DNA of 64,000 nt, taken from positions 124,001 to 188,000 of the forward strand of contig JACFMQ010000003.1 of assembly GCA_019455325.1 (NCBI GenBank). Direction: 5' to 3'. Position 1 is the first letter of the stretch. The number at the start of each line of letters is the position of its first letter. The translations under genes and the position numbers were made by a program. Shown in pieces: positions 1-64,000 of the stretch. This DNA is from Rhodocyclaceae bacterium (lineage in GTDB: Bacteria > Pseudomonadota > Gammaproteobacteria > Burkholderiales > Rhodocyclaceae). Under the pieces are notes generated by a model. It saw only the letters and a list, made by a program, of their open reading frames with translations. It made no database searches and had not been told where the DNA came from.

Positions 1-2
1 GC

Positions 3-1958
3 TTCAACAACACCGCCGCCACCATCGGCTCCGGTCTGGCGGAACTGGACGGCGCGCCGCTCCCCGGCACGTCGATCATCGACGCCGGCTACTCCACCGA
101 CGGTATGTATTTCATCGATCTGGACGGCGACGGCAACATCAACAACACTACCGACCTGCGCATCAACATCGGCAACACGGTCAACGCCGGCGACATCAAT
201 TACGTCGTTACCGGCACGGGCGGCGCCGACCTGATCCGCGGCGGCCAGGGCGCCGACAAGATCGACGGTGGCGCTGGCGCCGACGTGTTCGTTCTCGTCG
301 GCTCGGTCACCTCGGCCCAGGCCAACGCCTACCTGGCCGCGGAAACCGCGGTTCCGGGCAGCGTCATCCCCGCCGCGCTGAACGATGTCCTGCACATCAG
401 CGAACTGACCACCGTTCGCGCCCAGTCCGAGGTCAATACCGGCGACGAGCTGAATATGTCGGGGGCGGATGCCGCCGACACCCTGCACGTCTTCGGCACG
501 GCCAACCTGGCACTGATCAACGCCGGCGTCGCGCTGAACGTCGGTATCGTCGTGGTGCATTCGGACATCACGCTGTCGGTCGCCCAGTTGAATGCGCTGA
601 CCACGCTGACCATCGACGGTGACGCGGCGCACACGATCAAGGTCGTCGATGCGGATGGCACCCAGTTGTCCGACGCCGATGTCGCCAGCGTGCTCAACGG
701 TACCTACGTCGACCCTGATCTGGGTGCTATCGCCGCGCCGATAATCGTCGTCAGCAACGCCGGCGACAACACCACGATCCAGCTCGGCAGCACCGGGGCC
801 GCGGCGAGCGTGGAAGACTTCGTGGCCGAGGTTCCGGCCGCGACGACGGAGGGGCTGACGATCACCTCGGCTATGACCGCCGATGAGATCGAGGCCGCAC
901 TGGCCCTTGGCACGGCGGCCAAGGTCGTTGCCACCGGCATGACCGCCGCTCAACTGGAAAAGGTCGTGACGGCGATCGCCGACGTTGCCGAGATCACCGG
1001 CGCACTGGCTCTCACCAACGGTCTGGACGCGGCCGGCATCACCGCGCTGTTTGGCAAGTACGCCGGTACGACCGCTACGGTTGTCGCGACGGGCATGACC
1101 GACCAGTTCGCCGTCATCGCCGACAACATCGCCAAGGTTGCCGACAACGGTATCACCGGAACGCTGGCCCTCAGCAACGGAAACACCGACGCAGCGGATC
1201 TGGCTCTGCTGCTCGGTGCCAAGACTGCTGCCGCGGCAACGGTCAATATCGATGCGGCGAGCATGGATGCCGGCGAACTGACGGCCATCAGCACCGGCAT
1301 CGCCAAGGTCGACGGCATCGCCAACCTGAGCCTGACCGATGCCCAGTCGGCGGCCGAAATCGGCAACCTGCTCAGCAAGGCCAGCAACGCTGAGGTAAAT
1401 GCAGACTCCATGAGCGCCGCGAAGGTCGACGCGCTGGTCGCAGGCGCGGCAGGTATCGCGGCCGACGGCATCACCGGCACCATCACTGCCGCTGCCCTGC
1501 TGTCGGTGGCCGACTTCACCGCGCTGGCCGCCAAGGTCGCCGATGCCGCCACGGTCACCGTGGCCGATACGGGATCGGCGCTGGCTGCCTTGGGTGACGC
1601 CGCCCTGGATTCGGCCATCGACACCCTCGATGCGACGGACGATGCGATTGCCCTGACCGCGGATCAACTGGCGAGCATCACCAACGCCAAGCTGGTTCCG
1701 GGCGACGTCATCACACTGAGCGGCCTGGCTGACAGTGAATCCGCTTCCGCAACCAATATCGACTTCTACGATACGGGTGTTGTGGCGCTGACGGGGGCCG
1801 CACAGTCGGCCGATACCGATGTCACTGAGGCAGGCGAGTGGCACTTTGATATTGGCGTGCTGACCTACTGGGATAGCAGCGCCGTCGCCATCACCCTGAC
1901 CGGTGTCACGGCCGTCACGCTGGGCTCCGATGGTGTCTTCGAGCTGATGACCCTCTAA
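3..1958 (+). CDS. Secreted RTX-type repeat protein, C-terminal part (5' truncated by the window)
   Basis: The reading frame is open from the left edge of the window, so this is the 3' end of a longer gene. Around bases 210-300 the protein carries acidic glycine-rich calcium-binding motifs of the hemolysin type (GGADLIRGGQGADKIDGG, then GADVF). Before them is an EF-hand-like DLDGDGNINN stretch. The following ~450 residues are Ala/Thr/Asp-rich and made of degenerate units of about 60 residues, recognisable by recurring ATGM(T), ITG(T/A)LAL(S/T)NG and ADxxALxxK blocks. The frame ends with a short hydrophobic, Thr-rich tail (VTLGSDGVFELMTL), as expected for an uncleaved type I secretion signal. 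The inferred role is a large extracellular or cell-surface protein exported by a TolC-dependent ABC exporter. No enzymatic domain is visible in the portion present. A two-hairpin region follows the stop codon. Confidence 0.75.
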   Translation, partial: FNNTAATIGSGLAELDGAPLPGTSIIDAGYSTDGMYFIDLDGDGNINNTTDLRINIGNTVNAGDINYVVTGTGGADLIRGGQGADKIDGGAGADVFVLVGSVTSAQANAYLAAETAVPGSVIPAALNDVLHISELTTVRAQSEVNTGDELNMSGADAADTLHVFGTANLALINAGVALNVGIVVVHSDITLSVAQLNALTTLTIDGDAAHTIKVVDADGTQLSDADVASVLNGTYVDPDLGAIAAPIIVVSNAGDNTTIQLGSTGAAASVEDFVAEVPAATTEGLTITSAMTADEIEAALALGTAAKVVATGMTAAQLEKVVTAIADVAEITGALALTNGLDAAGITALFGKYAGTTATVVATGMTDQFAVIADNIAKVADNGITGTLALSNGNTDAADLALLLGAKTAAAATVNIDAASMDAGELTAISTGIAKVDGIANLSLTDAQSAAEIGNLLSKASNAEVNADSMSAAKVDALVAGAAGIAADGITGTITAAALLSVADFTALAAKVADAATVTVADTGSALAALGDAALDSAIDTLDATDDAIALTADQLASITNAKLVPGDVITLSGLADSESASATNIDFYDTGVVALTGAAQSADTDVTEAGEWHFDIGVLTYWDSSAVAITLTGVTAVTLGSDGVFELMTL

Positions 1959-1969
1959 TCCGACGCGCC

Positions 1970-1991
1970 ACCCCCAGGTGCATTTGGGGGT
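1970..1991 (+). other. Small hairpin just after the secreted-protein stop
   Basis: ACCCCCA at 1970-1976 pairs with TGGGGGT at 1985-1991 across an 8-nt loop. It has no T-tract and lies 12 nt after the stop, upstream of the strong terminator. It may protect the 3' end of the mRNA; function unknown. Confidence 0.4.
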
Positions 1992-2007
1992 AAACGTCGA
2001 ACCGACC

Positions 2008-2039
2008 AACCCCGCCCCTCACGAGGGGCGGGGTTTTTT
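2008..2039 (+). terminator. Strong intrinsic terminator of the secreted-protein gene
   Basis: AACCCCGCCCCT (2008-2019) pairs perfectly with AGGGGCGGGGTT (2024-2035) across a CACG loop and runs directly into six T residues. This is a textbook rho-independent terminator for the gene ending at 1958. Confidence 0.92.
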
Positions 2040-2152
2040 CTGAAGGTTCTATCGCAAGCGGATGCTTCGGAAAGGCTGGTGCGCCGCTCCCCTTCGCCGG
2101 TTGCCCCGGTTCGGGGAAACGATTTCAAAACCCGTCTCGCAAAGGAAAGACA

Positions 2153-2347
2153 ATGAGCAAGAAAAGCATCACCATCGACAACCAGGAATACGAACTAGCC
2201 AAGCTGAACCCGGAGGCCCGGCAGCAACTGGCCAACCTGCGCGTGGCCGATCAGGAGATCGCGCGCCTGCAGGTGCAGATCGCGCTCGCCCAGACGGCGC
2301 GCAACGCCTACGGCCAGGCGCTCAAGGCCGAACTCGAGAAATCCTGA
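2153..2347 (+). CDS. Small protein of DUF6447 type, partner-like to the RTX protein
   Basis: A 64-residue soluble protein with a strong ribosome-binding site (AAAGGAAAG) 6 nt before the ATG. It begins MSKKSITIDNQEYELAKLN, then forms one amphipathic helix rich in Ala, Gln, Arg and Leu (about residues 22-62), likely a short coiled coil. From memory this matches the short DUF6447 family found near large secreted repeat proteins in betaproteobacteria; the assignment is by pattern only. It lies downstream of a strong terminator, so it must have its own promoter or depend on read-through. Its role is unknown. Confidence 0.7.
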   Translation: MSKKSITIDNQEYELAKLNPEARQQLANLRVADQEIARLQVQIALAQTARNAYGQALKAELEKS

Positions 2348-2401
2348 TCCGGGCCGTTCGATGCCACGGAGGGCCGGCGACCCTCTCGGACAGAAGCGAT
2401 C

Positions 2402-2430
2402 TTGACAAGAAAAGCGGGGCTGGGCTTAAT
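2402..2430 (+). promoter_or_regulatory. Promoter of parDE
   Basis: A consensus -35 TTGACA (2402-2407) and a -10-like CTTAAT (2425-2430) are separated by 17 bp. The -10 overlaps the palindrome described in the next entry. Confidence 0.65.
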
Positions 2431-2442
2431 AACAGTTATTAA
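2426..2442 (+). promoter_or_regulatory. Palindromic operator of parDE
   Basis: TTAATAAC-A-GTTATTAA is a perfect 17-nt palindrome. It covers the promoter -10 and lies 18 nt before the parD start. Type II antitoxins with RHH folds repress their own operon by binding such sites, so binding here would block RNA polymerase. Confidence 0.7.
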
Positions 2443-2460
2443 TCAGCAGAAGGAGCGACC

Positions 2461-2730
2461 ATGCCAACCAGTGTTGCGCTCAGCCCCCATTTTGAAACCT
2501 TCATCCGCCAGCAGGTCGACTCTGGCCGCTTCAACAACGTCAGCGAGGTGGTCCGTGCGGGTTTGCGTCTGCTCGAAGAGCGCGAAGCCGAACAGGCCGC
2601 CAAGCTGCAGGCCCTGCGCGAGGCGATTGCGGCGGGCCTGGCCAGCGGGCCGGATATTCCTGCGGACAAAGTTTTTGACCGTCTGGAGGCGAAGTATCTC
2701 GCGATGGCTGAAGCGGCGAAAAAAGCCTGA
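2461..2730 (+). CDS. parD: ParD-family antitoxin
   Basis: An 89-residue protein with the typical ParD layout. The N-terminal ribbon-helix-helix segment (residues about 3-45) contains VALSPHFETFIRQQV and the family motif NNVSEVVRAGLRLLEERE. The charged C-terminal tail, KVFDRLEAKYLAMAEAAKKA, would wrap the toxin. It should bind DNA as a dimer and neutralise the ParE encoded directly downstream. An AGGAG ribosome-binding site precedes the start. The stop codon overlaps the toxin start by one base (TGATG), giving translational coupling. Confidence 0.92.
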   Translation: MPTSVALSPHFETFIRQQVDSGRFNNVSEVVRAGLRLLEEREAEQAAKLQALREAIAAGLASGPDIPADKVFDRLEAKYLAMAEAAKKA

Positions 2731-3047
2731 TGCAGTTGGTGTTTCTGCCGCAGGCGGAGCTTGATCTCGAGGTCATCGGTGACTACATCGCTCGGAACAA
2801 CCCATGCCGAGCCGCCAGTTTTGTACGCGAGTTGCAAGTACAGTGCCGCAAACTGGTCAAGTCGCCCAAAGCCTACCGGCCACGACCTGAACTCGGTAAA
2901 GCCATGCGCTCATGTGCCTACGGCAACTACCTCATTATTTTCGCGGAGAATGCCGGGTTGGTGCAGATCGTGCGCATCCTGCACGGCGCGATGGATGTCG
3001 AAGCGCAGTTCGCTGAAAGGAATTCTGCTCCCGACGATAAAACCTAG
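2730..3047 (+). CDS. parE: ParE/RelE-superfamily toxin
   Basis: A 105-residue protein of usual ParE length. It starts MQLVFLPQAELDLEVIGDYIARNNP, the first strand and helix of the RelE/ParE fold, and continues with SFVRELQVQCRKLVKSPKAYRPRPELG, the loop seen in ParE, then YLIIFAENAGLVQIVRILHGAMDV as the terminal beta strands. ParE toxins poison DNA gyrase. The immediately upstream ParD and one-base overlap support a functional pair. The RxxLxG C-terminal region is intact, so no inactivation is evident. Confidence 0.9.
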   Translation: MQLVFLPQAELDLEVIGDYIARNNPCRAASFVRELQVQCRKLVKSPKAYRPRPELGKAMRSCAYGNYLIIFAENAGLVQIVRILHGAMDVEAQFAERNSAPDDKT

Positions 3048-3074
3048 TCGCATGTCGGCCCTCGGCGGCTTGAC

Positions 3075-3164
3075 GCGCATACAGACTGGGACGCCTCGAT
3101 CCTCTCCGTCGCCGCAGAAAACCGCTGCCGCTTGCTGTTCAGCGAGGGCTTTCAGAATGGCTCA
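3075..3164 (+). pseudogene. Remnant of a PIN-domain (VapC-like) toxin, C-terminal piece
   Basis: Read in the frame starting at 3075, this stretch encodes DWDASILSVAAENRC followed by RLLFSEGFQNG. That closely resembles the C-terminal half of PIN-domain toxins: the W/YDA-LI-AA helix carrying the third acidic residue, then the L-SEDFQ-G strand. No N-terminal PIN half, start codon or antitoxin is present, and the frame drifts into unrelated sequence after about 30 codons. It sits in the gap between parE and rsmA. The identification is by motif only. Confidence 0.45.
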
Positions 3165-3235
3165 CCTGGCTGCTGCCAGCCGCCCGCCTCTGTTCGACAG
3201 CCTGCTGAGCGCAGGAAAATAAAAGCGTGGCGAAC

Positions 3236-4006
3236 CTATCCTTTCGCCAGAAAGCCGGCGATGCGCACGTAGTCGTCGACCGACAGATCCTCGGCGCGGC
3301 GCGTCGGGTCGATGGCGAGCGCGGTCCAGGCCGCGTCGTCGAGCAGGCCCTTGAGGTTGTTGCGCAGCATCTTGCGGCGCTGCGCGAAGGCGGCGGCGAC
3401 GACCTTGCCGAGCAGCGCCTCGTCGACCGCGGCGAGGTCCGCCGGATCGCGCGGGATCATCCGCACCACCGCCGAATCGACCTTCGGCGGCGGGTCGAAG
3501 GCGGTCGGCGGCACGTCGATCAGCCACTCCAGCCAGAAGCGGTACTGCAGCATCACGGAGAGCCGGCCGCGCTCGCCGTCGCCGGGCTCGGCGACCATGC
3601 GTTCGACCACTTCCTTCTGCAGCATGAAATGCATGTCGCGCACGCGCTCGGCGTAGCCGGCGAGGTGGAAGAGCAGCGGCGTCGAGATGTTGTACGGCAG
3701 GTTGCCGACGATGCGCAGGTCGTCGCCGAGCGATGCGAAGTCGAAGGCGAGCGCGTCGCCTTCGTGGATCGTCAGCCGCTCCGGCGGATGGCGCTTCTTC
3801 AGGCGGGCGACGATGTCGCGGTCGATCTCGACGACGTGCAGATGGTCGACGCGTTCGAGCAGCGGCTCGGTCAGCGCGCCGAGGCCGGGGCCGATCTCGA
3901 CCAGCCGGTCGCCGCGGGCCGGCGCGACGGCGCCGACGATGTCGGCGACGATCTGCGCGTCGACGAGGAAGTTCTGACCGAAGCGCTTGCGCGGGACGTG
4001 TTTCAT
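3236..4006 (-). CDS. rsmA: 16S rRNA (adenine1518/1519-N6)-dimethyltransferase
   Basis: RsmA/KsgA dimethylates two adjacent adenines near the 3' end of 16S rRNA late in 30S assembly, using S-adenosylmethionine. The N-terminal [13 protein letters not shown] signature, SAM motif [16 protein letters not shown] and catalytic motif [10 protein letters not shown] are all present, as is the C-terminal family ending. The chosen start (ATG at 4006) overlaps the pdxA stop in an ATGA arrangement and begins exactly at the conserved [10 protein letters not shown]. An upstream in-frame ATG at 4021 would add five residues. It is the last gene of lptD-surA-pdxA-rsmA. Confidence 0.96.
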
Positions 4007-5016
4007 GCGACGGCCCTGCAAGCCGCCATCCGCGCCGCCTCGCGCACCGCCTCGAACAGGCTCCCCGGGTCGGCCGTGCCGCGGCCGGCGAGGGCGAGCG
4101 CGGTGCCATGGTCGACCGAGGTGCGGATCACCGGCAGGCCGAGCGTGACGTTGATGCCGCGGCCGAAGGTGGCGTACTTCAGCGCGGTCAGCCCCTGGTC
4201 GTGGTACATCGCCAGCACGCAGTCGCCCTCCGCCAGCACCGGCGGCGTGAACATGGTGTCCGCCGGCAGCGGGCCGACGAGGCGCATGCCCTCGCCGCGC
4301 AGCCGGTCGAGCAGCGGCGCCATCACGTCGATCTCCTCGCGGCCGAGGTAGCCGTCCTCGCCGGCGTGCGGATTCAGGCCGGCGACGAGGATGCGCGGCG
4401 CGGCGACGCCGTACTTCGCGCGCATGTCCGCGTGCACGATGCGCAGCGTCTCTTCGAGCAGCGCCGGCGTGATCGCGTCGGGCACCTGGCGCAGCGGCAG
4501 GTGCGTGGTCGCCAGCGCGACGCGCAGCGGGCCGTGCGCCGTGTCGCCGGCGAGCATCATGACCACGCGCGGCGAGCCGGTGCGCTCGGCGAGGTATTCG
4601 GTGTGGCCGGAGAACGGCGTGCCGGCGGCGTTGATCACGCCCTTGTGCACCGGCGCCGTGACCATCGCCGCGAATTCGCCGGCGCGGCAGCCGGCGAGCG
4701 CGCGGTCGAGCAGGGCGAGCACGGCCGCGGCGTTGGCCGGGTCGAGGCGGCCGGGGACGGCGGGGACGGCGAGCGGGCAGTGCAGGACTTCGAGCGTCGA
4801 CGCTTCATCCGGCGCAGCCGGCGCATAGTCGCGCAGCGCGCCGCGCCAGCCGATTGCGGCGGCGCGCGCCGCCAGCAGGTCGCGGTCGGCCAGCACGACG
4901 ACGCGCGCCGGAAAGTCTTCCTCGATCAAGCGCAGGCACAGTTCGGGGCCGATGCCGGCCGGCTCGCCGGAGGTGACGGCGAGAACCGGCCGCCGGTCCA
5001 CGTCAGCGTTCCTCAA
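4003..5016 (-). CDS. pdxA: 4-hydroxythreonine-4-phosphate dehydrogenase
   Basis: PdxA oxidises 4-hydroxy-L-threonine phosphate with NAD in the DXP-dependent pyridoxal 5'-phosphate pathway. The 337-residue frame has the family start ([17 protein letters not shown]), the metal/substrate histidine region ([21 protein letters not shown]), [18 protein letters not shown] and GPLPADTMF. The ATG at 5016 overlaps the surA stop by 14 bases. A GTG at 5001, giving VDRRPVLAV, is an alternative start. It is translationally coupled to surA upstream and rsmA downstream, the usual proteobacterial order. Confidence 0.95.
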
Positions 5017-6307
5017 GCCGGTATTCGACGTAGGCGCGGTCGCGCAACTGGCGCAGCCAGTCCTGGTAGGCCTCGTCGAGCTTGCGCTCGCGCAGCACCT
5101 GGCGCGCGGCCATGCGCTGGCGCTCGCTGGAGACGTCCTGCACGCGCCGTTCGAGCACCTGGATCAGGTGGAAGCCGAACGGCGACTGCACCGGCTCGCT
5201 GATCTCGTTCGGCTGCAGCGCGTCCATCGCCCGCTCGAACTCCGGCACCGTGTCGCCGGGGTAGAGCCAGCCGAGGTCGCCGCCCTTGGCGGCGGAGCCG
5301 TCCTGCGAATAGAGGCGCGCCAGCTCGGCGAAGTCGCCGCCGTGGGCGAGGCGCTCGCGCAGGCCGGAGAGCTTGCGCAGCGCCTCCGACTCGGCGACCA
5401 GTTCGTTCACGCGGACGAGGATGTGGCGGGCGTGCGTCTGCTGCACCGGCGGCAGCGCGATGCCGCCCTTGCGGGTGAGCAGCTTGACGATGTGGAAGCC
5501 GTTCGGGCTCCTGAGGATCGGCGCCACCTCGCCCGGCTTCAGCTTCGCCAGCGCGTCGGCGAAGAGGCCGGGCAGCCGGTCGAGCGGGCGCGGGCTCATG
5601 ACGCCGCCCTGCAGCGCGTCCGGCGCGTCCGAGAAGGCGGCGGCGAGCTGCGAGAAATCCTCGCCGGCGGCGAGCCGGGCGACGATCCCGTCGGCCTTCG
5701 TCTTGAGCCCCTGCAACTGCTCGGGCGAGGCCGATTCCGGCGCGCGCAGCAGGATGTGGGCGATCTCGACCTCGTCGCCGCTGCCGTCCTTGGCCGTTTC
5801 GGAAGCGATGAAGTTGTCGACCTCGGCGTCGCCGATGACCAGGCGGTTATCGACCTCGCGCTCGCGCAGGTGGGAAACCGTCATCTCGTCGCGGATCTCC
5901 TCGCGGAAGGTGGCGTAGCGGATGCCGTCCCGCTCCAGCGCCTCGCGGAACTGCGCCAGCGTCATCTTGTTGCCGGCGGCGATGCGGTTGATCGCCTGGT
6001 CGAGCTGCGCGTCGTCCACGCGCAGGCCGGTGTCGCGCGCGGTCTGCAACTGGATGCGGTCGACCACCAGGCGTTCGAGCATCTGCCGCTCCATCACCTC
6101 GTGCGGCGGCAGCGGCGTGCCCTGCCGCTTCAGGTGCACCAGCGCCGAATCGAGGCGGGCGCGCAGTTCGTTGAAGGTGATCACCTCGTCGTTCACGACG
6201 GCGACGATGCGATCCACCTCGACCGGCGCACGGCCGGACTGCGCGAAGGCGGCGCCGGCGCAGACGATGAACAGGAACGCGGTGCGGAAGACGGACCTCA
6301 TGTGCAT
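5003..6307 (-). CDS. surA: Periplasmic chaperone / peptidyl-prolyl isomerase SurA
   Basis: SurA escorts unfolded outer-membrane proteins through the periplasm to BamA. The 434-residue protein has a signal peptide (FRTAFLFIVCAGAAFAQ) and a SurA N-domain (VEVDRIVAVVNDEVITFNELRARL onward, to about residue 170). Two parvulin domains follow, marked by AHILLRAPE...LAAGEDFSQLAAAFSDAP and ARHILVRV...HGGDFAELARLYSQDG, and then the C-terminal helix. An AAGGAG motif lies 5 nt before the ATG at 6307. Only 8 nt separate it from lptD, matching its role in LptD assembly. Confidence 0.95.
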   Translation of the reverse strand: MHMRSVFRTAFLFIVCAGAAFAQSGRAPVEVDRIVAVVNDEVITFNELRARLDSALVHLKRQGTPLPPHEVMERQMLERLVVDRIQLQTARDTGLRVDDAQLDQAINRIAAGNKMTLAQFREALERDGIRYATFREEIRDEMTVSHLREREVDNRLVIGDAEVDNFIASETAKDGSGDEVEIAHILLRAPESASPEQLQGLKTKADGIVARLAAGEDFSQLAAAFSDAPDALQGGVMSPRPLDRLPGLFADALAKLKPGEVAPILRSPNGFHIVKLLTRKGGIALPPVQQTHARHILVRVNELVAESEALRKLSGLRERLAHGGDFAELARLYSQDGSAAKGGDLGWLYPGDTVPEFERAMDALQPNEISEPVQSPFGFHLIQVLERRVQDVSSERQRMAARQVLRERKLDEAYQDWLRQLRDRAYVEYRLEER

Positions 6308-6315
6308 GGAGCTCC

Positions 6316-9300
6316 TTATTCGCCGAAGACCGGATCGGCGATCGGCTGGTTGGACAGGCCGTAGCCCTGGATGTTGCGGCGCAGGAGATCGACCGGATTG
6401 GAGCCGATGCGCGCGAAATCGTTCAGCTCCAACTGGATGAAGAACGAGGTGTTGCTGCGCCCGGAGAGGGTCGCCACCTGGTGGCTGACCAGGCGGATGG
6501 CCCAGCAGCCGGCGCCGTATTCGAGGCCGGCGACGGTCTCGACCGGCTTGTGGTCGAGGATCGAGTAGTTGTAGCGGCCGACCGCCGACCAGCCGCCCCA
6601 GATCGGCCACTGGCCGGAGATGTCGACGTTCTTCAGGTCGCCGCCGGAGACCTGGTCGCTGGCGAAGCGGTAGCTGGCGTTGAGCACCTTGCCCAGCTCC
6701 GGCTGGTAGCGCACGCCGATCGACGAGCGCTCGGTGCGCCGGTCCGACGGGTTGTACTGCAGCGCCGCGTCCAGCCAGGTCTTCGGCAGTATGCGGCCGC
6801 TGAAGGCGGCGAGGAAGTCGGAGCGGTTCCACTTGTCCTGCGTCTGGCCGGGGATCGTCTGGCCGTCGAGGTCGACGCGCTGGCGGCGGAAGTAGTAGCG
6901 CTGGCCGAACATCGCGCGCATGGCCTCGGCGCCGCTGGTCGGGTCGATCAGGCGCGAGGTGACGGCGGCGGTGAGCTGGTTGGCGTCGCTGACGCGGTCG
7001 TAGCCGAGGAACTGGTTCTCGCTGAAGATCTGCGCGAAGTTGAAGTCGGCGATGGCGCTGTCGAAGTTCGGGATCTGCGCCTGCTCGCGGTACGGAACGT
7101 TCAGGTAGTACAGGCGCGGCTCCAGCGTCTGCACGGCGTCCGCGCCGAACCAGGAGGTCTCGCGCTCGAAGGTCATGCCGGCGTCCACGCTGAGGATCGG
7201 CAGCGTGCGCGAGATCGATTCGGACCACTGCGCGTTGGTACGCCGGTCGAGCGAGTAGTTCGTCGCGTGCACGCCGAATTTCGGCGTCACGTACCAGCCG
7301 GGCTGGACGAAGGGCAGCGACAGTTGCGGGTAGGCGACGGTGCGCTTGCCCTGCGTCAGCGTGTCGTGCGTGAAGCTCGTGTACTGGCCGAAGAAGGCGA
7401 AGTCGGTGCCGTAGAAATCGGGGCGGCGCGCGCTCACTTCGATGCGCGGCGCGAACGAATACGGCTTGGCGATCCGCTGGCTCGGGTCCGGATCCGGGTT
7501 GAGCGTCTGGTAGGACTGGCCGATGACGCTCGCGCTCCACCAGCCGCCGCCGTAGGTGAGCACGCCCTGGCGCAGCAACTGGCGCTGCGAGGACACCACC
7601 GAGCGCGAGGACAGGTCGGTGAAATACCTGTCGTCGGAAACGCCCGAGAGGTTCAGCGAACCGCTGAAGCCGCGGCCGAGGTTCTGCTGATGGAGGACGG
7701 CGTAGGCGTAGCGGCTGTCGTTGTTCGACTGCTGGTCGCTCGGCAGGTACTCGGCGCGCACGTTGCCGGTGTGGTGGTAGCCGAGATAGCGGTATTCGGT
7801 CGCCAGCTGGATGCCGCGCTTGGAATAGACGCGCGGCGAGATCGTCGCGTCCATGTCCGGCGCGATGTTCCAGTAGTACGGCGTCGACAGCGTCAGGCCG
7901 CTGGACGTCGACGAGCCGCCGGTCGGCGCGAGGAAGCCGGACCGGCGCTGGTTGTTCAGCGGGAAAGGCAGCCACGGCGCCCAGAAGATCGGCACGTCCT
8001 GGAAATAGACCGTGCTGCTGTGGCCCTCGCCGACCTCGCGGTCGTAGTCGAGCGCCAGTTCCTTGGCGCGCAGGTGCCAGCCCGGATCGTCCGGCTTGCA
8101 GGTGGTGTAGCTGCCGTTGATGATGCGCAGCCGGTTCTCGCCCTCGAAGTCGATCCGCTCGGCGCTGCCGTGCGCCTCGGTCTGCGGCAGCGGCGCCGGT
8201 TCGTCGGCCGAGACGCCGAGCACGTTCATCAGCGAACCGGGCTCGGGCCGGCCGGTCCGGTAGGTGCCGGCGGTGGCCTGCTGCCAGGCGGTCTGGCCGT
8301 AGGCGTCGATGACGGTGCCGCCGACGCCGCGCTCCTGCCGCTCGCGCTCCTTCGCCGCCCACTTCGCCTCGCGCTTCAGCGAGTAGCTGGGTTCCTCGAA
8401 GACGCCGGTCTGCGACGCGATCTTCATGCGCATGCGCGGCCCGGTGACGAGATCCTCGCCCTGTTCGAGGCGGACGTTGCCGGCCGCCTCCAGCTCGTCC
8501 TCGATCGGCCAGTAGGTCAGGCGGTCGGCGCTGACCACCGCGCCCGCCTGCCGCGCCTCGGCGCTGCCGCTGGCGACCATCTCCCGGTCGGTGATGCCGG
8601 TCATCTCGTCGGCGATGAGGAATATCGGCCGCTGCACGCCGTCGCCCGGCCGCAGCGGCTGCAGGGCGGGGGCGCCGCGCAGGGCGGCGGGCGCGGCACC
8701 GGTGTCCGGCAGTTCGGGCGCTTCGTCCGAAAAGCGGAGCACCGGCGGCTGCCCGGCGCGCCATGCGGTTTCGCGTCCCTGGTCGATGCCGGCGAGCGTC
8801 GCCGGCGCCGAAGGCGCCCTCGGAACGCCCGGTGCCGGCGCGGTGCCGGCCAGCGCCGGCGTGGTGCGGAGCAGGTCCGGATGGACGCGCAGCGGCGTCA
8901 GGGTGGTCGTCTTGACGCTGCTTTCGGCGGCGGCATCGCGGGCGGCCGGCGCCTTCGCCGGCGCGCGGGCAGGCAATGCCGGCGCGGCGGCCGGGATCGC
9001 CGGCGACGCGGGAGCCGCCGCCGGAGCGGTCGGTACGGCCGGACGCGGCTCAGGCACGGCGGCCGGTTCCAGCGCGCGGCGCTCGACGGCCTGCGCGTCG
9101 ACCGGCTGCACGTCGGCGCGGGCCTTCTCCGCGGTCGGTTCGGCGGCGGCCGGTTCGGCGGGCTGCGCCGGCGCCGGCTTCTTCTCGGCCGGCGGCTGGC
9201 CGAGCAGCGCCGGATCGACGCGCAGCGGCGTGGCCGCCTGCGCCGCCGCCTCGTCGGCGGCGAGCGCGGCGACGCCGCAGCAGACGATCAGCGCCAGCGA

Positions 9301-9333
9301 TTGCTTGCCATTGCACGCGCGGGACGGAGGCAT
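6316..9333 (-). CDS. lptD: LPS-assembly outer-membrane protein LptD with a long Pro/Ala-rich N-terminus
   Basis: LptD is the barrel of the LptDE translocon that inserts lipopolysaccharide into the outer leaflet. At 1005 residues it is about 220 longer than the E. coli protein. After the signal peptide, residues about 35-230 are low-complexity Ala/Pro and contain two copies of a TPLRVxPxLL motif (about 35-44 and 146-155). The periplasmic OstA-like jellyroll begins near residue 235 (PIFLIADEMTG), and the C-terminal ~600 residues are a Tyr/Arg-rich beta-barrel. Mature cysteines in YTTCKPDDP and GAGCWAIR are placed like the disulphide partners that control LptD maturation. It is the first gene of the operon and is divergent from amgK. 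Confidence 0.95.
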   Translation of the reverse strand: MPPSRACNGKQSLALIVCCGVAALAADEAAAQAATPLRVDPALLGQPPAEKKPAPAQPAEPAAAEPTAEKARADVQPVDAQAVERRALEPAAVPEPRPAVPTAPAAAPASPAIPAAAPALPARAPAKAPAARDAAAESSVKTTTLTPLRVHPDLLRTTPALAGTAPAPGVPRAPSAPATLAGIDQGRETAWRAGQPPVLRFSDEAPELPDTGAAPAALRGAPALQPLRPGDGVQRPIFLIADEMTGITDREMVASGSAEARQAGAVVSADRLTYWPIEDELEAAGNVRLEQGEDLVTGPRMRMKIASQTGVFEEPSYSLKREAKWAAKERERQERGVGGTVIDAYGQTAWQQATAGTYRTGRPEPGSLMNVLGVSADEPAPLPQTEAHGSAERIDFEGENRLRIINGSYTTCKPDDPGWHLRAKELALDYDREVGEGHSSTVYFQDVPIFWAPWLPFPLNNQRRSGFLAPTGGSSTSSGLTLSTPYYWNIAPDMDATISPRVYSKRGIQLATEYRYLGYHHTGNVRAEYLPSDQQSNNDSRYAYAVLHQQNLGRGFSGSLNLSGVSDDRYFTDLSSRSVVSSQRQLLRQGVLTYGGGWWSASVIGQSYQTLNPDPDPSQRIAKPYSFAPRIEVSARRPDFYGTDFAFFGQYTSFTHDTLTQGKRTVAYPQLSLPFVQPGWYVTPKFGVHATNYSLDRRTNAQWSESISRTLPILSVDAGMTFERETSWFGADAVQTLEPRLYYLNVPYREQAQIPNFDSAIADFNFAQIFSENQFLGYDRVSDANQLTAAVTSRLIDPTSGAEAMRAMFGQRYYFRRQRVDLDGQTIPGQTQDKWNRSDFLAAFSGRILPKTWLDAALQYNPSDRRTERSSIGVRYQPELGKVLNASYRFASDQVSGGDLKNVDISGQWPIWGGWSAVGRYNYSILDHKPVETVAGLEYGAGCWAIRLVSHQVATLSGRSNTSFFIQLELNDFARIGSNPVDLLRRNIQGYGLSNQPIADPVFGE

Positions 9334-9393
9334 AAGAGGGGAAGCGGAGACCTTTGTCGTCGGCCGCCGCCAGGAAGCGGTCCGACCGGATGT

Positions 9394-9399
9394 TAAAAT
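9394..9399 (+). promoter_or_regulatory. -10 element (TAAAAT) before amgK
   Basis: TAAAAT lies 30 bp upstream of the amgK start, in an otherwise GC-rich intergenic region shared with divergent lptD. No convincing -35 was seen. Confidence 0.4.
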
Positions 9400-9428
9400 C
9401 GCGCCATTCTAGCACCAAGGAGCCCGGG

Positions 9429-10430
9429 ATGCCCCGCACTCAGGCGCTGCGGGAGTGGTTCGAAAGACAGCTCCCCGGCCAGCCGTTCACGCTCGCGCCG
9501 GCCTCGGCCGACGCCAGTTTCCGCCGCTATTTCCGCGCCACGCTCGGCGACGGGACGACGCGCATCGTCATGGACGCGCCGCCCGAGCACGAGGACTGCC
9601 GCCCCTACCTGCACGTGGCGAAGCTGTTCGCCGGCGCCGGCGTGCACGTGCCGGCGGTCCATGCCGAGGATCTGGAACAGGGCTTCCTGCTCCTCTCCGA
9701 CCTCGGCAACACCACTTACCTGACGGCGCTGGACGCGCACCCGGAAGGCGCGTCCGCGCTCTACCGCGAGGCCAACGCCGCGCTGGTGAAGATCCAGCTC
9801 GCCAGCCGCCCCGGCGCGCTGCCGGACTACGACCGCGCGCTGCTCCTGCGCGAGCTGCAACTGTTTCCCGACTGGTACGTGGCGAAGCACCTCGGCGTCG
9901 CCCTCGACGAGAAGCAGCGGGCCGTCCTCGCCGGCGTCTTCGACAAGGTGCTGGCGAACAACCTGGCGCAGCCGCGCGTTTTCGTGCACCGCGACTACCA
10001 CTCGCGCAACCTGATGGTCAGCGCGCCCAATCCCGGCGTGCTCGACTTCCAGGACGCGGTCTACGGCCCGATCGCCTACGACCTCGTCTCACTCTACCGC
10101 GACGCCTACGTCGCCTGGGAGGAAGAGCAGGAGCTCGACTGGACGATCCGCTACTGGGAGGCGGCGCGCCAGGCGCGGCTGCCGGTGCACGCCGACTTCT
10201 ACGACTTCTGGCGCGACTACGAATGGATGGGCGTGCAGCGCCAGTTGAAGGTGCTCGGCATCTTCGCCCGGCTCAATCACCGCGACGGCAAGGCGCAGTA
10301 CCTCGCCGACATGCCGCGCGTGATGGCCTACCTGCGCCGCGCCTGCGCCCGCTACGGCGAACTGAAGCCGCTCCTGCTGCTGCTCGACGAACTGGAGAAC
10401 CGGCAGGTGCAGGCCGGCTACACCTTCTGA
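9429..10430 (+). CDS. amgK: N-acetylmuramate/N-acetylglucosamine anomeric kinase
   Basis: AmgK phosphorylates the anomeric carbon of recycled N-acetylmuramic acid and N-acetylglucosamine. The 333-residue protein is an aminoglycoside-phosphotransferase-fold kinase. It has an N-terminal SADASFRRYFRATLG nucleotide-binding region, the catalytic VFVHRDYHSRNLMV loop (Brenner motif) and the metal-binding GVLDFQDAVYGPIAYDL. The start at 9429 has an AAGGAG site 6 nt upstream; the frame is open further 5' but without a site. It is followed 2 nt later by murU, which uses its product. The pair divergent from lptD is the same arrangement as in pseudomonads. Confidence 0.9.
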   Translation: MPRTQALREWFERQLPGQPFTLAPASADASFRRYFRATLGDGTTRIVMDAPPEHEDCRPYLHVAKLFAGAGVHVPAVHAEDLEQGFLLLSDLGNTTYLTALDAHPEGASALYREANAALVKIQLASRPGALPDYDRALLLRELQLFPDWYVAKHLGVALDEKQRAVLAGVFDKVLANNLAQPRVFVHRDYHSRNLMVSAPNPGVLDFQDAVYGPIAYDLVSLYRDAYVAWEEEQELDWTIRYWEAARQARLPVHADFYDFWRDYEWMGVQRQLKVLGIFARLNHRDGKAQYLADMPRVMAYLRRACARYGELKPLLLLLDELENRQVQAGYTF

Positions 10431-10432
10431 CG

Positions 10433-11125
10433 ATGAAGGCGATGATCCTCGCCGCCGGCCGCGGCGAACGCATGCGGCCGCTGACCGACGCGACGCCGAA
10501 GCCGCTGCTCGTCGCCGGCGGCCGGCCGCTGATCGTCTGGCACATCGAGCGGCTGGCCGCCGCCGGCTTCCGCGAACTGGTGGTCAACCGCGCGCACCTC
10601 GGCGAGCAGCTCGAGGCGGCGCTCGGCGACGGCGGCCGCTGGGGCGTGCATATCGACTGGTCGCCGGAGCCGCCGGGTGCGCTGGAGACCGCCGGCGGCA
10701 TCGCGCAGGCGCTGCCGCTGCTGGGCGACGCGCCCTTCCTCGTGGTCAACGGCGACATCTGGTGCGACTGGGACTTCCGCCGCGCGCGCGACGTCACGCT
10801 GCCGCCGCCGCGACTCGCGCACCTGGTGATGATCGCCAACCCCGCGCACCACGCCGGCGGCGACTTCGCCCTCGACGAGACGCGCACGCCGGCGCAACTG
10901 ACGCTCGCCGACGGCGGTCCAACGCTCACGTACTGCGGCATCGGCGTCTTCCATCCGGACTTCTTCGCCGGTGTTGCGCGCGGCGCGGCGATGAAGCTGC
11001 GGCCGCTGCTCGACGCGGCGATCCCGTGCGGCCTCGTCGGCGGCGAGCGGCACGCGGGCCGCTGGATCGACGTTGGCACCCCGGAACGGCTGGCTGAACT
11101 GGATAGGTATCTGCGTGCTTCGTGA
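10433..11125 (+). CDS. murU: N-acetylmuramate alpha-1-phosphate uridylyltransferase
   Basis: MurU converts MurNAc-alpha-1-phosphate plus UTP to UDP-MurNAc, the second step of the peptidoglycan-recycling shortcut that bypasses fosfomycin-sensitive MurA. The 230-residue protein has the nucleotidyltransferase signature at the N-terminus (MILAAGRGERMRPLTDATPKPLL), an NGDIWCD metal-binding segment, YCGIGVFHPDFF and the C-terminal WIDVGTPERLAEL. The start is 2 nt after the amgK stop, so the two are co-transcribed and probably coupled. Confidence 0.9.
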   Translation: MKAMILAAGRGERMRPLTDATPKPLLVAGGRPLIVWHIERLAAAGFRELVVNRAHLGEQLEAALGDGGRWGVHIDWSPEPPGALETAGGIAQALPLLGDAPFLVVNGDIWCDWDFRRARDVTLPPPRLAHLVMIANPAHHAGGDFALDETRTPAQLTLADGGPTLTYCGIGVFHPDFFAGVARGAAMKLRPLLDAAIPCGLVGGERHAGRWIDVGTPERLAELDRYLRAS

Positions 11126-11178
11126 CCGAATAAACTCCAATGGCATACACTTCGATGTTTTGCCGAAGGAATCCCGCC

Positions 11179-12027
11179 ATGCGTAAGTCATCCGTTTCCC
11201 GCCAGCACCACGCGACATTCGAGGCGCTTCGCCAATGTGATGCCGCCGGCAATGAATTTTGGTCGGCGCGCGATCTGGCGCCGCTGCTGGAATATCAGGA
11301 TTGGCGCAATTTCATGCAGGTGGCGGACAAGGCGCGCCAGGCTTGCGAGCAGTCTGGCCAAGCCGTCGCCGACCATTTCGGTGAAGCCACCAAAATGGTT
11401 TCGATCGGCTCCAATGCGCAGCGCAAGGTTCCCGATATCCATCTGTCGCGCTATGCCTGTTATTTGATCGTCCAGAATGGCGACCCGTCGAAGCCGGTCA
11501 TCGCCAACGGACAAACCTACTTTGCCATCCAGACCCGGCGGCAGGAACTGGCCGACGACGCGGCTTTCGGACAACTCAGCGAGGACGAAAAGCGGCTGGC
11601 CATCCGTAACGAACTGGCGCGGCACAACAAGCATCTCGCCGCCGCAGCCGCCGATGCCGGGGTGGAAAGCGGCCTGGACTTCGCCATTTTCCAGGACCAC
11701 GGTTATCGTGGTCTGTACGGGGGCTTGAGCGCCAAAGCGATTCACGCGCAAAAGGGCCTAAAGAAAAACCAGAAAATCCTCGACCACATGGGCAGCACCG
11801 AACTGGCGGCCAACCTGTTTCGCGCCACGCAAACCGAGGAAAAACTGCGGCGCGATGCTGTCAAAGGCAAACAGGAGGCAAATCAGACCCATTTTGCCGT
11901 CGGCCGCAAAGTGCGCGAAACCATCCACGACCTCGGCGGCACCATGCCCGAAAACCTGCCGACACCGGAGCAAAGCATCCGGCAGATCGAGTCCGCCCAA
12001 GGCAGATTGCCCAAGAAGGATGACTGA
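11179..12027 (+). CDS. dinD: DNA-damage-inducible protein D (DinD-like)
   Basis: A 282-residue DinD homologue. The N-terminal BRO-type domain (EFWSARDLAPLLEYQDWRNF) is followed by the family hallmarks HLSRYACYLIVQNGDPSKPVI, YFAIQTRRQEL and GYRGLYGG, and by AKAIHAQKGL. E. coli DinD is SOS-induced and reported to affect RecA filaments. The start at 11179 has an AAGGA site; an upstream ATG at 11140 lacks one. Base composition is clearly less GC-rich than its neighbours (more A/T at third positions), suggesting later acquisition. No clear LexA box was seen upstream. Its stop abuts the pepP start. Confidence 0.85.
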   Translation: MRKSSVSRQHHATFEALRQCDAAGNEFWSARDLAPLLEYQDWRNFMQVADKARQACEQSGQAVADHFGEATKMVSIGSNAQRKVPDIHLSRYACYLIVQNGDPSKPVIANGQTYFAIQTRRQELADDAAFGQLSEDEKRLAIRNELARHNKHLAAAAADAGVESGLDFAIFQDHGYRGLYGGLSAKAIHAQKGLKKNQKILDHMGSTELAANLFRATQTEEKLRRDAVKGKQEANQTHFAVGRKVRETIHDLGGTMPENLPTPEQSIRQIESAQGRLPKKDD

Positions 12028-13362
12028 ATGAGCCTCGCCCCGAATTCGACCTGCTTCCTCGCCCGCCGCAAGCGCCTGCTGAAAGCCATCGGCGACGGCG
12101 TCGCCGTCGTGCCGACCGCGCCCGAGCGCGTGCGCAACCGCGACTCGCACCACCCCTACCGCTTCGACAGCTACTTCTGGTATCTCACCGGCTTCCCGGA
12201 GCCGGAGGCGGTGGTCGTGATCCTCGGCGGCGACAGCCCGCAGAGCATCCTCTTCTGCCGCGAGAAAAACGAGGAGCGCGAAATCTGGGACGGCTACCGC
12301 CACGGCCCGGAAGGCGCACGCGAAGCCTTCGGCTTCGACGCCGCCTACCCGATTGGCGAACTCGACCAGCGCCTGCCCGAACTGATCGCCGACCGCGCCG
12401 CACTGTGGCACTCGCTCGGCCACGACGCCGAGTGGGACGCGCGCATCGCCGCCGCGTTGAACGCCGTACGCGCGCAGGCGCGCGCCGGAAAACGCACGCC
12501 GCGCGAGATCCGCGACCTGCGCGCGGCGCTCGACGCGATGCGCCTCGTCAAGGACGACGGCGAACTCGACACCATGCGCCGCGCCGCCGCCATCAGCGCC
12601 GCCGGCCACGCGCGCGCGATGCGCCACTGCCGGCCGGGCATGGCCGAATACGAGCTGGAAGCCGAACTAACGCACGAATTCCGCCGGCGCGGCGCCGCCG
12701 GCCACGCCTACACGCCGATCGTCGCCGGCGGCGCCAACGCCTGCGTGCTGCATTACGTCGAAAACGACCGCCTGCTGCCCGACGGCGGGCTGGTGCTGAT
12801 CGACGCCGGCTGCGAACTGGACGGCTACGCCGCCGACATCACGCGCACGTTCCCGATAAACGGCCGCTTCTCGCCGGCACAGAAGGACGCCTACGAGATC
12901 GTGCTCGCCGCGCAGGCCGCGGCCATCGCCGCGATCCGCCCCGGCGCGCCGTTCATGGCCTACCACGACGCCGCGGTGCGCGTGCTGGCGCAGGGCATGA
13001 TCGACCTTGGGCTGCTCGCCGGCAGCGTCGACGGCGTCGTCGAGAGCGAGGCCTACAAACGTTTCTACATGCACCGCACCGGCCACTGGCTCGGCCTCGA
13101 CGTGCACGACGCCGGCGACTACAAGGAGCAGCGCGAGGGCGGCGAATGGATCCGGCTGGCGCCGGGCATGACGCTGACCGTCGAGCCCGGCCTCTACGTG
13201 CGGCCGGCCGCCGACGTGCCTGCGGCGCTGCACGGCATCGGCATCCGCATCGAGGACGACGTCGTCGTCACCGCCGACGGCGGCGAGGTCTACACCGACG
13301 CGCCGAAGACCGTCGCCGAGATCGAAGAGGTGATGCGCGAGGAAACCCTGCGCCATGACTGA
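12028..13362 (+). CDS. pepP: Xaa-Pro aminopeptidase (aminopeptidase P)
   Basis: This enzyme removes N-terminal residues that precede proline. The 444-residue protein has the aminopeptidase P N-terminal domain (residues about 5-140, FDSYFWYLTGFPEPEAVVVIL) and a pita-bread metallopeptidase domain. Its dinuclear metal ligands are visible in LIDAGCELDGYAADITRTF (two Asp), HRTGHWLGLDVHD (His), TVEPGLY (Glu) and GIRIEDDVVVT (Glu). The ATG follows the dinD stop without a gap. The end overlaps the ubiH-like gene by 8 nt; pepP-ubiH is also the order in E. coli. Confidence 0.94.
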   Translation: MSLAPNSTCFLARRKRLLKAIGDGVAVVPTAPERVRNRDSHHPYRFDSYFWYLTGFPEPEAVVVILGGDSPQSILFCREKNEEREIWDGYRHGPEGAREAFGFDAAYPIGELDQRLPELIADRAALWHSLGHDAEWDARIAAALNAVRAQARAGKRTPREIRDLRAALDAMRLVKDDGELDTMRRAAAISAAGHARAMRHCRPGMAEYELEAELTHEFRRRGAAGHAYTPIVAGGANACVLHYVENDRLLPDGGLVLIDAGCELDGYAADITRTFPINGRFSPAQKDAYEIVLAAQAAAIAAIRPGAPFMAYHDAAVRVLAQGMIDLGLLAGSVDGVVESEAYKRFYMHRTGHWLGLDVHDAGDYKEQREGGEWIRLAPGMTLTVEPGLYVRPAADVPAALHGIGIRIEDDVVVTADGGEVYTDAPKTVAEIEEVMREETLRHD

Positions 13363-14506
13363 CGCGGCGCTCGACACCGACGTTCTCGTCGTCGGCGCCG
13401 GCCCGGTCGGCATGACGCTGGCGCTGATCCTCGCCGCCGCCGGCCGGCGCACGCTGCTGCTCGACCGCCGGTCGCGCGGCGCGCACCGCGACGATCCGCG
13501 CGCGCTGGCGCTGGCGCACGGCGCGCGACAACTGCTGACGACGCTCGGCGCCTGGAACACCGACGCCGGCACGCCGATCCACGACATCCACGTGTCGCAG
13601 CGCGGCGGCTTCGGCCGCACGCTGATCGCGCGCGAGGAGATGGCGGTCGCCGCGCTCGGCTACGTGATGCGCTACCGCGACCTCGCCGCCGCGCTCGACG
13701 CCCGGCTGCCGGCCGACTCGCTGCTCGATCGCGCCGAACTCGCCGCGCTGCGCATCGACGCCGATGCGGCAACCGCGACGATCCGCCGCGACGACGCGGA
13801 GCGGACGATCCGCGCCCGCCTCGTCGTGCACGCCGAAGGCACGCCGGCCGACGGCGCCGACGTGACGCTCCGCGACTACCGCCAGCACGCCGTGCTCGCC
13901 GAGGTGCGGCCGGGGGCCGCGCACGGCCACCGCGCCTGGGAACGCTTCACGCCGGACGGCCCGCTGGCGCTGCTGCCGCTCGGCGACGATTATTCGGTGG
14001 TGTTCACGGTGCCGCCGGAAAAGGCCGACGCGCTGATGGCCATGGATGACGCCGCCTTCCTCACCGCCTTGCAGGCGCAGTTCGGCCCGCGCGTCGCCTT
14101 CGCCGCGACCTCGCCGCGCGCCCGCTACCCGCTGGCGCTGCGCCTGCGCCGGCAGCTCGCGGCGCCGCGCGAGGCGTGGATCGGCAACGCCGCGCAGACA
14201 CTGCATCCGGTCTCCGGCCAGGGTTTCAACCTCGGCCTGCGCGACGCCTGGGAACTGGCCGAGGTCCTGCTCGCCGACCCCACCGGCGACCCCGGCGACG
14301 CCGTGCGCCTGGAACGCTACGCGCGCGGCCGGCGGCTCGACCGCGGCGGCGGCGCCGCCTTCACCGACGGCATCGTGCGCGCCTTCTCCAACGACTTTCC
14401 GCCCTTGCGCATCGCCCGCGGCCTCGGCCTCCTCGCGCTCGACCTCTGCCCGCCGGCGCGGCGCTTCGTCGCCGGCCGGATGATCTGGGGCGCGCGCGGC
14501 TGGTAG
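13355..14506 (+). CDS. ubiH: FAD-dependent ubiquinone-biosynthesis hydroxylase (UbiH/COQ6 family)
   Basis: A 383-residue flavoprotein mono-oxygenase that hydroxylates the ring of polyprenyl ubiquinone precursors. It has the N-terminal dinucleotide fold VLVVGAGPVGMTLALILAAAG, a central substrate domain and the C-terminal FAD motif. The last reads GNAAQTLHPVSGQGFNLGLRDA, typical of the UbiH/UbiI/UbiF family. Overlap with pepP indicates one operon. Which ring position it acts on cannot be told from sequence, so the ubiH symbol is based on family and neighbour. Confidence 0.85.
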   Translation: MTDAALDTDVLVVGAGPVGMTLALILAAAGRRTLLLDRRSRGAHRDDPRALALAHGARQLLTTLGAWNTDAGTPIHDIHVSQRGGFGRTLIAREEMAVAALGYVMRYRDLAAALDARLPADSLLDRAELAALRIDADAATATIRRDDAERTIRARLVVHAEGTPADGADVTLRDYRQHAVLAEVRPGAAHGHRAWERFTPDGPLALLPLGDDYSVVFTVPPEKADALMAMDDAAFLTALQAQFGPRVAFAATSPRARYPLALRLRRQLAAPREAWIGNAAQTLHPVSGQGFNLGLRDAWELAEVLLADPTGDPGDAVRLERYARGRRLDRGGGAAFTDGIVRAFSNDFPPLRIARGLGLLALDLCPPARRFVAGRMIWGARGW

Positions 14507-14516
14507 CCGCCGCGGA

Positions 14517-16742
14517 CTACTTCACGCAGTCGACGTAGTAGCGCCCGTCCTCGCCCTTGACGAGGCCGTGGATGTCGGTCTCGAAGCCGGGGAAGCGGGC
14601 GTTGAAGTCGCGCGCGAAGCGCAGGTAGTTGACGATGCTCGGGTTGAAGCGCTCGCCCGGGATGAGCAGCGGGATGCCCGGCGGGTACGGCGTCAGCAGC
14701 ACGCTGGTGACGCGCCCCTCCAGCCCGTCGATGGGCACGCGCTCGATCTCGCGGTGCGCCATGCGGGCGAAGGCGTCGGCCGGACGCATCGCCGGCACCA
14801 TGTCCGAGAGGTACATCTCGGTGGTCAGCCGCGCCACGTCGTTGGCCTTGTACACGTCGTGGATCTGCTGGCACAGGTCGCGCAGGCCGACGCGCTCGTA
14901 GCGCGGAAACTTGGCGACGAACTCGGGCAGCACCTTCCACAGCGGCTGGTTCTTGTCGTAGTCGTCCTTGAACTGCTGCAGCTCGGTGACCATGGTGTTC
15001 CAGCGGCCCTTGGTGATGCCGATGGTGAACATGATGAAGAACGAGTAGAGGCCGCACTTCTCGACGATGACGCCGTGCTCGGCCAGGTACTTGGTGACGA
15101 TCGCCGCCGGGATGCCGGTGTCGGCGAAGTCGCCGTCGACGTCCAGCCCCGGGGTGATGATCGTCGCCTTGATCGGGTCGAGCATGTTGAAGCCGTCGGC
15201 GAGCTGGCCGAAGCCATGCCAGCGCTCGCCGGGCTTGAGCATCCAGGCGTCGCGCTCCTCGATGCCTTCCTCGGAGAGGTCGTCCGGTCCCCAGACCTTG
15301 AACCACCAGTCGGCCCCCCATTCCTCGGCGACCTTGCGCATGGCGCGGCGGAAGTCGAGCGCCTCCTTGATCGATTCCTCGACCAGCGCCGTGCCGCCCG
15401 GCTGCTCCATCATCGCCGCGGCGACGTCGCAGGAGGCGATGATCGAATACTGCGGCGAGGTCGAGGTGTGCATGAGATACGCCTCGTTGAATACGTCGCG
15501 GTCGAGCTTGCGGCCTTCCGAGTCCTGCACGAGGATCTGCGAGGCCTGCGAGAGGCCGGCCAGGAGCTTGTGCGTGGACTGCGTCGAGAAAACCATCGAC
15601 TCCTTGCAGCGCGGCCGGTCGGCGCCGATCGCGTGGTAGTCGCCGTAGAAGTCGTGGAAGGCGGCGTGCGGCAGCCAGGCCTCGTCGAAGTGCAGCGTGT
15701 CGATGCGGCCGTCGAGTTCGGCCTTGATCTCCTCGACGTTGTAGAGGATGCCGTCGTAGGTCGACTGGGTGATCGTCAGTACGCGCGGCTTCGTGTCCGC
15801 GCCGCCGGCGAAGGGGTTGGCGGCGATCTTCTTCTGGATGTTCTCCCAGGCGAACTCGCTCTTCGGGATCGGGCCGATGATGCCGTAGTTGTTGCGCGTC
15901 GGCATCAGGAACACGGGGATGGCGCCGGTCATGATGATCGCGTGCAGCACCGACTTGTGGCAGTTGCGGTCGACGACGACGACGTCGCCCGGCGCCACGG
16001 TCGAATGCCAGACGATCTTGTTCGACGTCGACGTGCCGTTGGTGACGAAGTACAGGTGGTCGCAGTTGAAGATGCGCGCGGCGTTGCGCTCGGAGGCGGC
16101 GACCGGGCCGGTGTGGTCGAGCAACTGGCCCAGTTCCTCGACCGCGTTGCAGACGTCGGCGCGCAGCATGTTCTCGCCGAAGAACTGGTGGAACATCTGG
16201 CCGACCGGGCTCTTCAGGAAGGCGACGCCGCCGGAGTGGCCGGGGCAGTGCCACGAATACGAGCCGTCGGCCGCGTAGTGCACCAGCGCGCGGAAGAACG
16301 GCGGCGGCAGCGAGTCGAGGTAGGCCTTGGCCTCGCGCACGACGTAGCGGGCGATGAACTCCGGCGTGTCCTCGAACATGTGGATGAAGCCGTGCAGCTC
16401 GCGCAGGATGTCGTTCGGGATGTGCCGCGAGGTGCGCGTCTCGCCGTGCAGGAAGATCGGGATCTCGGCGTTCTTGCAGCGGATCTCCTCGACGAAGGCG
16501 CGCAGTTCGGCGATGGTCTCCTCGGGCTCGTGGGCCAGCTCCTCGTCGTCGATCGACAGGATGAAGCACGAGGCGCGCGACTGCTGCTGCGCGAACGACG
16601 AAAGGTCACCGTAGCTGGTGACGCCGAGCACTTCCATGCCCTCCTTCCCGATCGCCTCCGCCAGCGCGCGGATGCCGAGGCCGGAGGCGTTTTCCGAGCG
16701 GAAGTCCTCGTCGATGATGATGACCGGGAAGTGGAAGCGCAT
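14517..16742 (-). CDS. Ornithine/lysine/arginine decarboxylase (PLP fold type I)
   Basis: A 741-residue member of the inducible basic amino-acid decarboxylases. These consume a proton while releasing CO2 and a polyamine or diamine, in acid resistance or polyamine supply. The wing domain (residues 1-130) is followed by SWHCPGHSGGVAFLKSPVG and by VVVVDRNCHKSVLHA. The PLP site has DEAW (Asp near 354) and the Schiff-base lysine near residue 392 in STQSTHKLLAGLSQAS. The ending FPGFETDIHGL...YYVDCVK matches AdiA-like enzymes. Substrate specificity cannot be decided. An unusual purine-rich inverted repeat separates it from dcd. Confidence 0.9.
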   Translation of the reverse strand: MRFHFPVIIIDEDFRSENASGLGIRALAEAIGKEGMEVLGVTSYGDLSSFAQQQSRASCFILSIDDEELAHEPEETIAELRAFVEEIRCKNAEIPIFLHGETRTSRHIPNDILRELHGFIHMFEDTPEFIARYVVREAKAYLDSLPPPFFRALVHYAADGSYSWHCPGHSGGVAFLKSPVGQMFHQFFGENMLRADVCNAVEELGQLLDHTGPVAASERNAARIFNCDHLYFVTNGTSTSNKIVWHSTVAPGDVVVVDRNCHKSVLHAIIMTGAIPVFLMPTRNNYGIIGPIPKSEFAWENIQKKIAANPFAGGADTKPRVLTITQSTYDGILYNVEEIKAELDGRIDTLHFDEAWLPHAAFHDFYGDYHAIGADRPRCKESMVFSTQSTHKLLAGLSQASQILVQDSEGRKLDRDVFNEAYLMHTSTSPQYSIIASCDVAAAMMEQPGGTALVEESIKEALDFRRAMRKVAEEWGADWWFKVWGPDDLSEEGIEERDAWMLKPGERWHGFGQLADGFNMLDPIKATIITPGLDVDGDFADTGIPAAIVTKYLAEHGVIVEKCGLYSFFIMFTIGITKGRWNTMVTELQQFKDDYDKNQPLWKVLPEFVAKFPRYERVGLRDLCQQIHDVYKANDVARLTTEMYLSDMVPAMRPADAFARMAHREIERVPIDGLEGRVTSVLLTPYPPGIPLLIPGERFNPSIVNYLRFARDFNARFPGFETDIHGLVKGEDGRYYVDCVK

Positions 16743-16752
16743 GTCGGGCCCC

Positions 16753-16828
16753 GTGAGGAGTTAGGAGAGAGGAGTGAGGAGTGGGCCGCGAGGTTTTTAC
16801 TCCTCACTCCTCTCTCCTAACTCCTTAC
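16753..16828. repeat. Purine-rich inverted repeat, copy 1 (30-bp arms)
   Basis: The left arm (16753-16782) is a run of AGGAG/TGAGG units. The right arm (16799-16828) is its reverse complement with one mismatch in 30. A 16-nt spacer containing GGCCGCG and a T-tract lies between them. It fills the gap between dcd and the decarboxylase gene, and a second diverged copy lies at 55846-55940. It can fold into a very stable hairpin and contains many Shine-Dalgarno-like units on one strand. It could act as a transcript terminator, but its form suggests a dispersed repeat. Confidence 0.85.
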
Positions 16829-16835
16829 TGAATTT

Positions 16836-17405
16836 CTAGATTTTAGGAAGCGTGACGCCGACCTGGCCCTGGTACTTGCCGCCGCGGTCCTTGTACGAGG
16901 TCTCGCAGATCTCGTCGGACTCGAAGAAGAGCACCTGGGCGCAGCCCTCGCCGGCGTAGATCTTGGCCGGCAGCGGCGTCGTGTTCGAGAACTCGAGCGT
17001 CACGTAGCCCTCCCATTCCGGCTCGAAGGGCGTGACGTTCACGATGATGCCGCAGCGCGCGTAGGTGCTCTTGCCCAGGCACACGGTGAGCACAGAGCGC
17101 GGGATGCGGAAGTACTCGACGGTGCGGGCGAGCGCGAAGGAGTTCGGCGGAATCACGCAGTAGCCCTTGCCGGAGACCTCGACGAAGGACTGCGGGTCGA
17201 AGTTCTTCGGGTCGACGATGGTCGAGTTGATGTTGGTGAACACGCGGAATTCGTCGGCGCAGCGGATGTCGTAGCCGTAGCTCGACGTGCCGTAGGACAC
17301 GATCTTGTGGCCGTTCGCCTCGCGCACGAGTTCGGGCGCGAACGGCTCGATCATGCCGTGCTGCTCCACCATGCGGCGGATCCACTTGTCGGATTTGATG
17401 CTCAT
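16836..17405 (-). CDS. dcd: dCTP deaminase
   Basis: Dcd deaminates dCTP to dUTP, the main source of dUMP for thymidylate synthesis in many Gram-negatives. The 189-residue frame has the family start [29 protein letters not shown], the nucleotide-binding core [22 protein letters not shown], and the metal-independent catalytic glutamate region ([21 protein letters not shown]). It ends [10 protein letters not shown]. The start at 17405 matches the conserved N-terminus; the frame is open upstream into the PIN toxin but without homology. It probably formed one transcription unit with apbC before the vapBC-like pair was inserted. Confidence 0.95.
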
Positions 17406-17415
17406 CAGTCTGGCC

Positions 17416-17844
17416 TCAGGTCTCGCCGGGCGACAGCAAATTGATAAAAGGTTGGTGATTTTTCCATCGATAGGCACCAAAGTCACGCGTATCCGTCGAC
17501 AAAATGCGGCCATGGCCAAGCCGCTCGGCCAGCACCACCAGAGACGCATCGGCCAGATCCATCGGCAGATCGGCGTAGCGACGCATCAGCGCGGTCATCC
17601 GCAACGCGTCGGATTCGACGAGTGCGCACACCTGAATCGAATGATCGACGACACGCTCAAGAAGGCCGAGCTTGGCATCTTCGCCGACCGACCGACCCAG
17701 CAGGTAGCAAGTCTCGGTCAGCACCGGCCAGGTCGATATGAACCCCTCGTCTGCGTAGCGGGTATAGGCCTCACGAACACGGAGGTGCCAAGGATCGCGC
17801 CGCCACAGCAGCGAAACCCAGAAACCCGTGTCAGCGATCACCAT
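17416..17844 (-). CDS. PIN-domain toxin (VapC-like)
   Basis: A 142-residue PIN-fold ribonuclease. It starts [20 protein letters not shown], with the first catalytic Asp in the IADTGF motif. The second acidic residue is in [11 protein letters not shown], and the third and fourth are in [30 protein letters not shown]. All four acidic positions are present, so it should be active. VapC-type enzymes cut tRNA or rRNA. The start overlaps the upstream antitoxin end by 14 nt, which implies coupled translation. It sits 10 nt from the dcd start, inserted between housekeeping genes. Confidence 0.88.
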
Positions 17845-18106
17845 GCCGTGGATATTTCGCGTCGATGGCCTCGGCCACGTACTTCTTGTAGTTCGTCGAC
17901 AGGTCGTCCGGCGTATCCGGCCGCCCCTCGAAGGCGCCCACAAGGGCGTCAAGCGAATGGCGCTTGCTTGCCTGCTCGGCCTTGACCGCCTCGTAGTAGC
18001 GGTCCACCGATTCACGCACGATATCGGAGACGCACAGATGCGTCGCCTCCTGCAGGTAGGCGAACTTGTCTTCGTAGGAATCGTCGAGTCGGGCGTTTAC
18101 GCGCAT
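17831..18106 (-). CDS. RHH-type antitoxin paired with the PIN toxin
   Basis: A 91-residue protein with an N-terminal ribbon-helix-helix segment (MRVNARLDDSYEDKFAYLQEA, then SDIVRESVDRYYEAVKAEQ) and a charged C-terminal tail ending [18 protein letters not shown] that would bind the toxin. It is expected to repress its own operon. Its ribosome-binding site GGAG lies in the proximal arm of the nested inverted repeat at 18113-18159, 6 nt from the ATG. Confidence 0.82.
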   Translation of the reverse strand: MRVNARLDDSYEDKFAYLQEATHLCVSDIVRESVDRYYEAVKAEQASKRHSLDALVGAFEGRPDTPDDLSTNYKKYVAEAIDAKYPRHGDR

Positions 18107-18112
18107 GATGCG

Positions 18113-18159
18113 CTCCGGAGCCGGGTTGTCATACGGCGTATGATAGACCGGCTCCGGAG
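18113..18159. promoter_or_regulatory. Coaxial nested palindrome before the vapBC-like operon
   Basis: The outer arms CTCCGGAGCCGG (18113-18124) and CCGGCTCCGGAG (18148-18159) are perfect inverted repeats. Inside them TCATACG-G-CGTATGA (18129-18143) is a perfect palindrome with exactly the same centre (18136). The element starts 6 nt before the antitoxin ATG and ends 4 nt after the apbC stop. It is likely the autoregulatory operator. As RNA it could hide the antitoxin ribosome-binding site or end apbC transcripts. Confidence 0.75.
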
Positions 18160-18163
18160 GAAA

Positions 18164-19255
18164 TCAAGTGTTCTGCACCACGATGGTCGGGAACTTGGCC
18201 GACATGTCCTTGGCCGTCTCGCCGACCTTCACCGCGACGCGGCGGGCGATCGTGCGGTAGATATCGGCGGCCTTGGAATCCGGCGCGCCGACCACGGTCG
18301 GCCTGCCCGAATCGGCCATCTCGCGGATCGAGAGTTCGAGCGGCAGCGAACCGAGGAACTCGGTGCCGTAGTCCTTGCACATCGCCTCGCCGCCGCCTTC
18401 GCCGAAGATGTGCTCGGCGTGGCCGCAGTTCGAGCAGATGTGGATGCTCATGTTCTCGACGATGCCGAGGATCGGCACGCTCACCTTCTCGAACATCTTC
18501 AGGCCCTTCCGGGCGTCGATCAGCGCGATGTCCTGCGGCGTGGTGACGATCACCGCGCCGGTCACCGGCACCTTCTGCGCCAGCGTGAGCTGCGTGTCGC
18601 CGGTGCCCGGCGGCATGTCGACGACGAGGTAGTCGAGCTCCTGCCAGTTGGTGTCGTTGAGCATCTGCTCAAGCGCCTGCACCACCATCGGGCCGCGCCA
18701 GACCATCGGCGTCTCGACGTCGATCAGAAAACCGATCGACATCGCCTGCACGCCGTGGGCCAACAGCGGCTCCATCGACTTGCCGTCGCGCGACTCCGGC
18801 TGCTGCCCCGCGAGGCCCAGCATCTGCGGCTGCGAAGGGCCGTAGATGTCGGCATCGAGGATGCCGACGCGGGCGCCTTCCTGGGCCAGCGCCAGCGCCA
18901 GGTTCACCGCCGTCGTGCTCTTGCCCACGCCGCCCTTGCCGGAAGCCACGGCGATGATGTTCTTCACGCCCGGCATCGGCTTCAGACCGCGCTGCACGGC
19001 GTGCGAGACGATCTTCACGTAGACGTTGGCGCTGACGTTGCCGGCGCCGGGAATCGCCTTCAGCGCCCCGATCACCTGCCTGCGGATGCCGTCGATCTGC
19101 GAATTGGCCGGATAGCCCAGCTCGATGTCGACGGCGATGTCGTCGCCGTCGACCTTGATGTTCTTCGCCGACTTGCCGGCAACGTAGTCCTTCTGCGTGT
19201 TGGGATCGATGAGACCTTGCAGGGCGGCCTTCACGGCCTCGACGGTGACTGCCAT
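18164..19255 (-). CDS. apbC: Iron-sulfur cluster carrier ATPase ApbC/Mrp
   Basis: A 363-residue MinD/NBP35-type P-loop ATPase that binds and transfers Fe-S clusters. It has an N-terminal MIP18-like DUF59 domain (residues about 5-85) and a deviant Walker A, ASGKGGVGKSTTAVNLALAL. ILDADIYGPSQPQMLG and VDMPPGTGDTQLTL follow. The CxxC cluster ligand pair is in HICSNCGHAEHIFGEGGG. The start at 19255 has an AGGAG site 8 nt upstream. An IscR-like operator begins 18 nt before the start, which fits regulation by iron-sulfur status. Confidence 0.95.
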   Translation of the reverse strand: MAVTVEAVKAALQGLIDPNTQKDYVAGKSAKNIKVDGDDIAVDIELGYPANSQIDGIRRQVIGALKAIPGAGNVSANVYVKIVSHAVQRGLKPMPGVKNIIAVASGKGGVGKSTTAVNLALALAQEGARVGILDADIYGPSQPQMLGLAGQQPESRDGKSMEPLLAHGVQAMSIGFLIDVETPMVWRGPMVVQALEQMLNDTNWQELDYLVVDMPPGTGDTQLTLAQKVPVTGAVIVTTPQDIALIDARKGLKMFEKVSVPILGIVENMSIHICSNCGHAEHIFGEGGGEAMCKDYGTEFLGSLPLELSIREMADSGRPTVVGAPDSKAADIYRTIARRVAVKVGETAKDMSAKFPTIVVQNT

Positions 19256-19272
19256 TTCTCGCTCCTGAAAAA

Positions 19273-19297
19273 ATACCCGAGTAATTTTGTACGGTAT
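19273..19297. promoter_or_regulatory. IscR type-1-like operator upstream of apbC
   Basis: The 25-nt site reads ATACCCGAGTA, then ATT, then TTGTACGGTAT. Compared with the IscR type-1 consensus (ATASYYGACT, RWWWY, AGTCRRSTAT) I count about 21 of 25 matches, with both outer ATA/TAT ends and the central AT-rich core kept. The left half is perfect for an ACTCGGGTAT half-site; the right half is degenerate. It overlaps the AT-rich promoter region of apbC, so it would be repressed when IscR carries its cluster. Confidence 0.55.
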
Positions 19298-19492
19298 AAA
19301 GGCGGATTCTAACCGATTCGCCGGAGTCCGGCGCATCGGGGCGCCGGCACGACGCGATTGGCGTAGGATGCGGTCTCGATCCCGGTCGTCGCGGCCAGCG
19401 CGCCGGGCAGGAACACCGCCATCGCGGCGCGAACCGGACCGGGGTGCCGGCCAGCGCCCGCATAGCCGGCCGCGCCGGCCACCGGAGGAGCA

Positions 19493-20188
19493 ATGCATCC
19501 CGTCAGCATGCGCAGCGTGACGAAGAACTACCGCCTGGGCACGGTCGAGGTGCCGGCCCTGCACGAGCTCGACCTCGACATCCCGGCCGGCAGCTTCACC
19601 GTCATCGCCGGTCCGTCCGGCAGCGGCAAGACCACCCTGCTCAACCTCATCGGCTGCATCGACCGGCCCGACCGCGGCGAGATCGTCGTCGCCGGGCAGG
19701 CGGTGCAGGCGATGTCCGACGATGCGCTCTCCGACTTCCGCGCCCGGCACATCGGCTTCGTCTTCCAGCACTTCAACCTGCTGCCGGTACTGACCGCCGA
19801 CGAGAACGTCGAGTACCCGCTGCGGCTGGCCGGCGTGCCGGCGGCCGAGCGCCGGGCGCGCGTGCGCGAGCTGGTCGAGGCGGTCGGTCTGGCGGACCGC
19901 CGGCACTACCGGCCGGGGCAGCTCTCCGGCGGCCAGCGGCAGCGCGTCGCCATTGCCCGCGCGCTGGCGACGCGGCCCCGGCTGGTGCTCGCCGACGAGC
20001 CGACGGCCAACCTCGACAGCCACACCGGCGCCGAGATCGTCGCGTTGATGCGCCGCATGCAGCGCGAGCACGGCATCGCCTTCATCCTCTCGTCGCACGA
20101 CCCGCTGGTGCATGCCGCCGCCGACGCGCTCGTCCTCCTGCACGACGGCCGCATCGTCCCTCCGGCCGGCGAAGGGAGCGCGCCGTGA
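19493..20188 (+). CDS. LolD/MacB-type ABC transporter ATP-binding protein
   Basis: A 231-residue ATPase of the type VII ABC family (LolD, MacB, FtsE). Walker A is GPSGSGKTTLLNLIG, followed by FVFQHFNLLPVLTADENVEYPL, which is typical of LolD-like proteins. The signature is LSGGQRQRVAIARAL, Walker B is RLVLADEPTANLD, and the H-loop is LSSHDP. A GGAGG site precedes the ATG. It overlaps the permease by GTGA. The four-gene operon it heads makes export or outer-membrane sorting more likely than import. Confidence 0.92.
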   Translation: MHPVSMRSVTKNYRLGTVEVPALHELDLDIPAGSFTVIAGPSGSGKTTLLNLIGCIDRPDRGEIVVAGQAVQAMSDDALSDFRARHIGFVFQHFNLLPVLTADENVEYPLRLAGVPAAERRARVRELVEAVGLADRRHYRPGQLSGGQRQRVAIARALATRPRLVLADEPTANLDSHTGAEIVALMRRMQREHGIAFILSSHDPLVHAAADALVLLHDGRIVPPAGEGSAP

Positions 20189-21567
20189 ATCTCTGGTCGC
20201 TCGCCCTGCGCAACCTGCTGCGCAACCGCCGCCGCTCGTTCGCCACGCTGCTGGCCATGGTCGTCGGCCTCGTCGCCGTGCTGCTCTTCGGCGGCTACCG
20301 CTCGAACATCGCCTACGGCACGCAGACCGGCTTCGTGCAGCAGACCGGCCACCTGCAGATCCAGCGCCCCGGCTACTACCTCGACGGCGGCGACAATCCG
20401 GCGGCCTACGGCATCGCCGGCTACCGCCGGATCATCGACGCGATCCAGCGCGACGAGACGCTGGCGCCGATGCTCGCCGTCATCACGCCGACCCTGCGAC
20501 TGGGCGGCATCGCCGGCAACTTCTCGGCCGGCCTGTCGCGCTCGGTGCTGGCCATCGGCCTGATCCCCGAGGAGCACAACCGCATGCTGGCGTGGAACGA
20601 GCACGGCGTCGTCAGCTACGCGCGCCCGCTGCCGCTCGCCGGCAGCCTGCCCGACGCCGTCGTCGTCGGCACCGGCGTCGCGCGCAAGCTCGGCCTCTGC
20701 CACCTGCTCGACGCCGCCAACTGCACGCCGCCGCCGCGCACGGACGACGGCCAGCCGACGCCGGACGACATCGCGGCGCTGTCGGCGGGCGAGCGCGGCG
20801 ACGCGGCGGCGGACGCGGGCACGCGCATCGAAGTGCTCGCCGCCTCCGCGCGCGGCGCCCCCAACGTCGCCAGCCTCGACGTCGTCGAGGCCAAGAACAT
20901 GGGCATCAAGGCGTTCGACGACACCTACATGGCGATGCATCTGGCGACGGCGCAGCGCCTGATCTACGGCGGCGGCGAGGGGCAGGCGACGGCGATCCTC
21001 GTGCAGCTCCGCCACACCGCGCAGATGCCGGCGGCCGCGGCGCGCCTGCGCGAGCTGCTGGCGCGGGAATTCCCCGGCGAGGCGCTGGCGGTGATCGACT
21101 TCGCGACGCTCAATCCGATGTACGGGCAGACCAACGAATTCATGGACTCGATGTTCGGCTTCATCGCGCTCTTGATCGGCGTCATCATCCTGTTCACGCT
21201 CGGCAACACGATGAGCACGGCGGTGATCGAACGCACCGTCGAGATCGGCACGCTGCGCGCGATGGGGCTGCGCCGCGCCGGCATCCGCCGGCTGTTTCTC
21301 TGCGAGGCGCTGCTGCTCGGCGCCGCCGGCGCCGTCGCCGGCATCGCCGCCGCGCTGGCGCTCGCCTGGCTGATCAACCACAGCGGCTGGACGTGGACGC
21401 CGCCGGGCTACGCCTACGCCTACCTGATCCTCGTCCGCATCGGCCAGGACCTGCCGCTGCTCGTCGGCAGCGTCGCCGGCATGTTCGCGGTGACCCTGCT
21501 CTCGGCCTGGTGGCCGGCGCGCCGGGCGGCGCGTCTGGTGATCGTCGACGCCCTGCGCCACGCCTGA
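20185..21567 (+). CDS. FtsX/MacB-type ABC transporter permease
   Basis: A 460-residue permease starting with GTG, which overlaps the ATPase stop (GTGA). It has one N-terminal membrane helix (residues about 20-40, FATLLAMVVGLVAVLLFGG), a periplasmic domain of about 280 residues and three C-terminal helices forming the FtsX domain. The motif EIGTLRAMGLRRAGIRRLFLCEALLLG is typical of LolC/E-like subunits. Only one permease gene is present, so a homodimer is implied, unlike LolCE. Mechanotransmission across the periplasm is the known mode of the family. Confidence 0.9.
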   Translation: MNLWSLALRNLLRNRRRSFATLLAMVVGLVAVLLFGGYRSNIAYGTQTGFVQQTGHLQIQRPGYYLDGGDNPAAYGIAGYRRIIDAIQRDETLAPMLAVITPTLRLGGIAGNFSAGLSRSVLAIGLIPEEHNRMLAWNEHGVVSYARPLPLAGSLPDAVVVGTGVARKLGLCHLLDAANCTPPPRTDDGQPTPDDIAALSAGERGDAAADAGTRIEVLAASARGAPNVASLDVVEAKNMGIKAFDDTYMAMHLATAQRLIYGGGEGQATAILVQLRHTAQMPAAAARLRELLAREFPGEALAVIDFATLNPMYGQTNEFMDSMFGFIALLIGVIILFTLGNTMSTAVIERTVEIGTLRAMGLRRAGIRRLFLCEALLLGAAGAVAGIAAALALAWLINHSGWTWTPPGYAYAYLILVRIGQDLPLLVGSVAGMFAVTLLSAWWPARRAARLVIVDALRHA

Positions 21568-21572
21568 CCGCC

Positions 21573-22361
21573 ATGCGTGCATCGACCCTCCGCCTGCTCC
21601 TGGCAACGACGCTCGCCTTCCTCCTGCCTTCGGCGCCGGTTGCCGCCGAGGCCGTCGACGCGCAGGCGATCCTCGCTGCCAGCGACGCCGTGCGCAATCC
21701 GGACTTCCCCTTCGGCGTCACCAACACGCTGATCGAATACCGCCGGGGCCGCGAGAACGAGCGCAGCGTGCTCGCCGTCTACGCCAAGGCCGCGCCGGAC
21801 GGCGGCCAGTTCCGCAGCCTGATCCGCTACCTGGCGCCGGCGCGCGACGCCGACAAGCTGCTCCTCTACAACGGCCGCGACCTGTGGTTCTTCGACCCGG
21901 CGAGCAAGGCCAGCGTGCGCCTCTCGCCGCAGCAGCGGCTGCTCGGGCAGGCGTCGAACGGCGACGTCGTCACCGCCAATTTCGCGCGCGACTACCGGGC
22001 GACGGCGGCCGGCGAGGAAGAGATCACCGATGGCGACCGGCAGCCGCGCCGCTGCCACCGCCTCGAACTCACCGCCAGCACGCCGGAGGCCAACTACCCG
22101 CGCATCGAGATGTGGATCGACACCGTCGGCCACCGCCCGGTCAAGGCGCGCTTCTACACCGAGAGCGGCAAGCTGCTGAAGACCGCCTATTACCGCCGCT
22201 ACCAGCCGGTGTTCGGCGTCGAGCGGCCGACCGAGACGGTGATCATCGACGGACTCGAAGCCGACTGGGTGACGGTGATGCGCTACACCGACTGGGTGAA
22301 GCGCGAGGTGCCGGAAGTCTGGCTGCAGCGCGACTACCTGCCGCGCTTCCGGCCGGAATGA
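21573..22361 (+). CDS. LolA-like outer-membrane lipoprotein-sorting protein
   Basis: A 262-residue periplasmic protein with a signal peptide (LRLLLATTLAFLLPSAPVAAEA). The mature part has the LolA/LolB-like half-barrel pattern: an AILAASDAVRNPDFPF start, then RSLIRYLAPARDADKLLLYNGRDLWFFDPASKASVRLSPQQRLLGQASNGDV. That stretch is characteristic of the "outer membrane lipoprotein-sorting protein" family found with MacB-like ABC and RND transporters. It is probably a periplasmic lipid or lipoprotein shuttle for the preceding ABC transporter. Start chosen at 21573, 5 nt after the permease stop. Confidence 0.85.
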   Translation: MRASTLRLLLATTLAFLLPSAPVAAEAVDAQAILAASDAVRNPDFPFGVTNTLIEYRRGRENERSVLAVYAKAAPDGGQFRSLIRYLAPARDADKLLLYNGRDLWFFDPASKASVRLSPQQRLLGQASNGDVVTANFARDYRATAAGEEEITDGDRQPRRCHRLELTASTPEANYPRIEMWIDTVGHRPVKARFYTESGKLLKTAYYRRYQPVFGVERPTETVIIDGLEADWVTVMRYTDWVKREVPEVWLQRDYLPRFRPE

Positions 22362-23623
22362 AGCGGGCAGCCGCGGCCTTCGGGACGATCCGCGTCGCCG
22401 TCGCCGCCGCGCTGCTTGCCGCCGGCGCCGCCCGCGCCGACGACGCCGACGAGGCCGCCCTGCGCCTGGCCGACGCGGCGCCGGAGGTGACGCACGCGGC
22501 GGCCGGCGGGCGCCTCTTCGTCGAGGGCGCCGCCGGGCGCGGCGGCGGCGACGGCTTTCGCCGCCTGTCGCTCGACCTGCGCTACGAGCACGCGCTGGCG
22601 CCCGGGCTGCGCGCCTTCGTCGCCAACCGGCTGGACGTCCGCTCGCCGACGCCGGACGGCGCCGACGCGGCGATCAACACCCTCAAGGAAGCGTATCTCG
22701 GCTGGCAGATGTCGGCCGACGCGCTGCTCGACCTCGGCCGTATCAACCTGAAGAACGGCGTCGCCGCCGGCTACAACCCGACCGACTGGTTCCGCGCCGG
22801 CGCCGTGCGCTCGGTGGTCTCGATCGACCCGGCCAGCCTGCGCGAGAACCGCCAGGGCAGCGTCATGCTGCGCGGCCAGCGGCTGTGGCCGGGCGGCTCG
22901 CTGACCGCGCTGTACGCCCCCCGGCTGGCGCGATCGCCGGACGACGACGGCCTCAGCCTCGACTTCGGCGCGACCAACGGGCGCGAGCGCGGCCTCGTCG
23001 CCGTCGGCGAGACCTTCGGCGGCCTCGCGCTGCAGTTCCTGGTCTACCGGGAGGCCGAGCGGTCAACGCAATACGGCCTCAACCTGACCGCGCTGGCGAA
23101 CGACGCGACCGTCGCGCACATCGAGTGGTCGGGCGGGCGCGAGCGACCGTCGCCGCTGATGGCGGCGGCCGCCGGCTCCGGCAGCGCCGACGCATGGCGC
23201 AACCGCCTGGCGGCCGGCTTCACCTGGACCTCGCCGCAGCGCCTGTCGTTGACGGCCGAGTACCACTACAACGGCGCCGGCCTCGACACAACGGCGTGGA
23301 ACGCGCTGCGCCGCACGCCGCCCCAGCGCCTGGCGCACCTTCGCGCCGAGGCGCTGGCGACGCAGGAAGCGCCGACGCGACACACGCTCTTCCTCCACGC
23401 CAACTGGCAGGACGCATTCGTGCCGCGCCTCAACCTCGCGCTGATGCACCACCGCGACCTCACCGACGACAGCCGCCGGATCTGGCTCGAAGCGCGCTAC
23501 CACGCCGGCGACATCGAATACGCCATCCAGTGGCAGCGCGGCGACGGCTCGCCGACGAGCCGCTTCGGCGCGTTCGGCGGGTCGCCGGGCTGGCAGGCGG
23601 TGCTGCGCCACTATTTTCAGTGA
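22358..23623 (+). CDS. Predicted outer-membrane beta-barrel protein of the ABC/LolA-like cassette
   Basis: A 421-residue protein with an Ala-rich signal peptide ending at ARADDADEAA. The mature sequence has alternating amphipathic strands rich in Tyr, Arg, Trp and Asn (RRLSLDLRYEHALAPGLRAFVANRLDV, YLGWQMSADALLDLGRINLKNG) and ends with aromatic Phe (AVLRHYF plus Q), typical of outer-membrane barrels. The start ATG overlaps the previous stop (ATGA). No named family was recognised. Linkage to an ABC pump and a LolA-like shuttle suggests it is the outer-membrane end of the same route. Confidence 0.8.
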   Translation: MKRAAAAFGTIRVAVAAALLAAGAARADDADEAALRLADAAPEVTHAAAGGRLFVEGAAGRGGGDGFRRLSLDLRYEHALAPGLRAFVANRLDVRSPTPDGADAAINTLKEAYLGWQMSADALLDLGRINLKNGVAAGYNPTDWFRAGAVRSVVSIDPASLRENRQGSVMLRGQRLWPGGSLTALYAPRLARSPDDDGLSLDFGATNGRERGLVAVGETFGGLALQFLVYREAERSTQYGLNLTALANDATVAHIEWSGGRERPSPLMAAAAGSGSADAWRNRLAAGFTWTSPQRLSLTAEYHYNGAGLDTTAWNALRRTPPQRLAHLRAEALATQEAPTRHTLFLHANWQDAFVPRLNLALMHHRDLTDDSRRIWLEARYHAGDIEYAIQWQRGDGSPTSRFGAFGGSPGWQAVLRHYFQ

Positions 23624-23662
23624 CGGTCGGCGCCTTCCCTCCGATTTACCCGGCTTGGCCAT

Positions 23663-23675
23663 GATTTCGGAAATC
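23663..23675. promoter_or_regulatory. Palindrome upstream of the relBE-like promoter
   Basis: GATTTC-G-GAAATC is a perfect 13-nt palindrome 10 bp upstream of the predicted -35. It has the same arm length and central G as the palindrome at 23728-23740, so the two may form a pair of antitoxin-binding sites. Confidence 0.4.
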
Positions 23676-23684
23676 GCATCATCC

Positions 23685-23713
23685 TTGGTCGACACCTTTA
23701 TCAGCGCTATTAT
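23685..23713 (+). promoter_or_regulatory. Promoter of the Phd/RelE module
   Basis: TTGGTC (23685-23690) and TATTAT (23708-23713) are separated by 17 bp. This is a good sigma-70 match in an AT-richer stretch, 31 bp before the antitoxin start. Confidence 0.6.
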
Positions 23714-23727
23714 TGGCACCATCAACA

Positions 23728-23740
23728 GGTCTCGGAGACC
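23728..23740. promoter_or_regulatory. Palindrome over the antitoxin ribosome-binding site
   Basis: GGTCTC-G-GAGACC is a perfect 13-nt palindrome ending 3 nt before the ATG at 23744. It includes the GGAG ribosome-binding site. It may be an operator, or an RNA hairpin limiting translation. Confidence 0.5.
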
Positions 23741-23743
23741 ATC

Positions 23744-23992
23744 ATGGCGCATCAAATCCTGACCGAAACCACCGCCAGCGTATCGGAACTGAAAAAGAAC
23801 CCGATGGGCACCGTCGCCGCCGGCGAGGGCCTGCCGGTGGCCATCCTCAACCGCAATGCCCCGGCCTTCTACTGCGTGCCGGCGAAAGCCTACGAAGCGC
23901 TGATGGAACGGCTGGAAGACCTCGAACTCAACGCCATCGCCAACGCCCGCGCGGACCAGCCCGTCGTCAGGGTCACGCTCGATGAGCTATGA
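23744..23992 (+). CDS. Phd/YefM-family antitoxin
   Basis: An 82-residue antitoxin. The N-terminal Phd fold is visible in TTASVSELKKNPMGTVAAGEGLPVAILNRNAPAFYCVPAKAYEAL, where the SELKKNP helix and the VAILN..PxFYCVP strands are family marks. The C-terminal ELNAIANARADQPVVRVTLDEL is the toxin-binding tail. It overlaps the downstream RelE gene by 11 nt. Two palindromes and a good promoter lie upstream, so autoregulation is likely. Confidence 0.9.
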   Translation: MAHQILTETTASVSELKKNPMGTVAAGEGLPVAILNRNAPAFYCVPAKAYEALMERLEDLELNAIANARADQPVVRVTLDEL

Positions 23993-24290
23993 GCTTGGCT
24001 TCCTCGAGGAAGCGCTGAAGGAATGGCGCAGACTCGACGGCAGCATTCGCGAACAGTTCAAGGAAAAGCTGGCGGAGCGACTGGAGAATCCCCGCGTACC
24101 GGCCGCGCTGCTGAGCGGGCAGAAGGGTCGGTACAAGATCAAGCTGCGCAGCGCCGGATTCCGTCTCGTCTATGAGGTACGCGACCGGCAACTGATCGTG
24201 GTGGTCGTCGCGGTCGGCAAGCGCGAACGGAATGCCGTATGCAGCTGCAAAACGGTAGCCGAGCATCGGTTATTCGTAGTTTGTCCCTGA
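23982..24290 (+). CDS. RelE-family toxin with a frameshifted C-terminus
   Basis: A 102-residue RelE-fold protein: MSYELGFLEEALKEWRRLDGSIREQFKEKLAERLENPRVPAALLSG, then YKIKLRSAGFRLVYEVRDRQLIVVVVAVGKRERNAV. RelE proteins of this group normally end shortly after NAVY-AAAKR. Here the frame passes that point and adds an unrelated CSCKTVAEHRLFVVCP tail. A shift into the next frame at 24238-24241 gives Y-A-A-A-K-R-stop (stop at 24256-24258). A 2-nt deletion in the last codons is therefore likely. The ribosome-dependent mRNA cleavage activity may be altered, because C-terminal residues of RelE are catalytic. Confidence 0.85.
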   Translation: MSYELGFLEEALKEWRRLDGSIREQFKEKLAERLENPRVPAALLSGQKGRYKIKLRSAGFRLVYEVRDRQLIVVVVAVGKRERNAVCSCKTVAEHRLFVVCP

Positions 24291-24321
24291 ATACTCTCGG
24301 CCCCTAGACCCATAGGCCGAA

Positions 24322-26172
24322 TCAGGCCACCTCCGCGATACTTTCTACCTCACCGGCCAGCTTCTTCGTAAAACGACTCTCGGAATGAGCGGTCAGCAGA
24401 AGCTCCTGCGTGGCCCGGGTCATAGCCACATACAGAACCCTCGCCTCCTCCGCTTCCGGCACCCTTGCACAGGGCATGGCCCCCAGGTCCGGAATGACCA
24501 CGCATTGAAACTCAAGCCCCTTGCTGGAATGCATGGTCATGATCTGGACGCCATCCTTGGCATTCGTGGCGTCGGCATCGGCGACGGCCACGCCGCCCTT
24601 TTCAAGCGCCGCTCGGATGGACGTCACCTGGTTGTTGTAGCGACAGAGGACCGCCATGCATGAAAGCGGGGCACCTTCTTTGGCACGTTTCTTCAGCCAG
24701 GCCGCCACTGCGCTCGTTTCTTCTTCAAAATTCCGGAAGCGCTTCAATGCTGGCCGCGGACCGTGCCGCAAGCCGCTGGCGGGACGAACGACCGGAATAT
24801 CCTCGGTCGCAGACGATTCGTCGAGATATTCGCCGACGAACCGGAATGCGAGATCGAGAGCCTCCGCCGTATTGCGGTAGTTCACCTTGAAAATGGTGCT
24901 GCGCCGACCGGGAACCTTGATCCCGACGCTTGCCCAAGATTTCGGTTTGTTGCGCTTGTAAATGCCCTGAACGTCGTCGTAGGCCAGCAGCAGAGAGTCG
25001 GTGGCGGGGTCGAGCATCTGGACGACGAGCTTGAACCAATCAGGCTCGAAATCGTGGCCTTCGTCGATGAGAATCGCGGAATACTGGGCCTTGGGAACGC
25101 GGCCCGAATCGACGCCAGTAATGACGGCCTTGACCTGAAGGTCGAAGGTTTTCTCACCCCCCCCACCTACGGCCGAAAGATCGAGCTGGTAGAGATCGCA
25201 CATGTCCTTGCACCAACCGTGAAAATGGCGGATGTGCACGTTGTCACCGACGCCCCGCTGTTGCAGCAGCGAGCGTAGCCTGCCTGCGAGCGTTTTGTTG
25301 AAGCACAGGACAAGGATCGGTTTGTCGAGGCCCGAGCGGGCCAGGTGGAGGCAACGGTAGGCGAGGATCATGGTCTTGCCGGAACCGGCGACGCCATGAA
25401 TCAGCCGATGCCCATCGCCCAGATCGCGGGCGAACTTCTCCTGCTCGGCATCCATCACCCTGACCAGGTCGGGGATGGTTTCGGCAACCTCCGCCTGCGG
25501 TCCGGCCTCTACCGGCGTCGAAGAACTGAACAACGCTCCCTGCTCGACTCGAATCTCCGGAAACAGATGCCAGCGAATGCGATCGATCCGGGACAGCGAC
25601 AGCGCTTTGCCAAAATGATAGTTGAACATCCCCCACAGACGCTGCTGGAACGCCTCCGCGTCGACGCTCTCCTTCATCTCGTCGCTGCAAATTACCTTGT
25701 CCGGAGGAATCGCCTGATCGATCCGATGCTCGACGAACTGCCGGCGCGAGATGTTCGTGAGAACCACGCCATAGCCCCACGGAAACAGCAGATGTCCCTT
25801 GTAGCGACCTTCCTCCTGCTCGACCAGGAAAGGGTCTCTTTCGAGCAGGCTAGTGATTGCCAATGCATAACTTCGAGCCTGTTCGAGCGGATTGGCATCA
25901 TGCCTGATGCCCCGCTCCGTCAACAATTCGACGGTCTGGCGGTCAATGTTGCGCAGGGTATCAAGCTTCCAATCCTTGACCTCAAGGACCAAGATGCCCC
26001 GACCGGGATGGAGAACGACGAAGTCGGGCCGGAGCTGCTTGGGGCCGATCGGAACGTTGAACCAGCAGTGATAATCGTTCTCGAGCTTGGTGAGCAGCCG
26101 GGAAGCGAACAGACGCTCGCCTACCGTCATCTTGACGTGTTTCAGGTGCGGTGATGGGAGAAGGATCGCCAT
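24322..26172 (-). CDS. NERD-domain superfamily I (UvrD/Rep-like) helicase
   Basis: A 616-residue protein. The N-terminal NERD nuclease-related domain (residues about 10-130) contains GERLFASRLLTKLEND, LRPDFVVLHPGRGILVLEVKDWK and an alternating acidic/Lys core like the restriction-endonuclease fold. The helicase part follows: Walker A HGVAGSGKTMILAYR, the Q-like AEQEKFAR, Walker B SAILIDEGHDFEPDWF, YRNTAEAL, VQIMTMHSSKGLEFQCVV and VLYVAMTRATQELLLT. The start at 26172 begins at MAILLPSPHLKHVKMTVGER; an in-frame ATG at 26250 would add a poorly conserved leader. Composition is less GC-rich than its neighbours. It acts in DNA processing, possibly defence. Confidence 0.85.
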   Translation of the reverse strand: MAILLPSPHLKHVKMTVGERLFASRLLTKLENDYHCWFNVPIGPKQLRPDFVVLHPGRGILVLEVKDWKLDTLRNIDRQTVELLTERGIRHDANPLEQARSYALAITSLLERDPFLVEQEEGRYKGHLLFPWGYGVVLTNISRRQFVEHRIDQAIPPDKVICSDEMKESVDAEAFQQRLWGMFNYHFGKALSLSRIDRIRWHLFPEIRVEQGALFSSSTPVEAGPQAEVAETIPDLVRVMDAEQEKFARDLGDGHRLIHGVAGSGKTMILAYRCLHLARSGLDKPILVLCFNKTLAGRLRSLLQQRGVGDNVHIRHFHGWCKDMCDLYQLDLSAVGGGGEKTFDLQVKAVITGVDSGRVPKAQYSAILIDEGHDFEPDWFKLVVQMLDPATDSLLLAYDDVQGIYKRNKPKSWASVGIKVPGRRSTIFKVNYRNTAEALDLAFRFVGEYLDESSATEDIPVVRPASGLRHGPRPALKRFRNFEEETSAVAAWLKKRAKEGAPLSCMAVLCRYNNQVTSIRAALEKGGVAVADADATNAKDGVQIMTMHSSKGLEFQCVVIPDLGAMPCARVPEAEEARVLYVAMTRATQELLLTAHSESRFTKKLAGEVESIAEVA

Positions 26173-26357
26173 ATTTTCGAGCCGGGAAAGCAGTAAATCG
26201 TCTAACAGCGCCCCAAATTGTATGTCGCACACGCACCGAGAGCTATCCATTCTTCATGGACGCTGAGACGACGAACCGTTTGCGGCACGCGCCGCTTCCG
26301 GAACAAAGAGGCTGGCGTCGATCACCGCGGTATTCCGGCTCTCCTCCGATGCTTTGA

Positions 26358-26363
26358 TAGAAT
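26358..26363 (+). promoter_or_regulatory. -10 element (TAGAAT) before metG
   Basis: TAGAAT lies 32 bp before the metG start in a short AT-rich patch. The -35 is not convincing. Confidence 0.45.
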
Positions 26364-26395
26364 TACGCCTCCCCATTCCGGCACGCCCTCCCCCC

Positions 26396-28495
26396 ATGCC
26401 CCGCAAGATCCTCGTCACCTCCGCCCTGCCCTACGCCAACGGCGCCATCCACCTCGGCCACCTCGTCGAGTACATCCAGACCGACATCTGGGTGCGCTTC
26501 CAGAAGATGCGCGGCCACGAGTGCTGGTACGTCTGCGCCGACGACACGCACGGCACGCCGATCATGCTGCGCGCCGAGAAGGAGGGCATCACGCCGGAGG
26601 CGCTGATCGAGCGCGTGCACGGCGAGCATGCGCGCGACTTCGCCGGCTTCCACGTCGGCTTCGACAACTACTACACCACGCACTCGCCGGAGACGCGCGC
26701 TTGTGCCGAGGACATCTACGGCCGGCTGCAAACCGCCGGCCTGATCGAGGTGCGCACCATCGAGCAGTACTACGACCCGGTGAAGCAGATGTTCCTGCCG
26801 GACCGCTTCATCAAGGGCGAGTGCCCGAAATGTGGCGCGGCGGACCAGTACGGCGACAATTGCGAGGCCTGCGGCGCCGCCTACACGCCGAACGAGCTGA
26901 AGAACCCGTACTCGGCCGTGTCCGGCGCCAAGCCTGAACTCAGGAACTCGGACCACTATTTCTTCAGGCTCTCCGACGCCAGGTGCCAGTCCTTCCTGCG
27001 CCGCTGGACGCGCGAGGCCGGCCGTCTGCAGGCGGAAGCCTCGAACAAGATGCAGGAGTGGCTGGGCGCCGAAGGCGAACAGAAACTCACCGACTGGGAC
27101 ATCTCGCGCGATGCACCGTACTTCGGTTTCGAGATTCCGGGGGCGCCGGGCAAGTACTTCTACGTCTGGATGGACGCGCCGATCGGCTACATGGGTTCGT
27201 TCAAGAACTTCTGCGGCAGGCAGGGCCTCGACTTCGACGAATGGTTCAGGCCGGATTCGCCGACCGAGCTGTACCACTTCATCGGCAAGGACATCCTCTA
27301 CTTCCACGCGCTGTTCTGGCCGGCCGAGCTGGAGCACGCCGGCTACCGCACGCCGACGGCGATCTTCGCGCACGGCTTCCTGACCGTGGACGGCGCCAAG
27401 ATGTCGAAGTCGCGCGGCACCTTCATCACCGCCGAGAGCTACCTGCAGCAGGGCCTCGACCCGGAATGGCTGCGCTACTACTACGCGGCCAAGCTGAACG
27501 GCACGATGGAGGACATCGACCTCAACCTGGAAGACTTCGTCGCGCGCGTGAATTCCGACCTGGTCGGCAAGTACGTGAACATCGCCAGCCGCTGCGCCGG
27601 CTTCATCGCCAAGAAGTTCGACGGCAGGCTCGGCGGCACCGACGCCGCCTGGCTGCAGCCGCTGCGCGAGGCGGCGGCCGCCATCGCCGACGCCTACGAG
27701 GCACGCGACTTCGGCCGCGCGCTGCGCGAGATCATGGCGCTGGCCGACGCCGCCAACGTCGTCGTGAACGACCGCAAGCCGTGGGAACTGGCCAAGCAGG
27801 AAGGCAGGGAAGCCGAGCTGCACGCCGTCTGCTCGGAGGCGATCGAAGCCTTCCGCCTGCTCACGCTGTACCTGAAGCCGGTGCTGCCGAAGGTGGCCGA
27901 GGCGGTCGAGGCTTTCCTCGGCGTCGCGCCGCTGACCTGGGACGCCGCCGCCACCCCGCTGCCCGCCGGCCACGCGATCGGCGCCTACAGCCACCTGATG
28001 ACGCGCATCGACCCGAAGCAGGTCGCCGCGCTGGTCGAAGCCAACAGGGAATCGCTGGCCCCGGCGCCCGCCCCCGCGCCGCAGAAGCACGCCGAGAAAC
28101 AGGAGCAAGCCGTGGCCGCAGCCGCCGCTGCCGCGGAAGTTGGCAAATGCAGCGGCCCGCACATCACCATCGACGACTTCATGAAGGTCGACCTGCGCAT
28201 CGCCCGGATCGTCGACGCCGGCCACGTGGAAGGCGCCGAGAAGCTGATCCGCCTGTCGCTCGACATCGGCGAAGAGAAGCCGCGCCAGGTCTTCGCCGGC
28301 ATCAAGTCGGCCTACGACCCGGCGGCGCTGGTCGGGCGGCTGACGGTGATGGTCGCCAACCTGGCGCCGCGCAAGATGAAGTTCGGCATGAGCGAAGGCA
28401 TGGTGCTCGCCGCCTCCGGCGCCGACGACAGGAACGGCGGCCTCTACATCCTGTCGCCGGATGCCGGCGCGCAGCCGGGGATGCGCGTCAAATGA
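26396..28495 (+). CDS. metG: Methionyl-tRNA synthetase
   Basis: A 699-residue class I synthetase that charges initiator and elongator tRNA-Met. It starts [22 protein letters not shown], which contains the HIGH-type motif. It carries the zinc ligands [18 protein letters not shown], the KMSKS loop in [12 protein letters not shown], and an anticodon-binding helical domain. After an Ala/Pro/Glu-rich linker (residues about 565-595) comes a C-terminal Trbp111-like dimerisation domain, [26 protein letters not shown]. The start at 26396 fits the conserved N-terminus; 14 codons upstream are open but not conserved. It overlaps the next gene by ATGA. Confidence 0.97.
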
Positions 28496-28779
28496 GCGTG
28501 TTCGACCGGAAGAAGCCCCGCGTCAAACCGCAGCTCACGCTGCGCATCTTCCTCTGGGGTCTGGTCGACGTCGTCGGCATGCTGCTCGTGTCGCTCGGCG
28601 CCGTCCATTTCGTGTACGGACCGGGCCGCATCTTCGCGCGCTTTCCGGGATCGACGGCGGAAGCCGTCGTCGTGCTCGCGGTCGGCGGCGGCATCATGCT
28701 CTGGGCCGCCGGCAACATCCTGCGCGAGATGATGAAGCAGCCGCACCTCGGCGACTACGGCAACGACGACGCGCGCTAG
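28492..28779 (+). CDS. Small two-helix inner-membrane protein of unknown function
   Basis: A 95-residue protein coupled to metG by an ATGA overlap. A basic N-terminus ([17 protein letters not shown]) is followed by two membrane helices, about residues 20-42 ([23 protein letters not shown]) and 58-76 ([19 protein letters not shown]). A short amphipathic, acidic tail ends the protein. No family was recognised. The position behind metG looks conserved-operon-like, but no functional link is visible. Confidence 0.75.
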
Positions 28780-28804
28780 AATCCCCCCATCGACCGGGGG
28801 GAGG
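28777..28804 (+). promoter_or_regulatory. Start-site region of the carbonic anhydrase gene: -10 and ribosome-binding-site hairpin
   Basis: A TAGAAT -10-like hexamer (28777-28782) is followed at once by CCCCCC (28783-28788), which can pair with GGGGGG (28796-28801) across a 7-nt loop. The G-run forms part of the GGGGGGAGG ribosome-binding site, 5 nt before the ATG at 28810. Folding would mask the ribosome-binding site. Confidence 0.45.
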
Positions 28805-28809
28805 CAGTC

Positions 28810-29889
28810 ATGGCGCACACCATCCACAGCAAACCGATCGCCGAACGCATCGACTGGCTGTTCGGCCGCGCCCGCGACTACTCGGCGCAGTTCGCCAGCC
28901 CGGAGAACTGGCTGGCGCGCGAGCGCTATCTCGCCCGCCACCCGACCGCCATCGCCGTCCTCAAGTGCATGGACGGCCGCATCAACATCCCGGTGGCGAC
29001 GCAGACGCCGCTCGGCATCATCCAGCCCTTCCGCAACCTCGGCGGCATCTTCGACCTCGGCTGGCCGCACCTCGGCGAGGTGCTCGCCGGCTACGTGCAG
29101 CGCTGCGTGCGCGAGGGCCGGCGCGTGCTGTTCGTCGTCACCTACCATTTCTCGCGCGGCGACGCGCGCCGCGGCTGCGCCGGCTTCGGCCACGACACCG
29201 AGGCGGCGAAGGCGCACACCCTGCGCATCAAGGCGCAGATCGAATCGGTCTTCGGCCGCGCGCACAGCACCGTCTATCCGCTCGTCTGCGGCTTCGAGAC
29301 CGACGAGGACGCACTGCTGGTGCACGGCGACGGCGGCGACACGCTCGACCTCGCCGCGCTCGCCCCGGCAGACGCGGATTCGCTGCCGCGCCGGCTCGGC
29401 GCCTTGCTGCCGGACATGCCCGAGCGCATCCGCGACGACCTGCTGCCGCTGCTCGCCGGCAACCTGCGGCACATCGACGAAGTGCGGCGCACGCAGCGCG
29501 AAGCGGAGATCGAGCACCGCGAATGGATGATCTGCATCGGCCGCGGCTTCGACTTCCTGCACATGCCCAACCTGGCGCTGATCGTCGGCCCCTACAGCCC
29601 GGAGCTGGCCGAGCCGGTGGCGCGCGCGGCCGGCATCATCGAGGCCAACATGCGCGCCGGGCGCATCCCGGACGACGGCTTCCTGCTGCTCGCTTCGGTG
29701 CCCTACGAGGAAATCGGCATGGACCGCGCCCGCGCCGAGCTGAAATCGCGCTTTCTCGCCGACTTCTCGGCCGGCGTCATCGCCGCCGGCCAGCCGGCGC
29801 TGGCGCGGAAGATGCACGTGCGCACGGCGGTGCTCGACTGGCGCTCGCGGCGCCTGGAGCAGATCGGCGCCGATAGCGCGGCTCAGTAG
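28810..29889 (+). CDS. Orphan CsoSCA-like carbonic anhydrase
   Basis: A 359-residue soluble protein resembling the catalytic region of the carboxysome shell carbonic anhydrase CsoS3/CsoSCA. The zinc-site residues appear in order: Cys53-x-Asp55-x-Arg57 in VLKCMDGRINIPV, His113 in FVVTYHFSRGDAR and Cys123 in RRGCAGFGHDTEAA. The 10-residue spacing between His and second Cys matches CsoSCA, not classical beta enzymes (H-x2-C). Family context such as YPLVCGFETDEDALLVHG follows. It lacks the long carboxysomal N-terminal domain, and no Rubisco or shell genes are nearby. It lies 0.6 kb from the convergent end of the DAB cluster, suggesting bicarbonate/CO2 interconversion as a shared theme. Confidence 0.7.
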   Translation: MAHTIHSKPIAERIDWLFGRARDYSAQFASPENWLARERYLARHPTAIAVLKCMDGRINIPVATQTPLGIIQPFRNLGGIFDLGWPHLGEVLAGYVQRCVREGRRVLFVVTYHFSRGDARRGCAGFGHDTEAAKAHTLRIKAQIESVFGRAHSTVYPLVCGFETDEDALLVHGDGGDTLDLAALAPADADSLPRRLGALLPDMPERIRDDLLPLLAGNLRHIDEVRRTQREAEIEHREWMICIGRGFDFLHMPNLALIVGPYSPELAEPVARAAGIIEANMRAGRIPDDGFLLLASVPYEEIGMDRARAELKSRFLADFSAGVIAAGQPALARKMHVRTAVLDWRSRRLEQIGADSAAQ

Positions 29890-29984
29890 TGCCGGTCGTC
29901 GTCGCCGGCGTCGTCGCCGCCCTTGCGGCGGGAGAACATGGCGACGATGACGATCACCACCGGCACGATCGTCGCGAGCAGCAT
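29883..29984 (-). CDS. Possible 33-residue single-helix membrane protein
   Basis: On the minus strand a short frame encodes one strongly hydrophobic helix (LLATIVPVVIVIVAMF) followed by SRRKGGDDAGDDDRHY, a positive-inside stop and acidic tail. The TGA stop overlaps the 3' end of the carbonic anhydrase gene. A GGAGG lies before an in-frame CTG five codons upstream of the ATG, so the true start may be non-ATG. The very biased composition fits a real small membrane peptide, but this is unproven. Confidence 0.4.
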   Translation of the reverse strand: MLLATIVPVVIVIVAMFSRRKGGDDAGDDDRHY

Positions 29985-30035
29985 CAGATCCAGACCCAGG
30001 GCAAACCTCCGCCGTCAAACCGCGGCCTTGCGGCC

Positions 30036-30064
30036 AAGAAAAAAACGCCCCGCGGGGCGGGGCG
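30036..30064 (-). terminator. Minus-strand intrinsic terminator
   Basis: Read on the minus strand, CGCCCC (from 30064 to 30059) pairs with GGGGCG (30051-30046) across a 7-nt GC loop. Seven T residues follow, then CTTGG. It lies beyond the 3' end of the leftward DAB cluster and could end that transcript after it crosses the opposing RHH gene. Confidence 0.6.
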
Positions 30065-30179
30065 CAATGACCTGGTGCCAGGACGGCGTCGCAAGGCATG
30101 GCGCCTGCCGGCCGACAGATCGAGCGTACGCAACAACACTAAACCGTCGTCTATTCTATTTAAAACGCGTTCGACTGCA

Positions 30180-30198
30180 ATTTGAATTTAGTTCAAAT
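30180..30198. promoter_or_regulatory. AT-rich inverted repeat before the RHH gene
   Basis: ATTTGAA (30180-30186) and TTCAAAT (30192-30198) form a perfect 7-bp inverted repeat with a 5-nt spacer, 9 nt before the start at 30208. It sits in a ~60-bp AT-rich patch, unusual here, that probably includes the promoter. It may be the RHH protein's own operator. Confidence 0.5.
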
Positions 30199-30207
30199 GA
30201 AATTACA

Positions 30208-30477
30208 ATGAGCGCCTTGAACCCTCGCGGACGCGCCGCCGAGGGAGAAACACCGGAAGAAAAGGAGGGCCGCATGGAAAGCCGGACCGCAAGACTCACC
30301 ATCCTGATCGACCCGCGCAAGAAGAAGATCTTCGAGGAAATCTGCGCCGCCCACGACCTGACCCCGTCGCAGGTCGTACGCAAGCTGATCCGCCAATACA
30401 TCGTCGACAACGCCGAAGGCCGCGAGCTGCCGGACTGGCTGACCGCGCGCGGCGCGCGCGGCGACGGCGACGCCTGA
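30208..30477 (+). CDS. Ribbon-helix-helix (CopG/Arc-like) DNA-binding protein
   Basis: An 89-residue protein. Residues about 23-70 form a ribbon-helix-helix domain: the strand RTARLTILIDPRKKKIFEEICAAH, then DLTPSQVVRKLIRQYIVDNAEG. The N-terminal 22 residues are charged and probably disordered. An in-frame ATG at 30274 (MESRTARLT) preceded by AAGGAGG is an equally good start and would give a 67-residue core protein. There is no toxin partner downstream; the next gene is convergent. It may regulate itself or the neighbouring carbon-uptake genes. Confidence 0.75.
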   Translation: MSALNPRGRAAEGETPEEKEGRMESRTARLTILIDPRKKKIFEEICAAHDLTPSQVVRKLIRQYIVDNAEGRELPDWLTARGARGDGDA

Positions 30478-30484
30478 ATCCGGC

Positions 30485-31948
30485 TCAGGACAGGCGCGCC
30501 GCCCAGGCCTCCGCCGCCGGCCGGATGGTTTCCAGCAGACCGGCCGGCCACAGTCCGAAACCGACGATCAGCGCGGCGAAGACCAGCGCCGCCGCCAGCT
30601 CCCGTTGCGTCAGGTCGTCCGCCTCGGCCGCCGGCCCGGCGCGCAGCGGCCCGAAAAAGGCGGCGCGATAGGGCGCGAGAAACGCCGCGGCGCCGACCAC
30701 CATGCCGAACAGCGCGGCCAGCGCCGCGCCCGCGTGCTCCGGCAGCGCCGCGACGATGATCAGGAACTCGGCGGGAAAGCCGATGGTCCCCGGCAGACCG
30801 ATGCCGGCCAGCCCGAACAGCAGGAAGCAGCCGGCCAGCCGCGGCAGCCGCTGGCGCAGCCCGGAAAGCGCCGCCAGGTCGCAGGTGCCGAGCCGCCGCT
30901 GCAGCCCCCCGAGCAAAAGGAAGCCGCCGCCCGTCGCCAGCGTCAGCGTCAGCATCAGAAGCACCGCGCCCTGCGCGCCGGCGACCGAGAACGAGGCCAG
31001 CCCGAGCACCGCCAGCCCGGCGTGCGAGACGCCGCCGTAGGCCAGCACGCCGCGCAGGTTGCTCTGTGCCAGCGCCGCCACCGCGCCGTAGAGGATGGCC
31101 ACCGTGCCCAGCCCGGCGAGCAGCCAGTGCAGATCGCGCACGGCCAGCGGCGAGAGCGGCAGCGCCAGCCGCAGCAGGCCGTAGGCGCCGAGCTTGAGGC
31201 CGACGAGCAGCGCCGTCACCGTCGCCGGCGCGCCGAGGGCCAGCGACGGCAGCCAGGTGTGCAGCGGCACGAACGGCACCTTGACGCCGAAGCCGACGAG
31301 AAAGAGCAGCAGTGCCGCCAGTTGCACGCCGTAGGGCAGCGCCGCCGGGTCGGCGGCGAGCAGCGCCGGCAGGTCGAAGCCGCCGCCGTGGGCGCCGACC
31401 AGGAGCAGCGCGAAAAGCAACGGCACGCCGCCGGCGAGCATGATCAGGAAATAGCGCACCGCCGCCGCGCGGCCGGCCGCATCCAGCCCCCACAGTCCGA
31501 TCAGGAAGTAAAGCGGGAGCAGCGTCAGCTCCCAGAAGACGAAGAAGAGCAGCGTGTCGAGCGCGCAGAAGACGCCCAGCGTCGCCCCTTCCAGCGCCAG
31601 CAGCAGCCCGTAGTACAGCCCCGGCGCCGGCCGCGGCGCGCGCGCGCCGGCGAGCATGGCAGCGGCGAAGAGCAGCGCCGTCGCCGGCAGGAAGAAGAGC
31701 GACAGCCCGTCCACGCCGACGTGGTAATGCACGCCGATGCCGGGAACCCACAGGCGTTTCTCGACCAGTTGAAAATCGCCGCGCGCCGGATCGAACAGCG
31801 CCACGGCGGCAAGCGCGGCGAGCAGCGTCGCGGCGGCGACGGCAAGCGCCAGGCCGCGCGCGCCGTCCTTGCGGGCGAGCAGCAGGCAGCCGGCGGCGCC
31901 GGCGAAGGGCAGCGCCAGCAGCAGGCCGAGGATCGGGAAGTCGGCCAT
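30485..31948 (-). CDS. NuoM-like proton-translocating subunit of the DAB cluster (third M-type copy)
   Basis: A 487-residue polytopic membrane protein of the Proton_antipo_M family with about 14 helices. The functional residues of NuoM are kept: Glu in LFFVFWELTLLPLYFLIG, Lys in GFGVKVPFVPLHTWLPSLALGAP, and Lys in LLVGLKLGAYGLLR. It is the last gene of the leftward cluster, 1 nt after the previous gene. No other complex I subunits (NuoA-K, N) are nearby, so it is unlikely to belong to respiratory complex I. Linkage to DabA suggests proton-coupled inorganic carbon uptake. Confidence 0.85.
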   Translation of the reverse strand: MADFPILGLLLALPFAGAAGCLLLARKDGARGLALAVAAATLLAALAAVALFDPARGDFQLVEKRLWVPGIGVHYHVGVDGLSLFFLPATALLFAAAMLAGARAPRPAPGLYYGLLLALEGATLGVFCALDTLLFFVFWELTLLPLYFLIGLWGLDAAGRAAAVRYFLIMLAGGVPLLFALLLVGAHGGGFDLPALLAADPAALPYGVQLAALLLFLVGFGVKVPFVPLHTWLPSLALGAPATVTALLVGLKLGAYGLLRLALPLSPLAVRDLHWLLAGLGTVAILYGAVAALAQSNLRGVLAYGGVSHAGLAVLGLASFSVAGAQGAVLLMLTLTLATGGGFLLLGGLQRRLGTCDLAALSGLRQRLPRLAGCFLLFGLAGIGLPGTIGFPAEFLIIVAALPEHAGAALAALFGMVVGAAAFLAPYRAAFFGPLRAGPAAEADDLTQRELAAALVFAALIVGFGLWPAGLLETIRPAAEAWAARLS

Positions 31949-31949
31949 C

Positions 31950-33461
31950 CTAGCCGCCCCCGAAGCGCGCGGCGGCCGCCCGCGTCGCCGCCTCGGTCAG
32001 GTGCAGCCAGGGCTCGGGCAGGAAGCCGGCGGCCAGCAGCACGAACAGCGTCAGGCCGCCGAGCAGATACTCCATCGGCCGCACGCGTTCCACCGCCGTG
32101 CGTTCGCCGCCCTCCGGCGCCGGCGCCAGGAAGGCGCGCTGGAAGGCCCAGAGCAGGAAGCCGGCGGCGGCCACGTTGCCGAGCGCGGCGGCCACCGTCG
32201 GCAAGGCGCCGAAGGTGCCGATGGCCGCCTCCAGCACCAGGTGCGCGGCGTCGAAGCCGGGCGTGCCGGGCATGCCGACGATGGAGAAGCCGCCGATCAG
32301 GAAGGCGATGGCGATGAACGGGATGCGCTCGAACAGCCCGCCCAGCTCGGCGAGCTCGGCGGTGCGCGTGCGCCGGAAGACGAAGGCGACCATCAGCAGC
32401 AGCACGGTCGCCGCGAAGCCGAAGTTCACCGCCAGCAGCAGCGCCCCCTGCACGCCGAGCGGATGCAGCGTGAACAGGCCGATGACGATCAGGCTGGTGT
32501 GGCTGACCACGGCGAAGGCGAGCAGCCGGCGCAGATTGGTCTGCAAGAGCGCCAGCGCCGCCGTGAAGAAGACGCCGGTGCCGGCGAAGGCGACGACGTA
32601 GGGCTGCCAGTCGAGCACCGCGTCCGGCGTCAGCGGCAGCACGTAGCGCACCATGCCGTAGATGCCGACCTTGATGCCGAGGAGCAGCGTCGGCGCAACG
32701 GCGATGCTGCCGTGCTGCGCCATGTCCGGCAGCCAGCCGTGCAGCGGGAAGAGCGGCGTGCGCACGGCCAGCCCGTAGAAGAGCAGGAAGAAGGCGGCCG
32801 CCTGGAACTTGCCGAGCGGCGGCGTCAGCGCCAGGTCGAAGAGGTCGAAGCTCCACAGGCCGCCGGTGGCGTCGGCGTGCCCCCAGGCGAGCACGAGCAC
32901 GCCGCCGGCGAAGAGCAGCCAGCCGAAGCCCTGATACTGCAGGAAGCGCGAGAAGGCGAGGTCGCCGGCGTCGCCGGCCGCCCAGACGCGCAGCAGGTAG
33001 GCGACGAGCGCCAGCTCGAAGGCCGAGGCGACGGCGAACCAGAGCAGGTTCACGGTGACCAGCATGCTCATCAGCGCCGCCTGCGCCAGCAGCACGACGA
33101 CGAGCAGCGAGGCGTGGCGCATCTTCTCGCGCACCAGCTCGTAGAGCGACAGCAGGAGGCCGATCAGCGCCGTCACCAGCACGAAGAACACGGTCACGCC
33201 GTCGGCGCCGGTGTGGTAGAGCAGCCAGTCGGCGCGCTCGGCGAACTGCAAGGCCGGCGACGCGGCGTCGAGGCCGCGGTAGAGGGCGATGGCGAGCGCC
33301 AGTTCGGCGAGGAAGAAGCAGCGCGCCAGCGCCACCGCCCACGGCCGCCGGCGCAGCGCCTGCAGCAGCAAGGCGCCGCACAGCGGCAGCGCCTGCAAAA
33401 GCGCCAGCAGCGGCAGGGCGGCGTGCCGGCTCCAGTGCAGTTCTTCGAGCAGGATAGACAT
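31950..33461 (-). CDS. NuoM-like proton-translocating subunit of the DAB cluster (second M-type copy)
   Basis: A 503-residue Proton_antipo_M protein. A conserved Glu lies in FAVASAFELALVAYLL. The first lysine position is replaced by Arg (YGLAVRTPLFPLHGWLPDMAQHG), while the second is kept (LLLGIKVGIYGMVR). This substitution separates it from its two NuoM-like neighbours and from canonical NuoM. Its ATG overlaps the stop of the NuoL-like gene upstream. It is probably a membrane partner in the same complex. Confidence 0.85.
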   Translation of the reverse strand: MSILLEELHWSRHAALPLLALLQALPLCGALLLQALRRRPWAVALARCFFLAELALAIALYRGLDAASPALQFAERADWLLYHTGADGVTVFFVLVTALIGLLLSLYELVREKMRHASLLVVVLLAQAALMSMLVTVNLLWFAVASAFELALVAYLLRVWAAGDAGDLAFSRFLQYQGFGWLLFAGGVLVLAWGHADATGGLWSFDLFDLALTPPLGKFQAAAFFLLFYGLAVRTPLFPLHGWLPDMAQHGSIAVAPTLLLGIKVGIYGMVRYVLPLTPDAVLDWQPYVVAFAGTGVFFTAALALLQTNLRRLLAFAVVSHTSLIVIGLFTLHPLGVQGALLLAVNFGFAATVLLLMVAFVFRRTRTAELAELGGLFERIPFIAIAFLIGGFSIVGMPGTPGFDAAHLVLEAAIGTFGALPTVAAALGNVAAAGFLLWAFQRAFLAPAPEGGERTAVERVRPMEYLLGGLTLFVLLAAGFLPEPWLHLTEAATRAAAARFGGG

Positions 33462-34969
33462 CACAGGATCACCACGAAGGTCGCCATGACCATCAGCATC
33501 AGGTAGCGCGGCTGTTCGAGCAGCGCCTCCAGCGCCTTCAGCGCCTCGCCGGCGCGCCGCAGCAGATGCAGCGCACCGCCGCCGCCTCCTTGCAGCACCA
33601 GGCGCGTCTCGAAACGCTGCATGGCTTCGGCCAGGCGGGCCAGCGCGCGGCCGGCGAGACCGGCGTCGACCGGGCCGTCGCCGTCGCCGGGCGCGCCGAC
33701 GAGGCGCTCGATGACGCGCTCGTCGAGCGCGCGCACGTCGCGCCCGAGCGACAGCGTCGGCCGCAGCAGCAGCACGCGCGCCAGCGATTCCAGCCAGAAG
33801 CGTTGCAGCGCCGCGGTGTAGAGCAGCGCGCGGCCGGCGAGCCAGGCCGGCGGCGGCGCCGGCCGCGGCGCCAGTTGCAGGTACGAGGGCGAGAGCAGGA
33901 ACTGGTAGCCGCGCCACAGCGCATGCAGCGCCAGATGCCAGGCGGCGAGCGTGGTCCAGCCGAGGCCGCAGGCGAGCACCATCAGCCCGGCCTGGGTGAC
34001 CGTGGCGAAGGCCAGCGCCGTCTTCACGTCGCTCGCCGTGCGCCCGCACAGCCAGCCGTAGAGCGCGCTCGCCGCGCCGGCCAGCGCCACGGCCGCGGCC
34101 ATGTCCGGCACCTGCTGCACGAGCGGGTCGATGCGGATCAGCAGGAAGACGCCGGCGTGCACCATCAGCGAACCGTAGAACACCGCCGACGACGGCGTCG
34201 GCCCCTCCAGCGCGCGGCCGATCCACGGCGTGAACGGCAGTTGCGCCGATTTCGCCAGCGCGGCGACGACGAGGCCGAGCGCCAGCATGCGCGCCTTCAC
34301 CGTCTCCGACACGCTGCCGCCGGCCAGCTCCGGCCACTCGACCGAACCGAGCCACCAGTAGGCCAGCCCGATGGCGAGCAGGAAGCCGGCGTCGCCGATG
34401 CGGTTGGCGAGGAAGGCGAAGAGCGCGTTGCCGGTCGCCTGCGGCCGCTCGTCGGCGAAGCCGATGAGCAGCCAGGAGGCGAAGCCGCACAGCTCCCAGC
34501 CGACGAAGGCGAGCACCGCGTTGCCGGCGAGCACGATGAGCAGCATGCCGCCGAGGAACAGGTTCATGCCGACGAAGAAGCGGTGGAAGCCGGGCTCGCG
34601 GTGCAGATAATTGACCGAGAAGCCGATCGTCGCCCAGCCGACGAAGGCGACCAGCAGGCCGACGCCGAGCGCCGGCGTATCGAGCATGAAGGAGAACGGC
34701 ACGGCGACGTCGGGCGCGGCGAACCATTCGCCGAGCGCGACCTGGCCGGGCGCGCCGGCGGCTGCGGCGCCGACGCCGAGCACGAACAGCAGGAGCAGCG
34801 CGCCGAGCGCCGCGCCGCGCGAGACGGCGGCGGTGGCCGGCTCGGCGGCGTCGCCGGCCGCGCCGCGCAACGCCCGCACGGCGACGAACAGCGCCGCCGC
34901 CAGCGGCAGCGCCGGCGCCAGCCAGACGAGCGGCACCCAGGCGGCGAGCATTTCCGGCAGCGCGCTCAT
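33461..34969 (-). CDS. dabB: NuoL/ND5-like subunit, probable DabB
   Basis: A 502-residue membrane protein related to NuoL. It has the ND5-type start (LVWLAPALPLAAALFVAV), the NYLHREPGFHRFFVGMNLF segment, and FVGWELCGFASWLLIGF with the coupling Glu. The DabB-like run ALAKSAQLPFTPWIGRALEGPTPSSAVFYGSLMVHAGVFLLIR follows. It lies 49 nt downstream of dabA. In described DAB systems a single DabB of this family forms the membrane half and energises DabA with the proton gradient. This is the best DabB candidate of the four antiporter-like genes here. Confidence 0.8.
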   Translation of the reverse strand: MSALPEMLAAWVPLVWLAPALPLAAALFVAVRALRGAAGDAAEPATAAVSRGAALGALLLLFVLGVGAAAAGAPGQVALGEWFAAPDVAVPFSFMLDTPALGVGLLVAFVGWATIGFSVNYLHREPGFHRFFVGMNLFLGGMLLIVLAGNAVLAFVGWELCGFASWLLIGFADERPQATGNALFAFLANRIGDAGFLLAIGLAYWWLGSVEWPELAGGSVSETVKARMLALGLVVAALAKSAQLPFTPWIGRALEGPTPSSAVFYGSLMVHAGVFLLIRIDPLVQQVPDMAAAVALAGAASALYGWLCGRTASDVKTALAFATVTQAGLMVLACGLGWTTLAAWHLALHALWRGYQFLLSPSYLQLAPRPAPPPAWLAGRALLYTAALQRFWLESLARVLLLRPTLSLGRDVRALDERVIERLVGAPGDGDGPVDAGLAGRALARLAEAMQRFETRLVLQGGGGGALHLLRRAGEALKALEALLEQPRYLMLMVMATFVVIL

Positions 34970-35018
34970 CGTTCGCTCCGATCGTTGGCGGCGCCGCGCG
35001 GCGCCCGGCCGGCGGCGT

Positions 35019-38000
35019 TCATGCCGTCGGCTCCAGCAGCGCCGGCGGCAGCGGCTCGCGGTGGTCGGCGAGCCAGGCCGCCGACGAGGCGGCGCGCGGC
35101 ACCGGCGTACCGTCGTCGCGCCACGGCAGCCAGCCGCGCGCCGGGTCGAACGAGAAGATCTCGCCGCTCGCCGGCTCCTGCACCGCGACGTTGATCCAGC
35201 CGTTGCCGATCAGTTCGCGCAGCGGCGGCTGCCGCTCGTAGATGGCGGCGACGACCGCGCGCGTCTGCTCGACGACGACCAGGAGACGCATCGGCTCGTG
35301 GATCTCGATCATCTGCCGCGGCAGCCCGGTGCGCAGATCGGAGGCCGTGCCCTCCATGACGCCGACGAGGCCGGCGAGGTTGTGCGTGATCTTGCTGCCG
35401 CAGCCGAAGCGCCGGTTGTCCACGGTCGAGAAGTAGTATTCGAGCGCGATGCCGGCGCCGACCGGGCCGGCGGCGAGCAGGATGGCTTCGAGCACGGCGC
35501 CGTCGGCGTCGTCCGTCGGATCGTAGGAGATGAGGAAGACGCGGCGGTCGAAGAAAGCGCCGCGGCTCATCGCGCGGCGGCCGATGAAGGCGGCGGCGAC
35601 CGTCGCGTGGCCGAGCTCCGGCCGCGCCTGCGACCAGTCGTGGCGGCGGCCGGCGAGATGCGCGAGGGCGCGCGCCGCGCCGGGCGAGCGCGGCGCCGAG
35701 GCGAAGCGGCGGCAGCGTTCGACCGCGTGCCGGGCGAGCGCCTCGGCGAGGTCACGGCCGAGCGCGGCGAAGCGCTCGCCATGGCTCTCGGGCAGCGCGT
35801 CGAGGTCGAACCAGGTCATCGACTCGTCGCCGGTGTTGTGCTCGGCGCCGAGGAAGCGGCAGTCGTCGGGAATGGGGATGCCGCGTGCGGCCAGCCCGGC
35901 GCGCACCTCCGGCCGGTTGGCCATGGCCGCGAAGGCGCGCGCGCTCGGCCCGCCGTGGCGGCCGGAACAGGCGCCACAGTCGTAGGCTGCGAGGTGCGGG
36001 TTGTTGGCGCTGTTCGAACCGTGGCCGACGATGACGACGAGCGGAGCGAAGTCCTTGGTCAAGCCGATGCTGACCAGGAAGCCGGCGACGCGCGCGACCT
36101 GCTCGGCGTCGGTGAAGCCGGCGCGCGGCGCGCCTGCGTCGGCGGCCTCCGCCGTCAGCGCCAGCCGCGTCGGCACCGCGCCGTCGAAGCCCTCGCGCCA
36201 GCGGCGCAGCCATTCGCCGAGCGTCGCCGGCGCCAGCGCCTGCACGGCCAGCGCGCCGAGCGCCAGCGGCGCGGCCAGAGCGGTCAAGAGCGGCGCCGCG
36301 ACGAGGCCGTCGCGCGTCGCGCCGTGCAGCCGCTGGCGCCACGCCAGGCGCTGCGCGCGGCGGCGCGCGTGCCGGTCGGCGGTGTCGCCGGCGCCCTCGG
36401 CCGGCAGCTCGCGCACTTCGTTCGCCGGCGTCACCACCACCGGACAGAGCGCCGTCGGCGCCGTATCGTCGAGCCCGCGCCAGTACATCGGCACGCCGAA
36501 GAAGCCGGCGGCGCCGAAGGTGTGCAGCGCCGGATTGACCTCCTCCAGGTGCCGGCGCGTGCCCTCCTCGCGGTCGTCCATGCAGAACACCAGTTGCGCC
36601 TCGGCGCGGCCGGCGCCGGCGGCCGCGCGGCCGTGATTGGCGGCGAGCGCGGCGAAGATCCGCTGCCGGTGGCGTTCCTCGTAGGCGAGCAGCCAGACGT
36701 GGCCGCGCCGGTCGGCGTCGAGCGTCGCCGCGGCGAGCAGCGCCTCGGCGCCGGAGCGGCCGGCGGCGGCGAGCGCCGCGGCATCGAGCCCGAGGCGCTG
36801 CGCCAGCACGAACAGCGGCCAGCGCCGGTCGGGCGCATCGCCGGCCGGCGGCGCCGCGCTGGCGTGCTCGGCCAGCCGCTCCCAGTCCTGCGGCGCCGCG
36901 CCCTCGCCGTCGATCAGGCGCTGCGCGGCCTGCGCGTCGGCCTCGTTCAGCCGGCCGGCGAAGCGCGCGTGGCGCACCCACAGCTCGGCCGGATGCGTCA
37001 GGAAATGGTCGCCCAGCTCGGAGAGGAACAGCGGCAGGCCCCAGGTGCGGCGCACCAGGTCCTCACAGCACAGGCGTTCGAGCACCAGGCGCACGGCCAG
37101 ATAATCGACCATCGCCACCGGCGCCGGCTCGTCCGCGCCGCCGTGCCGGTCGCGCCACAGGAACATGCCGGACCAGCCGGGCAGGTCGAGCGCCAGCCGT
37201 TCGAGGTAGCCACCCCAGTTCGCCTCGTTCGGGCCGAGGTGGATCAGCTCGCGGGCGATGGCGTCCACCGGGTCGTCGGGCAGTACCGCGATCTCATCGC
37301 GCGCAGCAACCAGTTCGTCCAGCTCCCAGCCCCAGTCGACGCCGGCGCTGGCACGCCAGGCGGCGTAGAAGCCGGCGGCGCGCGCCGGGTTGCGCCAGCC
37401 GGCGACGCCGAGGTCGAGATGCGCGCCGAGGTGGCGGATGAGCAGCGGCCGCACCGCTTCCTGCACGTCCTCGCCGGTCAGCCGGGCGAGCAGCGCGGCC
37501 AGCGTCCACTCGCCGCCGACGCGGCCGACGAGTTCGCTCCACAGGCCGCGCGCCGCCTGCCGCCACTCGGCCGGCGCCGGCGTCGGCGGGAAGACGTCGG
37601 CGAAGCGGGCGTCACCGGCCGGCGACGGCGCGGCAGCGCCGAGCAGCGCATCGGCCGCCGCCCACAGTGCGCGCAGCGCCGCCGTCTCGTCGCCGGCCGC
37701 GCGCAGCCGTGCGTCCGCCGCCAGCGACAGGTTCGGGCGCCGGCAAAGCAGTGTGCCCTCCTCGCTCAGCCAGGCGATGCGCGCCGCCGACGGCGGCGCC
37801 AGATCGTCGAGGAAGGCTTCGCGCAGCGCCGCCCGCCGCGTCAGCGCCGGCCAGCCCGGCACGGGCTCGTCGAGGCCGGGCAGGCCGGCGGCGACGAAGG
37901 CGGCGTCGAGGTCGACCGGCAGGATGCGGCCGGCGGCCAGCCATTCGCGGCACTGCACCTCCTCCGCCCACGGCCGGGCGCCGGTGAGGCGCGCCGCCTT

Positions 38001-38153
38001 CGCCAACGCCTCGGGGAACGGCAGGTGCTGCAAACCGTGCAGCGTGTTGTGGTGCACGAAGTCGCGGATCGGCGCCTGCGCCGGCAGCACGTGTTCGAGG
38101 TGCGCGATCCACCCGGCGAGGCGCTCGCGCAGCGCGTGTCCGCTGCCGCTCAT
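35019..38153 (-). CDS. dabA: DabA (DUF2309), inorganic-carbon uptake subunit, long form
   Basis: A 1044-residue DUF2309 protein. DabA is the cytoplasmic zinc protein of the DAB energy-coupled inorganic-carbon accumulation system and is thought to act as a vectorial, beta-carbonic-anhydrase-like CO2 hydrase. The site is complete: Cys524 and Asp526 in QLVFCMDDREEGTRRHLEEV, His711 in VVIVGHGSNSANNP, and Cys726 in AAYDCGACSGRHGG. The His-to-Cys spacing of 15 equals that of the Halothiobacillus protein. The N-terminus has the family PIRDFVHHNTLHGLQHLPF. It is about 200 residues longer than the best-known DabA. Its neighbours are four NuoL/M-like subunits. Confidence 0.9.
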   Translation of the reverse strand: MSGSGHALRERLAGWIAHLEHVLPAQAPIRDFVHHNTLHGLQHLPFPEALAKAARLTGARPWAEEVQCREWLAAGRILPVDLDAAFVAAGLPGLDEPVPGWPALTRRAALREAFLDDLAPPSAARIAWLSEEGTLLCRRPNLSLAADARLRAAGDETAALRALWAAADALLGAAAPSPAGDARFADVFPPTPAPAEWRQAARGLWSELVGRVGGEWTLAALLARLTGEDVQEAVRPLLIRHLGAHLDLGVAGWRNPARAAGFYAAWRASAGVDWGWELDELVAARDEIAVLPDDPVDAIARELIHLGPNEANWGGYLERLALDLPGWSGMFLWRDRHGGADEPAPVAMVDYLAVRLVLERLCCEDLVRRTWGLPLFLSELGDHFLTHPAELWVRHARFAGRLNEADAQAAQRLIDGEGAAPQDWERLAEHASAAPPAGDAPDRRWPLFVLAQRLGLDAAALAAAGRSGAEALLAAATLDADRRGHVWLLAYEERHRQRIFAALAANHGRAAAGAGRAEAQLVFCMDDREEGTRRHLEEVNPALHTFGAAGFFGVPMYWRGLDDTAPTALCPVVVTPANEVRELPAEGAGDTADRHARRRAQRLAWRQRLHGATRDGLVAAPLLTALAAPLALGALAVQALAPATLGEWLRRWREGFDGAVPTRLALTAEAADAGAPRAGFTDAEQVARVAGFLVSIGLTKDFAPLVVIVGHGSNSANNPHLAAYDCGACSGRHGGPSARAFAAMANRPEVRAGLAARGIPIPDDCRFLGAEHNTGDESMTWFDLDALPESHGERFAALGRDLAEALARHAVERCRRFASAPRSPGAARALAHLAGRRHDWSQARPELGHATVAAAFIGRRAMSRGAFFDRRVFLISYDPTDDADGAVLEAILLAAGPVGAGIALEYYFSTVDNRRFGCGSKITHNLAGLVGVMEGTASDLRTGLPRQMIEIHEPMRLLVVVEQTRAVVAAIYERQPPLRELIGNGWINVAVQEPASGEIFSFDPARGWLPWRDDGTPVPRAASSAAWLADHREPLPPALLEPTA

Positions 38154-38195
38154 GGCGCGTCTCCCGGCAAGGGCGTGTGCGGAATGCGCGCCATC

Positions 38196-39647
38196 TCAGC
38201 CCCCGAACAGGCGAGCGATCTCGCGCAGCGAGGCCGCCGAGACGGCGAGCAGCGGCGCCGGCCAGAGGCCGGCGACGAGGATGCCGGCGACGAGCGTGCC
38301 GGCGGCCAGCCATTCGGCGGCGCCGAGGTCGGCCACCGCCGCGGCGTGCGGCCGGCCGCCGAGGCACAGGCGGCCGACGACGCGCAGCGCATAGGCGGCG
38401 CTGATCAGCACGGCCAGCGAGAGCAGCGCCACCCAGCCCTGCCAGCGGCCGAAGGCGCCGATCAGCACGTGCAGCTCGGCGACGAAGCCGGCGCCGGCCG
38501 GCAGCCCGGCGGCGGCGAGAAAGGCGAAGGCGAGCAGCGCGGCGAGCCGCGGCGCCTGCGCCGGCAGCGCCCCGATCTCGTCGAGCCGACGCGTGTGCGT
38601 GCGCTGGTAGAGCGCGCCGACGAGCAGGAAGAGCAGCGCCGCGGCGAGCCCGTGCGCGGTCATCTGGTAGACGGCGCCGGCCAGCCCGGTGACGTTGAGC
38701 GCGGCGATGCCGAGCAGGACGACGCCCATGTGCGCCACCGACGAGTAGGCGACGAGCTGCTTCAAATCGCTCTGCCGCCAGGCGAGCACGCTGCCGTAGA
38801 CCAGCGAGACGAGCGCCAGCGCGGCGAGCGCGTCCTGCAGCGCGAGCACCGCCGCCGGCAGCGTCTCGGCGGCGCGGATCAGGCCGTAGCCGCCCATCTT
38901 CAGCAGCACGCCGGAGAGCAGGATGGAGATCGGGCTCGGCGCCTCGACGTGCGCCAGCGGCAGCCAGCCGTGCAGCGGGAAAACCGGCATCTTGACGCCG
39001 AAGCCGATGAACAGGCCGGCGAAGATCAGGAGCTGCGTCGCCGTCGGCAGGCCGCGCCCGCCCTCGGCCATGTCGGCCATGGCGAAGCTGTGGCCGGGCG
39101 CTGCGTCGTAGAGCAGCAGCAGCGCGACGAGCATGAACACCGAGCCGCCGAGCGTGTAGAGCACGAAGTTGAGCGCCGCGCGGTGGCGCTGCGCGCCGCC
39201 CATGCGGTCGATCAGGAAGAACAGCGGGATCAGCGTCAGTTCCCAGAAGACGTAGAACAGCGACCAGTCGCGCGCGAGGAAGACGCCGAGCATCGCCGAT
39301 TCGAGCACGAGCAGCAGCGAGAAGTAGAGGCGCGCGCCCTTGCGGATGCCGCCCGAGGCAAGGACGGCGACGACGCAGAGCAGCGTGGCCAGCAGCAGCA
39401 TGGGCAGCGAGACGCCGTCGACGCCGAGGGCGAAGCTGGAGCCGACGCGCGGGTTCCACGGTCGCGTCTCGAAATACTGCTGGGTGGCGAGGCCGCTGTC
39501 GAAGCCGGCGGCGAGGAGCACGGCGACCGCCAGCGCGGCGGCGGAGACCGCCAGTGCGGTCCCCCGGATCAGCGCCGGCCGGCGCGCCGGCAGCACGGCG
39601 ATCAGGAGGGCGCCGGCAAGCGGCAGCAATAGCAGGGTTTTCAGCAC
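38196..39647 (-). CDS. NuoM-like proton-translocating subunit of the DAB cluster (first gene)
   Basis: A 483-residue Proton_antipo_M protein and the first gene of the leftward cluster, 42 nt before dabA. Of the three M-type copies it is closest to canonical NuoM. It has FYVFWELTLIPLFFLIDRMGG with the coupling Glu, GFGVKMPVFPLHGWLPLAHVEAPSPISILLSGVLLKMGGYGLIR with both lysines, and AYSSVAHMGVVLLG. An N-terminal DPVS-type segment (GVDGVSLPMLLLATLL) is present. It could be mistaken for nuoM, but dabA follows it and no other complex I genes do. Confidence 0.85.
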   Translation of the reverse strand: MLKTLLLLPLAGALLIAVLPARRPALIRGTALAVSAAALAVAVLLAAGFDSGLATQQYFETRPWNPRVGSSFALGVDGVSLPMLLLATLLCVVAVLASGGIRKGARLYFSLLLVLESAMLGVFLARDWSLFYVFWELTLIPLFFLIDRMGGAQRHRAALNFVLYTLGGSVFMLVALLLLYDAAPGHSFAMADMAEGGRGLPTATQLLIFAGLFIGFGVKMPVFPLHGWLPLAHVEAPSPISILLSGVLLKMGGYGLIRAAETLPAAVLALQDALAALALVSLVYGSVLAWRQSDLKQLVAYSSVAHMGVVLLGIAALNVTGLAGAVYQMTAHGLAAALLFLLVGALYQRTHTRRLDEIGALPAQAPRLAALLAFAFLAAAGLPAGAGFVAELHVLIGAFGRWQGWVALLSLAVLISAAYALRVVGRLCLGGRPHAAAVADLGAAEWLAAGTLVAGILVAGLWPAPLLAVSAASLREIARLFGG

Positions 39648-39778
39648 CGGCGCGATCCGACCTCTCGCATGCCGTGTCTCCTCCTGACGATTTATCCTTG
39701 TTGTGTCCGGCGATTATGCCAGCACCGGGGAGTCAGGCGAAGGGCATGCGGCGATTTCTGCGCGCCGCGCGCGCCGGC

Positions 39779-40216
39779 TCAGCGCTTGGCGAACTTGGCG
39801 GCCAGCCGATTCAGCTTTTCGGTGCGGCGCTGCGCCGCCTGCTCGGCCTCTTTCACCGCCCGCTCGGCGGCTTCCTTGGCCCGGCGCTGTTCGGCCTCCT
39901 TGCGGAAGCGCTCGCGCAGGGTTTCGGCGGCGTGCGTGCGATGCTCCTCGGTGAGCTCGGCGACGGCATTGCCGTCGAGGTCGAAGCGCTGGCCGCCCTT
40001 CTCCACCGTCTTCAGGTAGCGCACCGACGCGGTGTGCGTGCGCAGCGCCAGCCGCAGCAGCTTGCGGTCGAGATCGGGACGGGCGGCGAGCAACTGCTTG
40101 TCCACGCCGATGGCGAGCGGCCGGAATTCGCGGAAGACGACGTACTGCTCCTGCAGTTCCTTGAGCAGGGCGCGGGCCGAGGCGATCGGCGACGGGCTGG
40201 GCGAGGCGACGTTCAT
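39779..40216 (-). CDS. ProQ/FinO-family RNA-binding protein
   Basis: A 145-residue protein with a ProQ/FinO domain at residues about 12-105 (ARALLKELQEQYVVFREFRPLAIGVDKQLLAARP, then RYLKTVEKGGQRFDLDGNAVAELTEEHRTHAAETLRER). This domain is known to bind structured RNAs and act as an sRNA chaperone. The C-terminal ~35 residues are a Lys/Arg/Ala/Glu helix ending KLNRLAAKFAKR, like the basic extensions of minimal ProQ proteins. It is a single gene, divergent from the dehydrogenase gene at 40338. Confidence 0.88.
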   Translation of the reverse strand: MNVASPSPSPIASARALLKELQEQYVVFREFRPLAIGVDKQLLAARPDLDRKLLRLALRTHTASVRYLKTVEKGGQRFDLDGNAVAELTEEHRTHAAETLRERFRKEAEQRRAKEAAERAVKEAEQAAQRRTEKLNRLAAKFAKR

Positions 40217-40292
40217 TGCGGTGCGACGGGCGGTGCGTTGAAAGGCGCAAGCCTATCACGACGCGCCGGCCGCGGCGATGCGGCGGCGGGGC

Positions 40293-40298
40293 TACAAT
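40293..40298 (+). promoter_or_regulatory. -10 element (TACAAT) before the FAD-linked dehydrogenase gene
   Basis: TACAAT lies 39 bp before the start at 40338 in GC-rich surroundings. The -35 is not evident. Confidence 0.4.
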
Positions 40299-40337
40299 GG
40301 CCGACCGGCGCCTGCCCTCCCGTGTTCCGCCCCGACG

Positions 40338-41729
40338 ATGAGCCCTTCCTCCGCCCCTCCTTTCCCGGAATCCCTCGCCGCCGCGCTCGGCGAACGCTTC
40401 GGCGCGCGCTTCTCGCGCGGCGAGTCGGTCCGCCTGCAGCACGGCCGCGACGAATCGGTGCACGCGCCGCAGCCGCCGGACGCCGTCGTCTTCGCCGAGT
40501 CGACCGGGGAGGTCGCAGAAATCGTCCGCCTCTGCCGCGACCACAAGGTGCCGGTGATCCCCTACGGCGCCGGCAGCTCGGTCGAGGGCCACCTGCTCGC
40601 CGTGCGCGGCGGCGTCAGCGTCGACCTCTCGGGCATGAACCAGGTGCTCGCGGTGCACGCCGAGGATCTCGACGCCACGGTGCAGGCCGGCGTCACGCGC
40701 AAGCAGTTGAACGAGGCGCTGAAGGGCAGCGGCCTCTTCTTCCCGATCGACCCCGGCGCGGACGCCTCGCTCGGCGGCATGGCGGCGACGCGCGCCTCCG
40801 GCACCAACGCCGTGCGCTACGGCACGATGCGCGAGAACGTCATGGCGCTGACCGTGGTGCTCGCCGACGGCCGCGTCATCCGCACCGGCGGCCGGGCGCG
40901 GAAGTCCTCGGCCGGCTACGACCTGACGCGGCTGTTCGTCGGCTCGGAGGGCACGCTCGGCATCGTCACCGAGCTGACCGTCAAGCTGCATCCGGTGCCG
41001 GAGGCGATGTCCGCCGCCGTCTGCGCGTTTCCGGGCATCGACGAGGCGGTGCGCACCGTCATCCAGACCATCCAGATGGGCGTGCCGGTGGCGCGCATCG
41101 AACTGCTCGACGCGCTGACGCTGACCGCCATCAACCGCTTCAGCAAGACGACGCTGCCCGAACGGCCGACGCTGTTCTTCGAGTTCCACGGCAGCGAATC
41201 CGCGGTCGCCGAGCAGGCCGGGCTCGTGCAGCAGATCGCCGGCGAGCGCGGCGGCGAAAACTTCCAGTGGGCGATCCGGCCGGAAGAGCGCACGCGCCTG
41301 TGGCAGGCGCGGCACGACGCCTACCTCGCCTGCCTGCGGATGAAGCCCGGCGGCAAGGCTTTTCCGACCGACGTCTGCGTGCCGATCTCGCGGCTTGCCG
41401 AATGTATCGCCGAGACCAACGAAGACCTGCGCCGGGTGTCGATCCCGATCATGCTCTTCGGCCACGTCGGCGACGGCAACTTCCACCTCGTCGTGCTCGT
41501 CGACCCGGCCAGCGAAAAGGAGATGGCCGAGGCCGAGTGGATCAACGAGCGCGTCGTCGAGCGCGCGCTGGCCATGGAAGGCACCTGCACCGGCGAGCAC
41601 GGCATCGGGCTGGGCAAGCGGAAGTTCATGCTGCGCGAGCACGGCGAGGGCGCGGTCGACGTGATGCGCGCGCTCAAACGCGCACTCGACCCCGACGACC
41701 TGCTCAACCCCGGCAAGATCCTGCCCTGA
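40338..41729 (+). CDS. FAD-linked D-lactate/glycolate-type dehydrogenase
   Basis: A 463-residue flavoprotein of the GlcD/D-lactate dehydrogenase (cytochrome) family. The PCMH FAD-binding domain (residues about 40-215) contains VIPYGAGSSVEGHLLAVRGGVSVDL, DPGADASLGGMAATRASGTNAVRYGTMRENV and YDLTRLFVGSEGTLGIVTELTVKL. The FAD-oxidase C domain has the active-site GHVGDGNFHLVV and EHGIGLGKRKFM. It oxidises a 2-hydroxy acid and passes electrons to the respiratory chain; exact substrate uncertain. The start at MSPSSAPPFPESL was chosen; an earlier in-frame ATG is in the promoter region. Confidence 0.9.
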   Translation: MSPSSAPPFPESLAAALGERFGARFSRGESVRLQHGRDESVHAPQPPDAVVFAESTGEVAEIVRLCRDHKVPVIPYGAGSSVEGHLLAVRGGVSVDLSGMNQVLAVHAEDLDATVQAGVTRKQLNEALKGSGLFFPIDPGADASLGGMAATRASGTNAVRYGTMRENVMALTVVLADGRVIRTGGRARKSSAGYDLTRLFVGSEGTLGIVTELTVKLHPVPEAMSAAVCAFPGIDEAVRTVIQTIQMGVPVARIELLDALTLTAINRFSKTTLPERPTLFFEFHGSESAVAEQAGLVQQIAGERGGENFQWAIRPEERTRLWQARHDAYLACLRMKPGGKAFPTDVCVPISRLAECIAETNEDLRRVSIPIMLFGHVGDGNFHLVVLVDPASEKEMAEAEWINERVVERALAMEGTCTGEHGIGLGKRKFMLREHGEGAVDVMRALKRALDPDDLLNPGKILP

Positions 41730-41739
41730 GGCGGACGCC

Positions 41740-42666
<927 letters not shown>

Positions 42667-42781
42667 GGGGGACTCCGTTTCCGGGAAGGGTTCGGGGAGG
42701 GGCTGGGCGGATTATACCCAGCGGGCATCCGCCGCCGCGCCGGCTGCTGCGCCGCAACGTTACGCCGCTCCGACGGTCCAA

Positions 42782-42787
42782 TAGAAT
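42782..42787 (+). promoter_or_regulatory. -10 element (TAGAAT) before the indolepyruvate oxidoreductase gene
   Basis: TAGAAT lies 89 bp before the start at 42877 in the divergent region with the DUF808 gene. The -35 is not evident. Confidence 0.35.
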
Positions 42788-42876
42788 GACCGCGTCGCCC
42801 ACCGGCGACGAACGACATCAGGCCGGCGCATTCCACAAGAGCGCGACCGGATCGCAGCCAACGGAGGAGACTCAGA

Positions 42877-45800
42877 ATGAGCGATCTCTCGATCACGCTC
42901 GAGGACAAGTACACCCGCGCCTCGGGACGCGTCTTTCTCACCGGTTCGCAAGCCCTCGTCCGCCTGCCGCTCTTGCAGCGCCAGCGCGACGCCGCGGCCG
43001 GACTCGACACCGCCGGCTTCGTCTCCGGCTACCGCGGCAGCCCGCTCGGCGGCGTCGACCAGGCGTTCTGGGCGGCGAAGAAGATTCTCGAAGCGCAACA
43101 CATCGTCTTCCAGCCCGGCGTCAACGAAGACCTCGCCGCCACCGCCGTCTGGGGCTCGCAACAGGTGAACCTGTTCCCCGGCGCGAAGCACGACGGCGTC
43201 TTCGCCATGTGGTACGGCAAGGGGCCGGGCGTGGACCGCTGCGGTGACGTCTTCCGCCACGCCAACGCCGCCGGCAGCTCGCGCCACGGCGGCGTGCTGG
43301 TCGTCGCCGGCGACGACCACAACGCCAAGTCGTCGACGCTGCCGCACCAGACCGACCATTTCTTCAAGGCGGTGATGATGCCGGTGCTCTACCCGGCGAA
43401 CGTGCAGGAATACCTCGACTACGGCCTGCACGGCTGGGCCATGAGCCGCTACTCCGGCTGCTGGGTGGCGCTGAAGGCGCTGGCCGACACGGTGGAGACC
43501 TCGGCCTCGGTGAGCATCGACCCGCTGTCGCTCGCCATCGTCACGCCGACCGACTTCGAGCTGCCGGAAGGCGGCCTCAACATCCGCTGGCCGGACGACC
43601 GCCACGAGCAGGAACGTCGGCTGCTGCACTTCAAACTCTACGCCGCGCTCGCCTACGCCCGCGCCAACCGGCTGAACCGCGTGGTCATCGACTCGCCGTC
43701 GCCGCGGCTGGGCATCATCACTTCCGGCAAGTCGTATCTGGACGTGCGCCAGGCCTTCGACGAACTGGGCATCGACGACGCGCTCGCCGCCGAGATCGGC
43801 ATCCGCCTGTACAAGGTCGGCATGGTCTGGCCGCTGGAGGCCGACGGCGTGCGCGAGTTCGCCGAGGGGCTGGAGGAGATCCTGGTCATCGAGGAGAAGC
43901 GCCAGCTCATCGAGTACCAGTTGAAGGAAGAGCTGTACAACTGGCGCGAGGACGTGCGCCCGCGCGTCATCGGCAAGTTCGACGAGAAGGGCGAGTGGGC
44001 ATCGATCGCCGACGGCCGCGGCCACGTCACGCACGGCGAATGGCTGCTGCCGGCGGCCGGCGAGCTGTCGGTGGCACACATCGCGCGCGTCGTCGCCGGC
44101 CGCATCGACCGCTTCTTCACCTCGCCCTCGATCCAGGCGCGGCTGGCGCTGATCGAGGCCAAGCAGCGCGCGGCGGCCGCGCCGATCGTCCTCGCGCAGC
44201 GCACACCGACCTTCTGCTCGGGCTGCCCGCACAACACCTCGACGCGCGTGCCCGAGGGCTCGCGCGCGGTGGCCGGCATCGGCTGCCACTACATGGTGAC
44301 GTGGATGGACCGCAGCACCGCCACCTTCACGCACATGGGCGGCGAGGGCGTGCCCTGGGTCGGGCAGGCGCCGTTCACCGAAGAGAAGCACATCTTCGCC
44401 AACCTCGGCGACGGCACCTACTTCCACTCCGGCCTGCTGGCGATCCGGCAGGCGGTGTCCGCCGGCCATCCGATCACCTACAAGATCCTCTACAACGACG
44501 CCGTGGCCATGACCGGCGGCCAGCCGGTCGACGGCACGCTGACCGTGCCGCAGATGACGCGGCAGTTGGAAGGCGAGGGCATCGCGAAGATCGTCATCGT
44601 CACCGACGAGCCGGAAAAGTACGCGCAGGTGAAGGGCCTCGCACAGCCCGACGGCCGGCCGATCCCGATCCGCCACCGCGACGAACTGGACGCCGTGCAG
44701 CGCGAGCTGCGCGAGTATCCGGGCGTCTCCATCCTGATCTACGACCAGACCTGCGCCACCGAGAAGCGGCGCCGCCGCAAGCGCGGCAAGCTGGCCGACC
44801 CGGCCAGGCGCGTCTTCATCAACGAGGCGGTGTGCGAGGGCTGCGGCGACTGCGGCGTGCAGTCGAACTGCCTCTCCATCGTGCCGGTCGAGACCGACTT
44901 CGGCCGCAAGCGGCAGATCGACCAGTCCTCGTGCAACAAGGATTTCTCGTGTCTGAAGGGCTTCTGCCCGTCCTTCGTCACCGTCGAGGGCGGCCGGCTG
45001 CGGAAGCCGACGGCGGTCAGCGCCGACGAATCGCACTTCGCCGATCTGCCGCTGCCAGCGCTCGCCGACACCGCGAAGCCGTTCAACGTCCTCGTCACCG
45101 GCGTCGGCGGCACCGGCGTCGTCACGCTCGGCGCGCTCGTCGGCATGGCCGCGCACATCGACGGCAAGGGCGTGTCGGTGCTCGACATGACCGGGCTGGC
45201 GCAGAAGTTCGGCGCCGTCTATTCGCACCTGCGCATCGCCGACCGGCCGGAGGACATCCACGCCGCGCGCATCGCCACCGGCGAGGCCGACGCGATCATC
45301 GGCGGCGACCTGGTGGTCAGCGCCGGCAACGAGGCCATCGCCAAGACGCTGCCGGGCCGGACGCGGGCGGTGGTGAACCTGGCCGAGACGCCGACCGCCG
45401 AGTTCACCGGCAACCCGGACTGGCAGTTCCCGCTCGATCGCATGGCGGCGCGCATCGTCGACGCCTGCGGCGACGGCAACGTGCACTTCGTCGACGCGCA
45501 GCGGATGGCGGTGAAGCTGATGGGCGACGCCATCTTCGCCAACACCTTCCTGCTCGGCATGGCCTGGCAGCAGGGGCTGGTGCCGGTGTCGCTGGCGGCC
45601 GTCGAGAAGGCCTTCGCGCTCAACGGCACGGCCGTCGAGCAGAACCTGCGCGCCTTCCTCTGGGGGCGCCGCGCGGCGCACGACGCGCAAGCCGTGCACC
45701 GCTTCGCCAACCCGGCGCCGGTGCTGCCGCTTGCCGAGACACGCCGCGGCATCGACGAGATCGTCCGCGAGCGCGCCGCGATCCTCGCCGACTACCAGGA

Positions 45801-46398
45801 CAGCGCCTACGCCGAGCGCTACCGCGCGCTGGTCGAGCGCGTGCGCGCGGCGGAGGCGCCGCTCGGCGGCACGGCGCTGGCGGAGGCGGTCGCCCGCAAT
45901 TACTTCAAGCTGCTGGCGATCAAGGACGAGTACGAGGTGGCGCGCCTCTACGCCGATCCGGAATTCATGCGCCGCATCGACGAGACCTTCGCGGGCGACT
46001 ACCGCCTGGTCTTCCACCTGGCGCCGCCGCTGCTGGCGAAAACCGATCCGCACACCGGCCATCCGCAGAAGCGAAGCTACGGCCCGTGGATGCTGCGCGC
46101 CTTCCGGCTGCTGGCGAAGCTGCGCTTCCTGCGCGGCACGGCGCTCGACCTCTTCGGCAAGACCGCCGAACGGCGCATGGAACGACAACTGGTCGCCGAC
46201 TACGAGGCCGACGTCCGGCTCATCCTCGACCGCCTCGCCCCGGCCACGCACGCCGACGCGCTGGCGCTGGCCGGGCTGCCGGCGCGCATCCGCGGCTTCG
46301 GCCACGTCAAGGCGGCGAGCGTCGTTGCCGTCGCCGGCGAACGCGCGCGCCTGCGCGCCGCGCTCGCCGACGGGCAGCGGCTGGCCGCCGCGGCGTAG
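42877..46398 (+). CDS. Fused indolepyruvate:ferredoxin oxidoreductase
   Basis: A 1173-residue single-chain enzyme joining the alpha (IorA-like) and beta (IorB-like) parts. It oxidatively decarboxylates aryl or branched-chain 2-oxo acids to acyl-CoA. It begins SITLEDKYTRASGRVFLTGSQALVRLPLLQRQRD. The TPP domain is marked by GCHYMVTWMDRSTATFTHMGGEG. A cysteine-rich cluster domain (CEGCGDCGVQSNCLSI, CNKDFSCLKGFCPSF) follows near residue 650. The gamma-type domain NVLVTGVGGTGVVTLGALVGMAAH comes after it. A GGAG site precedes the ATG. It may supply arylacetyl- or acyl-CoA to the CoA-ester genes to its right. Confidence 0.93.
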   Translation: MSDLSITLEDKYTRASGRVFLTGSQALVRLPLLQRQRDAAAGLDTAGFVSGYRGSPLGGVDQAFWAAKKILEAQHIVFQPGVNEDLAATAVWGSQQVNLFPGAKHDGVFAMWYGKGPGVDRCGDVFRHANAAGSSRHGGVLVVAGDDHNAKSSTLPHQTDHFFKAVMMPVLYPANVQEYLDYGLHGWAMSRYSGCWVALKALADTVETSASVSIDPLSLAIVTPTDFELPEGGLNIRWPDDRHEQERRLLHFKLYAALAYARANRLNRVVIDSPSPRLGIITSGKSYLDVRQAFDELGIDDALAAEIGIRLYKVGMVWPLEADGVREFAEGLEEILVIEEKRQLIEYQLKEELYNWREDVRPRVIGKFDEKGEWASIADGRGHVTHGEWLLPAAGELSVAHIARVVAGRIDRFFTSPSIQARLALIEAKQRAAAAPIVLAQRTPTFCSGCPHNTSTRVPEGSRAVAGIGCHYMVTWMDRSTATFTHMGGEGVPWVGQAPFTEEKHIFANLGDGTYFHSGLLAIRQAVSAGHPITYKILYNDAVAMTGGQPVDGTLTVPQMTRQLEGEGIAKIVIVTDEPEKYAQVKGLAQPDGRPIPIRHRDELDAVQRELREYPGVSILIYDQTCATEKRRRRKRGKLADPARRVFINEAVCEGCGDCGVQSNCLSIVPVETDFGRKRQIDQSSCNKDFSCLKGFCPSFVTVEGGRLRKPTAVSADESHFADLPLPALADTAKPFNVLVTGVGGTGVVTLGALVGMAAHIDGKGVSVLDMTGLAQKFGAVYSHLRIADRPEDIHAARIATGEADAIIGGDLVVSAGNEAIAKTLPGRTRAVVNLAETPTAEFTGNPDWQFPLDRMAARIVDACGDGNVHFVDAQRMAVKLMGDAIFANTFLLGMAWQQGLVPVSLAAVEKAFALNGTAVEQNLRAFLWGRRAAHDAQAVHRFANPAPVLPLAETRRGIDEIVRERAAILADYQDSAYAERYRALVERVRAAEAPLGGTALAEAVARNYFKLLAIKDEYEVARLYADPEFMRRIDETFAGDYRLVFHLAPPLLAKTDPHTGHPQKRSYGPWMLRAFRLLAKLRFLRGTALDLFGKTAERRMERQLVADYEADVRLILDRLAPATHADALALAGLPARIRGFGHVKAASVVAVAGERARLRAALADGQRLAAAA

Positions 46399-46412
46399 GC
46401 GTCCGCTGCGGG

Positions 46413-46418
46413 TAGAAT
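46413..46418 (+). promoter_or_regulatory. -10 element (TAGAAT) before the methyltransferase gene
   Basis: TAGAAT lies 27 bp before the start at 46446, 14 bp after the previous stop, suggesting separate transcription from the oxidoreductase gene. Confidence 0.4.
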
Positions 46419-46445
46419 GCGGCGCTCGACCCTCCCGAGCGCCGC

Positions 46446-47192
46446 ATGAGCCCGCCCCTCCGTCAACTCGCCCTGCAGTTCGCCGCCGTCATTGCGGTGC
46501 TCTCCCTCGCCTGGCCGTACTACGGCGTGCGCGGCGAGCCCCTGCCCTGGGCCGGCGTGGCGATGGCCGTCGGCGGCGTGGCGCTGCTGCTCGCCGTCCT
46601 CACCCGCCAGCCGTGGTGGTGGCGGGCGATACACGCCGCCTTCGCGCCGCTCGCCTGGGCCGTGGCGCAACTGCAGATCGACCCCGGCTGGTTCCTGGCG
46701 GCGGCGATCCTGCTGCTGCTCGTCTATCGCGGCGCGCTCTCCGGGCAGGTGCCGCTCTACCTGAGCAACCGCGAGACGGCGGCGGCGCTCGCCGGGCTGC
46801 TGCCGGCGCACCCCGGCTGCCGCTTCGTCGACCTCGGCGCCGGCCTCGGCAGCGTGCTGCGCCCGCTCGCCGCGGCGCGCCCGGACGCCGTCTTCGTCGG
46901 CGTCGAGAACGCGCCGCTGACCTGGCTCGGCGGCCGCCTGCTGTGCCTCGGCCGGCAGAACTGCGAGCTGCGCTGGGGCAGCCTGTGGCAGACGCCGCTC
47001 GCCGGCTGCGACGTGGTCTATGCCTTCCTGTCGCCGGTGCCGATGGCCGCGCTGTGGGAAAAAGTGAAGACGGAGATGCCGCCGGGCAGCCTGTTCGTCA
47101 GCAACAGCTTCCCGGTGCCGGAGGTCGAGCCGAACGAAATCGTCGAGGTCGACGACGGCCGCGCCACGCGGCTCTACTGCTACCGCCGCTGA
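46446..47192 (+). CDS. Membrane-anchored class I SAM-dependent methyltransferase
   Basis: A 248-residue protein. Residues about 8-95 hold three or four hydrophobic segments (LALQFAAVIAVLSLAWPYYGV, PLPWAGVAMAVGGVALLLAVL, FLAAAILLLLVYRGAL). The cytoplasmic domain has SAM motif I CRFVDLGAGLGSVLRPLA, an acidic motif II in FVGVENAPL and the post-I segment DVVYAFLSPVPMAALWEKV. The substrate is unknown. The family is common in betaproteobacteria, usually annotated only as class I methyltransferase. Confidence 0.8.
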   Translation: MSPPLRQLALQFAAVIAVLSLAWPYYGVRGEPLPWAGVAMAVGGVALLLAVLTRQPWWWRAIHAAFAPLAWAVAQLQIDPGWFLAAAILLLLVYRGALSGQVPLYLSNRETAAALAGLLPAHPGCRFVDLGAGLGSVLRPLAAARPDAVFVGVENAPLTWLGGRLLCLGRQNCELRWGSLWQTPLAGCDVVYAFLSPVPMAALWEKVKTEMPPGSLFVSNSFPVPEVEPNEIVEVDDGRATRLYCYRR

Positions 47193-47198
47193 ACCCCG

Positions 47199-47849
47199 CT
47201 AGAGATGGATGCCCTTGTCGGCGACGGCGACCAGCGCCTGCGTCCGGCTGTTGACGCCGAGCGCCTTGAAGATCGCCGTGATGTGAATCTTCACGGTGCC
47301 CTCGGAAAGGCCGAGCAGCTCGGCGATCTCGCGGTTCGAGCAGCCCTTGACCATCAGGCCGAGGACATCGGTCTGGCGGCCGGTGAGGCCGGCGGCAGCG
47401 GCCGAGATCCCCTGCCCCGACTGCTGCGCCGCCGGACCGACGACGCCGGTCGTCGGCAGCGTCTGCTCGGGGACGTAGATCGTGCCGTCGAGCACCTTGC
47501 GCAGCGCGTCGAGCAGGCGGTCGCCGGAATAGGCCTTGGGCACGAAGCCGGCGGCGCCGGCCTGCAGCGCGCGATTGACGGTGTGCGCGTCGTCGTAGGC
47601 GGAAACGATCACCACCGGCAGCGCCGGGTAGCGCTGCCGGTAGAGTCCGAGACAGGTCAGGCCGTCCACGCCGGGCAGCGCCAGGTCGAGCAGCACGAGG
47701 TCGAAATCCTCGCCGTTGCCGAGCAACGCGCAGCCGGCTTCGCAGTCGGCGGCCTCCTCCACGACCACTTCGTCGCCGAGCTGCAGCAATGCCTGCACGA
47801 GTCCCTCGCGCACCAGCGCGTGATCCTCGATCACCAGTAGCTTGAGCAT
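47199..47849 (-). CDS. LuxR/NarL-family response regulator
   Basis: A 216-residue two-component regulator. The receiver domain (residues 1-118) has the acidic pair Glu8/Asp9, the phospho-acceptor Asp55 in LVLLDLALPG and Lys near 108 in FVPKAYSGD. After a linker, the C-terminal LuxR helix-turn-helix (about 150-212) reads LTGRQTDVLGLMVKGCSNREIAELLGLSEGTVKIHITAIFKALGV. No histidine kinase is adjacent, so its partner is elsewhere. It is convergent with the methyltransferase gene (6 nt) and divergent from the phaM-like gene. Confidence 0.92.
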   Translation of the reverse strand: MLKLLVIEDHALVREGLVQALLQLGDEVVVEEAADCEAGCALLGNGEDFDLVLLDLALPGVDGLTCLGLYRQRYPALPVVIVSAYDDAHTVNRALQAGAAGFVPKAYSGDRLLDALRKVLDGTIYVPEQTLPTTGVVGPAAQQSGQGISAAAAGLTGRQTDVLGLMVKGCSNREIAELLGLSEGTVKIHITAIFKALGVNSRTQALVAVADKGIHL

Positions 47850-48000
47850 ATGCGCAACCGCCTGCGGCCTTGGCCGCCGCGGCTTTCCTCCGCTGTTTTT
47901 TTCTGGCGTAACTGTATCACCAAGCACTGCTTTCGTGCCGATGCGCGGCGCCGCGTCTGCTACCATGAAATTCCACCAGCGACGCCGAGGGAGAGCAGCG

Positions 48001-48438
48001 ATGAGCAACGAGACGCCGAACACCGATCCGCTCGAATTCATGAAGGGCATGTGGGGAAGCATGGGCTTTTCGCTGCCCGGCATGGTCGCGCCGACCTTCG
48101 ACACCGACGAACTGGAGAAGCGCATCGGCGACCTGAAGGCGGTCGAGGGCTGGCTGCGCATGAACCTGTCGATGCTGCAGATGACCATCCAGGGGCTGGA
48201 GATGCAGCATTCGACGCTCTCCGCGGTGCAGGCGATGAGCCGGATGGCGACGGAAGGCCAGGCCGGCGAAGGCCAGGCGACGGGCGGCGAGAGCTTCGCG
48301 CAGGCGGCGATGTGGCCGTGGCACATGATGCAGCAGATGCAGTCGCACATGCAGCAGCCGGCGGCGCCGGAAGCGCCGGCGGACGAGGCGCCGCAGCCGG
48401 CGAAGACGGCGGCGCCGCGGAAGACGAAGAAGCAGTAG
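48001..48438 (+). CDS. phaM: PhaM-type polyhydroxyalkanoate granule regulatory protein
   Basis: A 145-residue protein matching PhaM, which links PHA granules to the nucleoid and activates the PHA synthase. The N-terminal signature is DPLEFMKGMWGSMGFSLPGMVAPTFDTDELEKRIGDLKAVEGWLRMNLSMLQMTIQGLEMQ. The Ala/Pro/Lys-rich C-terminus (PQPAKTAAPRKTKKQ) resembles the DNA-binding tail. A GGAGAG site precedes the start. It suggests the organism stores PHA. It stands alone between divergent and convergent neighbours. Confidence 0.85.
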   Translation: MSNETPNTDPLEFMKGMWGSMGFSLPGMVAPTFDTDELEKRIGDLKAVEGWLRMNLSMLQMTIQGLEMQHSTLSAVQAMSRMATEGQAGEGQATGGESFAQAAMWPWHMMQQMQSHMQQPAAPEAPADEAPQPAKTAAPRKTKKQ

Positions 48439-48447
48439 GCCCGCCGC

Positions 48448-49353
48448 TCAGCCGGCGACGACGCCGGTCCACAGCGGCAGGGTCAGCATCGAGGCGAGCG
48501 TCGTCGCCGAGATGATCCAGGCGACGGCGCGGCCGTCGCCGCCCATGCGCATGGCCAGGATGTAGGCCGAGGACGCCGTCGGCAGCGCGGCGAAGAGCAC
48601 GGCGACGCCGAGGTAGAGGCCGTCCAGCCCGAGTCCCCGGCCGATGAGCAGCGCCGCCAGCGGCACGGCCGCCAGCTTGACCGCCGACAGGTAGAGCGAG
48701 GCACCGAGGATGCCCGGCCGGTCGGCCTGCCCCTGCAGGCGCAGCGCGGCGCCGACGGCGAGCAGGCCGAGGGCGATCGAGGCGTCGGCCAGCCGGCCGA
48801 GGAAGGTGGCGAGCGGCCTCGGCGCCTCGAAGCCGGCGAGGTTGAGGGCGAGGCCGACGAGCGTCGCCCAGATCAGCGGGTTGCGCAGCAGCTCGCGCCA
48901 GACGCCGGTCTCGCCGTGACGGGCGAGCATCCACACCGACGAGAGGTTGGCGACGGGCACGGCCAGGCCGATGACCAGGCCGAGCGCGGCGATGCCCGGC
49001 GTGCCGAAGAGCAGGCCGGCGGCAGCGAGCCCGATGTACGAGTTGAAGCGATAGCCGCACTGGAAGATCGACGCGAAGACCATCGGCCGCAGTCCGAACA
49101 GCGGCCGCGCCAGCCACGCCAGCGCCATGCCCGCGGCCATCGCGCCGAGCGCCGTGGCGAGCAGCGGCGCCGCCGCCGCGAGGTCGAGGCGGGTCTTGAG
49201 GATGGCGTTGATCAGCAGCGCCGGAAAGAGGATGAAGTAGACCAGCTTCTCGACGCCGGCCCAGAAATGGTCGCCGAGCGACATCCAGCGGCGCAGCGCG
49301 AAGCCGAGCAGGATCAGGACGAAATCGGGGAGCAGCAGGAGCGCCGTGGACAT
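48448..49353 (-). CDS. AEC-family (auxin efflux carrier-like) transporter
   Basis: A 301-residue membrane protein with ten predicted helices in two inverted halves. Family features include FVLILLGFALRRWM, the LVYFILFPALLINAIL segment, QCGYRFNSYIGLAAAGLLFG and LPTASSAYILAMRMGGD near the end. AEC proteins export or import organic anions such as malonate or malate. The substrate here is unknown. The gene is tail-to-tail with the phaM-like gene. Confidence 0.88.
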   Translation of the reverse strand: MSTALLLLPDFVLILLGFALRRWMSLGDHFWAGVEKLVYFILFPALLINAILKTRLDLAAAAPLLATALGAMAAGMALAWLARPLFGLRPMVFASIFQCGYRFNSYIGLAAAGLLFGTPGIAALGLVIGLAVPVANLSSVWMLARHGETGVWRELLRNPLIWATLVGLALNLAGFEAPRPLATFLGRLADASIALGLLAVGAALRLQGQADRPGILGASLYLSAVKLAAVPLAALLIGRGLGLDGLYLGVAVLFAALPTASSAYILAMRMGGDGRAVAWIISATTLASMLTLPLWTGVVAG

Positions 49354-49381
49354 CGGCGCATTCTAGCCGCGGCGGCCGGGC

Positions 49382-50551
49382 TCAGACGATACGTGACAGC
49401 CGCAGGTCGGCGATCTCCGCCGGCGCGTAGCCGGCCTCGGCAAGGATCTCGTCGGTGTGCTCGCCGGCCGCCGGCGCCGTGCGCGCCACCGCGAAATCCC
49501 AGCCGGCGATGCGGAACGGCGGCGCGTACTGCGTCATGCCGTCGGCGGCGACGCTCATGCCGCGCGCCCGCGCCTGCGGATGATCGATCGCCTCGGCCGG
49601 CGTCAGCACCGGCGTCACGCAGCAGTCGACGCCGTCGAACAGCGCCGTCCACTCGGCCTGCGTGCGGCCGGCGAAGAGCGTCTCCAGCTCGCGGCGCAGC
49701 GCCGGCGACGCGCTCTCCGCGTAGCGCGCCTTCAGGTCCGGCCGGCCGGCGGCGTCGCAGAACAGTTGCCAGAACTTTTCTTCGAGCGCGCCGACCGCCA
49801 TGTAGCGGTCGTCGGCCGTGCGGTAGACGCCGTAGTTGGCGTGGCCGCCGGTGAGCAGGTCGGCGCCGCGCGGCGGCAACTCGCCGCCCCCTTGCAGCGC
49901 GAAGAGCGGGAACAGGTTGTGCGCGAGCACGGCCTCGCTCATCGCCACGTCGACGAAGCCCCCTTCGCCGCAGGTGCGCGCGCGCAGGAGCGCGGCGAGG
50001 ATGGCGGCGACCGCGCTCATGGCGCCGCCGAGCAGGTCGCCGATCTGCAGCGCCGGGATCGCCGGCGGGCCGCCGGCGACGCCGGTCTGGTCGAGGACGC
50101 CGGCCTGCGCCACGTAGTTGAGGTCGTGGCCGGCGCGCTGCGCCCACGGGCCGTCCTGGCCGTAGCCGGTGATCGCGCAGTAGACGAGGCGCGGATTGAT
50201 CCCGGCCAGCGCCGCGTGGCCGACGCCGAGGCGGTCCATGACGCCGGGGCGGAAGCTCTCGACGAGCACGTCGGCGCCGGCCGCGAGGCGCTGCAGCACC
50301 TGGCGGCCGGCGGCCTGCTTGAGGTCGAGCCGGAGGCCGCGCTTGTTGCGGTTCACGGCGCGGAAGAACCAGCTCGCGCCGTCCGGACCGTCGCCCATGG
50401 TGCGCGCGTAGTCGCCGGCGCCGGTGTCCTCGATCTTGATCACGTCGGCGCCGAGGTCGGCGAGGTGCAGCGTCGCCACCGGCCCCGGCAGCAGCCGGGA
50501 AAGGTCGAGGACGCGCACGCCGGCGAGCGGGGATTTGCCGGGGCGGCTCAC
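49382..50551 (-). CDS. CaiB/BaiF-family CoA-transferase or acyl-CoA racemase
   Basis: A 389-residue class III CoA-transferase fold protein. It starts with GTG (GTGA overlap with the upstream gene stop). Family features are LAGVRVLDLSRLLPGPVATLHLADLGADVIKIED, RNKRGLRLDLKQAAGRQVLQRL, DVLVESFRPGVMDRLG and ITGYGQDGPWAQRAGHDLNYVA. The nucleophilic Asp lies in LQIGDLLGGAMSAV. The close match at the N-terminus to alpha-methylacyl-CoA racemase-like members leaves transferase versus racemase undecided. It sits in an operon with a PaaK-like ligase. Confidence 0.87.
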   Translation of the reverse strand: MSRPGKSPLAGVRVLDLSRLLPGPVATLHLADLGADVIKIEDTGAGDYARTMGDGPDGASWFFRAVNRNKRGLRLDLKQAAGRQVLQRLAAGADVLVESFRPGVMDRLGVGHAALAGINPRLVYCAITGYGQDGPWAQRAGHDLNYVAQAGVLDQTGVAGGPPAIPALQIGDLLGGAMSAVAAILAALLRARTCGEGGFVDVAMSEAVLAHNLFPLFALQGGGELPPRGADLLTGGHANYGVYRTADDRYMAVGALEEKFWQLFCDAAGRPDLKARYAESASPALRRELETLFAGRTQAEWTALFDGVDCCVTPVLTPAEAIDHPQARARGMSVAADGMTQYAPPFRIAGWDFAVARTAPAAGEHTDEILAEAGYAPAEIADLRLSRIV

Positions 50552-51024
50552 GGCAGCGCCTCGCAGCGTTCGAGCAGGCTGCCGTCGACGTCGATGATCA
50601 CGCCCGCCTTCAGCTCGGTGTCGAGGAAGTGGCCGCGGAACAGCCAGCCGCCGTGGCCGTGCTGACGGCTCCACGGCGTGTCCCAACTGTCGACGCGCAG
50701 GCGCATGCGGATCGCCTCGACCTCGCGCACCTGCGCCGGATCGCGCACGCAGGGCCAGGCGTCGGCCAGCCGCCGCCAGTCGGCGCGGTCGTAGCGCGCG
50801 CGCGGCTTGCCGGGATTCGGACAGAGTTCCATGCGGTGCGGGCGGCGGTAGATGTCGACGATGGTCGCCTTCAGCCAGTAGGTCGGCGTTTTCAGGATGG
50901 CGCCCTCGCCGCCCTCGCGGAACAGCGCGCAGTCGCCCGCGACAGGCATGCGCGCCTCCTCGGCGAAGGCGGGAGAGAGGGAGGGAAGCAGGGCAAGAAG
51001 AGCGGATACGAGCCGGCGCATCAC
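50548..51024 (-). CDS. Hypothetical periplasmic protein
   Basis: A 158-residue protein with a signal peptide (MRRLVSALLALLPSLSPAFAEEA). The mature part has three or four cysteines (GDCALFREGG, MELCPNPGK, AWPCVRDP), many Arg and Trp residues, and a GGWLFRGHFLDTELKAGVIIDVDGSLLERCE ending. Its ATG overlaps the PaaK-like stop (ATGA), and its own stop overlaps the CaiB-like start, so it is firmly inside the operon. No family was recognised. Confidence 0.8.
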   Translation of the reverse strand: MMRRLVSALLALLPSLSPAFAEEARMPVAGDCALFREGGEGAILKTPTYWLKATIVDIYRRPHRMELCPNPGKPRARYDRADWRRLADAWPCVRDPAQVREVEAIRMRLRVDSWDTPWSRQHGHGGWLFRGHFLDTELKAGVIIDVDGSLLERCEALP

Positions 51025-52250
51025 TCGTATTTTCGCACGTCCTCGATGACCTTGCCGTCGTTGGGCAGCGCGCCGGGCGCGGCGAAGGCGACCTCGCCGC
51101 GCAGCTTGGTGATCTCGCGCAGCGAGGCGACGAGCGCGCCGGCGAGCGCGGCGTCGGCCGCGACCTCGCAGTGCAGCGTCATGCGGTCCTGGCCGTCGGC
51201 GTTGTCCACGACCAGGCGCGCGCGCGCCACTTCCGGATGGCGCTTGAGCACGTCGGCGACCTGCGACGGGTGCACGAACATGCCCTTGACCTTGGTCGTC
51301 TGGTCGGCGCGGCCGAGCCAGCCCTTGATGCGCTGGTTGGTGCGGCCGCAGGGCGAGGCGCCGGGCAGGATCGCCGAGAGGTCGCCGGTGCCGAAGCGGA
51401 TCAGCGGATAGTCGCGGTTGAAGACGGTGACGACGACCTCGCCGACCTCGCCGGCCGGCACCGGGTCGCCGGTGCCCGGCCGGACGATCTCGACGATGAC
51501 GCCTTCGTCGACGACCAGCCCCTCGCGCGCCGGCGTCTCGTAGGCGACGACGCCGAGGTCGGCGGTGGCGTAGGCCTGGTAGCCGTGCACGCCGCGCGCC
51601 GCCAGCGCGTCGCGCACCGAGGGCGGGAAGGCTTCGCCGGAGACCAGCGCCTTCTTCAGGCTGCTCACATCGGCCTGCAGCTCGTCGGCCTTGTCGAGCA
51701 GGATGCGCAGAAAGGACGGCGTGCCGGCGTAGGCGTCCGGCCGCAGATCGACCATGGCCTGCACCTGCTGCTCGGTCTGGCCGACGCCGCCGGGAAAGAC
51801 CGTGCCGCCGAGCGCCTGCACGCCGGCTTCCATGATCCAGGCGCCGGGCGTCATGTGGTAGGAGAAGCTGTTGTGCACCAGGTCGCCGGCGCGGAAGCCG
51901 GCGGCGAACATGGCGCGCGCCGTGCGCCAGTAGTCGGCGCCGCGCCCCTCCGGTTCGTAGATCGGCCCGGGCGACGCATAGACGCGGGCGACGCGGCCGC
52001 GCCAGTCGCCGACGAAGCCGCCGAACGGCCGGCGCGCCTGCTGCCGTTCGAGCAGCTCGCTCTTGCGGATCACCGGCAGCTTCGCCAGCGCCTCGCGCGA
52101 CGCCGTCGCCTCGGCGTCGACGTCCGCCAGCAGTTCGCCGAACACCGGCGCATAGGCCTTGGCGAACGAGATCAGCGACGGCAGCGCCGCCATCTGCTGC
52201 CGCTCGCGCACCTCCGGCGGGCGGGTTTCGAGTGCGTCGAAAAATTCCAT
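51021..52250 (-). CDS. Phenylacetate-CoA ligase-like AMP-forming enzyme (PaaK family)
   Basis: A 409-residue adenylate-forming enzyme of the phenylacetate-CoA ligase family. It has LPVIRKSELLERQ, a P-loop variant YASPGPIYEPEGRG, HNSFSYHMTPGAWIMEAGVQALGGTVFPGGVGQTEQQ, and YPLIRFGTGDLSAILPGASPCGRTNQRIKGWLGRADQTTKVKGMFVHP, characteristic of PaaK. The start at 52250 has a GGAG 8 nt upstream; ATGs at 52256 and 52268 are too close to or before it. It would activate an aryl or short acyl acid to its CoA ester. It is transcribed with the CaiB-like gene. Confidence 0.87.
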   Translation of the reverse strand: MEFFDALETRPPEVRERQQMAALPSLISFAKAYAPVFGELLADVDAEATASREALAKLPVIRKSELLERQQARRPFGGFVGDWRGRVARVYASPGPIYEPEGRGADYWRTARAMFAAGFRAGDLVHNSFSYHMTPGAWIMEAGVQALGGTVFPGGVGQTEQQVQAMVDLRPDAYAGTPSFLRILLDKADELQADVSSLKKALVSGEAFPPSVRDALAARGVHGYQAYATADLGVVAYETPAREGLVVDEGVIVEIVRPGTGDPVPAGEVGEVVVTVFNRDYPLIRFGTGDLSAILPGASPCGRTNQRIKGWLGRADQTTKVKGMFVHPSQVADVLKRHPEVARARLVVDNADGQDRMTLHCEVAADAALAGALVASLREITKLRGEVAFAAPGALPNDGKVIEDVRKYE

Positions 52251-52345
52251 GTGCATATCTCCGGGCAAAGCAGCGGCCAGCCTAGGGGAAGAATTCTTTT
52301 AACTTCGGGGGTCGGGTCGTTCGAAATTACGCGCAACCACGAGCA

Positions 52346-52453
52346 TTGAGGCTGCCAAGTAGCCCGGCCAGGCGAGGCGCGAAACCGCGCCGTGTGCACC
52401 AGGCACACAAGCGGTTGAGCAACGAAGCATGGGCGGGCGCACGGCAGCCTCAA
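52346..52453. repeat. 108-nt structured element with 11-bp terminal inverted repeats (MITE-like)
   Basis: TTGAGGCTGCC (52346-52356) and GGCAGCCTCAA (52443-52453) are perfect inverted ends. Inside, GGCGCG-AAAC-CGCGCC (52376-52391) and GTGTGC-ACCAG-GCACAC (52392-52408) are two perfect hairpins. The right end includes the livF stop codon. There is no ORF. It looks like a non-autonomous mobile or dispersed intergenic repeat, or a structured RNA between livF and the PaaK-like gene. Confidence 0.6.
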
Positions 52454-53292
52454 GAGAGCCAGCGCTTGCGGCGGCGGTAGTGCTTCACTTCGCGGAAGCT
52501 CTTGCGCCCGGCGCTGGACAGCCCGAGGTAGAACTCCTTGACGTCCTCGTTCGCCGCCAGCTCCTTGGCGTCGCCCTCCATGACGACGCGGCCGTTCTCG
52601 AGGATGTAGCCGAAGTCGGCGTAGCGCAGCGCGACCATGGTGTTCTGCTCGGCCAGCAGGAAGCTGACGCGCTCGCTCTGGTTGAGATTCCTCACGATCT
52701 CGAAGATTTCCTCGACGATCTGCGGCGCCAGGCCCATCGACGGCTCGTCGAGCAGGATCATCTCCGGCTTGGCCATCAGCGCGCGGCCGATGGCGCACAT
52801 CTGCTGCTCGCCGCCCGAGGTGTAGCCGGCCTGCGTCATCCGGCGCTGTTTCAGGCGCGGGAAGTAGTGATAGACCATCTCCAGGCTCTGCCGCAGCTCG
52901 GTGCGCGAGATGCCGCGCGTGTAGGCGCCGCAGAGCAGGTTCTCTTCCAGCGTCAGGTGCGCGAAGCAGTGGCGGCCTTCCATGACCTGGATGACGCCGC
53001 GCTTGACCAGCTCGTTCGGCGTCATCCGGTCGACGCGCGTGCCCTTGAAGACGATGTCGCCCTTGGTCACGTCGCCGCGTTCGGCGCCGAGCAGGTTGGA
53101 GATCGCCTTCAGCGTCGTCGACTTGCCGGCGCCGTTGGCGCCGAGCAGCGCGACGATGCGGCCCTTCGGCACCTCGAGCGAGACGCCCTTGAGCACGAGG
53201 ATCACGTGGTCGTAGATGACCTCGATGTTGTTGATCGTCAGGTAGCGGTCCGCCGCTTCGCCGTGTTGTGTCGTTGTCGTCATCGTCTCCAT
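52450..53292 (-). CDS. livF: Branched-chain-type ABC transporter ATP-binding protein (LivF)
   Basis: A 280-residue ATPase of the LivF subgroup. It reads LTINNIEVIYDHVILVLKGVSLEVPKGRIVALLGANGAGKSTTLKAI, then GRHCFAHLTLEENLLCGAY. The signature is degenerate (YTSGGEQQMCAIGRAL) and Walker B is PEMILLDEPSMGLAP. It ends with a basic tail, KHYRRRKRWLS. The start at 53292 or the ATG at 53283 are both possible. Together with LivK, M, H and G it forms one importer. The stop codon lies within the terminal repeat of the adjacent 108-nt element. Confidence 0.93.
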   Translation of the reverse strand: METMTTTTQHGEAADRYLTINNIEVIYDHVILVLKGVSLEVPKGRIVALLGANGAGKSTTLKAISNLLGAERGDVTKGDIVFKGTRVDRMTPNELVKRGVIQVMEGRHCFAHLTLEENLLCGAYTRGISRTELRQSLEMVYHYFPRLKQRRMTQAGYTSGGEQQMCAIGRALMAKPEMILLDEPSMGLAPQIVEEIFEIVRNLNQSERVSFLLAEQNTMVALRYADFGYILENGRVVMEGDAKELAANEDVKEFYLGLSSAGRKSFREVKHYRRRKRWLS

Positions 53293-53360
53293 CCGTCCGG
53301 TGATGCCGCCGGCGCGCCGCCGCCCGGAGGCGGCGACGGCCGGCGGGCCGGGGCTGCGCC

Positions 53361-54692
53361 CTAGCCTTCCTTGGAGCAGTCGCGCGGGGTGATGTTCTTT
53401 TCCTTGGCGTACTTCGCCGCGGACTCCTCGATCATCGGCCGCACCAGCTCCTTGTCGGCGTCGACCCAGTCGGTCAGCACCTTCCACTCCTTGCCGTCCC
53501 ACTGCTGGAACTTCACCTTGCCGGAGCCCTCGTGGTCGGCGCAGCTCACCTTCAGGTCGGGCATGAAGCCTTCGGCGCCGAGCTCCTTGAGGCGCTTGGA
53601 ATCGATGGCCAGGTTTTCGAAGCCCCAGCGCATCTGCTCGCCGTTCATGACCTTGCCCTTGCCGAACTTGGCCTGCGCGGTGCGGATGGCCTCGACGGTG
53701 ATGATGCCGTGCACCACGCCGCGGTTGTAATAGACCGAACCGATGCGGTTCTTGTCTTCCATGTTGCCCTTGTTCTTCTTGTAGACGTTCTCCTGGATGT
53801 CCTTGATCACCGGGTAGTTGGCGCCGGCGACGTTGAAGCCGGCGGCGATGAAGCCCTTGGCCGCGGCGCCGGCCGGAACGGTGTCCTCCTCGGCGCCGGA
53901 CCACCAGACGCCGACCATCTTCTCGCGCGGGAAGCCGACCTTGGCCGCGGCCTTGATCGCCGTCGGGTTCATCACGCCCCAGCCGCGCAGGATCACCCAG
54001 TCAGGCTTCTCCTGACGCACGCGCAGCCACTGCGACTGCTGCTCGTTGCCCGGATGCGAGACCGGGATGTGGATGACGGTGAAGCCGTACTTCGCCGCCT
54101 GCGCGTCGAGCAGCGGGATGGTCTCCTTGCCGTAGGCCGAGTCGTGATAGATGTTCACGATCTTCTTGCCCTTGAGCTTGTCCATGCCGCCTTCCTTCTG
54201 GCCGATGAACTTGATCTTGGCGGTGTTCTGCGACCAGTAGGTGGTGACCATCGGGAAGACCCACGGGAAGACGCGGCCGTCGGCGGCGTCGGTGCGGCCG
54301 TAGCCGATGGTGACCATCGGAATCTTGTCCTGCGCGACCTTGTCGAGCACCGAGTAGGTGATGCCGGTCGACAGCGGCTGGAACACGGAATTGCCGGAGG
54401 CGCCCTTGGATTTCAGACGCTCGTAGCACTCGACGCCGCGGGCGTTGTTGTACTCGGTTTCGCACTCTTCCCAGGTCAGCTTGACGCCGTTTACGCCGCC
54501 TTCCTTCTCGTTGATCAACTGCATGTAGTCGATCCAGCCGCCGTAGATGCCGGAGCCGCCGGCGGCATAGGCGCCGACGCGGTAGCTGGGCAGGCCGATG
54601 AACTGCTCGCTGGCCTGGGCGAGAACCGCCGACGAGACAAATGCGCTCGATACGGCGGCAGCGGACAGCAGGAACTTGGTTTTCAGTTTCAT
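53361..54692 (-). CDS. livK: Branched-chain-type ABC transporter substrate-binding protein (LivK-like)
   Basis: A 443-residue periplasmic protein with a clear signal peptide (LLSAAAVSSAFVSSAVLAQA). The mature part is a type I periplasmic binding fold: SEQFIGLPSYRVGAYAAGGSGIYGGWIDYMQLINEKEGGVNGVKLTWEECETEYNNARGVECYERL, then IYHDSAYGKETIPLLDAQAAKYG. It is longer than classical LivK and belongs to the subgroup found with CoA-ligase genes in aromatic-degrading betaproteobacteria. The ligand is uncertain, possibly an aromatic or branched acid. A GGAGG site lies 9 nt from the ATG. Confidence 0.9.
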   Translation of the reverse strand: MKLKTKFLLSAAAVSSAFVSSAVLAQASEQFIGLPSYRVGAYAAGGSGIYGGWIDYMQLINEKEGGVNGVKLTWEECETEYNNARGVECYERLKSKGASGNSVFQPLSTGITYSVLDKVAQDKIPMVTIGYGRTDAADGRVFPWVFPMVTTYWSQNTAKIKFIGQKEGGMDKLKGKKIVNIYHDSAYGKETIPLLDAQAAKYGFTVIHIPVSHPGNEQQSQWLRVRQEKPDWVILRGWGVMNPTAIKAAAKVGFPREKMVGVWWSGAEEDTVPAGAAAKGFIAAGFNVAGANYPVIKDIQENVYKKNKGNMEDKNRIGSVYYNRGVVHGIITVEAIRTAQAKFGKGKVMNGEQMRWGFENLAIDSKRLKELGAEGFMPDLKVSCADHEGSGKVKFQQWDGKEWKVLTDWVDADKELVRPMIEESAAKYAKEKNITPRDCSKEG

Positions 54693-54757
54693 GGTTTGTC
54701 TCCTCCGTGGTGAATCTGTGCATCGTTCCGATCCGGGAAGCCCCGGGCCGGTCCATC

Positions 54758-55825
54758 TTAGTGGGGGAACGGCCACAGCCGCAATTTCTCCTTGGCGATC
54801 TGCCACAGCCGGGCAAGGCCGTGCGGCTCGACGATCAGGAAAAAGATGATGAGCCCGCCGAACACCATCAACTGCAGGTTCGACGCGATCGAGGGCGAGA
54901 ACACTCCGGCGAACACGTCCTGCACGAGCACGTCGAGGAAGATCGGCAGCAGCACGATGAAGGCCGAGCCAAGGAAGGCGCCGCTGATCGAGCCGACGCC
55001 GCCGATGATGATCATGAACAGGATCTTGAACGACAGATCGAGGTTGAAGCCCTCCGGCTCGACCGTGCCGAGGTAGGCGTAGGCGTAGAGCGCGCCGGCC
55101 ACGCCGCAGTAGAACGAGCTGACGGCGAAGGCGAGCAGCTTCGTGTACATGATGCGGATGCCGATCACCTCGGCCGCCACGTCCATGTCGCGCACCGCCA
55201 TCCACGCCCGGCCGACCGAGCCGCGCACCATGTTCTTGGCCATCAGCGCCATCACGGCGACGATGGCGAGCACCAGCAGGTAGCGGGATTCCGGCGAGTC
55301 GAAGCGGTAGCCGAAAATCTCCATGTCCTGCGCGGTGATGACGCCGGACGACGAGTAGTTCGAGAACCACGAGACCTTGGTCAGGATCCAGACGATGAAG
55401 AACTGCGCGGCGAGCGTCGCCACCGCCAGGTAGAAGCCCTTGATGCGCAGGCTGGGCAGGCCGAAGGCGACGCCGACCAGCGCCGCCGCCAGGCCGCCGA
55501 GGGCGAAGGCGACGAGGAGCGGCATGCCGTCTACGCGCAGCATGAAGTTGTAGGCGGCGAAAGCGCCGACGGCCATGAAGGCGGCCGAGCCGAGCGAGAG
55601 CTGGCCGGCGTAGCCGGTCAGGATGTTGAGGCCGAGCGCCGCCAGCGAGAACACCAGGAAGGGCATCAGGATGGCCTTCAGCCAGTACTCGCTGGCGAAC
55701 AGCGGCACGGCGACGAAGGCGATCGCCAGGAGCAGCGCGAGGCCGATGCGGTCCTGGCGGATCGGGAAGATCTGCTGGTCGGCCGCGTAGGTGGTCTTGA
55801 ACTGGCCTGCTTCACGGTAAAGCAT
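54758..55825 (-). CDS. livM: Branched-chain-type ABC transporter permease (LivM)
   Basis: A 355-residue permease with about ten helices. The LivM hallmarks are ALGLNILTGYAGQLSLGSAAFMAVGAFAAY and LRIKGFYLAVATLAAQF. SVGRAWMAVRDMDVAAEVIGI is the coupling helix region facing the ATPase, and IIGGVGSISGAFLGSAFIVLLP follows. An in-frame hydrophilic leader (LYREAGQFKTTYAADQQIFPIRQDR) precedes the first helix. It is separated from livH by the second copy of the purine-rich inverted repeat. Confidence 0.94.
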   Translation of the reverse strand: MLYREAGQFKTTYAADQQIFPIRQDRIGLALLLAIAFVAVPLFASEYWLKAILMPFLVFSLAALGLNILTGYAGQLSLGSAAFMAVGAFAAYNFMLRVDGMPLLVAFALGGLAAALVGVAFGLPSLRIKGFYLAVATLAAQFFIVWILTKVSWFSNYSSSGVITAQDMEIFGYRFDSPESRYLLVLAIVAVMALMAKNMVRGSVGRAWMAVRDMDVAAEVIGIRIMYTKLLAFAVSSFYCGVAGALYAYAYLGTVEPEGFNLDLSFKILFMIIIGGVGSISGAFLGSAFIVLLPIFLDVLVQDVFAGVFSPSIASNLQLMVFGGLIIFFLIVEPHGLARLWQIAKEKLRLWPFPH

Positions 55826-55845
55826 GGGTGCTCCTTTGTCGCACG

Positions 55846-55940
55846 GTGAGGAGGAAGGGGTAAGGAGTCAGGAGTTTTTTCATGCGGGCGCCGTGCGCCC
55901 GGAAACTTCGCTCCTCACTCCTTGCTCCTCACTCCTCACT
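55846..55940. repeat. Purine-rich inverted repeat, copy 2
   Basis: The left arm 55846-55875 (GGTGAGGAGG..., AAGGAGTCAGGAGT) and right arm 55909-55940 (GCTCCTCACTCC, TTGCTCCTCACTCC) are imperfect inverted repeats built from the same AGGAGTGAGG units as the element at 16753-16828. The interior holds a T-run and a second hairpin, GGGCGC-CGT-GCGCCC (55886-55900). It occupies the livH-livM gap. Confidence 0.75.
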
Positions 55941-55945
55941 GATTT

Positions 55946-56839
55946 TCAAACACGGTCGATGTGCTTTTCGCCGAACAGCCCTTCCGGCCGAACCAGCAGG
56001 AAGGCCAGCGCCATCACGTACGGGAACCACGAGTCGATGCCGCCGCCGACGTAGGCGCCGAGGTAGACCTCGGCGAGCTTCTCGGTGGAACCGATGATCA
56101 GGCCGCCGACGATGGCGCCCGGCACCGACGTGAAGCCGCCGAGGATGAGCACCGGCAGCGCCTTCAGCGCGGTGAACACGAGGGCGAACTGGACGCCGTT
56201 GCGCGCGCCCCAGATCAGGCCGGCGACCAGCGCGACGAAGCCGGCCACCGCCCAGACGATGCGCCAGATGGTCTGCAGCGGAATGCCGATGGACAGCGCC
56301 GCCTGGTGGTCGTCGGCGACCGCGCGCAGCGCGCGGCCGACGCGGGTGTATTGGAAGAACAGCGCCAGGGCCGTGACCAGCACCGCGGCGACGCCGGCGG
56401 CGAAGAGGTCGAACTTGGAGACGCCGATGCCGGTCGTCTCCATCATCCATTCGATCGGCTCGTCCTGGATGCCGAGGTCGAGCCCGCGCACGCTGGCGCC
56501 CCACATCGCCTGCGCCAGGCCCTCGACGAAGAAGGTCAGGCCGATGGTCGCCATGAACAGCGCGATCGGCGGCTGGTTCACCATCGGCCGCAGCACGATG
56601 CGCTCGGTGCCGATGCCGAGCAGGACCATGGCGCCGAAGGCCAGGATCAGCGCGCCCCAGAACGGCACGCCCATTTCGAGGATGCCGACGAAGGTGAGCG
56701 CGGCGAAGAAGACCATCGCCCCCTGCGCGAAGTTGAACACCCCCGAGGCCTTGTAGATCAGCACGAAGCCGAGCGCCACGAAGGAATACATCACCCCCGA
56801 GAGCAGGCCGCCGATCAGGACTTCCAGAAAGAACTGCAT
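55946..56839 (-). CDS. livH: Branched-chain-type ABC transporter permease (LivH)
   Basis: A 297-residue permease with eight or nine helices. It has VLIGGLLSGVMYSFVALGFVLIYKASGVFNFAQGAMVFFAAL, typical of LivH. RVGRALRAVADDHQAALSIGI is the cytoplasmic coupling region, and LILGGFTSVPGAIVGGLIIG is followed by the family ending FLLVRPEGLFGEKHIDRV. The start at 56839 is 11 nt from the livG stop. It forms the membrane channel with LivM. Confidence 0.94.
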   Translation of the reverse strand: MQFFLEVLIGGLLSGVMYSFVALGFVLIYKASGVFNFAQGAMVFFAALTFVGILEMGVPFWGALILAFGAMVLLGIGTERIVLRPMVNQPPIALFMATIGLTFFVEGLAQAMWGASVRGLDLGIQDEPIEWMMETTGIGVSKFDLFAAGVAAVLVTALALFFQYTRVGRALRAVADDHQAALSIGIPLQTIWRIVWAVAGFVALVAGLIWGARNGVQFALVFTALKALPVLILGGFTSVPGAIVGGLIIGSTEKLAEVYLGAYVGGGIDSWFPYVMALAFLLVRPEGLFGEKHIDRV

Positions 56840-56850
56840 GTCGATCCCCC

Positions 56851-57636
56851 TCAGTGGGCAACGCCGAGATAGGCGCTGATCACTTCTTCGTTGCTGCGCA
56901 CGTCGTCCGGCGTGCCGTCGCCGATCTTCTTGCCGTAGTCGAGGACGACGACGCGGTCGGAGATGTCCATGACCACGCCCATGTCGTGCTCGATGAGCAC
57001 GATGGTCGTGCCCATCTGGTCGTTCACGTCGAGGATGAAGCGGCACATGTCCTGCTTTTCCTCGACGTTCATGCCGGCCATCGGCTCGTCGAGCAGCAGC
57101 ATCGACGGCTCGGCGGCGAGCGCGCGGGCCAGCTCCACGCGCTTCTGCAGGCCGTAGGGCAGGCGCCCGACCGGCGTCTTGCGGATGTGCTGGATCTCCA
57201 GGAAGTCGATCACCTCCTCGACCTTGCGGCGGTGCGCCAGCTCCTCGCGCCGCGCGCGGCCGACGTGGATCGCCTGTTCGAGGAAGTTGGCCTTCATCTT
57301 GGTGATGCGCCCGGTCATGATGTTGTCGAGCACGCTCATGCCCTTGAACAGCGCGATGTTCTGGAAGGTGCGGGCGATGCCCTGCATCGCCGCCATGTGC
57401 GGCTCCATCTTCCGGCGCTCCTCGCCGTGGAAGACGATGCGTCCCTCCTGCGGGTGATAGACGCCGTTGATGACGTTGAGCATCGAACTCTTGCCCGCGC
57501 CGTTGGGGCCGATGATGGCCCGGATCTCGTGTTCCCTGACGTCGAAGGAAATGTCGGTCAGCGCCTTGACGCCCCCGAAGCGCAGCGAAATGTTCTGCAG
57601 GTCGAGGATGACGTCGCCGATCTGTCGTCCGTTCAT
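56851..57636 (-). CDS. livG: Branched-chain-type ABC transporter ATP-binding protein (LivG)
   Basis: A 261-residue ATPase of the LivG subgroup. It reads LDLQNISLRFGGVKALTDISFDVREHEIRAIIGPNGAGKSSMLNVINGVYHPQEG, then GIARTFQNIALFKGMSVLDNIM. The signature is replaced by VGRLPYGLQKRVELARALAAEP, usual for LivG, and Walker B is SMLLLDEPMAGMN. It starts 9 nt after the ligase gene stop, so ligase and transporter share a transcript. Confidence 0.94.
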   Translation of the reverse strand: MNGRQIGDVILDLQNISLRFGGVKALTDISFDVREHEIRAIIGPNGAGKSSMLNVINGVYHPQEGRIVFHGEERRKMEPHMAAMQGIARTFQNIALFKGMSVLDNIMTGRITKMKANFLEQAIHVGRARREELAHRRKVEEVIDFLEIQHIRKTPVGRLPYGLQKRVELARALAAEPSMLLLDEPMAGMNVEEKQDMCRFILDVNDQMGTTIVLIEHDMGVVMDISDRVVVLDYGKKIGDGTPDDVRSNEEVISAYLGVAH

Positions 57637-57645
57637 GGTGTCCCC

Positions 57646-59601
57646 TTACGCTGCTTTCTTCACGACGGGCAGCGTCTTCGCGTCGCGGATCTGCAGATCC
57701 GCCGCGACCTTGCCGCGCCGCCCGTCCTCGAACTTGACCTCGGTCTCGATGTACTGCGAGGTCTTGCCGCCGTAGAGCGCCTCGATGAGCGCCGCGTACT
57801 TCTCCGAGATGAAGCCGCGACGGACCTTGCGCGTGCGCGTCAGTTCGTCGTCGTCCGGGTCCAGCTCCTTGTGCAGCACGAGGAAGCGATGCACCTGCGA
57901 GTCGGCGAGCATGCCCTCCTGCACCAGCTCGGCGTTGATCTTCTCGACGCACTCCTGGATCAGGCCGAGCACCTCCGTCTTGCCGGCGAGGTCGGTGTAG
58001 CCGGAGTAAGCGATGCCGCGCCGCTCGGCCCAGTTGCCGACGGCGCCGACGTCGATGTTGATGAAGGCGCAGACCATGTCGCGGTCGTGGCCGAAGCAGA
58101 CCGCCTCCTTGATGTGCGGGAAGAACTTCAGCTTGTTCTCGATGTAGTTCGGCGCGAACATCGCGCCGTTGGCGAGCTTGCCGACGTCCTTGGCGCGGTC
58201 GATGATCTTCAGGTGGCCGTCGTCGTCGAAGAAGCCGGCGTCGCCGGTCATGAAGTAGCCGTCGGCGTTGATCGACTCGGCGGTGGCGTCCGGCCGCTGG
58301 TAGTAGCCCTTGAGCAGCATCGGCCCCTTGACCAGGATCTCGCCGCTGTTGGCGATCTTCACCTCGACGCCCGGCGCCGCCATGCCGACCGAGTCGAGCT
58401 TGATCTGGCCGTCCGGCTGCAGGCAGACGTAGGCGCAGGTCTCGGTCTGGCCGTAGAGCTGCTTCAGGTTGATGCCGATCGAGCGGTAGAAGCGGAAGAG
58501 GTCCGGACCGATCGCCGCGCCGGCGGTGTAGGCGACGCGGATGCGGCTCATGCCGAGCACGTTCTTCAGCGGCCCGTAGACGAACAGGTGGCCGAGCGCG
58601 TAGAGCAGGCGGTCGCCGAGGCCGACGCTCTTGCCGTCGAGAATCTCGGCGCCGCAACGGCGGGCGACGCCCATGAAGTAGTGGAACATCTTCTGTTTGA
58701 TGGCGCCCGCGTCTTCCATGCGGATCATCACCTGCGTCAGCAGATTCTCGAACACGCGCGGCGGCGCGAAGTAGTAGGTCGGCCCGATCTCGCGCAGGTC
58801 GGTCATCACCGTGTCGCCGGACTCCGGGCAGTTGATCGTGAAGCCGGCGACCTGCGCCTGCGCGAACGAGAACAGGTGATCGCCGACCCAGGCCATCGGC
58901 AGGTAGGAGAGGATGTCCTCGGCGTCGGTCAGCTTGTCGAACTCGCAGCCGCCGCGCCCCGACGAGATGAAGGCGTCGTGCGTCTGGCAGACGCCCTTCG
59001 GCTTGCCGGTGGTGCCCGAGGTGTAGAGCATCACGCTGACGTCGTCCGTCTTGCCGAGCGCAACCTCGCCGTCGAGGAAGTCCGGGTGGTTCTGGTCGTG
59101 GATGCGGCCCATCGCCATCAGTTCGTCGATGTCGTGGATGAAGGGCTGCGTGTAGTGGCGCATGCCGCGCGGATCGTCGTAGACGATGTGTTCGAGGGAC
59201 GGCAACTGCTCCTGGATTTCGAGCAGCTTGTCGACCTGCTCCTGATCCTCGGCCAGCGCGAAGCGCACGCCCGCGTCCTGCAGCACGAACAGCATCTCGG
59301 CACCGACCGCGTCCTGATAGAGCGGCACCGGCACGCCGCCGAGGCACTGCACGGCGGTCATCATCATGTACAGGCGGGGGCGGTTGTCGCCGATGATGGC
59401 GAGGTTGTCGCCGCGCCGGAAGCCCAGCGCGGCGAGGCCGCAGGCGAGCGCGCGCACGTGCTCGGCGACGTCGGCCCAGGTCCACGATTGCCAGATGCCG
59501 AGATCCTTCTCGCGCATGGCCGCCTTGTCGCCGCGTACCCGGGCGTGGTGGAACAGCAGGCGCGGAAAGGTATCCAGCGCCCGGTCAGCCGTATCCGGCA
59601 T
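57646..59601 (-). CDS. AMP-forming acyl-CoA ligase (FadD/AAS-like, long-chain type)
   Basis: A 651-residue adenylate-forming enzyme with the AMP-binding motif MLYTSGTTGKPKGVCQTH. Other motifs are LSYLPMAWVGDHLFSFAQAQVAG, YGQTETCAYVCLQPDG, DGYFMTGDAGFFDDDGHLKIIDRAKDVGKLANG and a C-terminal lid ending near LTRTRKVRRGFISEKYAALIEALYGG. This long form, with TRKVRR in place of the usual C-terminal lysine motif, is the type regularly linked to Liv-like transporters in Rhodocyclales. It likely activates the imported acid. It is the first gene of the leftward operon. Confidence 0.9.
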   Translation of the reverse strand: MPDTADRALDTFPRLLFHHARVRGDKAAMREKDLGIWQSWTWADVAEHVRALACGLAALGFRRGDNLAIIGDNRPRLYMMMTAVQCLGGVPVPLYQDAVGAEMLFVLQDAGVRFALAEDQEQVDKLLEIQEQLPSLEHIVYDDPRGMRHYTQPFIHDIDELMAMGRIHDQNHPDFLDGEVALGKTDDVSVMLYTSGTTGKPKGVCQTHDAFISSGRGGCEFDKLTDAEDILSYLPMAWVGDHLFSFAQAQVAGFTINCPESGDTVMTDLREIGPTYYFAPPRVFENLLTQVMIRMEDAGAIKQKMFHYFMGVARRCGAEILDGKSVGLGDRLLYALGHLFVYGPLKNVLGMSRIRVAYTAGAAIGPDLFRFYRSIGINLKQLYGQTETCAYVCLQPDGQIKLDSVGMAAPGVEVKIANSGEILVKGPMLLKGYYQRPDATAESINADGYFMTGDAGFFDDDGHLKIIDRAKDVGKLANGAMFAPNYIENKLKFFPHIKEAVCFGHDRDMVCAFINIDVGAVGNWAERRGIAYSGYTDLAGKTEVLGLIQECVEKINAELVQEGMLADSQVHRFLVLHKELDPDDDELTRTRKVRRGFISEKYAALIEALYGGKTSQYIETEVKFEDGRRGKVAADLQIRDAKTLPVVKKAA

Positions 59602-59795
59602 CTTGTCTCCTCCGTTCTTCGGCTGCCGTTCGGCGCAGTGCCGCCGGCGAAGCCGTTCATGTTATGCCGCCCCCCTCGTCTCCGCCAGCCCCGGGCCGGC
59701 GGGCGCCGGCGAACGGTGACGGGAAGGACCGGGGTCGGTCCCGGGAGCCCGGAAAAGCTCCCTTGATGTGGGGCAGTCTAGCCACACTCCCGGTC

Positions 59796-59801
59796 TATAA
59801 T
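59796..59801 (+). promoter_or_regulatory. -10 element (TATAAT) of the Crp/Fnr-type gene
   Basis: A perfect TATAAT lies 33 bp before the start at 59835 and overlaps the left arm of the inverted repeat at 59799-59820. Confidence 0.6.
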
Positions 59802-59820
59802 TGTCGCCGTCCCGACAATT
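59799..59820. promoter_or_regulatory. Inverted-repeat operator before the Crp/Fnr-type gene
   Basis: AATTGTCG (59799-59806) and CGACAATT (59813-59820) are perfect 8-bp arms with a 6-bp spacer, a 22-bp site of the size bound by Crp/Fnr dimers. It overlaps the -10, so binding would repress; autoregulation is likely. Its position in the divergent gap could also affect the ligase-liv operon. Confidence 0.6.
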
Positions 59821-59834
59821 CGAAAGAATTTTCC

Positions 59835-60509
59835 ATGCAGACGCTCGAAGCCGCGCTACGCAGTTCGATCTGGGGCCAGGCGCTGACGGAGGAGGAGTTC
59901 GCGCGCGCGCTGTCGGGCACCTTCGAACGCACCGTCGGCACGGGTGCCTTCGTCTGCATGAAGGGCGAGCCGGTCGACCACTGGATGGGCGTCATCGACG
60001 GCCTGATCAAGATGACCGGCTGCTGGAGCAGCGGCAAGACCACGACCTTCACCGGGCTGGCCACCGGCGCCTGGTTCGGCGAAGGCTCGCTGCTCAAGGG
60101 GGAATCCCGCAAGTACGACGTGATGACGCTGCGCGGCTCGCGCATCGCCTACATGAACCGCGCCACCTTCCTCTGGCTGATGGATCACAGCATTCCCTTC
60201 AACCGCTTTCTGGTCACGCATCTCAACGAGCGCCTCGGCCAGTTCATCGGCATGATGGAGAACGAGCGCCTGCTCGACACCGACGCGCGGCTGGCGCGCA
60301 ACCTGGCGGCGATGTTCAATCCGGTGCTCTATCCCGGCACCGGGCCGGAGCTGCAGATCTCGCAGGAAGAAATCGGTTTTCTCGCCGGCCTCTCCCGGCA
60401 GCGCGTGAACCAGGCGCTGAAAGCCTTGCAGGAAGCCGAGCTGCTGCGCCTCGAATACGGCAAGCTGATCATCCTCGACCTCGACGGCCTGCGCACCTAC
60501 GGCGACTGA
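59835..60509 (+). CDS. Crp/Fnr-family transcriptional regulator
   Basis: A 224-residue regulator. A cyclic-nucleotide-binding-type beta-roll (residues about 20-125) includes GTGAFVCMKGEPVDHWMGVIDGLIKMT and GAWFGEGSLLKGE. The dimerisation helix FNRFLVTHLNERLGQFIGMMENERL follows, then a C-terminal winged helix with recognition helix SRQRVNQALKALQEAELLRLEYG. It has no N-terminal cysteine cluster, so it is not an oxygen-sensing Fnr. Divergence from the ligase-liv operon suggests that it controls uptake of the transported acid. Confidence 0.9.
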   Translation: MQTLEAALRSSIWGQALTEEEFARALSGTFERTVGTGAFVCMKGEPVDHWMGVIDGLIKMTGCWSSGKTTTFTGLATGAWFGEGSLLKGESRKYDVMTLRGSRIAYMNRATFLWLMDHSIPFNRFLVTHLNERLGQFIGMMENERLLDTDARLARNLAAMFNPVLYPGTGPELQISQEEIGFLAGLSRQRVNQALKALQEAELLRLEYGKLIILDLDGLRTYGD

Positions 60510-60538
60510 GGCTGAGCGCGCGCACCGGCAGGCGCATG

Positions 60539-60576
60539 AAAAATGCCGCACCGACGTTGCCGGTGCGGCATTTTTT
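60539..60576. terminator. Bidirectional intrinsic terminator
   Basis: AAAAATGCCGCACCG (60539-60553) pairs perfectly with CGGTGCGGCATTTTT (60561-60575) across a 7-nt loop, with a T-run on each strand. It serves the regulator (plus strand) and the DUF5610 gene (minus strand). Confidence 0.92.
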
Positions 60577-60634
60577 CGTGCGGAGGGGCAGGGCCTTTCC
60601 GACTCGCCTTCCCGCGCCGATCGGCGGGTTCGGC

Positions 60635-61210
60635 TCAGCCCGCGAGCGCAGCCAGCTTGCCGGCGAGGAAATCGTCGTAGCCCTTGTTCACCAGTTCGTG
60701 GGTCTTCATCACGCCTTTCTCGACGTCGCCGCCGAACACGCCGAGGCCCTGGAGGATGTCCCGCGCTTCGCCAAAGCCCTTCTCGAAGCCGCCGCGAATG
60801 AGCGCGACGAAATCCTTGGCCACCTGCGCCGGATCGTCGCCGCTCCGTTTTGCCGCGTAGGCGTCGTAGAAGGCGGTGGAGAGGCTGACGATGCGGTCGG
60901 CCGTGGCCTCTGCCGAATTGTCCTGGCCGGCGGCGTTCTGGATGGCGTTCGGCCCCAGCTCGGGCGCCAGGATGTCGTTGATGCGGTCGATGGCGGAACG
61001 GAACAGCAGGCTCAGGGACTCGTTGCCCGAAGACAGCGACACCCTGGCGGAGGCTTCCAGGATGCGGGCGTTCAACTGCTGCTTGGCGGTCGCGGCAGAC
61101 GGCTGCTGCGCTGCGGCAGCCTCCTTGCTCTGTTGCGCGCCGGCGCTGGCATTGGCGGTGGCGCCGGCAACAGGCGCACTGGCATTGGTGGCAGGCGGAA
61201 TGGTGGACAT
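60635..61210 (-). CDS. DUF5610-type protein
   Basis: A 191-residue protein. The N-terminal ~40 residues are Ala/Thr/Ser/Gln-rich and probably disordered. The rest matches my memory of the DUF5610 domain: ARILEASARVSLSSGNESLSLLFRSAIDRINDILAPELGPNAIQNAA, DNSAEATADRIVSLSTAFYDAYAAK and GGFEKGFGEARDILQGLGVFGGDVEKGVMKTHELVNKGYDDF. It is predicted all-helical and cytoplasmic, with no signal peptide. Function unknown. An AGGAG site precedes the ATG, and the shared terminator follows. Confidence 0.8.
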   Translation of the reverse strand: MSTIPPATNASAPVAGATANASAGAQQSKEAAAAQQPSAATAKQQLNARILEASARVSLSSGNESLSLLFRSAIDRINDILAPELGPNAIQNAAGQDNSAEATADRIVSLSTAFYDAYAAKRSGDDPAQVAKDFVALIRGGFEKGFGEARDILQGLGVFGGDVEKGVMKTHELVNKGYDDFLAGKLAALAG

Positions 61211-61458
61211 GCGTTTCTCCTTTCAGGGCATTTGTCGGCATCCACGCTCCTTCGGCGAGTGGCGGCAGCGGACGAACGAGCACGATCCGCAGCGACTCGC
61301 CGGAAAGGAGGAGAGGAAGGGAGCCTTCATCCTGTTTATCGACACCGCCGGCGCAAACTTGACGGCCGGCCCGGCATGAAGAATGTCCGCCGTCAAGTCC
61401 TCAAGGAGGCAGACGCTAGCCCCCGCTCGGCCAGAACAGGCGTATTGAGTTGGTGCCG

Positions 61459-61659
61459 TCACCGGCAACTCGCCGGCTGACACGAACATCCGCACCCTCG
61501 CGGCTGGTGGCAGTGGCATTCCCCGGTCTTCCTGTTGAAGTGGCATCCACATGCGTTGAGCCCGCCGCCGTGCTCAAGGTCAGCGGCCTTGCAGCCCGGG
61601 CTGACCGGATCGGCACCGGCTCCGGTGTGGAAGAATCGGGCACCCAGCATCGGCTTCAT
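61459..61659 (-). CDS. Small Cys/His-rich protein, possibly truncated
   Basis: A 66-residue frame whose second half is GGGLNACGCHFNRKTGECHC, followed by HQPRGCGCSCQPASC. The core CH-NRKTG-HCH resembles a short metal-binding-looking motif seen in small secreted proteins. ADPVSPGCKAADLE before it looks like the beginning of a mature secreted protein. The expected hydrophobic signal sequence is missing in every frame upstream, and no ribosome-binding site was found. The 5' end may therefore have been lost. The adjoining 61211-61458 stretch holds no recognisable gene. Confidence 0.4.
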   Translation of the reverse strand: MKPMLGARFFHTGAGADPVSPGCKAADLEHGGGLNACGCHFNRKTGECHCHQPRGCGCSCQPASCR

Positions 61660-61692
61660 GGGCTGGACCGCACCAAATTTGATACGCGCGGA

Positions 61693-61725
61693 GAAGAAAA
61701 AAAAACGGCCGGCATGTCGCCGGCC
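61693..61725 (-). terminator. Intrinsic terminator of icmF
   Basis: On the minus strand GGCCGGC (61725-61719) pairs with GCCGGCC (61713-61707) across a 5-nt loop, then runs into CG and nine T residues. It lies 55 nt after the icmF stop. Confidence 0.9.
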
Positions 61726-61779
61726 AAGACTCACTACGAGGGTATGCCTTCCCCCCTTGGCGTCTCCTCCCCTCCCCGG

Positions 61780-64000
61780 TTACATGCTGCGGCGGTACTG
61801 TCCGCCGACCTCGTAGAGCGCCGAGGTGATCTGGCCGAGCGAGCAGACGCGCACGGCGTCCACCAGCACGGCGAAGACGTTGCCGTCCTCGATCACGGTC
61901 TGCCGCAGTTTTTCCACCATCGGGCCGGATTCGGCGGCGTGGCGCTGGTGGAAGTCGCGCAGGCGCGCGATCTGCGACTGTTTTTCCTCGTCGGTCGAGC
62001 GCGCCAGCTCGATCTCGACCTGCGCGTCGCCCTTCGGGTTGCGGAAGGTGTTCACGCCGATGATCGGGTACGAGCCGTCGTGCTTGCGGTGCTCGTAGTA
62101 GAGCGACTCCTCCTGGATCTTGCCGCGCTGGTAGCCGGTCTCCATGGCGCCGAGCACGCCGCCGCGGCCGGCGATGGCCTCGAACTCCTTGAGCACCGCC
62201 TCCTCGACCAGATCGGTCAGCTCGTCGAAGACGAAGGCGCCCTGGTTCGGGTTCTCGTTCTTGGCGACGCCCCATTCGCGGTTGATGATGAGCTGGATGG
62301 CCATAGCGCGGCGCACCGACTCGTCGGTCGGCGTCGTGATCGCCTCGTCGTAGGCGTTGGTGTGCAGGCTGTTGCAGTTGTCGTAGATGGCGATCAGCGC
62401 CTGCAGCGTCGTGCGGATGTCGTTGAAGTCCATCTCCTGCGCGTGCAGCGAGCGGCCGGAGGTCTGGACGTGGTACTTGAGCTTCTGGCTGCGCTCGTTG
62501 GCGCCGTACTTGTTCTTCATCGCCACCGCCCAGATGCGGCGGGCGACGCGGCCGATCACCGAGTACTCGGGGTCCATGCCGTTGGAGAAGAAGAACGACA
62601 GGTTCGGCGCGAAGTCGTCGATGTGCATGCCGCGCGCCAGATACGCCTCGACGTAGGTGAAGCCGTTGGCCAGCGTGAAGGCGAGCTGCGAGATCGGGTT
62701 CGCGCCGGCCTCGGCGATGTGGTAGCCGGAGATCGACACCGAGTAGAAGTTCCGCACGTCGTTGTGCACGAAGAACTCCTGGATGTCGCCCATCATCTTC
62801 AGCGCGAACTCGGTCGAGAAGATGCAGGTGTTCTGGCCCTGGTCCTCCTTGAGGATGTCGGCCTGCACCGTGCCGCGCACGGAAGACAGCACCCACTCGC
62901 GGATCTTCTGCGCCTCGTCCTCGGTCGGCTCGCGGCCGTTGTCGGCGCGGAACTTGTCGAGCTGCTGGTCGATCGCGGTGTTGAAGAAGCAGGCGAGGAT
63001 GATCGGCGCCGGGCCGTTGATGGTCATCGACACCGAGGTGGTCGGGCAGCACAGGTCGAAGCCGTCGTAGAGCACCTTCATGTCGTCGAGCGTGGCGATC
63101 GACACGCCGGAGTTGCCGATCTTGCCGTAGATGTCCGGGCGCTCGTCCGGGTCGCAGCCGTACAGCGTCACCGAGTCGAAGGCGGTAGAGAGACGATGCG
63201 CCGGCATGCCCTCGGACACCTTCTTGAAGCGGCGGTTGGTGCGGAAGGCGTCGCCCTCGCCGGCGAACATGCGCGTCGGGTCCTCATTCTCGCGCTTGAA
63301 GGCGAAGACGCCGGCGGTGAACGGGAAGGAGCCGGGCACGTTCTCCTTCATCAGGAAGCGCAGGACCTCGCCGTCGTCCTTGAAGGCGGGCAGCACCACC
63401 TTGCGGATCTTGGTGCCGGACAGCGACTCGGTGACGAGCTTGGTGCGGATTTCCTTGTCGCGGATCTTCACCACGTATTCGTCGCCGGAGTAGGCTCTGA
63501 CCGTGTCCGGCCACATCTCCAGCAGCTTCTTCGCCTTGGCGTCGAGCTGGCCGTCCTTCCAGGTAATCAGCTCGTCGAAGTCCTTTGCCGGTTTGTCGCA
63601 GCCCTCGAAGATGGCTTTCGCCGTGCGCAGCGACTGGCGCTCGCGGGCGAGCGTCGACTGCTGCTCGACGTGCTGGTGGTAGGCGCGCACGGCCTCGGCG
63701 ATCTCGGCGAGGTAGCGCACGCGCTTCACCGGCACGATGGCGCGCGAACCGGACGAGTGCTTCACCGCCACCGCCGGCAGCCTGCCCGGCTGGAGCTGCA
63801 GGCCGAATTCGGCGAGCTTCGGCGTCAGCGCCTGGTAGAGCGCGGTGACGCCGTCGTCGTTGAAGCGCGCGGCCTGCGTGCCGAACACCGGCATCTCGTC
63901 GGTCGGCGTGCTGAACAGCTCGCGGTTGCGCTGGTACTGCTTTCGGACGTCGCGCAGCGCGTCCTCGGCGCCCTTGCGGTCGAACTTGTTGATGGCGACG
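61780..64000 (-). CDS. icmF: Fused isobutyryl-CoA mutase IcmF (3' part; gene runs off the window)
   Basis: The frame is open to the right edge, giving the C-terminal ~740 residues of an adenosylcobalamin-dependent mutase fused to its G-protein chaperone. At the edge, [42 protein letters not shown] is the end of the MeaB-like GTPase domain. A linker and the TIM-barrel mutase domain follow: [63 protein letters not shown], and later [27 protein letters not shown]. The N-terminal B12-binding domain must lie outside. IcmF interconverts isobutyryl- and butyryl-CoA (some members pivalyl- or isovaleryl-CoA), fitting branched-acid metabolism nearby. Confidence 0.93.

Follow-up and report, generated by a model that had tools for sequence, protein, structure and literature searches.

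The window, which is the whole stretch of DNA that was analysed (64,000 nucleotides of a Rhodocyclaceae genome), carries five closely spaced genes that read leftward in the order M1-DabA-L-Mx-M3, followed by a convergent carbonic anhydrase gene. The features discussed below are the following:

38196..39647, minus strand: M1, a NuoM-like antiporter subunit with a GTG start, 483 aa
35019..38153, minus strand: DabA of the long His849 class, 1044 aa
36219..36320, minus strand: place of the finger hairpin in DabA (codons 612-645), a hydrophobic stretch
35607..35609, minus strand: codon of DabA His849, aligned with Leu658 of DabA2
33461..34969, minus strand: L, a NuoL-like subunit, 502 aa
31950..33461, minus strand: Mx, a divergent NuoM-like subunit, 503 aa
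30485..31948, minus strand: M3, a NuoM-like subunit, 487 aa
28810..29889, plus strand: homologue of the CsoSCA2-type beta-carbonic anhydrase, 359 aa, convergent with the operon

The first-pass annotation had described one tightly packed leftward operon at 30485-39647, with a DabA, one NuoL-like and three NuoM-like proteins, and this description holds: the gaps are 42, 49, -1 and 1 nt, and no internal stop is found in the five genes. M1, L, Mx and M3 all match PF00361 in Pfam (for Mx, in a scan of the longer open frame 31950-34727), the membrane partner family that goes with the DAC/DabA superfamily. The best NCBIfam model for M1, M3 and Mx is NuoM TIGR01972, which Mx reaches barely above the cut-off (264.1 bits for 263.8), and the best matches of L are NuoL models, at scores under their cut-offs. 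The cluster had also been said to lack further complex I subunits; indeed, neither these nor any redox or Q-module gene could be recognised among the scanned neighbours with Pfam and NCBIfam. The genome's complex I antiporter set (NuoL/M/N-like) is on a separate contig, C23, and its own Mrp and MrpD-like clusters are on other contigs. The upstream ProQ gene was discarded as an operon member, as BLAST found no homologue of it in the fetched loci.

DabA matches PF10070 over the entire model (7.1e-242, positions 1-747 of 747, Pfam), and a sequence search with it recovers PDB 9rd0, the DabA2-DabB2 structure of Halothiobacillus neapolitanus DAB2, which is described as a hydratase of CO2 that depends on the proton motive force (PMF) (PMC13144422). 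A Foldseek search of its predicted structure against the PDB gave 0/193 matches at E <= 0.001, and neither a beta-carbonic anhydrase nor a DAB is among the best 50 of the 193. The zinc-site set initially proposed (Cys524, Asp526, His711 and Cys726) is borne out by the alignment with Cys351, Asp353, His524 and Cys539 of DabA2, and Arg528 aligns with Arg355, forming the Asp-Arg dyad with Asp526. Zinc ligands and dyad, five residues in all, are kept in 137/137 DabA rows of an alignment freed of rows identical over residues 100-600 (169 reduced to 136) and of rows of 700 aa or less.

The finger region is where this DabA departs from DAB2, in which Glu444 is reported to be essential and to serve as the coupling residue (PMC13144422). 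Here, every residue between Asp615 and Glu647 is non-acidic, the region is predicted to fold into three helices (H589-615, H619-640 and H642-657), and the position of the short-class finger Glu is taken by Ala625, or by Ala627 in the phmmer alignment. One comparison of this stretch took orthologues at more than 45% identity. In the DabA alignment, the finger Glu is present in 0/96 rows of the long His class vs 40/40 of the short class, and no long-class row has an acid within four columns of that position; these 96 rows count the window's own gene twice (WIN, L001) and include one that is a gap. The acid is not always lost where all five genes occur: in two of 12 further His-type rows, those of the early-branching L230 and L236, the aligned column holds an Asp, and L230 has the complete set. 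The second departure is His849. The corresponding Leu658 of DabA2 was reported to be strictly conserved in 150 homologues, and Gln or His at this place to be typical of active beta-carbonic anhydrases; in our alignment, His occupies it in 96/96 long-class rows and Leu in 40/41 others, the exception being L168. Length was rejected as a class marker, because DAB1-like DabA are equally long.

Among the membrane subunits, M1 has four channel residues (TM5 Glu136, TM7 Lys219, TM8 Lys250 and TM12 Glu391), each found in 23/23 M1 rows, and M3 keeps the equivalents of all four, again each in 23/23 rows, with no TM11 His. The Arg noticed earlier in place of one Lys in the second M-type copy is Arg234 of Mx, at the TM7 position; the TM5 and TM12 Glu are gone as well, and of the four residues only TM8 Lys264 is left. 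Judging from these residues, Mx resembles a degenerate proton channel, and not every M would be a full pump. L retains a TM5 Glu (Glu159), a residue present in 23/23 L rows vs 0/17 DabB rows; this column is uninformative on NuoL, because 16/17 NuoL rows are cut there. Arg353 of L stands where NuoL and DabB have Lys. The matches of L to PDB sequences stop at about residue 365, beyond which one hydrophobic segment is found in 19/20 L rows longer than 490 aa and none in the window's L, and four DabB rows have 3, 3, 4 and 1. This tail (about 365-502) is modelled with low confidence, and its supposed correspondence with the lateral helix of NuoL was dropped. Among the open-licence papers listed in the literature searches, none describes the loss of the finger Glu beside a kept zinc site, the His or these features of Mx.

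The ancestry of these subunits was examined in a tree of at most 22 rows per class, each with at least 230 aligned residues (like the DabA tree, midpoint-rooted and with FastTree local supports). M1, Mx, M3 and L each form a separate clade, near NuoM or NuoL rather than Mrp. NuoM and the three M subunits form one group, with a support of 0.972, apart from the MrpA and MrpD rows, which are few; M3 and Mx are sister clades, and respiratory NuoM comes out as the sister of M1 with weak support (0.744). A clustering of the M-type genes with respiratory NuoM had been named beforehand as an outcome that, together with their occurrence away from dabA, would refute the first-pass interpretation, and it is seen in this weak form for M1, but the three remain clades of their own. 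Like Mrp/Mnh, the operon has several homologous antiporter-like subunits; however, large subunits of the MrpA and MrpD types are absent from it, and the suggested hybrid between Mrp antiporters and DAB was rejected, as the tree, with its few Mrp rows, places the subunits with NuoL and NuoM. The complex I arm is also resembled, with a NuoL-like L and NuoM-like M1, M3 and Mx that would be expected to lie side by side as antiporter modules. Unlike respiratory complex I, the operon has its M-type subunit in three copies but lacks a NuoN-type subunit, the scans of the neighbours recognised no redox or Q-module gene, and DabA takes the place of an electron-transfer arm. In cyanobacteria, NDH-1MS likewise couples a complex-I-like arm to CO2 hydration (PMC13144422). 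That system is driven by ferredoxin oxidation and works with Cup proteins instead of DabA.

How does the system compare with the DABs already described? With DAB2, it shares the PF10070 subunit, the Cys2His zinc site and the dyad, a partner derived from NuoL whose best match to NuoL runs through TM11, and a hydrophobic stretch at the finger-hairpin place. DAB2 has one antiporter subunit, whereas there are four here; Glu444 and Leu658 are replaced by Ala625 and His849; DabB lacks the TM5 Glu that L has as Glu159, and Lys347 of DabB2 faces Arg353 of L; DabB2 has 15 TM helices (PMC13144422), whereas L mostly has a single hydrophobic segment after residue 365. The three marks of the DAB2 type (finger Glu, Leu658, and a single antiporter without TM5 Glu) are therefore all missing. 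That TM5 Glu is tied to the closed-state ion pair, and restoring it in DabB2 was reported to halve the growth yield (PMC13144422). The premise from which the first-pass annotation started, one DabA paired with one ND5-like protein, is incomplete, since DAB1 includes a third small membrane protein (PMC13144422) and operons with additional NuoM were reported in 2017. In H. neapolitanus, the order of DAB1 is given as NuoL, TM protein, DUF2309 (1046 aa) and PII (PMC4633670). Eight DAB1-like relatives, so assigned from DabA size and tree position rather than from H. neapolitanus DabA1 itself, resemble the window's DabA in length and lie on the same side of the DabA tree, but it falls outside their clade; 8/8 have Leu at the 849 place and the finger Glu, of which it has neither, and a NuoL-like gene is found near them, with no M1, Mx or M3 by BLAST in the fetched stretch.

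The five-gene arrangement is itself not new, having been in print since 2017 (PMC5700660). The COGNAT analysis describes ybcC (dabA) upstream of nuoL, often with COG1008 (NuoM) and sometimes with COG0659, and M1-DabA-L-Mx-M3 has the ybcC upstream of nuoL and the COG1008 genes by which its "clade C" operons are recognised; this clade very probably takes in the five-gene set. In its passages on these operons, that work deals with gene neighbourhoods only; its authors proposed several translocated ions and outward pumping, and gave no CO2 function there (PMC5700660).

We favour, with a probability of about 0.58, the reading that the five genes encode a five-subunit vectorial carbonic anhydrase of the DAC superfamily, driven by the proton motive force and coupled otherwise than DAB2. 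By homology with DAB2, DabA would convert CO2 to bicarbonate at the Cys2His zinc site on the cytoplasmic side. It would be seated on L, which derives from NuoL but stops matching it at about TM11. The finger hairpin of DabA would probably pack at the place of the later NuoL helices, as in DAB2. L would be extended by a row of the NuoM-type modules M1, Mx and M3, giving a complex-I-like arm devoid of a redox part. An inward flow of protons by way of M1 and M3, with L perhaps conducting them part of the way, would drive the catalytic cycle, so that bicarbonate would accumulate and the reverse reaction be blocked. As the essential finger Glu is absent, the DAB2 mechanism is not simply transferable; since no acid is left at the finger position, coupling would probably run through the ion-pair switch of L, with its retained TM5 Glu, and the adjacent antiporter modules. 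The sequences themselves show the genes and their order, their inheritance together, the residues and the separate clades, whereas the single complex, its assembly and stoichiometry, the CO2/bicarbonate chemistry, the proton direction, a ratio above one H+ per CO2 and this route are what we infer; our search of the open-licence literature found no experiment on the long-His DabA class.

The conservation of the set bears directly on this reading. The same order, which holds in different families and classes, was found complete in 15/20, 63/80, 14/18 and 7/12 fetched loci of four sets, which share some genomes and in which 21/31 misses are cuts at contig ends (neighbours were counted at more than 33% identity in the 80-locus set). 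By database records, it occurs in Accumulibacter, Dechloromonas, Azonexus and gammaproteobacterial symbionts, and on this gene order the set is a real, widespread unit. Across the phylum, Mx is found in 36/398 genomes, all 36 belonging to the 37 in which a long DabA was matched, and in 0/31 genomes with short DabA only and 0/330 without DabA. In these counts, at most 2 and 3 first-look candidates were scored per genome, genomes are partly incomplete, and "long" stands for a match of at least 2,690 nt or split over two places (G220, G267, G287), which a DAB1-like DabA would pass; 18/37 long-DabA loci were fetched.

It is unlikely, though the best placed of the alternatives, that DabA and L make a full two-part DAB and that M1, Mx and M3 are a separate cation/proton antiporter, merely co-transcribed. 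Two loci, L168 and L241, point this way, having the His, no finger acid, DabA and L but neither M1 nor Mx; both, however, carry one more antiporter-like gene of divergent sequence. So do G355 and G359, in which dabA is on one contig and the membrane genes on another. Against this, Mx occurs solely in the long-DabA genomes of the 398, and L has a Glu missing from the lone DabB. Genomes in which dabA is unlinked or the operon split (G355, G359, G663, G908) still contain Mx. Nor does the split always part DabA from the M genes, because L231 (G908) keeps M1 with dabA and has Mx and M3 on another contig. Occurrence of the M genes apart from dabA had been foreseen as a refutation; Mx is in 0/361 genomes without long DabA, and one contig, L131, does carry Mx-M3 with no dabA within 9.9 kb upstream.

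A homologue of the convergent CsoSCA2-type gene is found in 12/21 genomes with long DabA vs 25/178 without (raw counts, kinship ignored); we take it as associated with the operon and not tied to it, and rejected it as a part of the system. RuBisCO is present in 14/21 long-DabA genomes of this family sample vs 83/178 others (p = 0.11); match length, together with the neighbours in the fetched loci, separated these 21 from 12 genomes with a short DabA. A link to autotrophy is not supported by this lack of difference, and the role is therefore not specifically autotrophic.

Uptake of bicarbonate coupled to a gradient of sodium or another cation, instead of proton-driven CO2 hydration, seems improbable. 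The DAC homologue MpsAB is proposed to be a Na+/HCO3- symporter (PMC13144422), and the proton route of DAB2 has lost its finger Glu here. However, zinc ligands and dyad are invariant, M1 and M3 are NuoM-like and not MrpA/MrpD-like, and a His in place of Leu658 is in keeping with hydration chemistry. A machine working in reverse, in which the four membrane subunits pump protons or sodium at the expense of an exergonic DabA reaction, is more improbable still: it was proposed by the COGNAT authors before the function of DAB was known (PMC5700660), and the multi-module arm resembles a pump whose L retains the switching ion pair, but the related DAB2 depends on PMF for CO2 hydration (PMC13144422), and Pfam and NCBIfam recognise no redox or other energy-yielding subunit in the operon. 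That DabA is an ordinary membrane-anchored reversible carbonic anhydrase, with the arm serving pH balance, is the least probable: the invariant His and the lack of a finger Glu would suit it, but that residue alone is not decisive, because DAB2 with Leu658 changed to Gln is reported to be still inactive in vitro, and four conserved antiporter subunits would be superfluous for a free carbonic anhydrase.

The PMF-driven five-subunit reading has its own points against it, among them L168 and L241 without Mx, the split sets of four genomes, the degenerate look of Mx, the finger Asp of L230 and L236, the lack of a RuBisCO difference and the Foldseek search without a beta-carbonic anhydrase or DAB match. 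The first-pass interpretation survives in part: conserved order, the co-occurrence of Mx with long DabA in 36 genomes and the full residue sets of M1 and M3 fit a multi-pump DAB complex, though the lost residues of Mx make a full pump of every M doubtful, and the alternative of an Mrp hybrid falls.

More tentatively, and with doubt prevailing, these genes may define a third DAB class, redox-free and complex-I-like, in which ion-pair signals passed laterally from one antiporter module to the next would couple CO2 hydration to two or more proton channels. If so, the finger carboxylate would be dispensable, appearing as an Asp in two early-branching relatives and then lost; the catalytic pocket would hold the histidine of ordinary beta-carbonic anhydrases, bicarbonate would be concentrated at a cost above one proton per CO2, and Mx would act as a pseudo-pump relaying the signal. 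The 2026 model of DAB2 leans largely on one finger glutamate, and a natural class with the zinc site, mostly without that Glu and with several proton channels would be a direct test of it. It would also be a compact system, free of redox chemistry, in which to study the sideways transfer of energy between the antiporter modules of complex I, and possibly a CO2 uptake pump of higher ratio for engineering.

The genes under study are closely packed and converge with the gene of a carbonic anhydrase homologue:

30485-39647, minus strand (leftward): five-gene operon M1-DabA-L-Mx-M3, with intergenic gaps of 42, 49, -1 and 1 nt
28810-29889, plus strand: homologue of CsoSCA2-type carbonic anhydrases, converging on the operon

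The Pfam match of DabA to PF10070 spans the whole model, and the four other products all match PF00361: L is NuoL-like, M1 and M3 are NuoM-like, and Mx is weakly so. The genome (4.46 Mb, 31 contigs) holds this single PF10070 match. An antiporter trio on its contig C23 (L052) pairs with the L and M queries in the manner expected of NuoL/M/N. C1 and C2 carry Mrp and MrpD-like clusters; the three MrpD-like antiporter genes on C2 (L051) are distinct from both Mrp (L050) and the NuoL/M/N-like trio. The most similar named match is a Rhodocyclaceae MAG (L106), with an Mx 91% identical. At 39640-39690 (minus strand), an ATG after an AGGAGGA motif starts a frame of 9 codons, overlapping M1's GTG start, that could encode a leader peptide. 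Opposite M1, DabA and part of L, a 1673-aa antisense open frame at 34611-39632 (plus strand) is presumably a high-G+C by-product. CsoSCA homologues also neighbour the operon in L035, L044, L046, L058, L095, L106, L111, L123, L125, L134 and L238 (L044/L095 and L046/L125 are each one genome); in several of these loci, L134 (Thiodiazotropha) and L238 among them, they are on the strand opposite to it. The Cys-x-Asp-x-Arg, His and Cys of the window's homologue are kept across 11 compared rows, among which two row pairs each come from a single genome; csoSCA2 genes outside carboxysome loci have been described, Accumulibacter included (PMC9164163).

The first-pass annotation had suggested looking for the same gene order elsewhere, and it recurs in each of four locus sets, which overlap in genomes so that their counts are not additive. 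In the family sample, PF10070 is present in 33/199 genomes, as 12 short DabA, all adjoined by a DabB-like gene, and 21 long ones, the class of the window's protein. The full order is found in 15 of the 20 fetched long-DabA loci of the family, and the other 5 end at contig ends. Named genomes scanned with an Mx query gave 269 relatives, and the analysis took the best 80. Judged by title, many of these belong to Accumulibacter, Dechloromonas, Azonexus and further Rhodocyclaceae, and a few are gammaproteobacterial, including Thiodiazotropha and a Bathyaustriella symbiont. The full order appears in 63 of the 80; 13 end at contig ends, and in 3 (L092, L107, L126) the order is there but frames overlap and may be fused or broken. 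A single open frame spans the L and Mx places in L107 (7981-11025), possibly a natural fusion or a frameshift artefact. In the last, a Thiotrichales MAG contig (L131:9956-12867), Mx-M3 stands behind an ApbE-family gene with sortase-system kinase genes nearby, and no dabA was found in the 9.9 kb upstream; the locus may have been rearranged or misassembled. The phylum search (PF10070 in 68/398 genomes) yielded 18 fetched long-DabA loci: 14 have the full order, L169 and L182 carry dabA alone, L181 ends at a contig end, and L168 (65-5716) carries DabA-L and one divergent antiporter-like gene. At the class level (PF10070 in 83/369 genomes), 20 loci were picked by hand, 12 of them with His-type DabA (His at the place of DabA2 Leu658). 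The order is full in 7 of these 12 (M3 of L234 being in two frames), L231 has only M1-DabA, L240 only DabA, L236 and L239 reach contig ends, and L241 has DabA-L and one M3-like gene. The three-gene loci L168 and L241 are possible intermediates between one and four antiporter subunits. Split sets also occur, with Mx elsewhere in the same genome (G355, G359, G663, G908).

Searched by profile at E <= 1e-90, Mx is present in 36 of the 398 phylum genomes, all 36 among the 37 with a long-kind DabA match, and in 0/31 genomes with short DabA only and 0/330 without DabA. The sole long-DabA genome lacking an Mx match, G513, is the one that carries L168. The main doubt raised by the first-pass annotation, that the M genes might occur without dabA, is answered by this confinement: Mx, the most specific M gene of the set, was not found without long DabA in the 398 genomes searched; the L131 contig may be an exception.

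A hybrid between Mrp antiporters and DAB, also raised earlier as a possibility, is not supported by the tree of 174 antiporter-like proteins, which includes a few MrpA and MrpD rows. Each of the four membrane subunits M1, Mx, M3 and L forms one clade (23/23 each; supports 1.0, 1.0, 0.845 and 0.991 in turn) and Mx and M3 are sisters (1.0). M1, M3, Mx and NuoM, not Mrp, make up one group (0.972; M1 with NuoM 0.744), and L groups with DabB and NuoL (0.994), DabB being nearest, weakly (0.249). On this placement, the set descends from NuoL- and NuoM-type ancestors, not from Mrp, and includes an internal duplication.

The five zinc-site residues are invariant in 137 DabA rows. The finger Glu, Glu444 of DabA2, is essential in the two-part DAB2 system of Halothiobacillus neapolitanus (PMC13144422); it is present in 40/40 short-class rows (L137 included) but in 0/96 rows of the window's class, where no acid lies within four columns of its place (one row is a gap), and L168, counted apart, also lacks it. 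DabA2 Leu658, described as strictly conserved in 150 homologues (PMC13144422), is replaced by His in 96/96 window-class rows and in L168, and is Leu in the 40 others of 41. DAB1-like DabA (n=8) are as long as the window's, yet have both the Leu and the finger Glu, whereas the window's class has neither. Ten of 12 further His-type DabA lack an acid at the finger-Glu column and two have Asp, L230 (a complete five-gene locus) and L236 (which ends after L), both early-branching. In the DabA tree, the short class stands on one side (0.972), and the DAB1-like (1.0) and His-type groups on the other; L168 forms a pair with L241 (1.0) beside the five-gene group, whose first branch is L230, with L236 placed at 0.667. 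So in every readable locus or genome, His occurs together with two or more antiporter genes. Loss of the finger acid accompanies His in all but these two early branches, which suggests that His arose first, and the DabA of L230 and L236 could be informative on the order of the changes. In the DabA model (pLDDT 80), helices 589-615 and 619-640 lie at the finger place; its comparison with PDB structures gave no useful match.

In M1 as in M3, all 23 rows have the full set of TM5 Glu, TM7 Lys, TM8 Lys and TM12 Glu; the TM numbers of these key residues and the E. coli NuoM numbering are those we take to apply. Mx has TM7 Arg and TM8 Lys in 23/23 rows and Glu at TM5 or TM12 in 0/23. Its identity to the window's copy is 62-91% over most of the best 80 of 269 loci, with lower values for L128 and the gammaproteobacterial loci. 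TM5 Glu is present in all 23 L rows but in 0/17 of DabB; DabB2 has Ile at this place, and restoring Glu halved the growth yield (PMC13144422). At the place of DabB2 Lys347, L has Arg (23/23), and DabB and NuoL have Lys (17/17 each). For the L model (pLDDT 76.9), the match to NuoL of complex I extends over some 350 residues (best E 8.7e-19), and the last 140 residues of the model are uncertain. L matches NuoL to about residue 365, beyond which the window's copy has no hydrophobic segment over threshold and 19/20 L rows have one; after the NuoL-matching part, four DabB rows have 3, 3, 4 and 1.

The five genes are best read as encoding a CO2 hydratase that would be driven by the PMF and have an arm of several modules, its chemistry and PMF dependence being taken from its homology to DAB2. 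Judging from the residues, the window's protein cannot couple by the route of DAB2. The TM5 Glu retained by L and the full residue sets of M1 and M3 suggest that coupling may run laterally between antiporter modules, as in complex I. Although well conserved, Mx lacks key residues, and a role as linker is likelier for it than one as pump. The arrangement was reported in 2017, and a larger number of membrane genes was already taken there to imply a larger number of ions (PMC5700660), and we found no later studies of it in the open-licence literature. Three points seem to be new, namely the residue signature, its pairing with Mx and the distinctness from both the DAB1-like and the DAB2-like class, which is why the operon is filed as a putative variant apart from the DAB1- and DAB2-type members.
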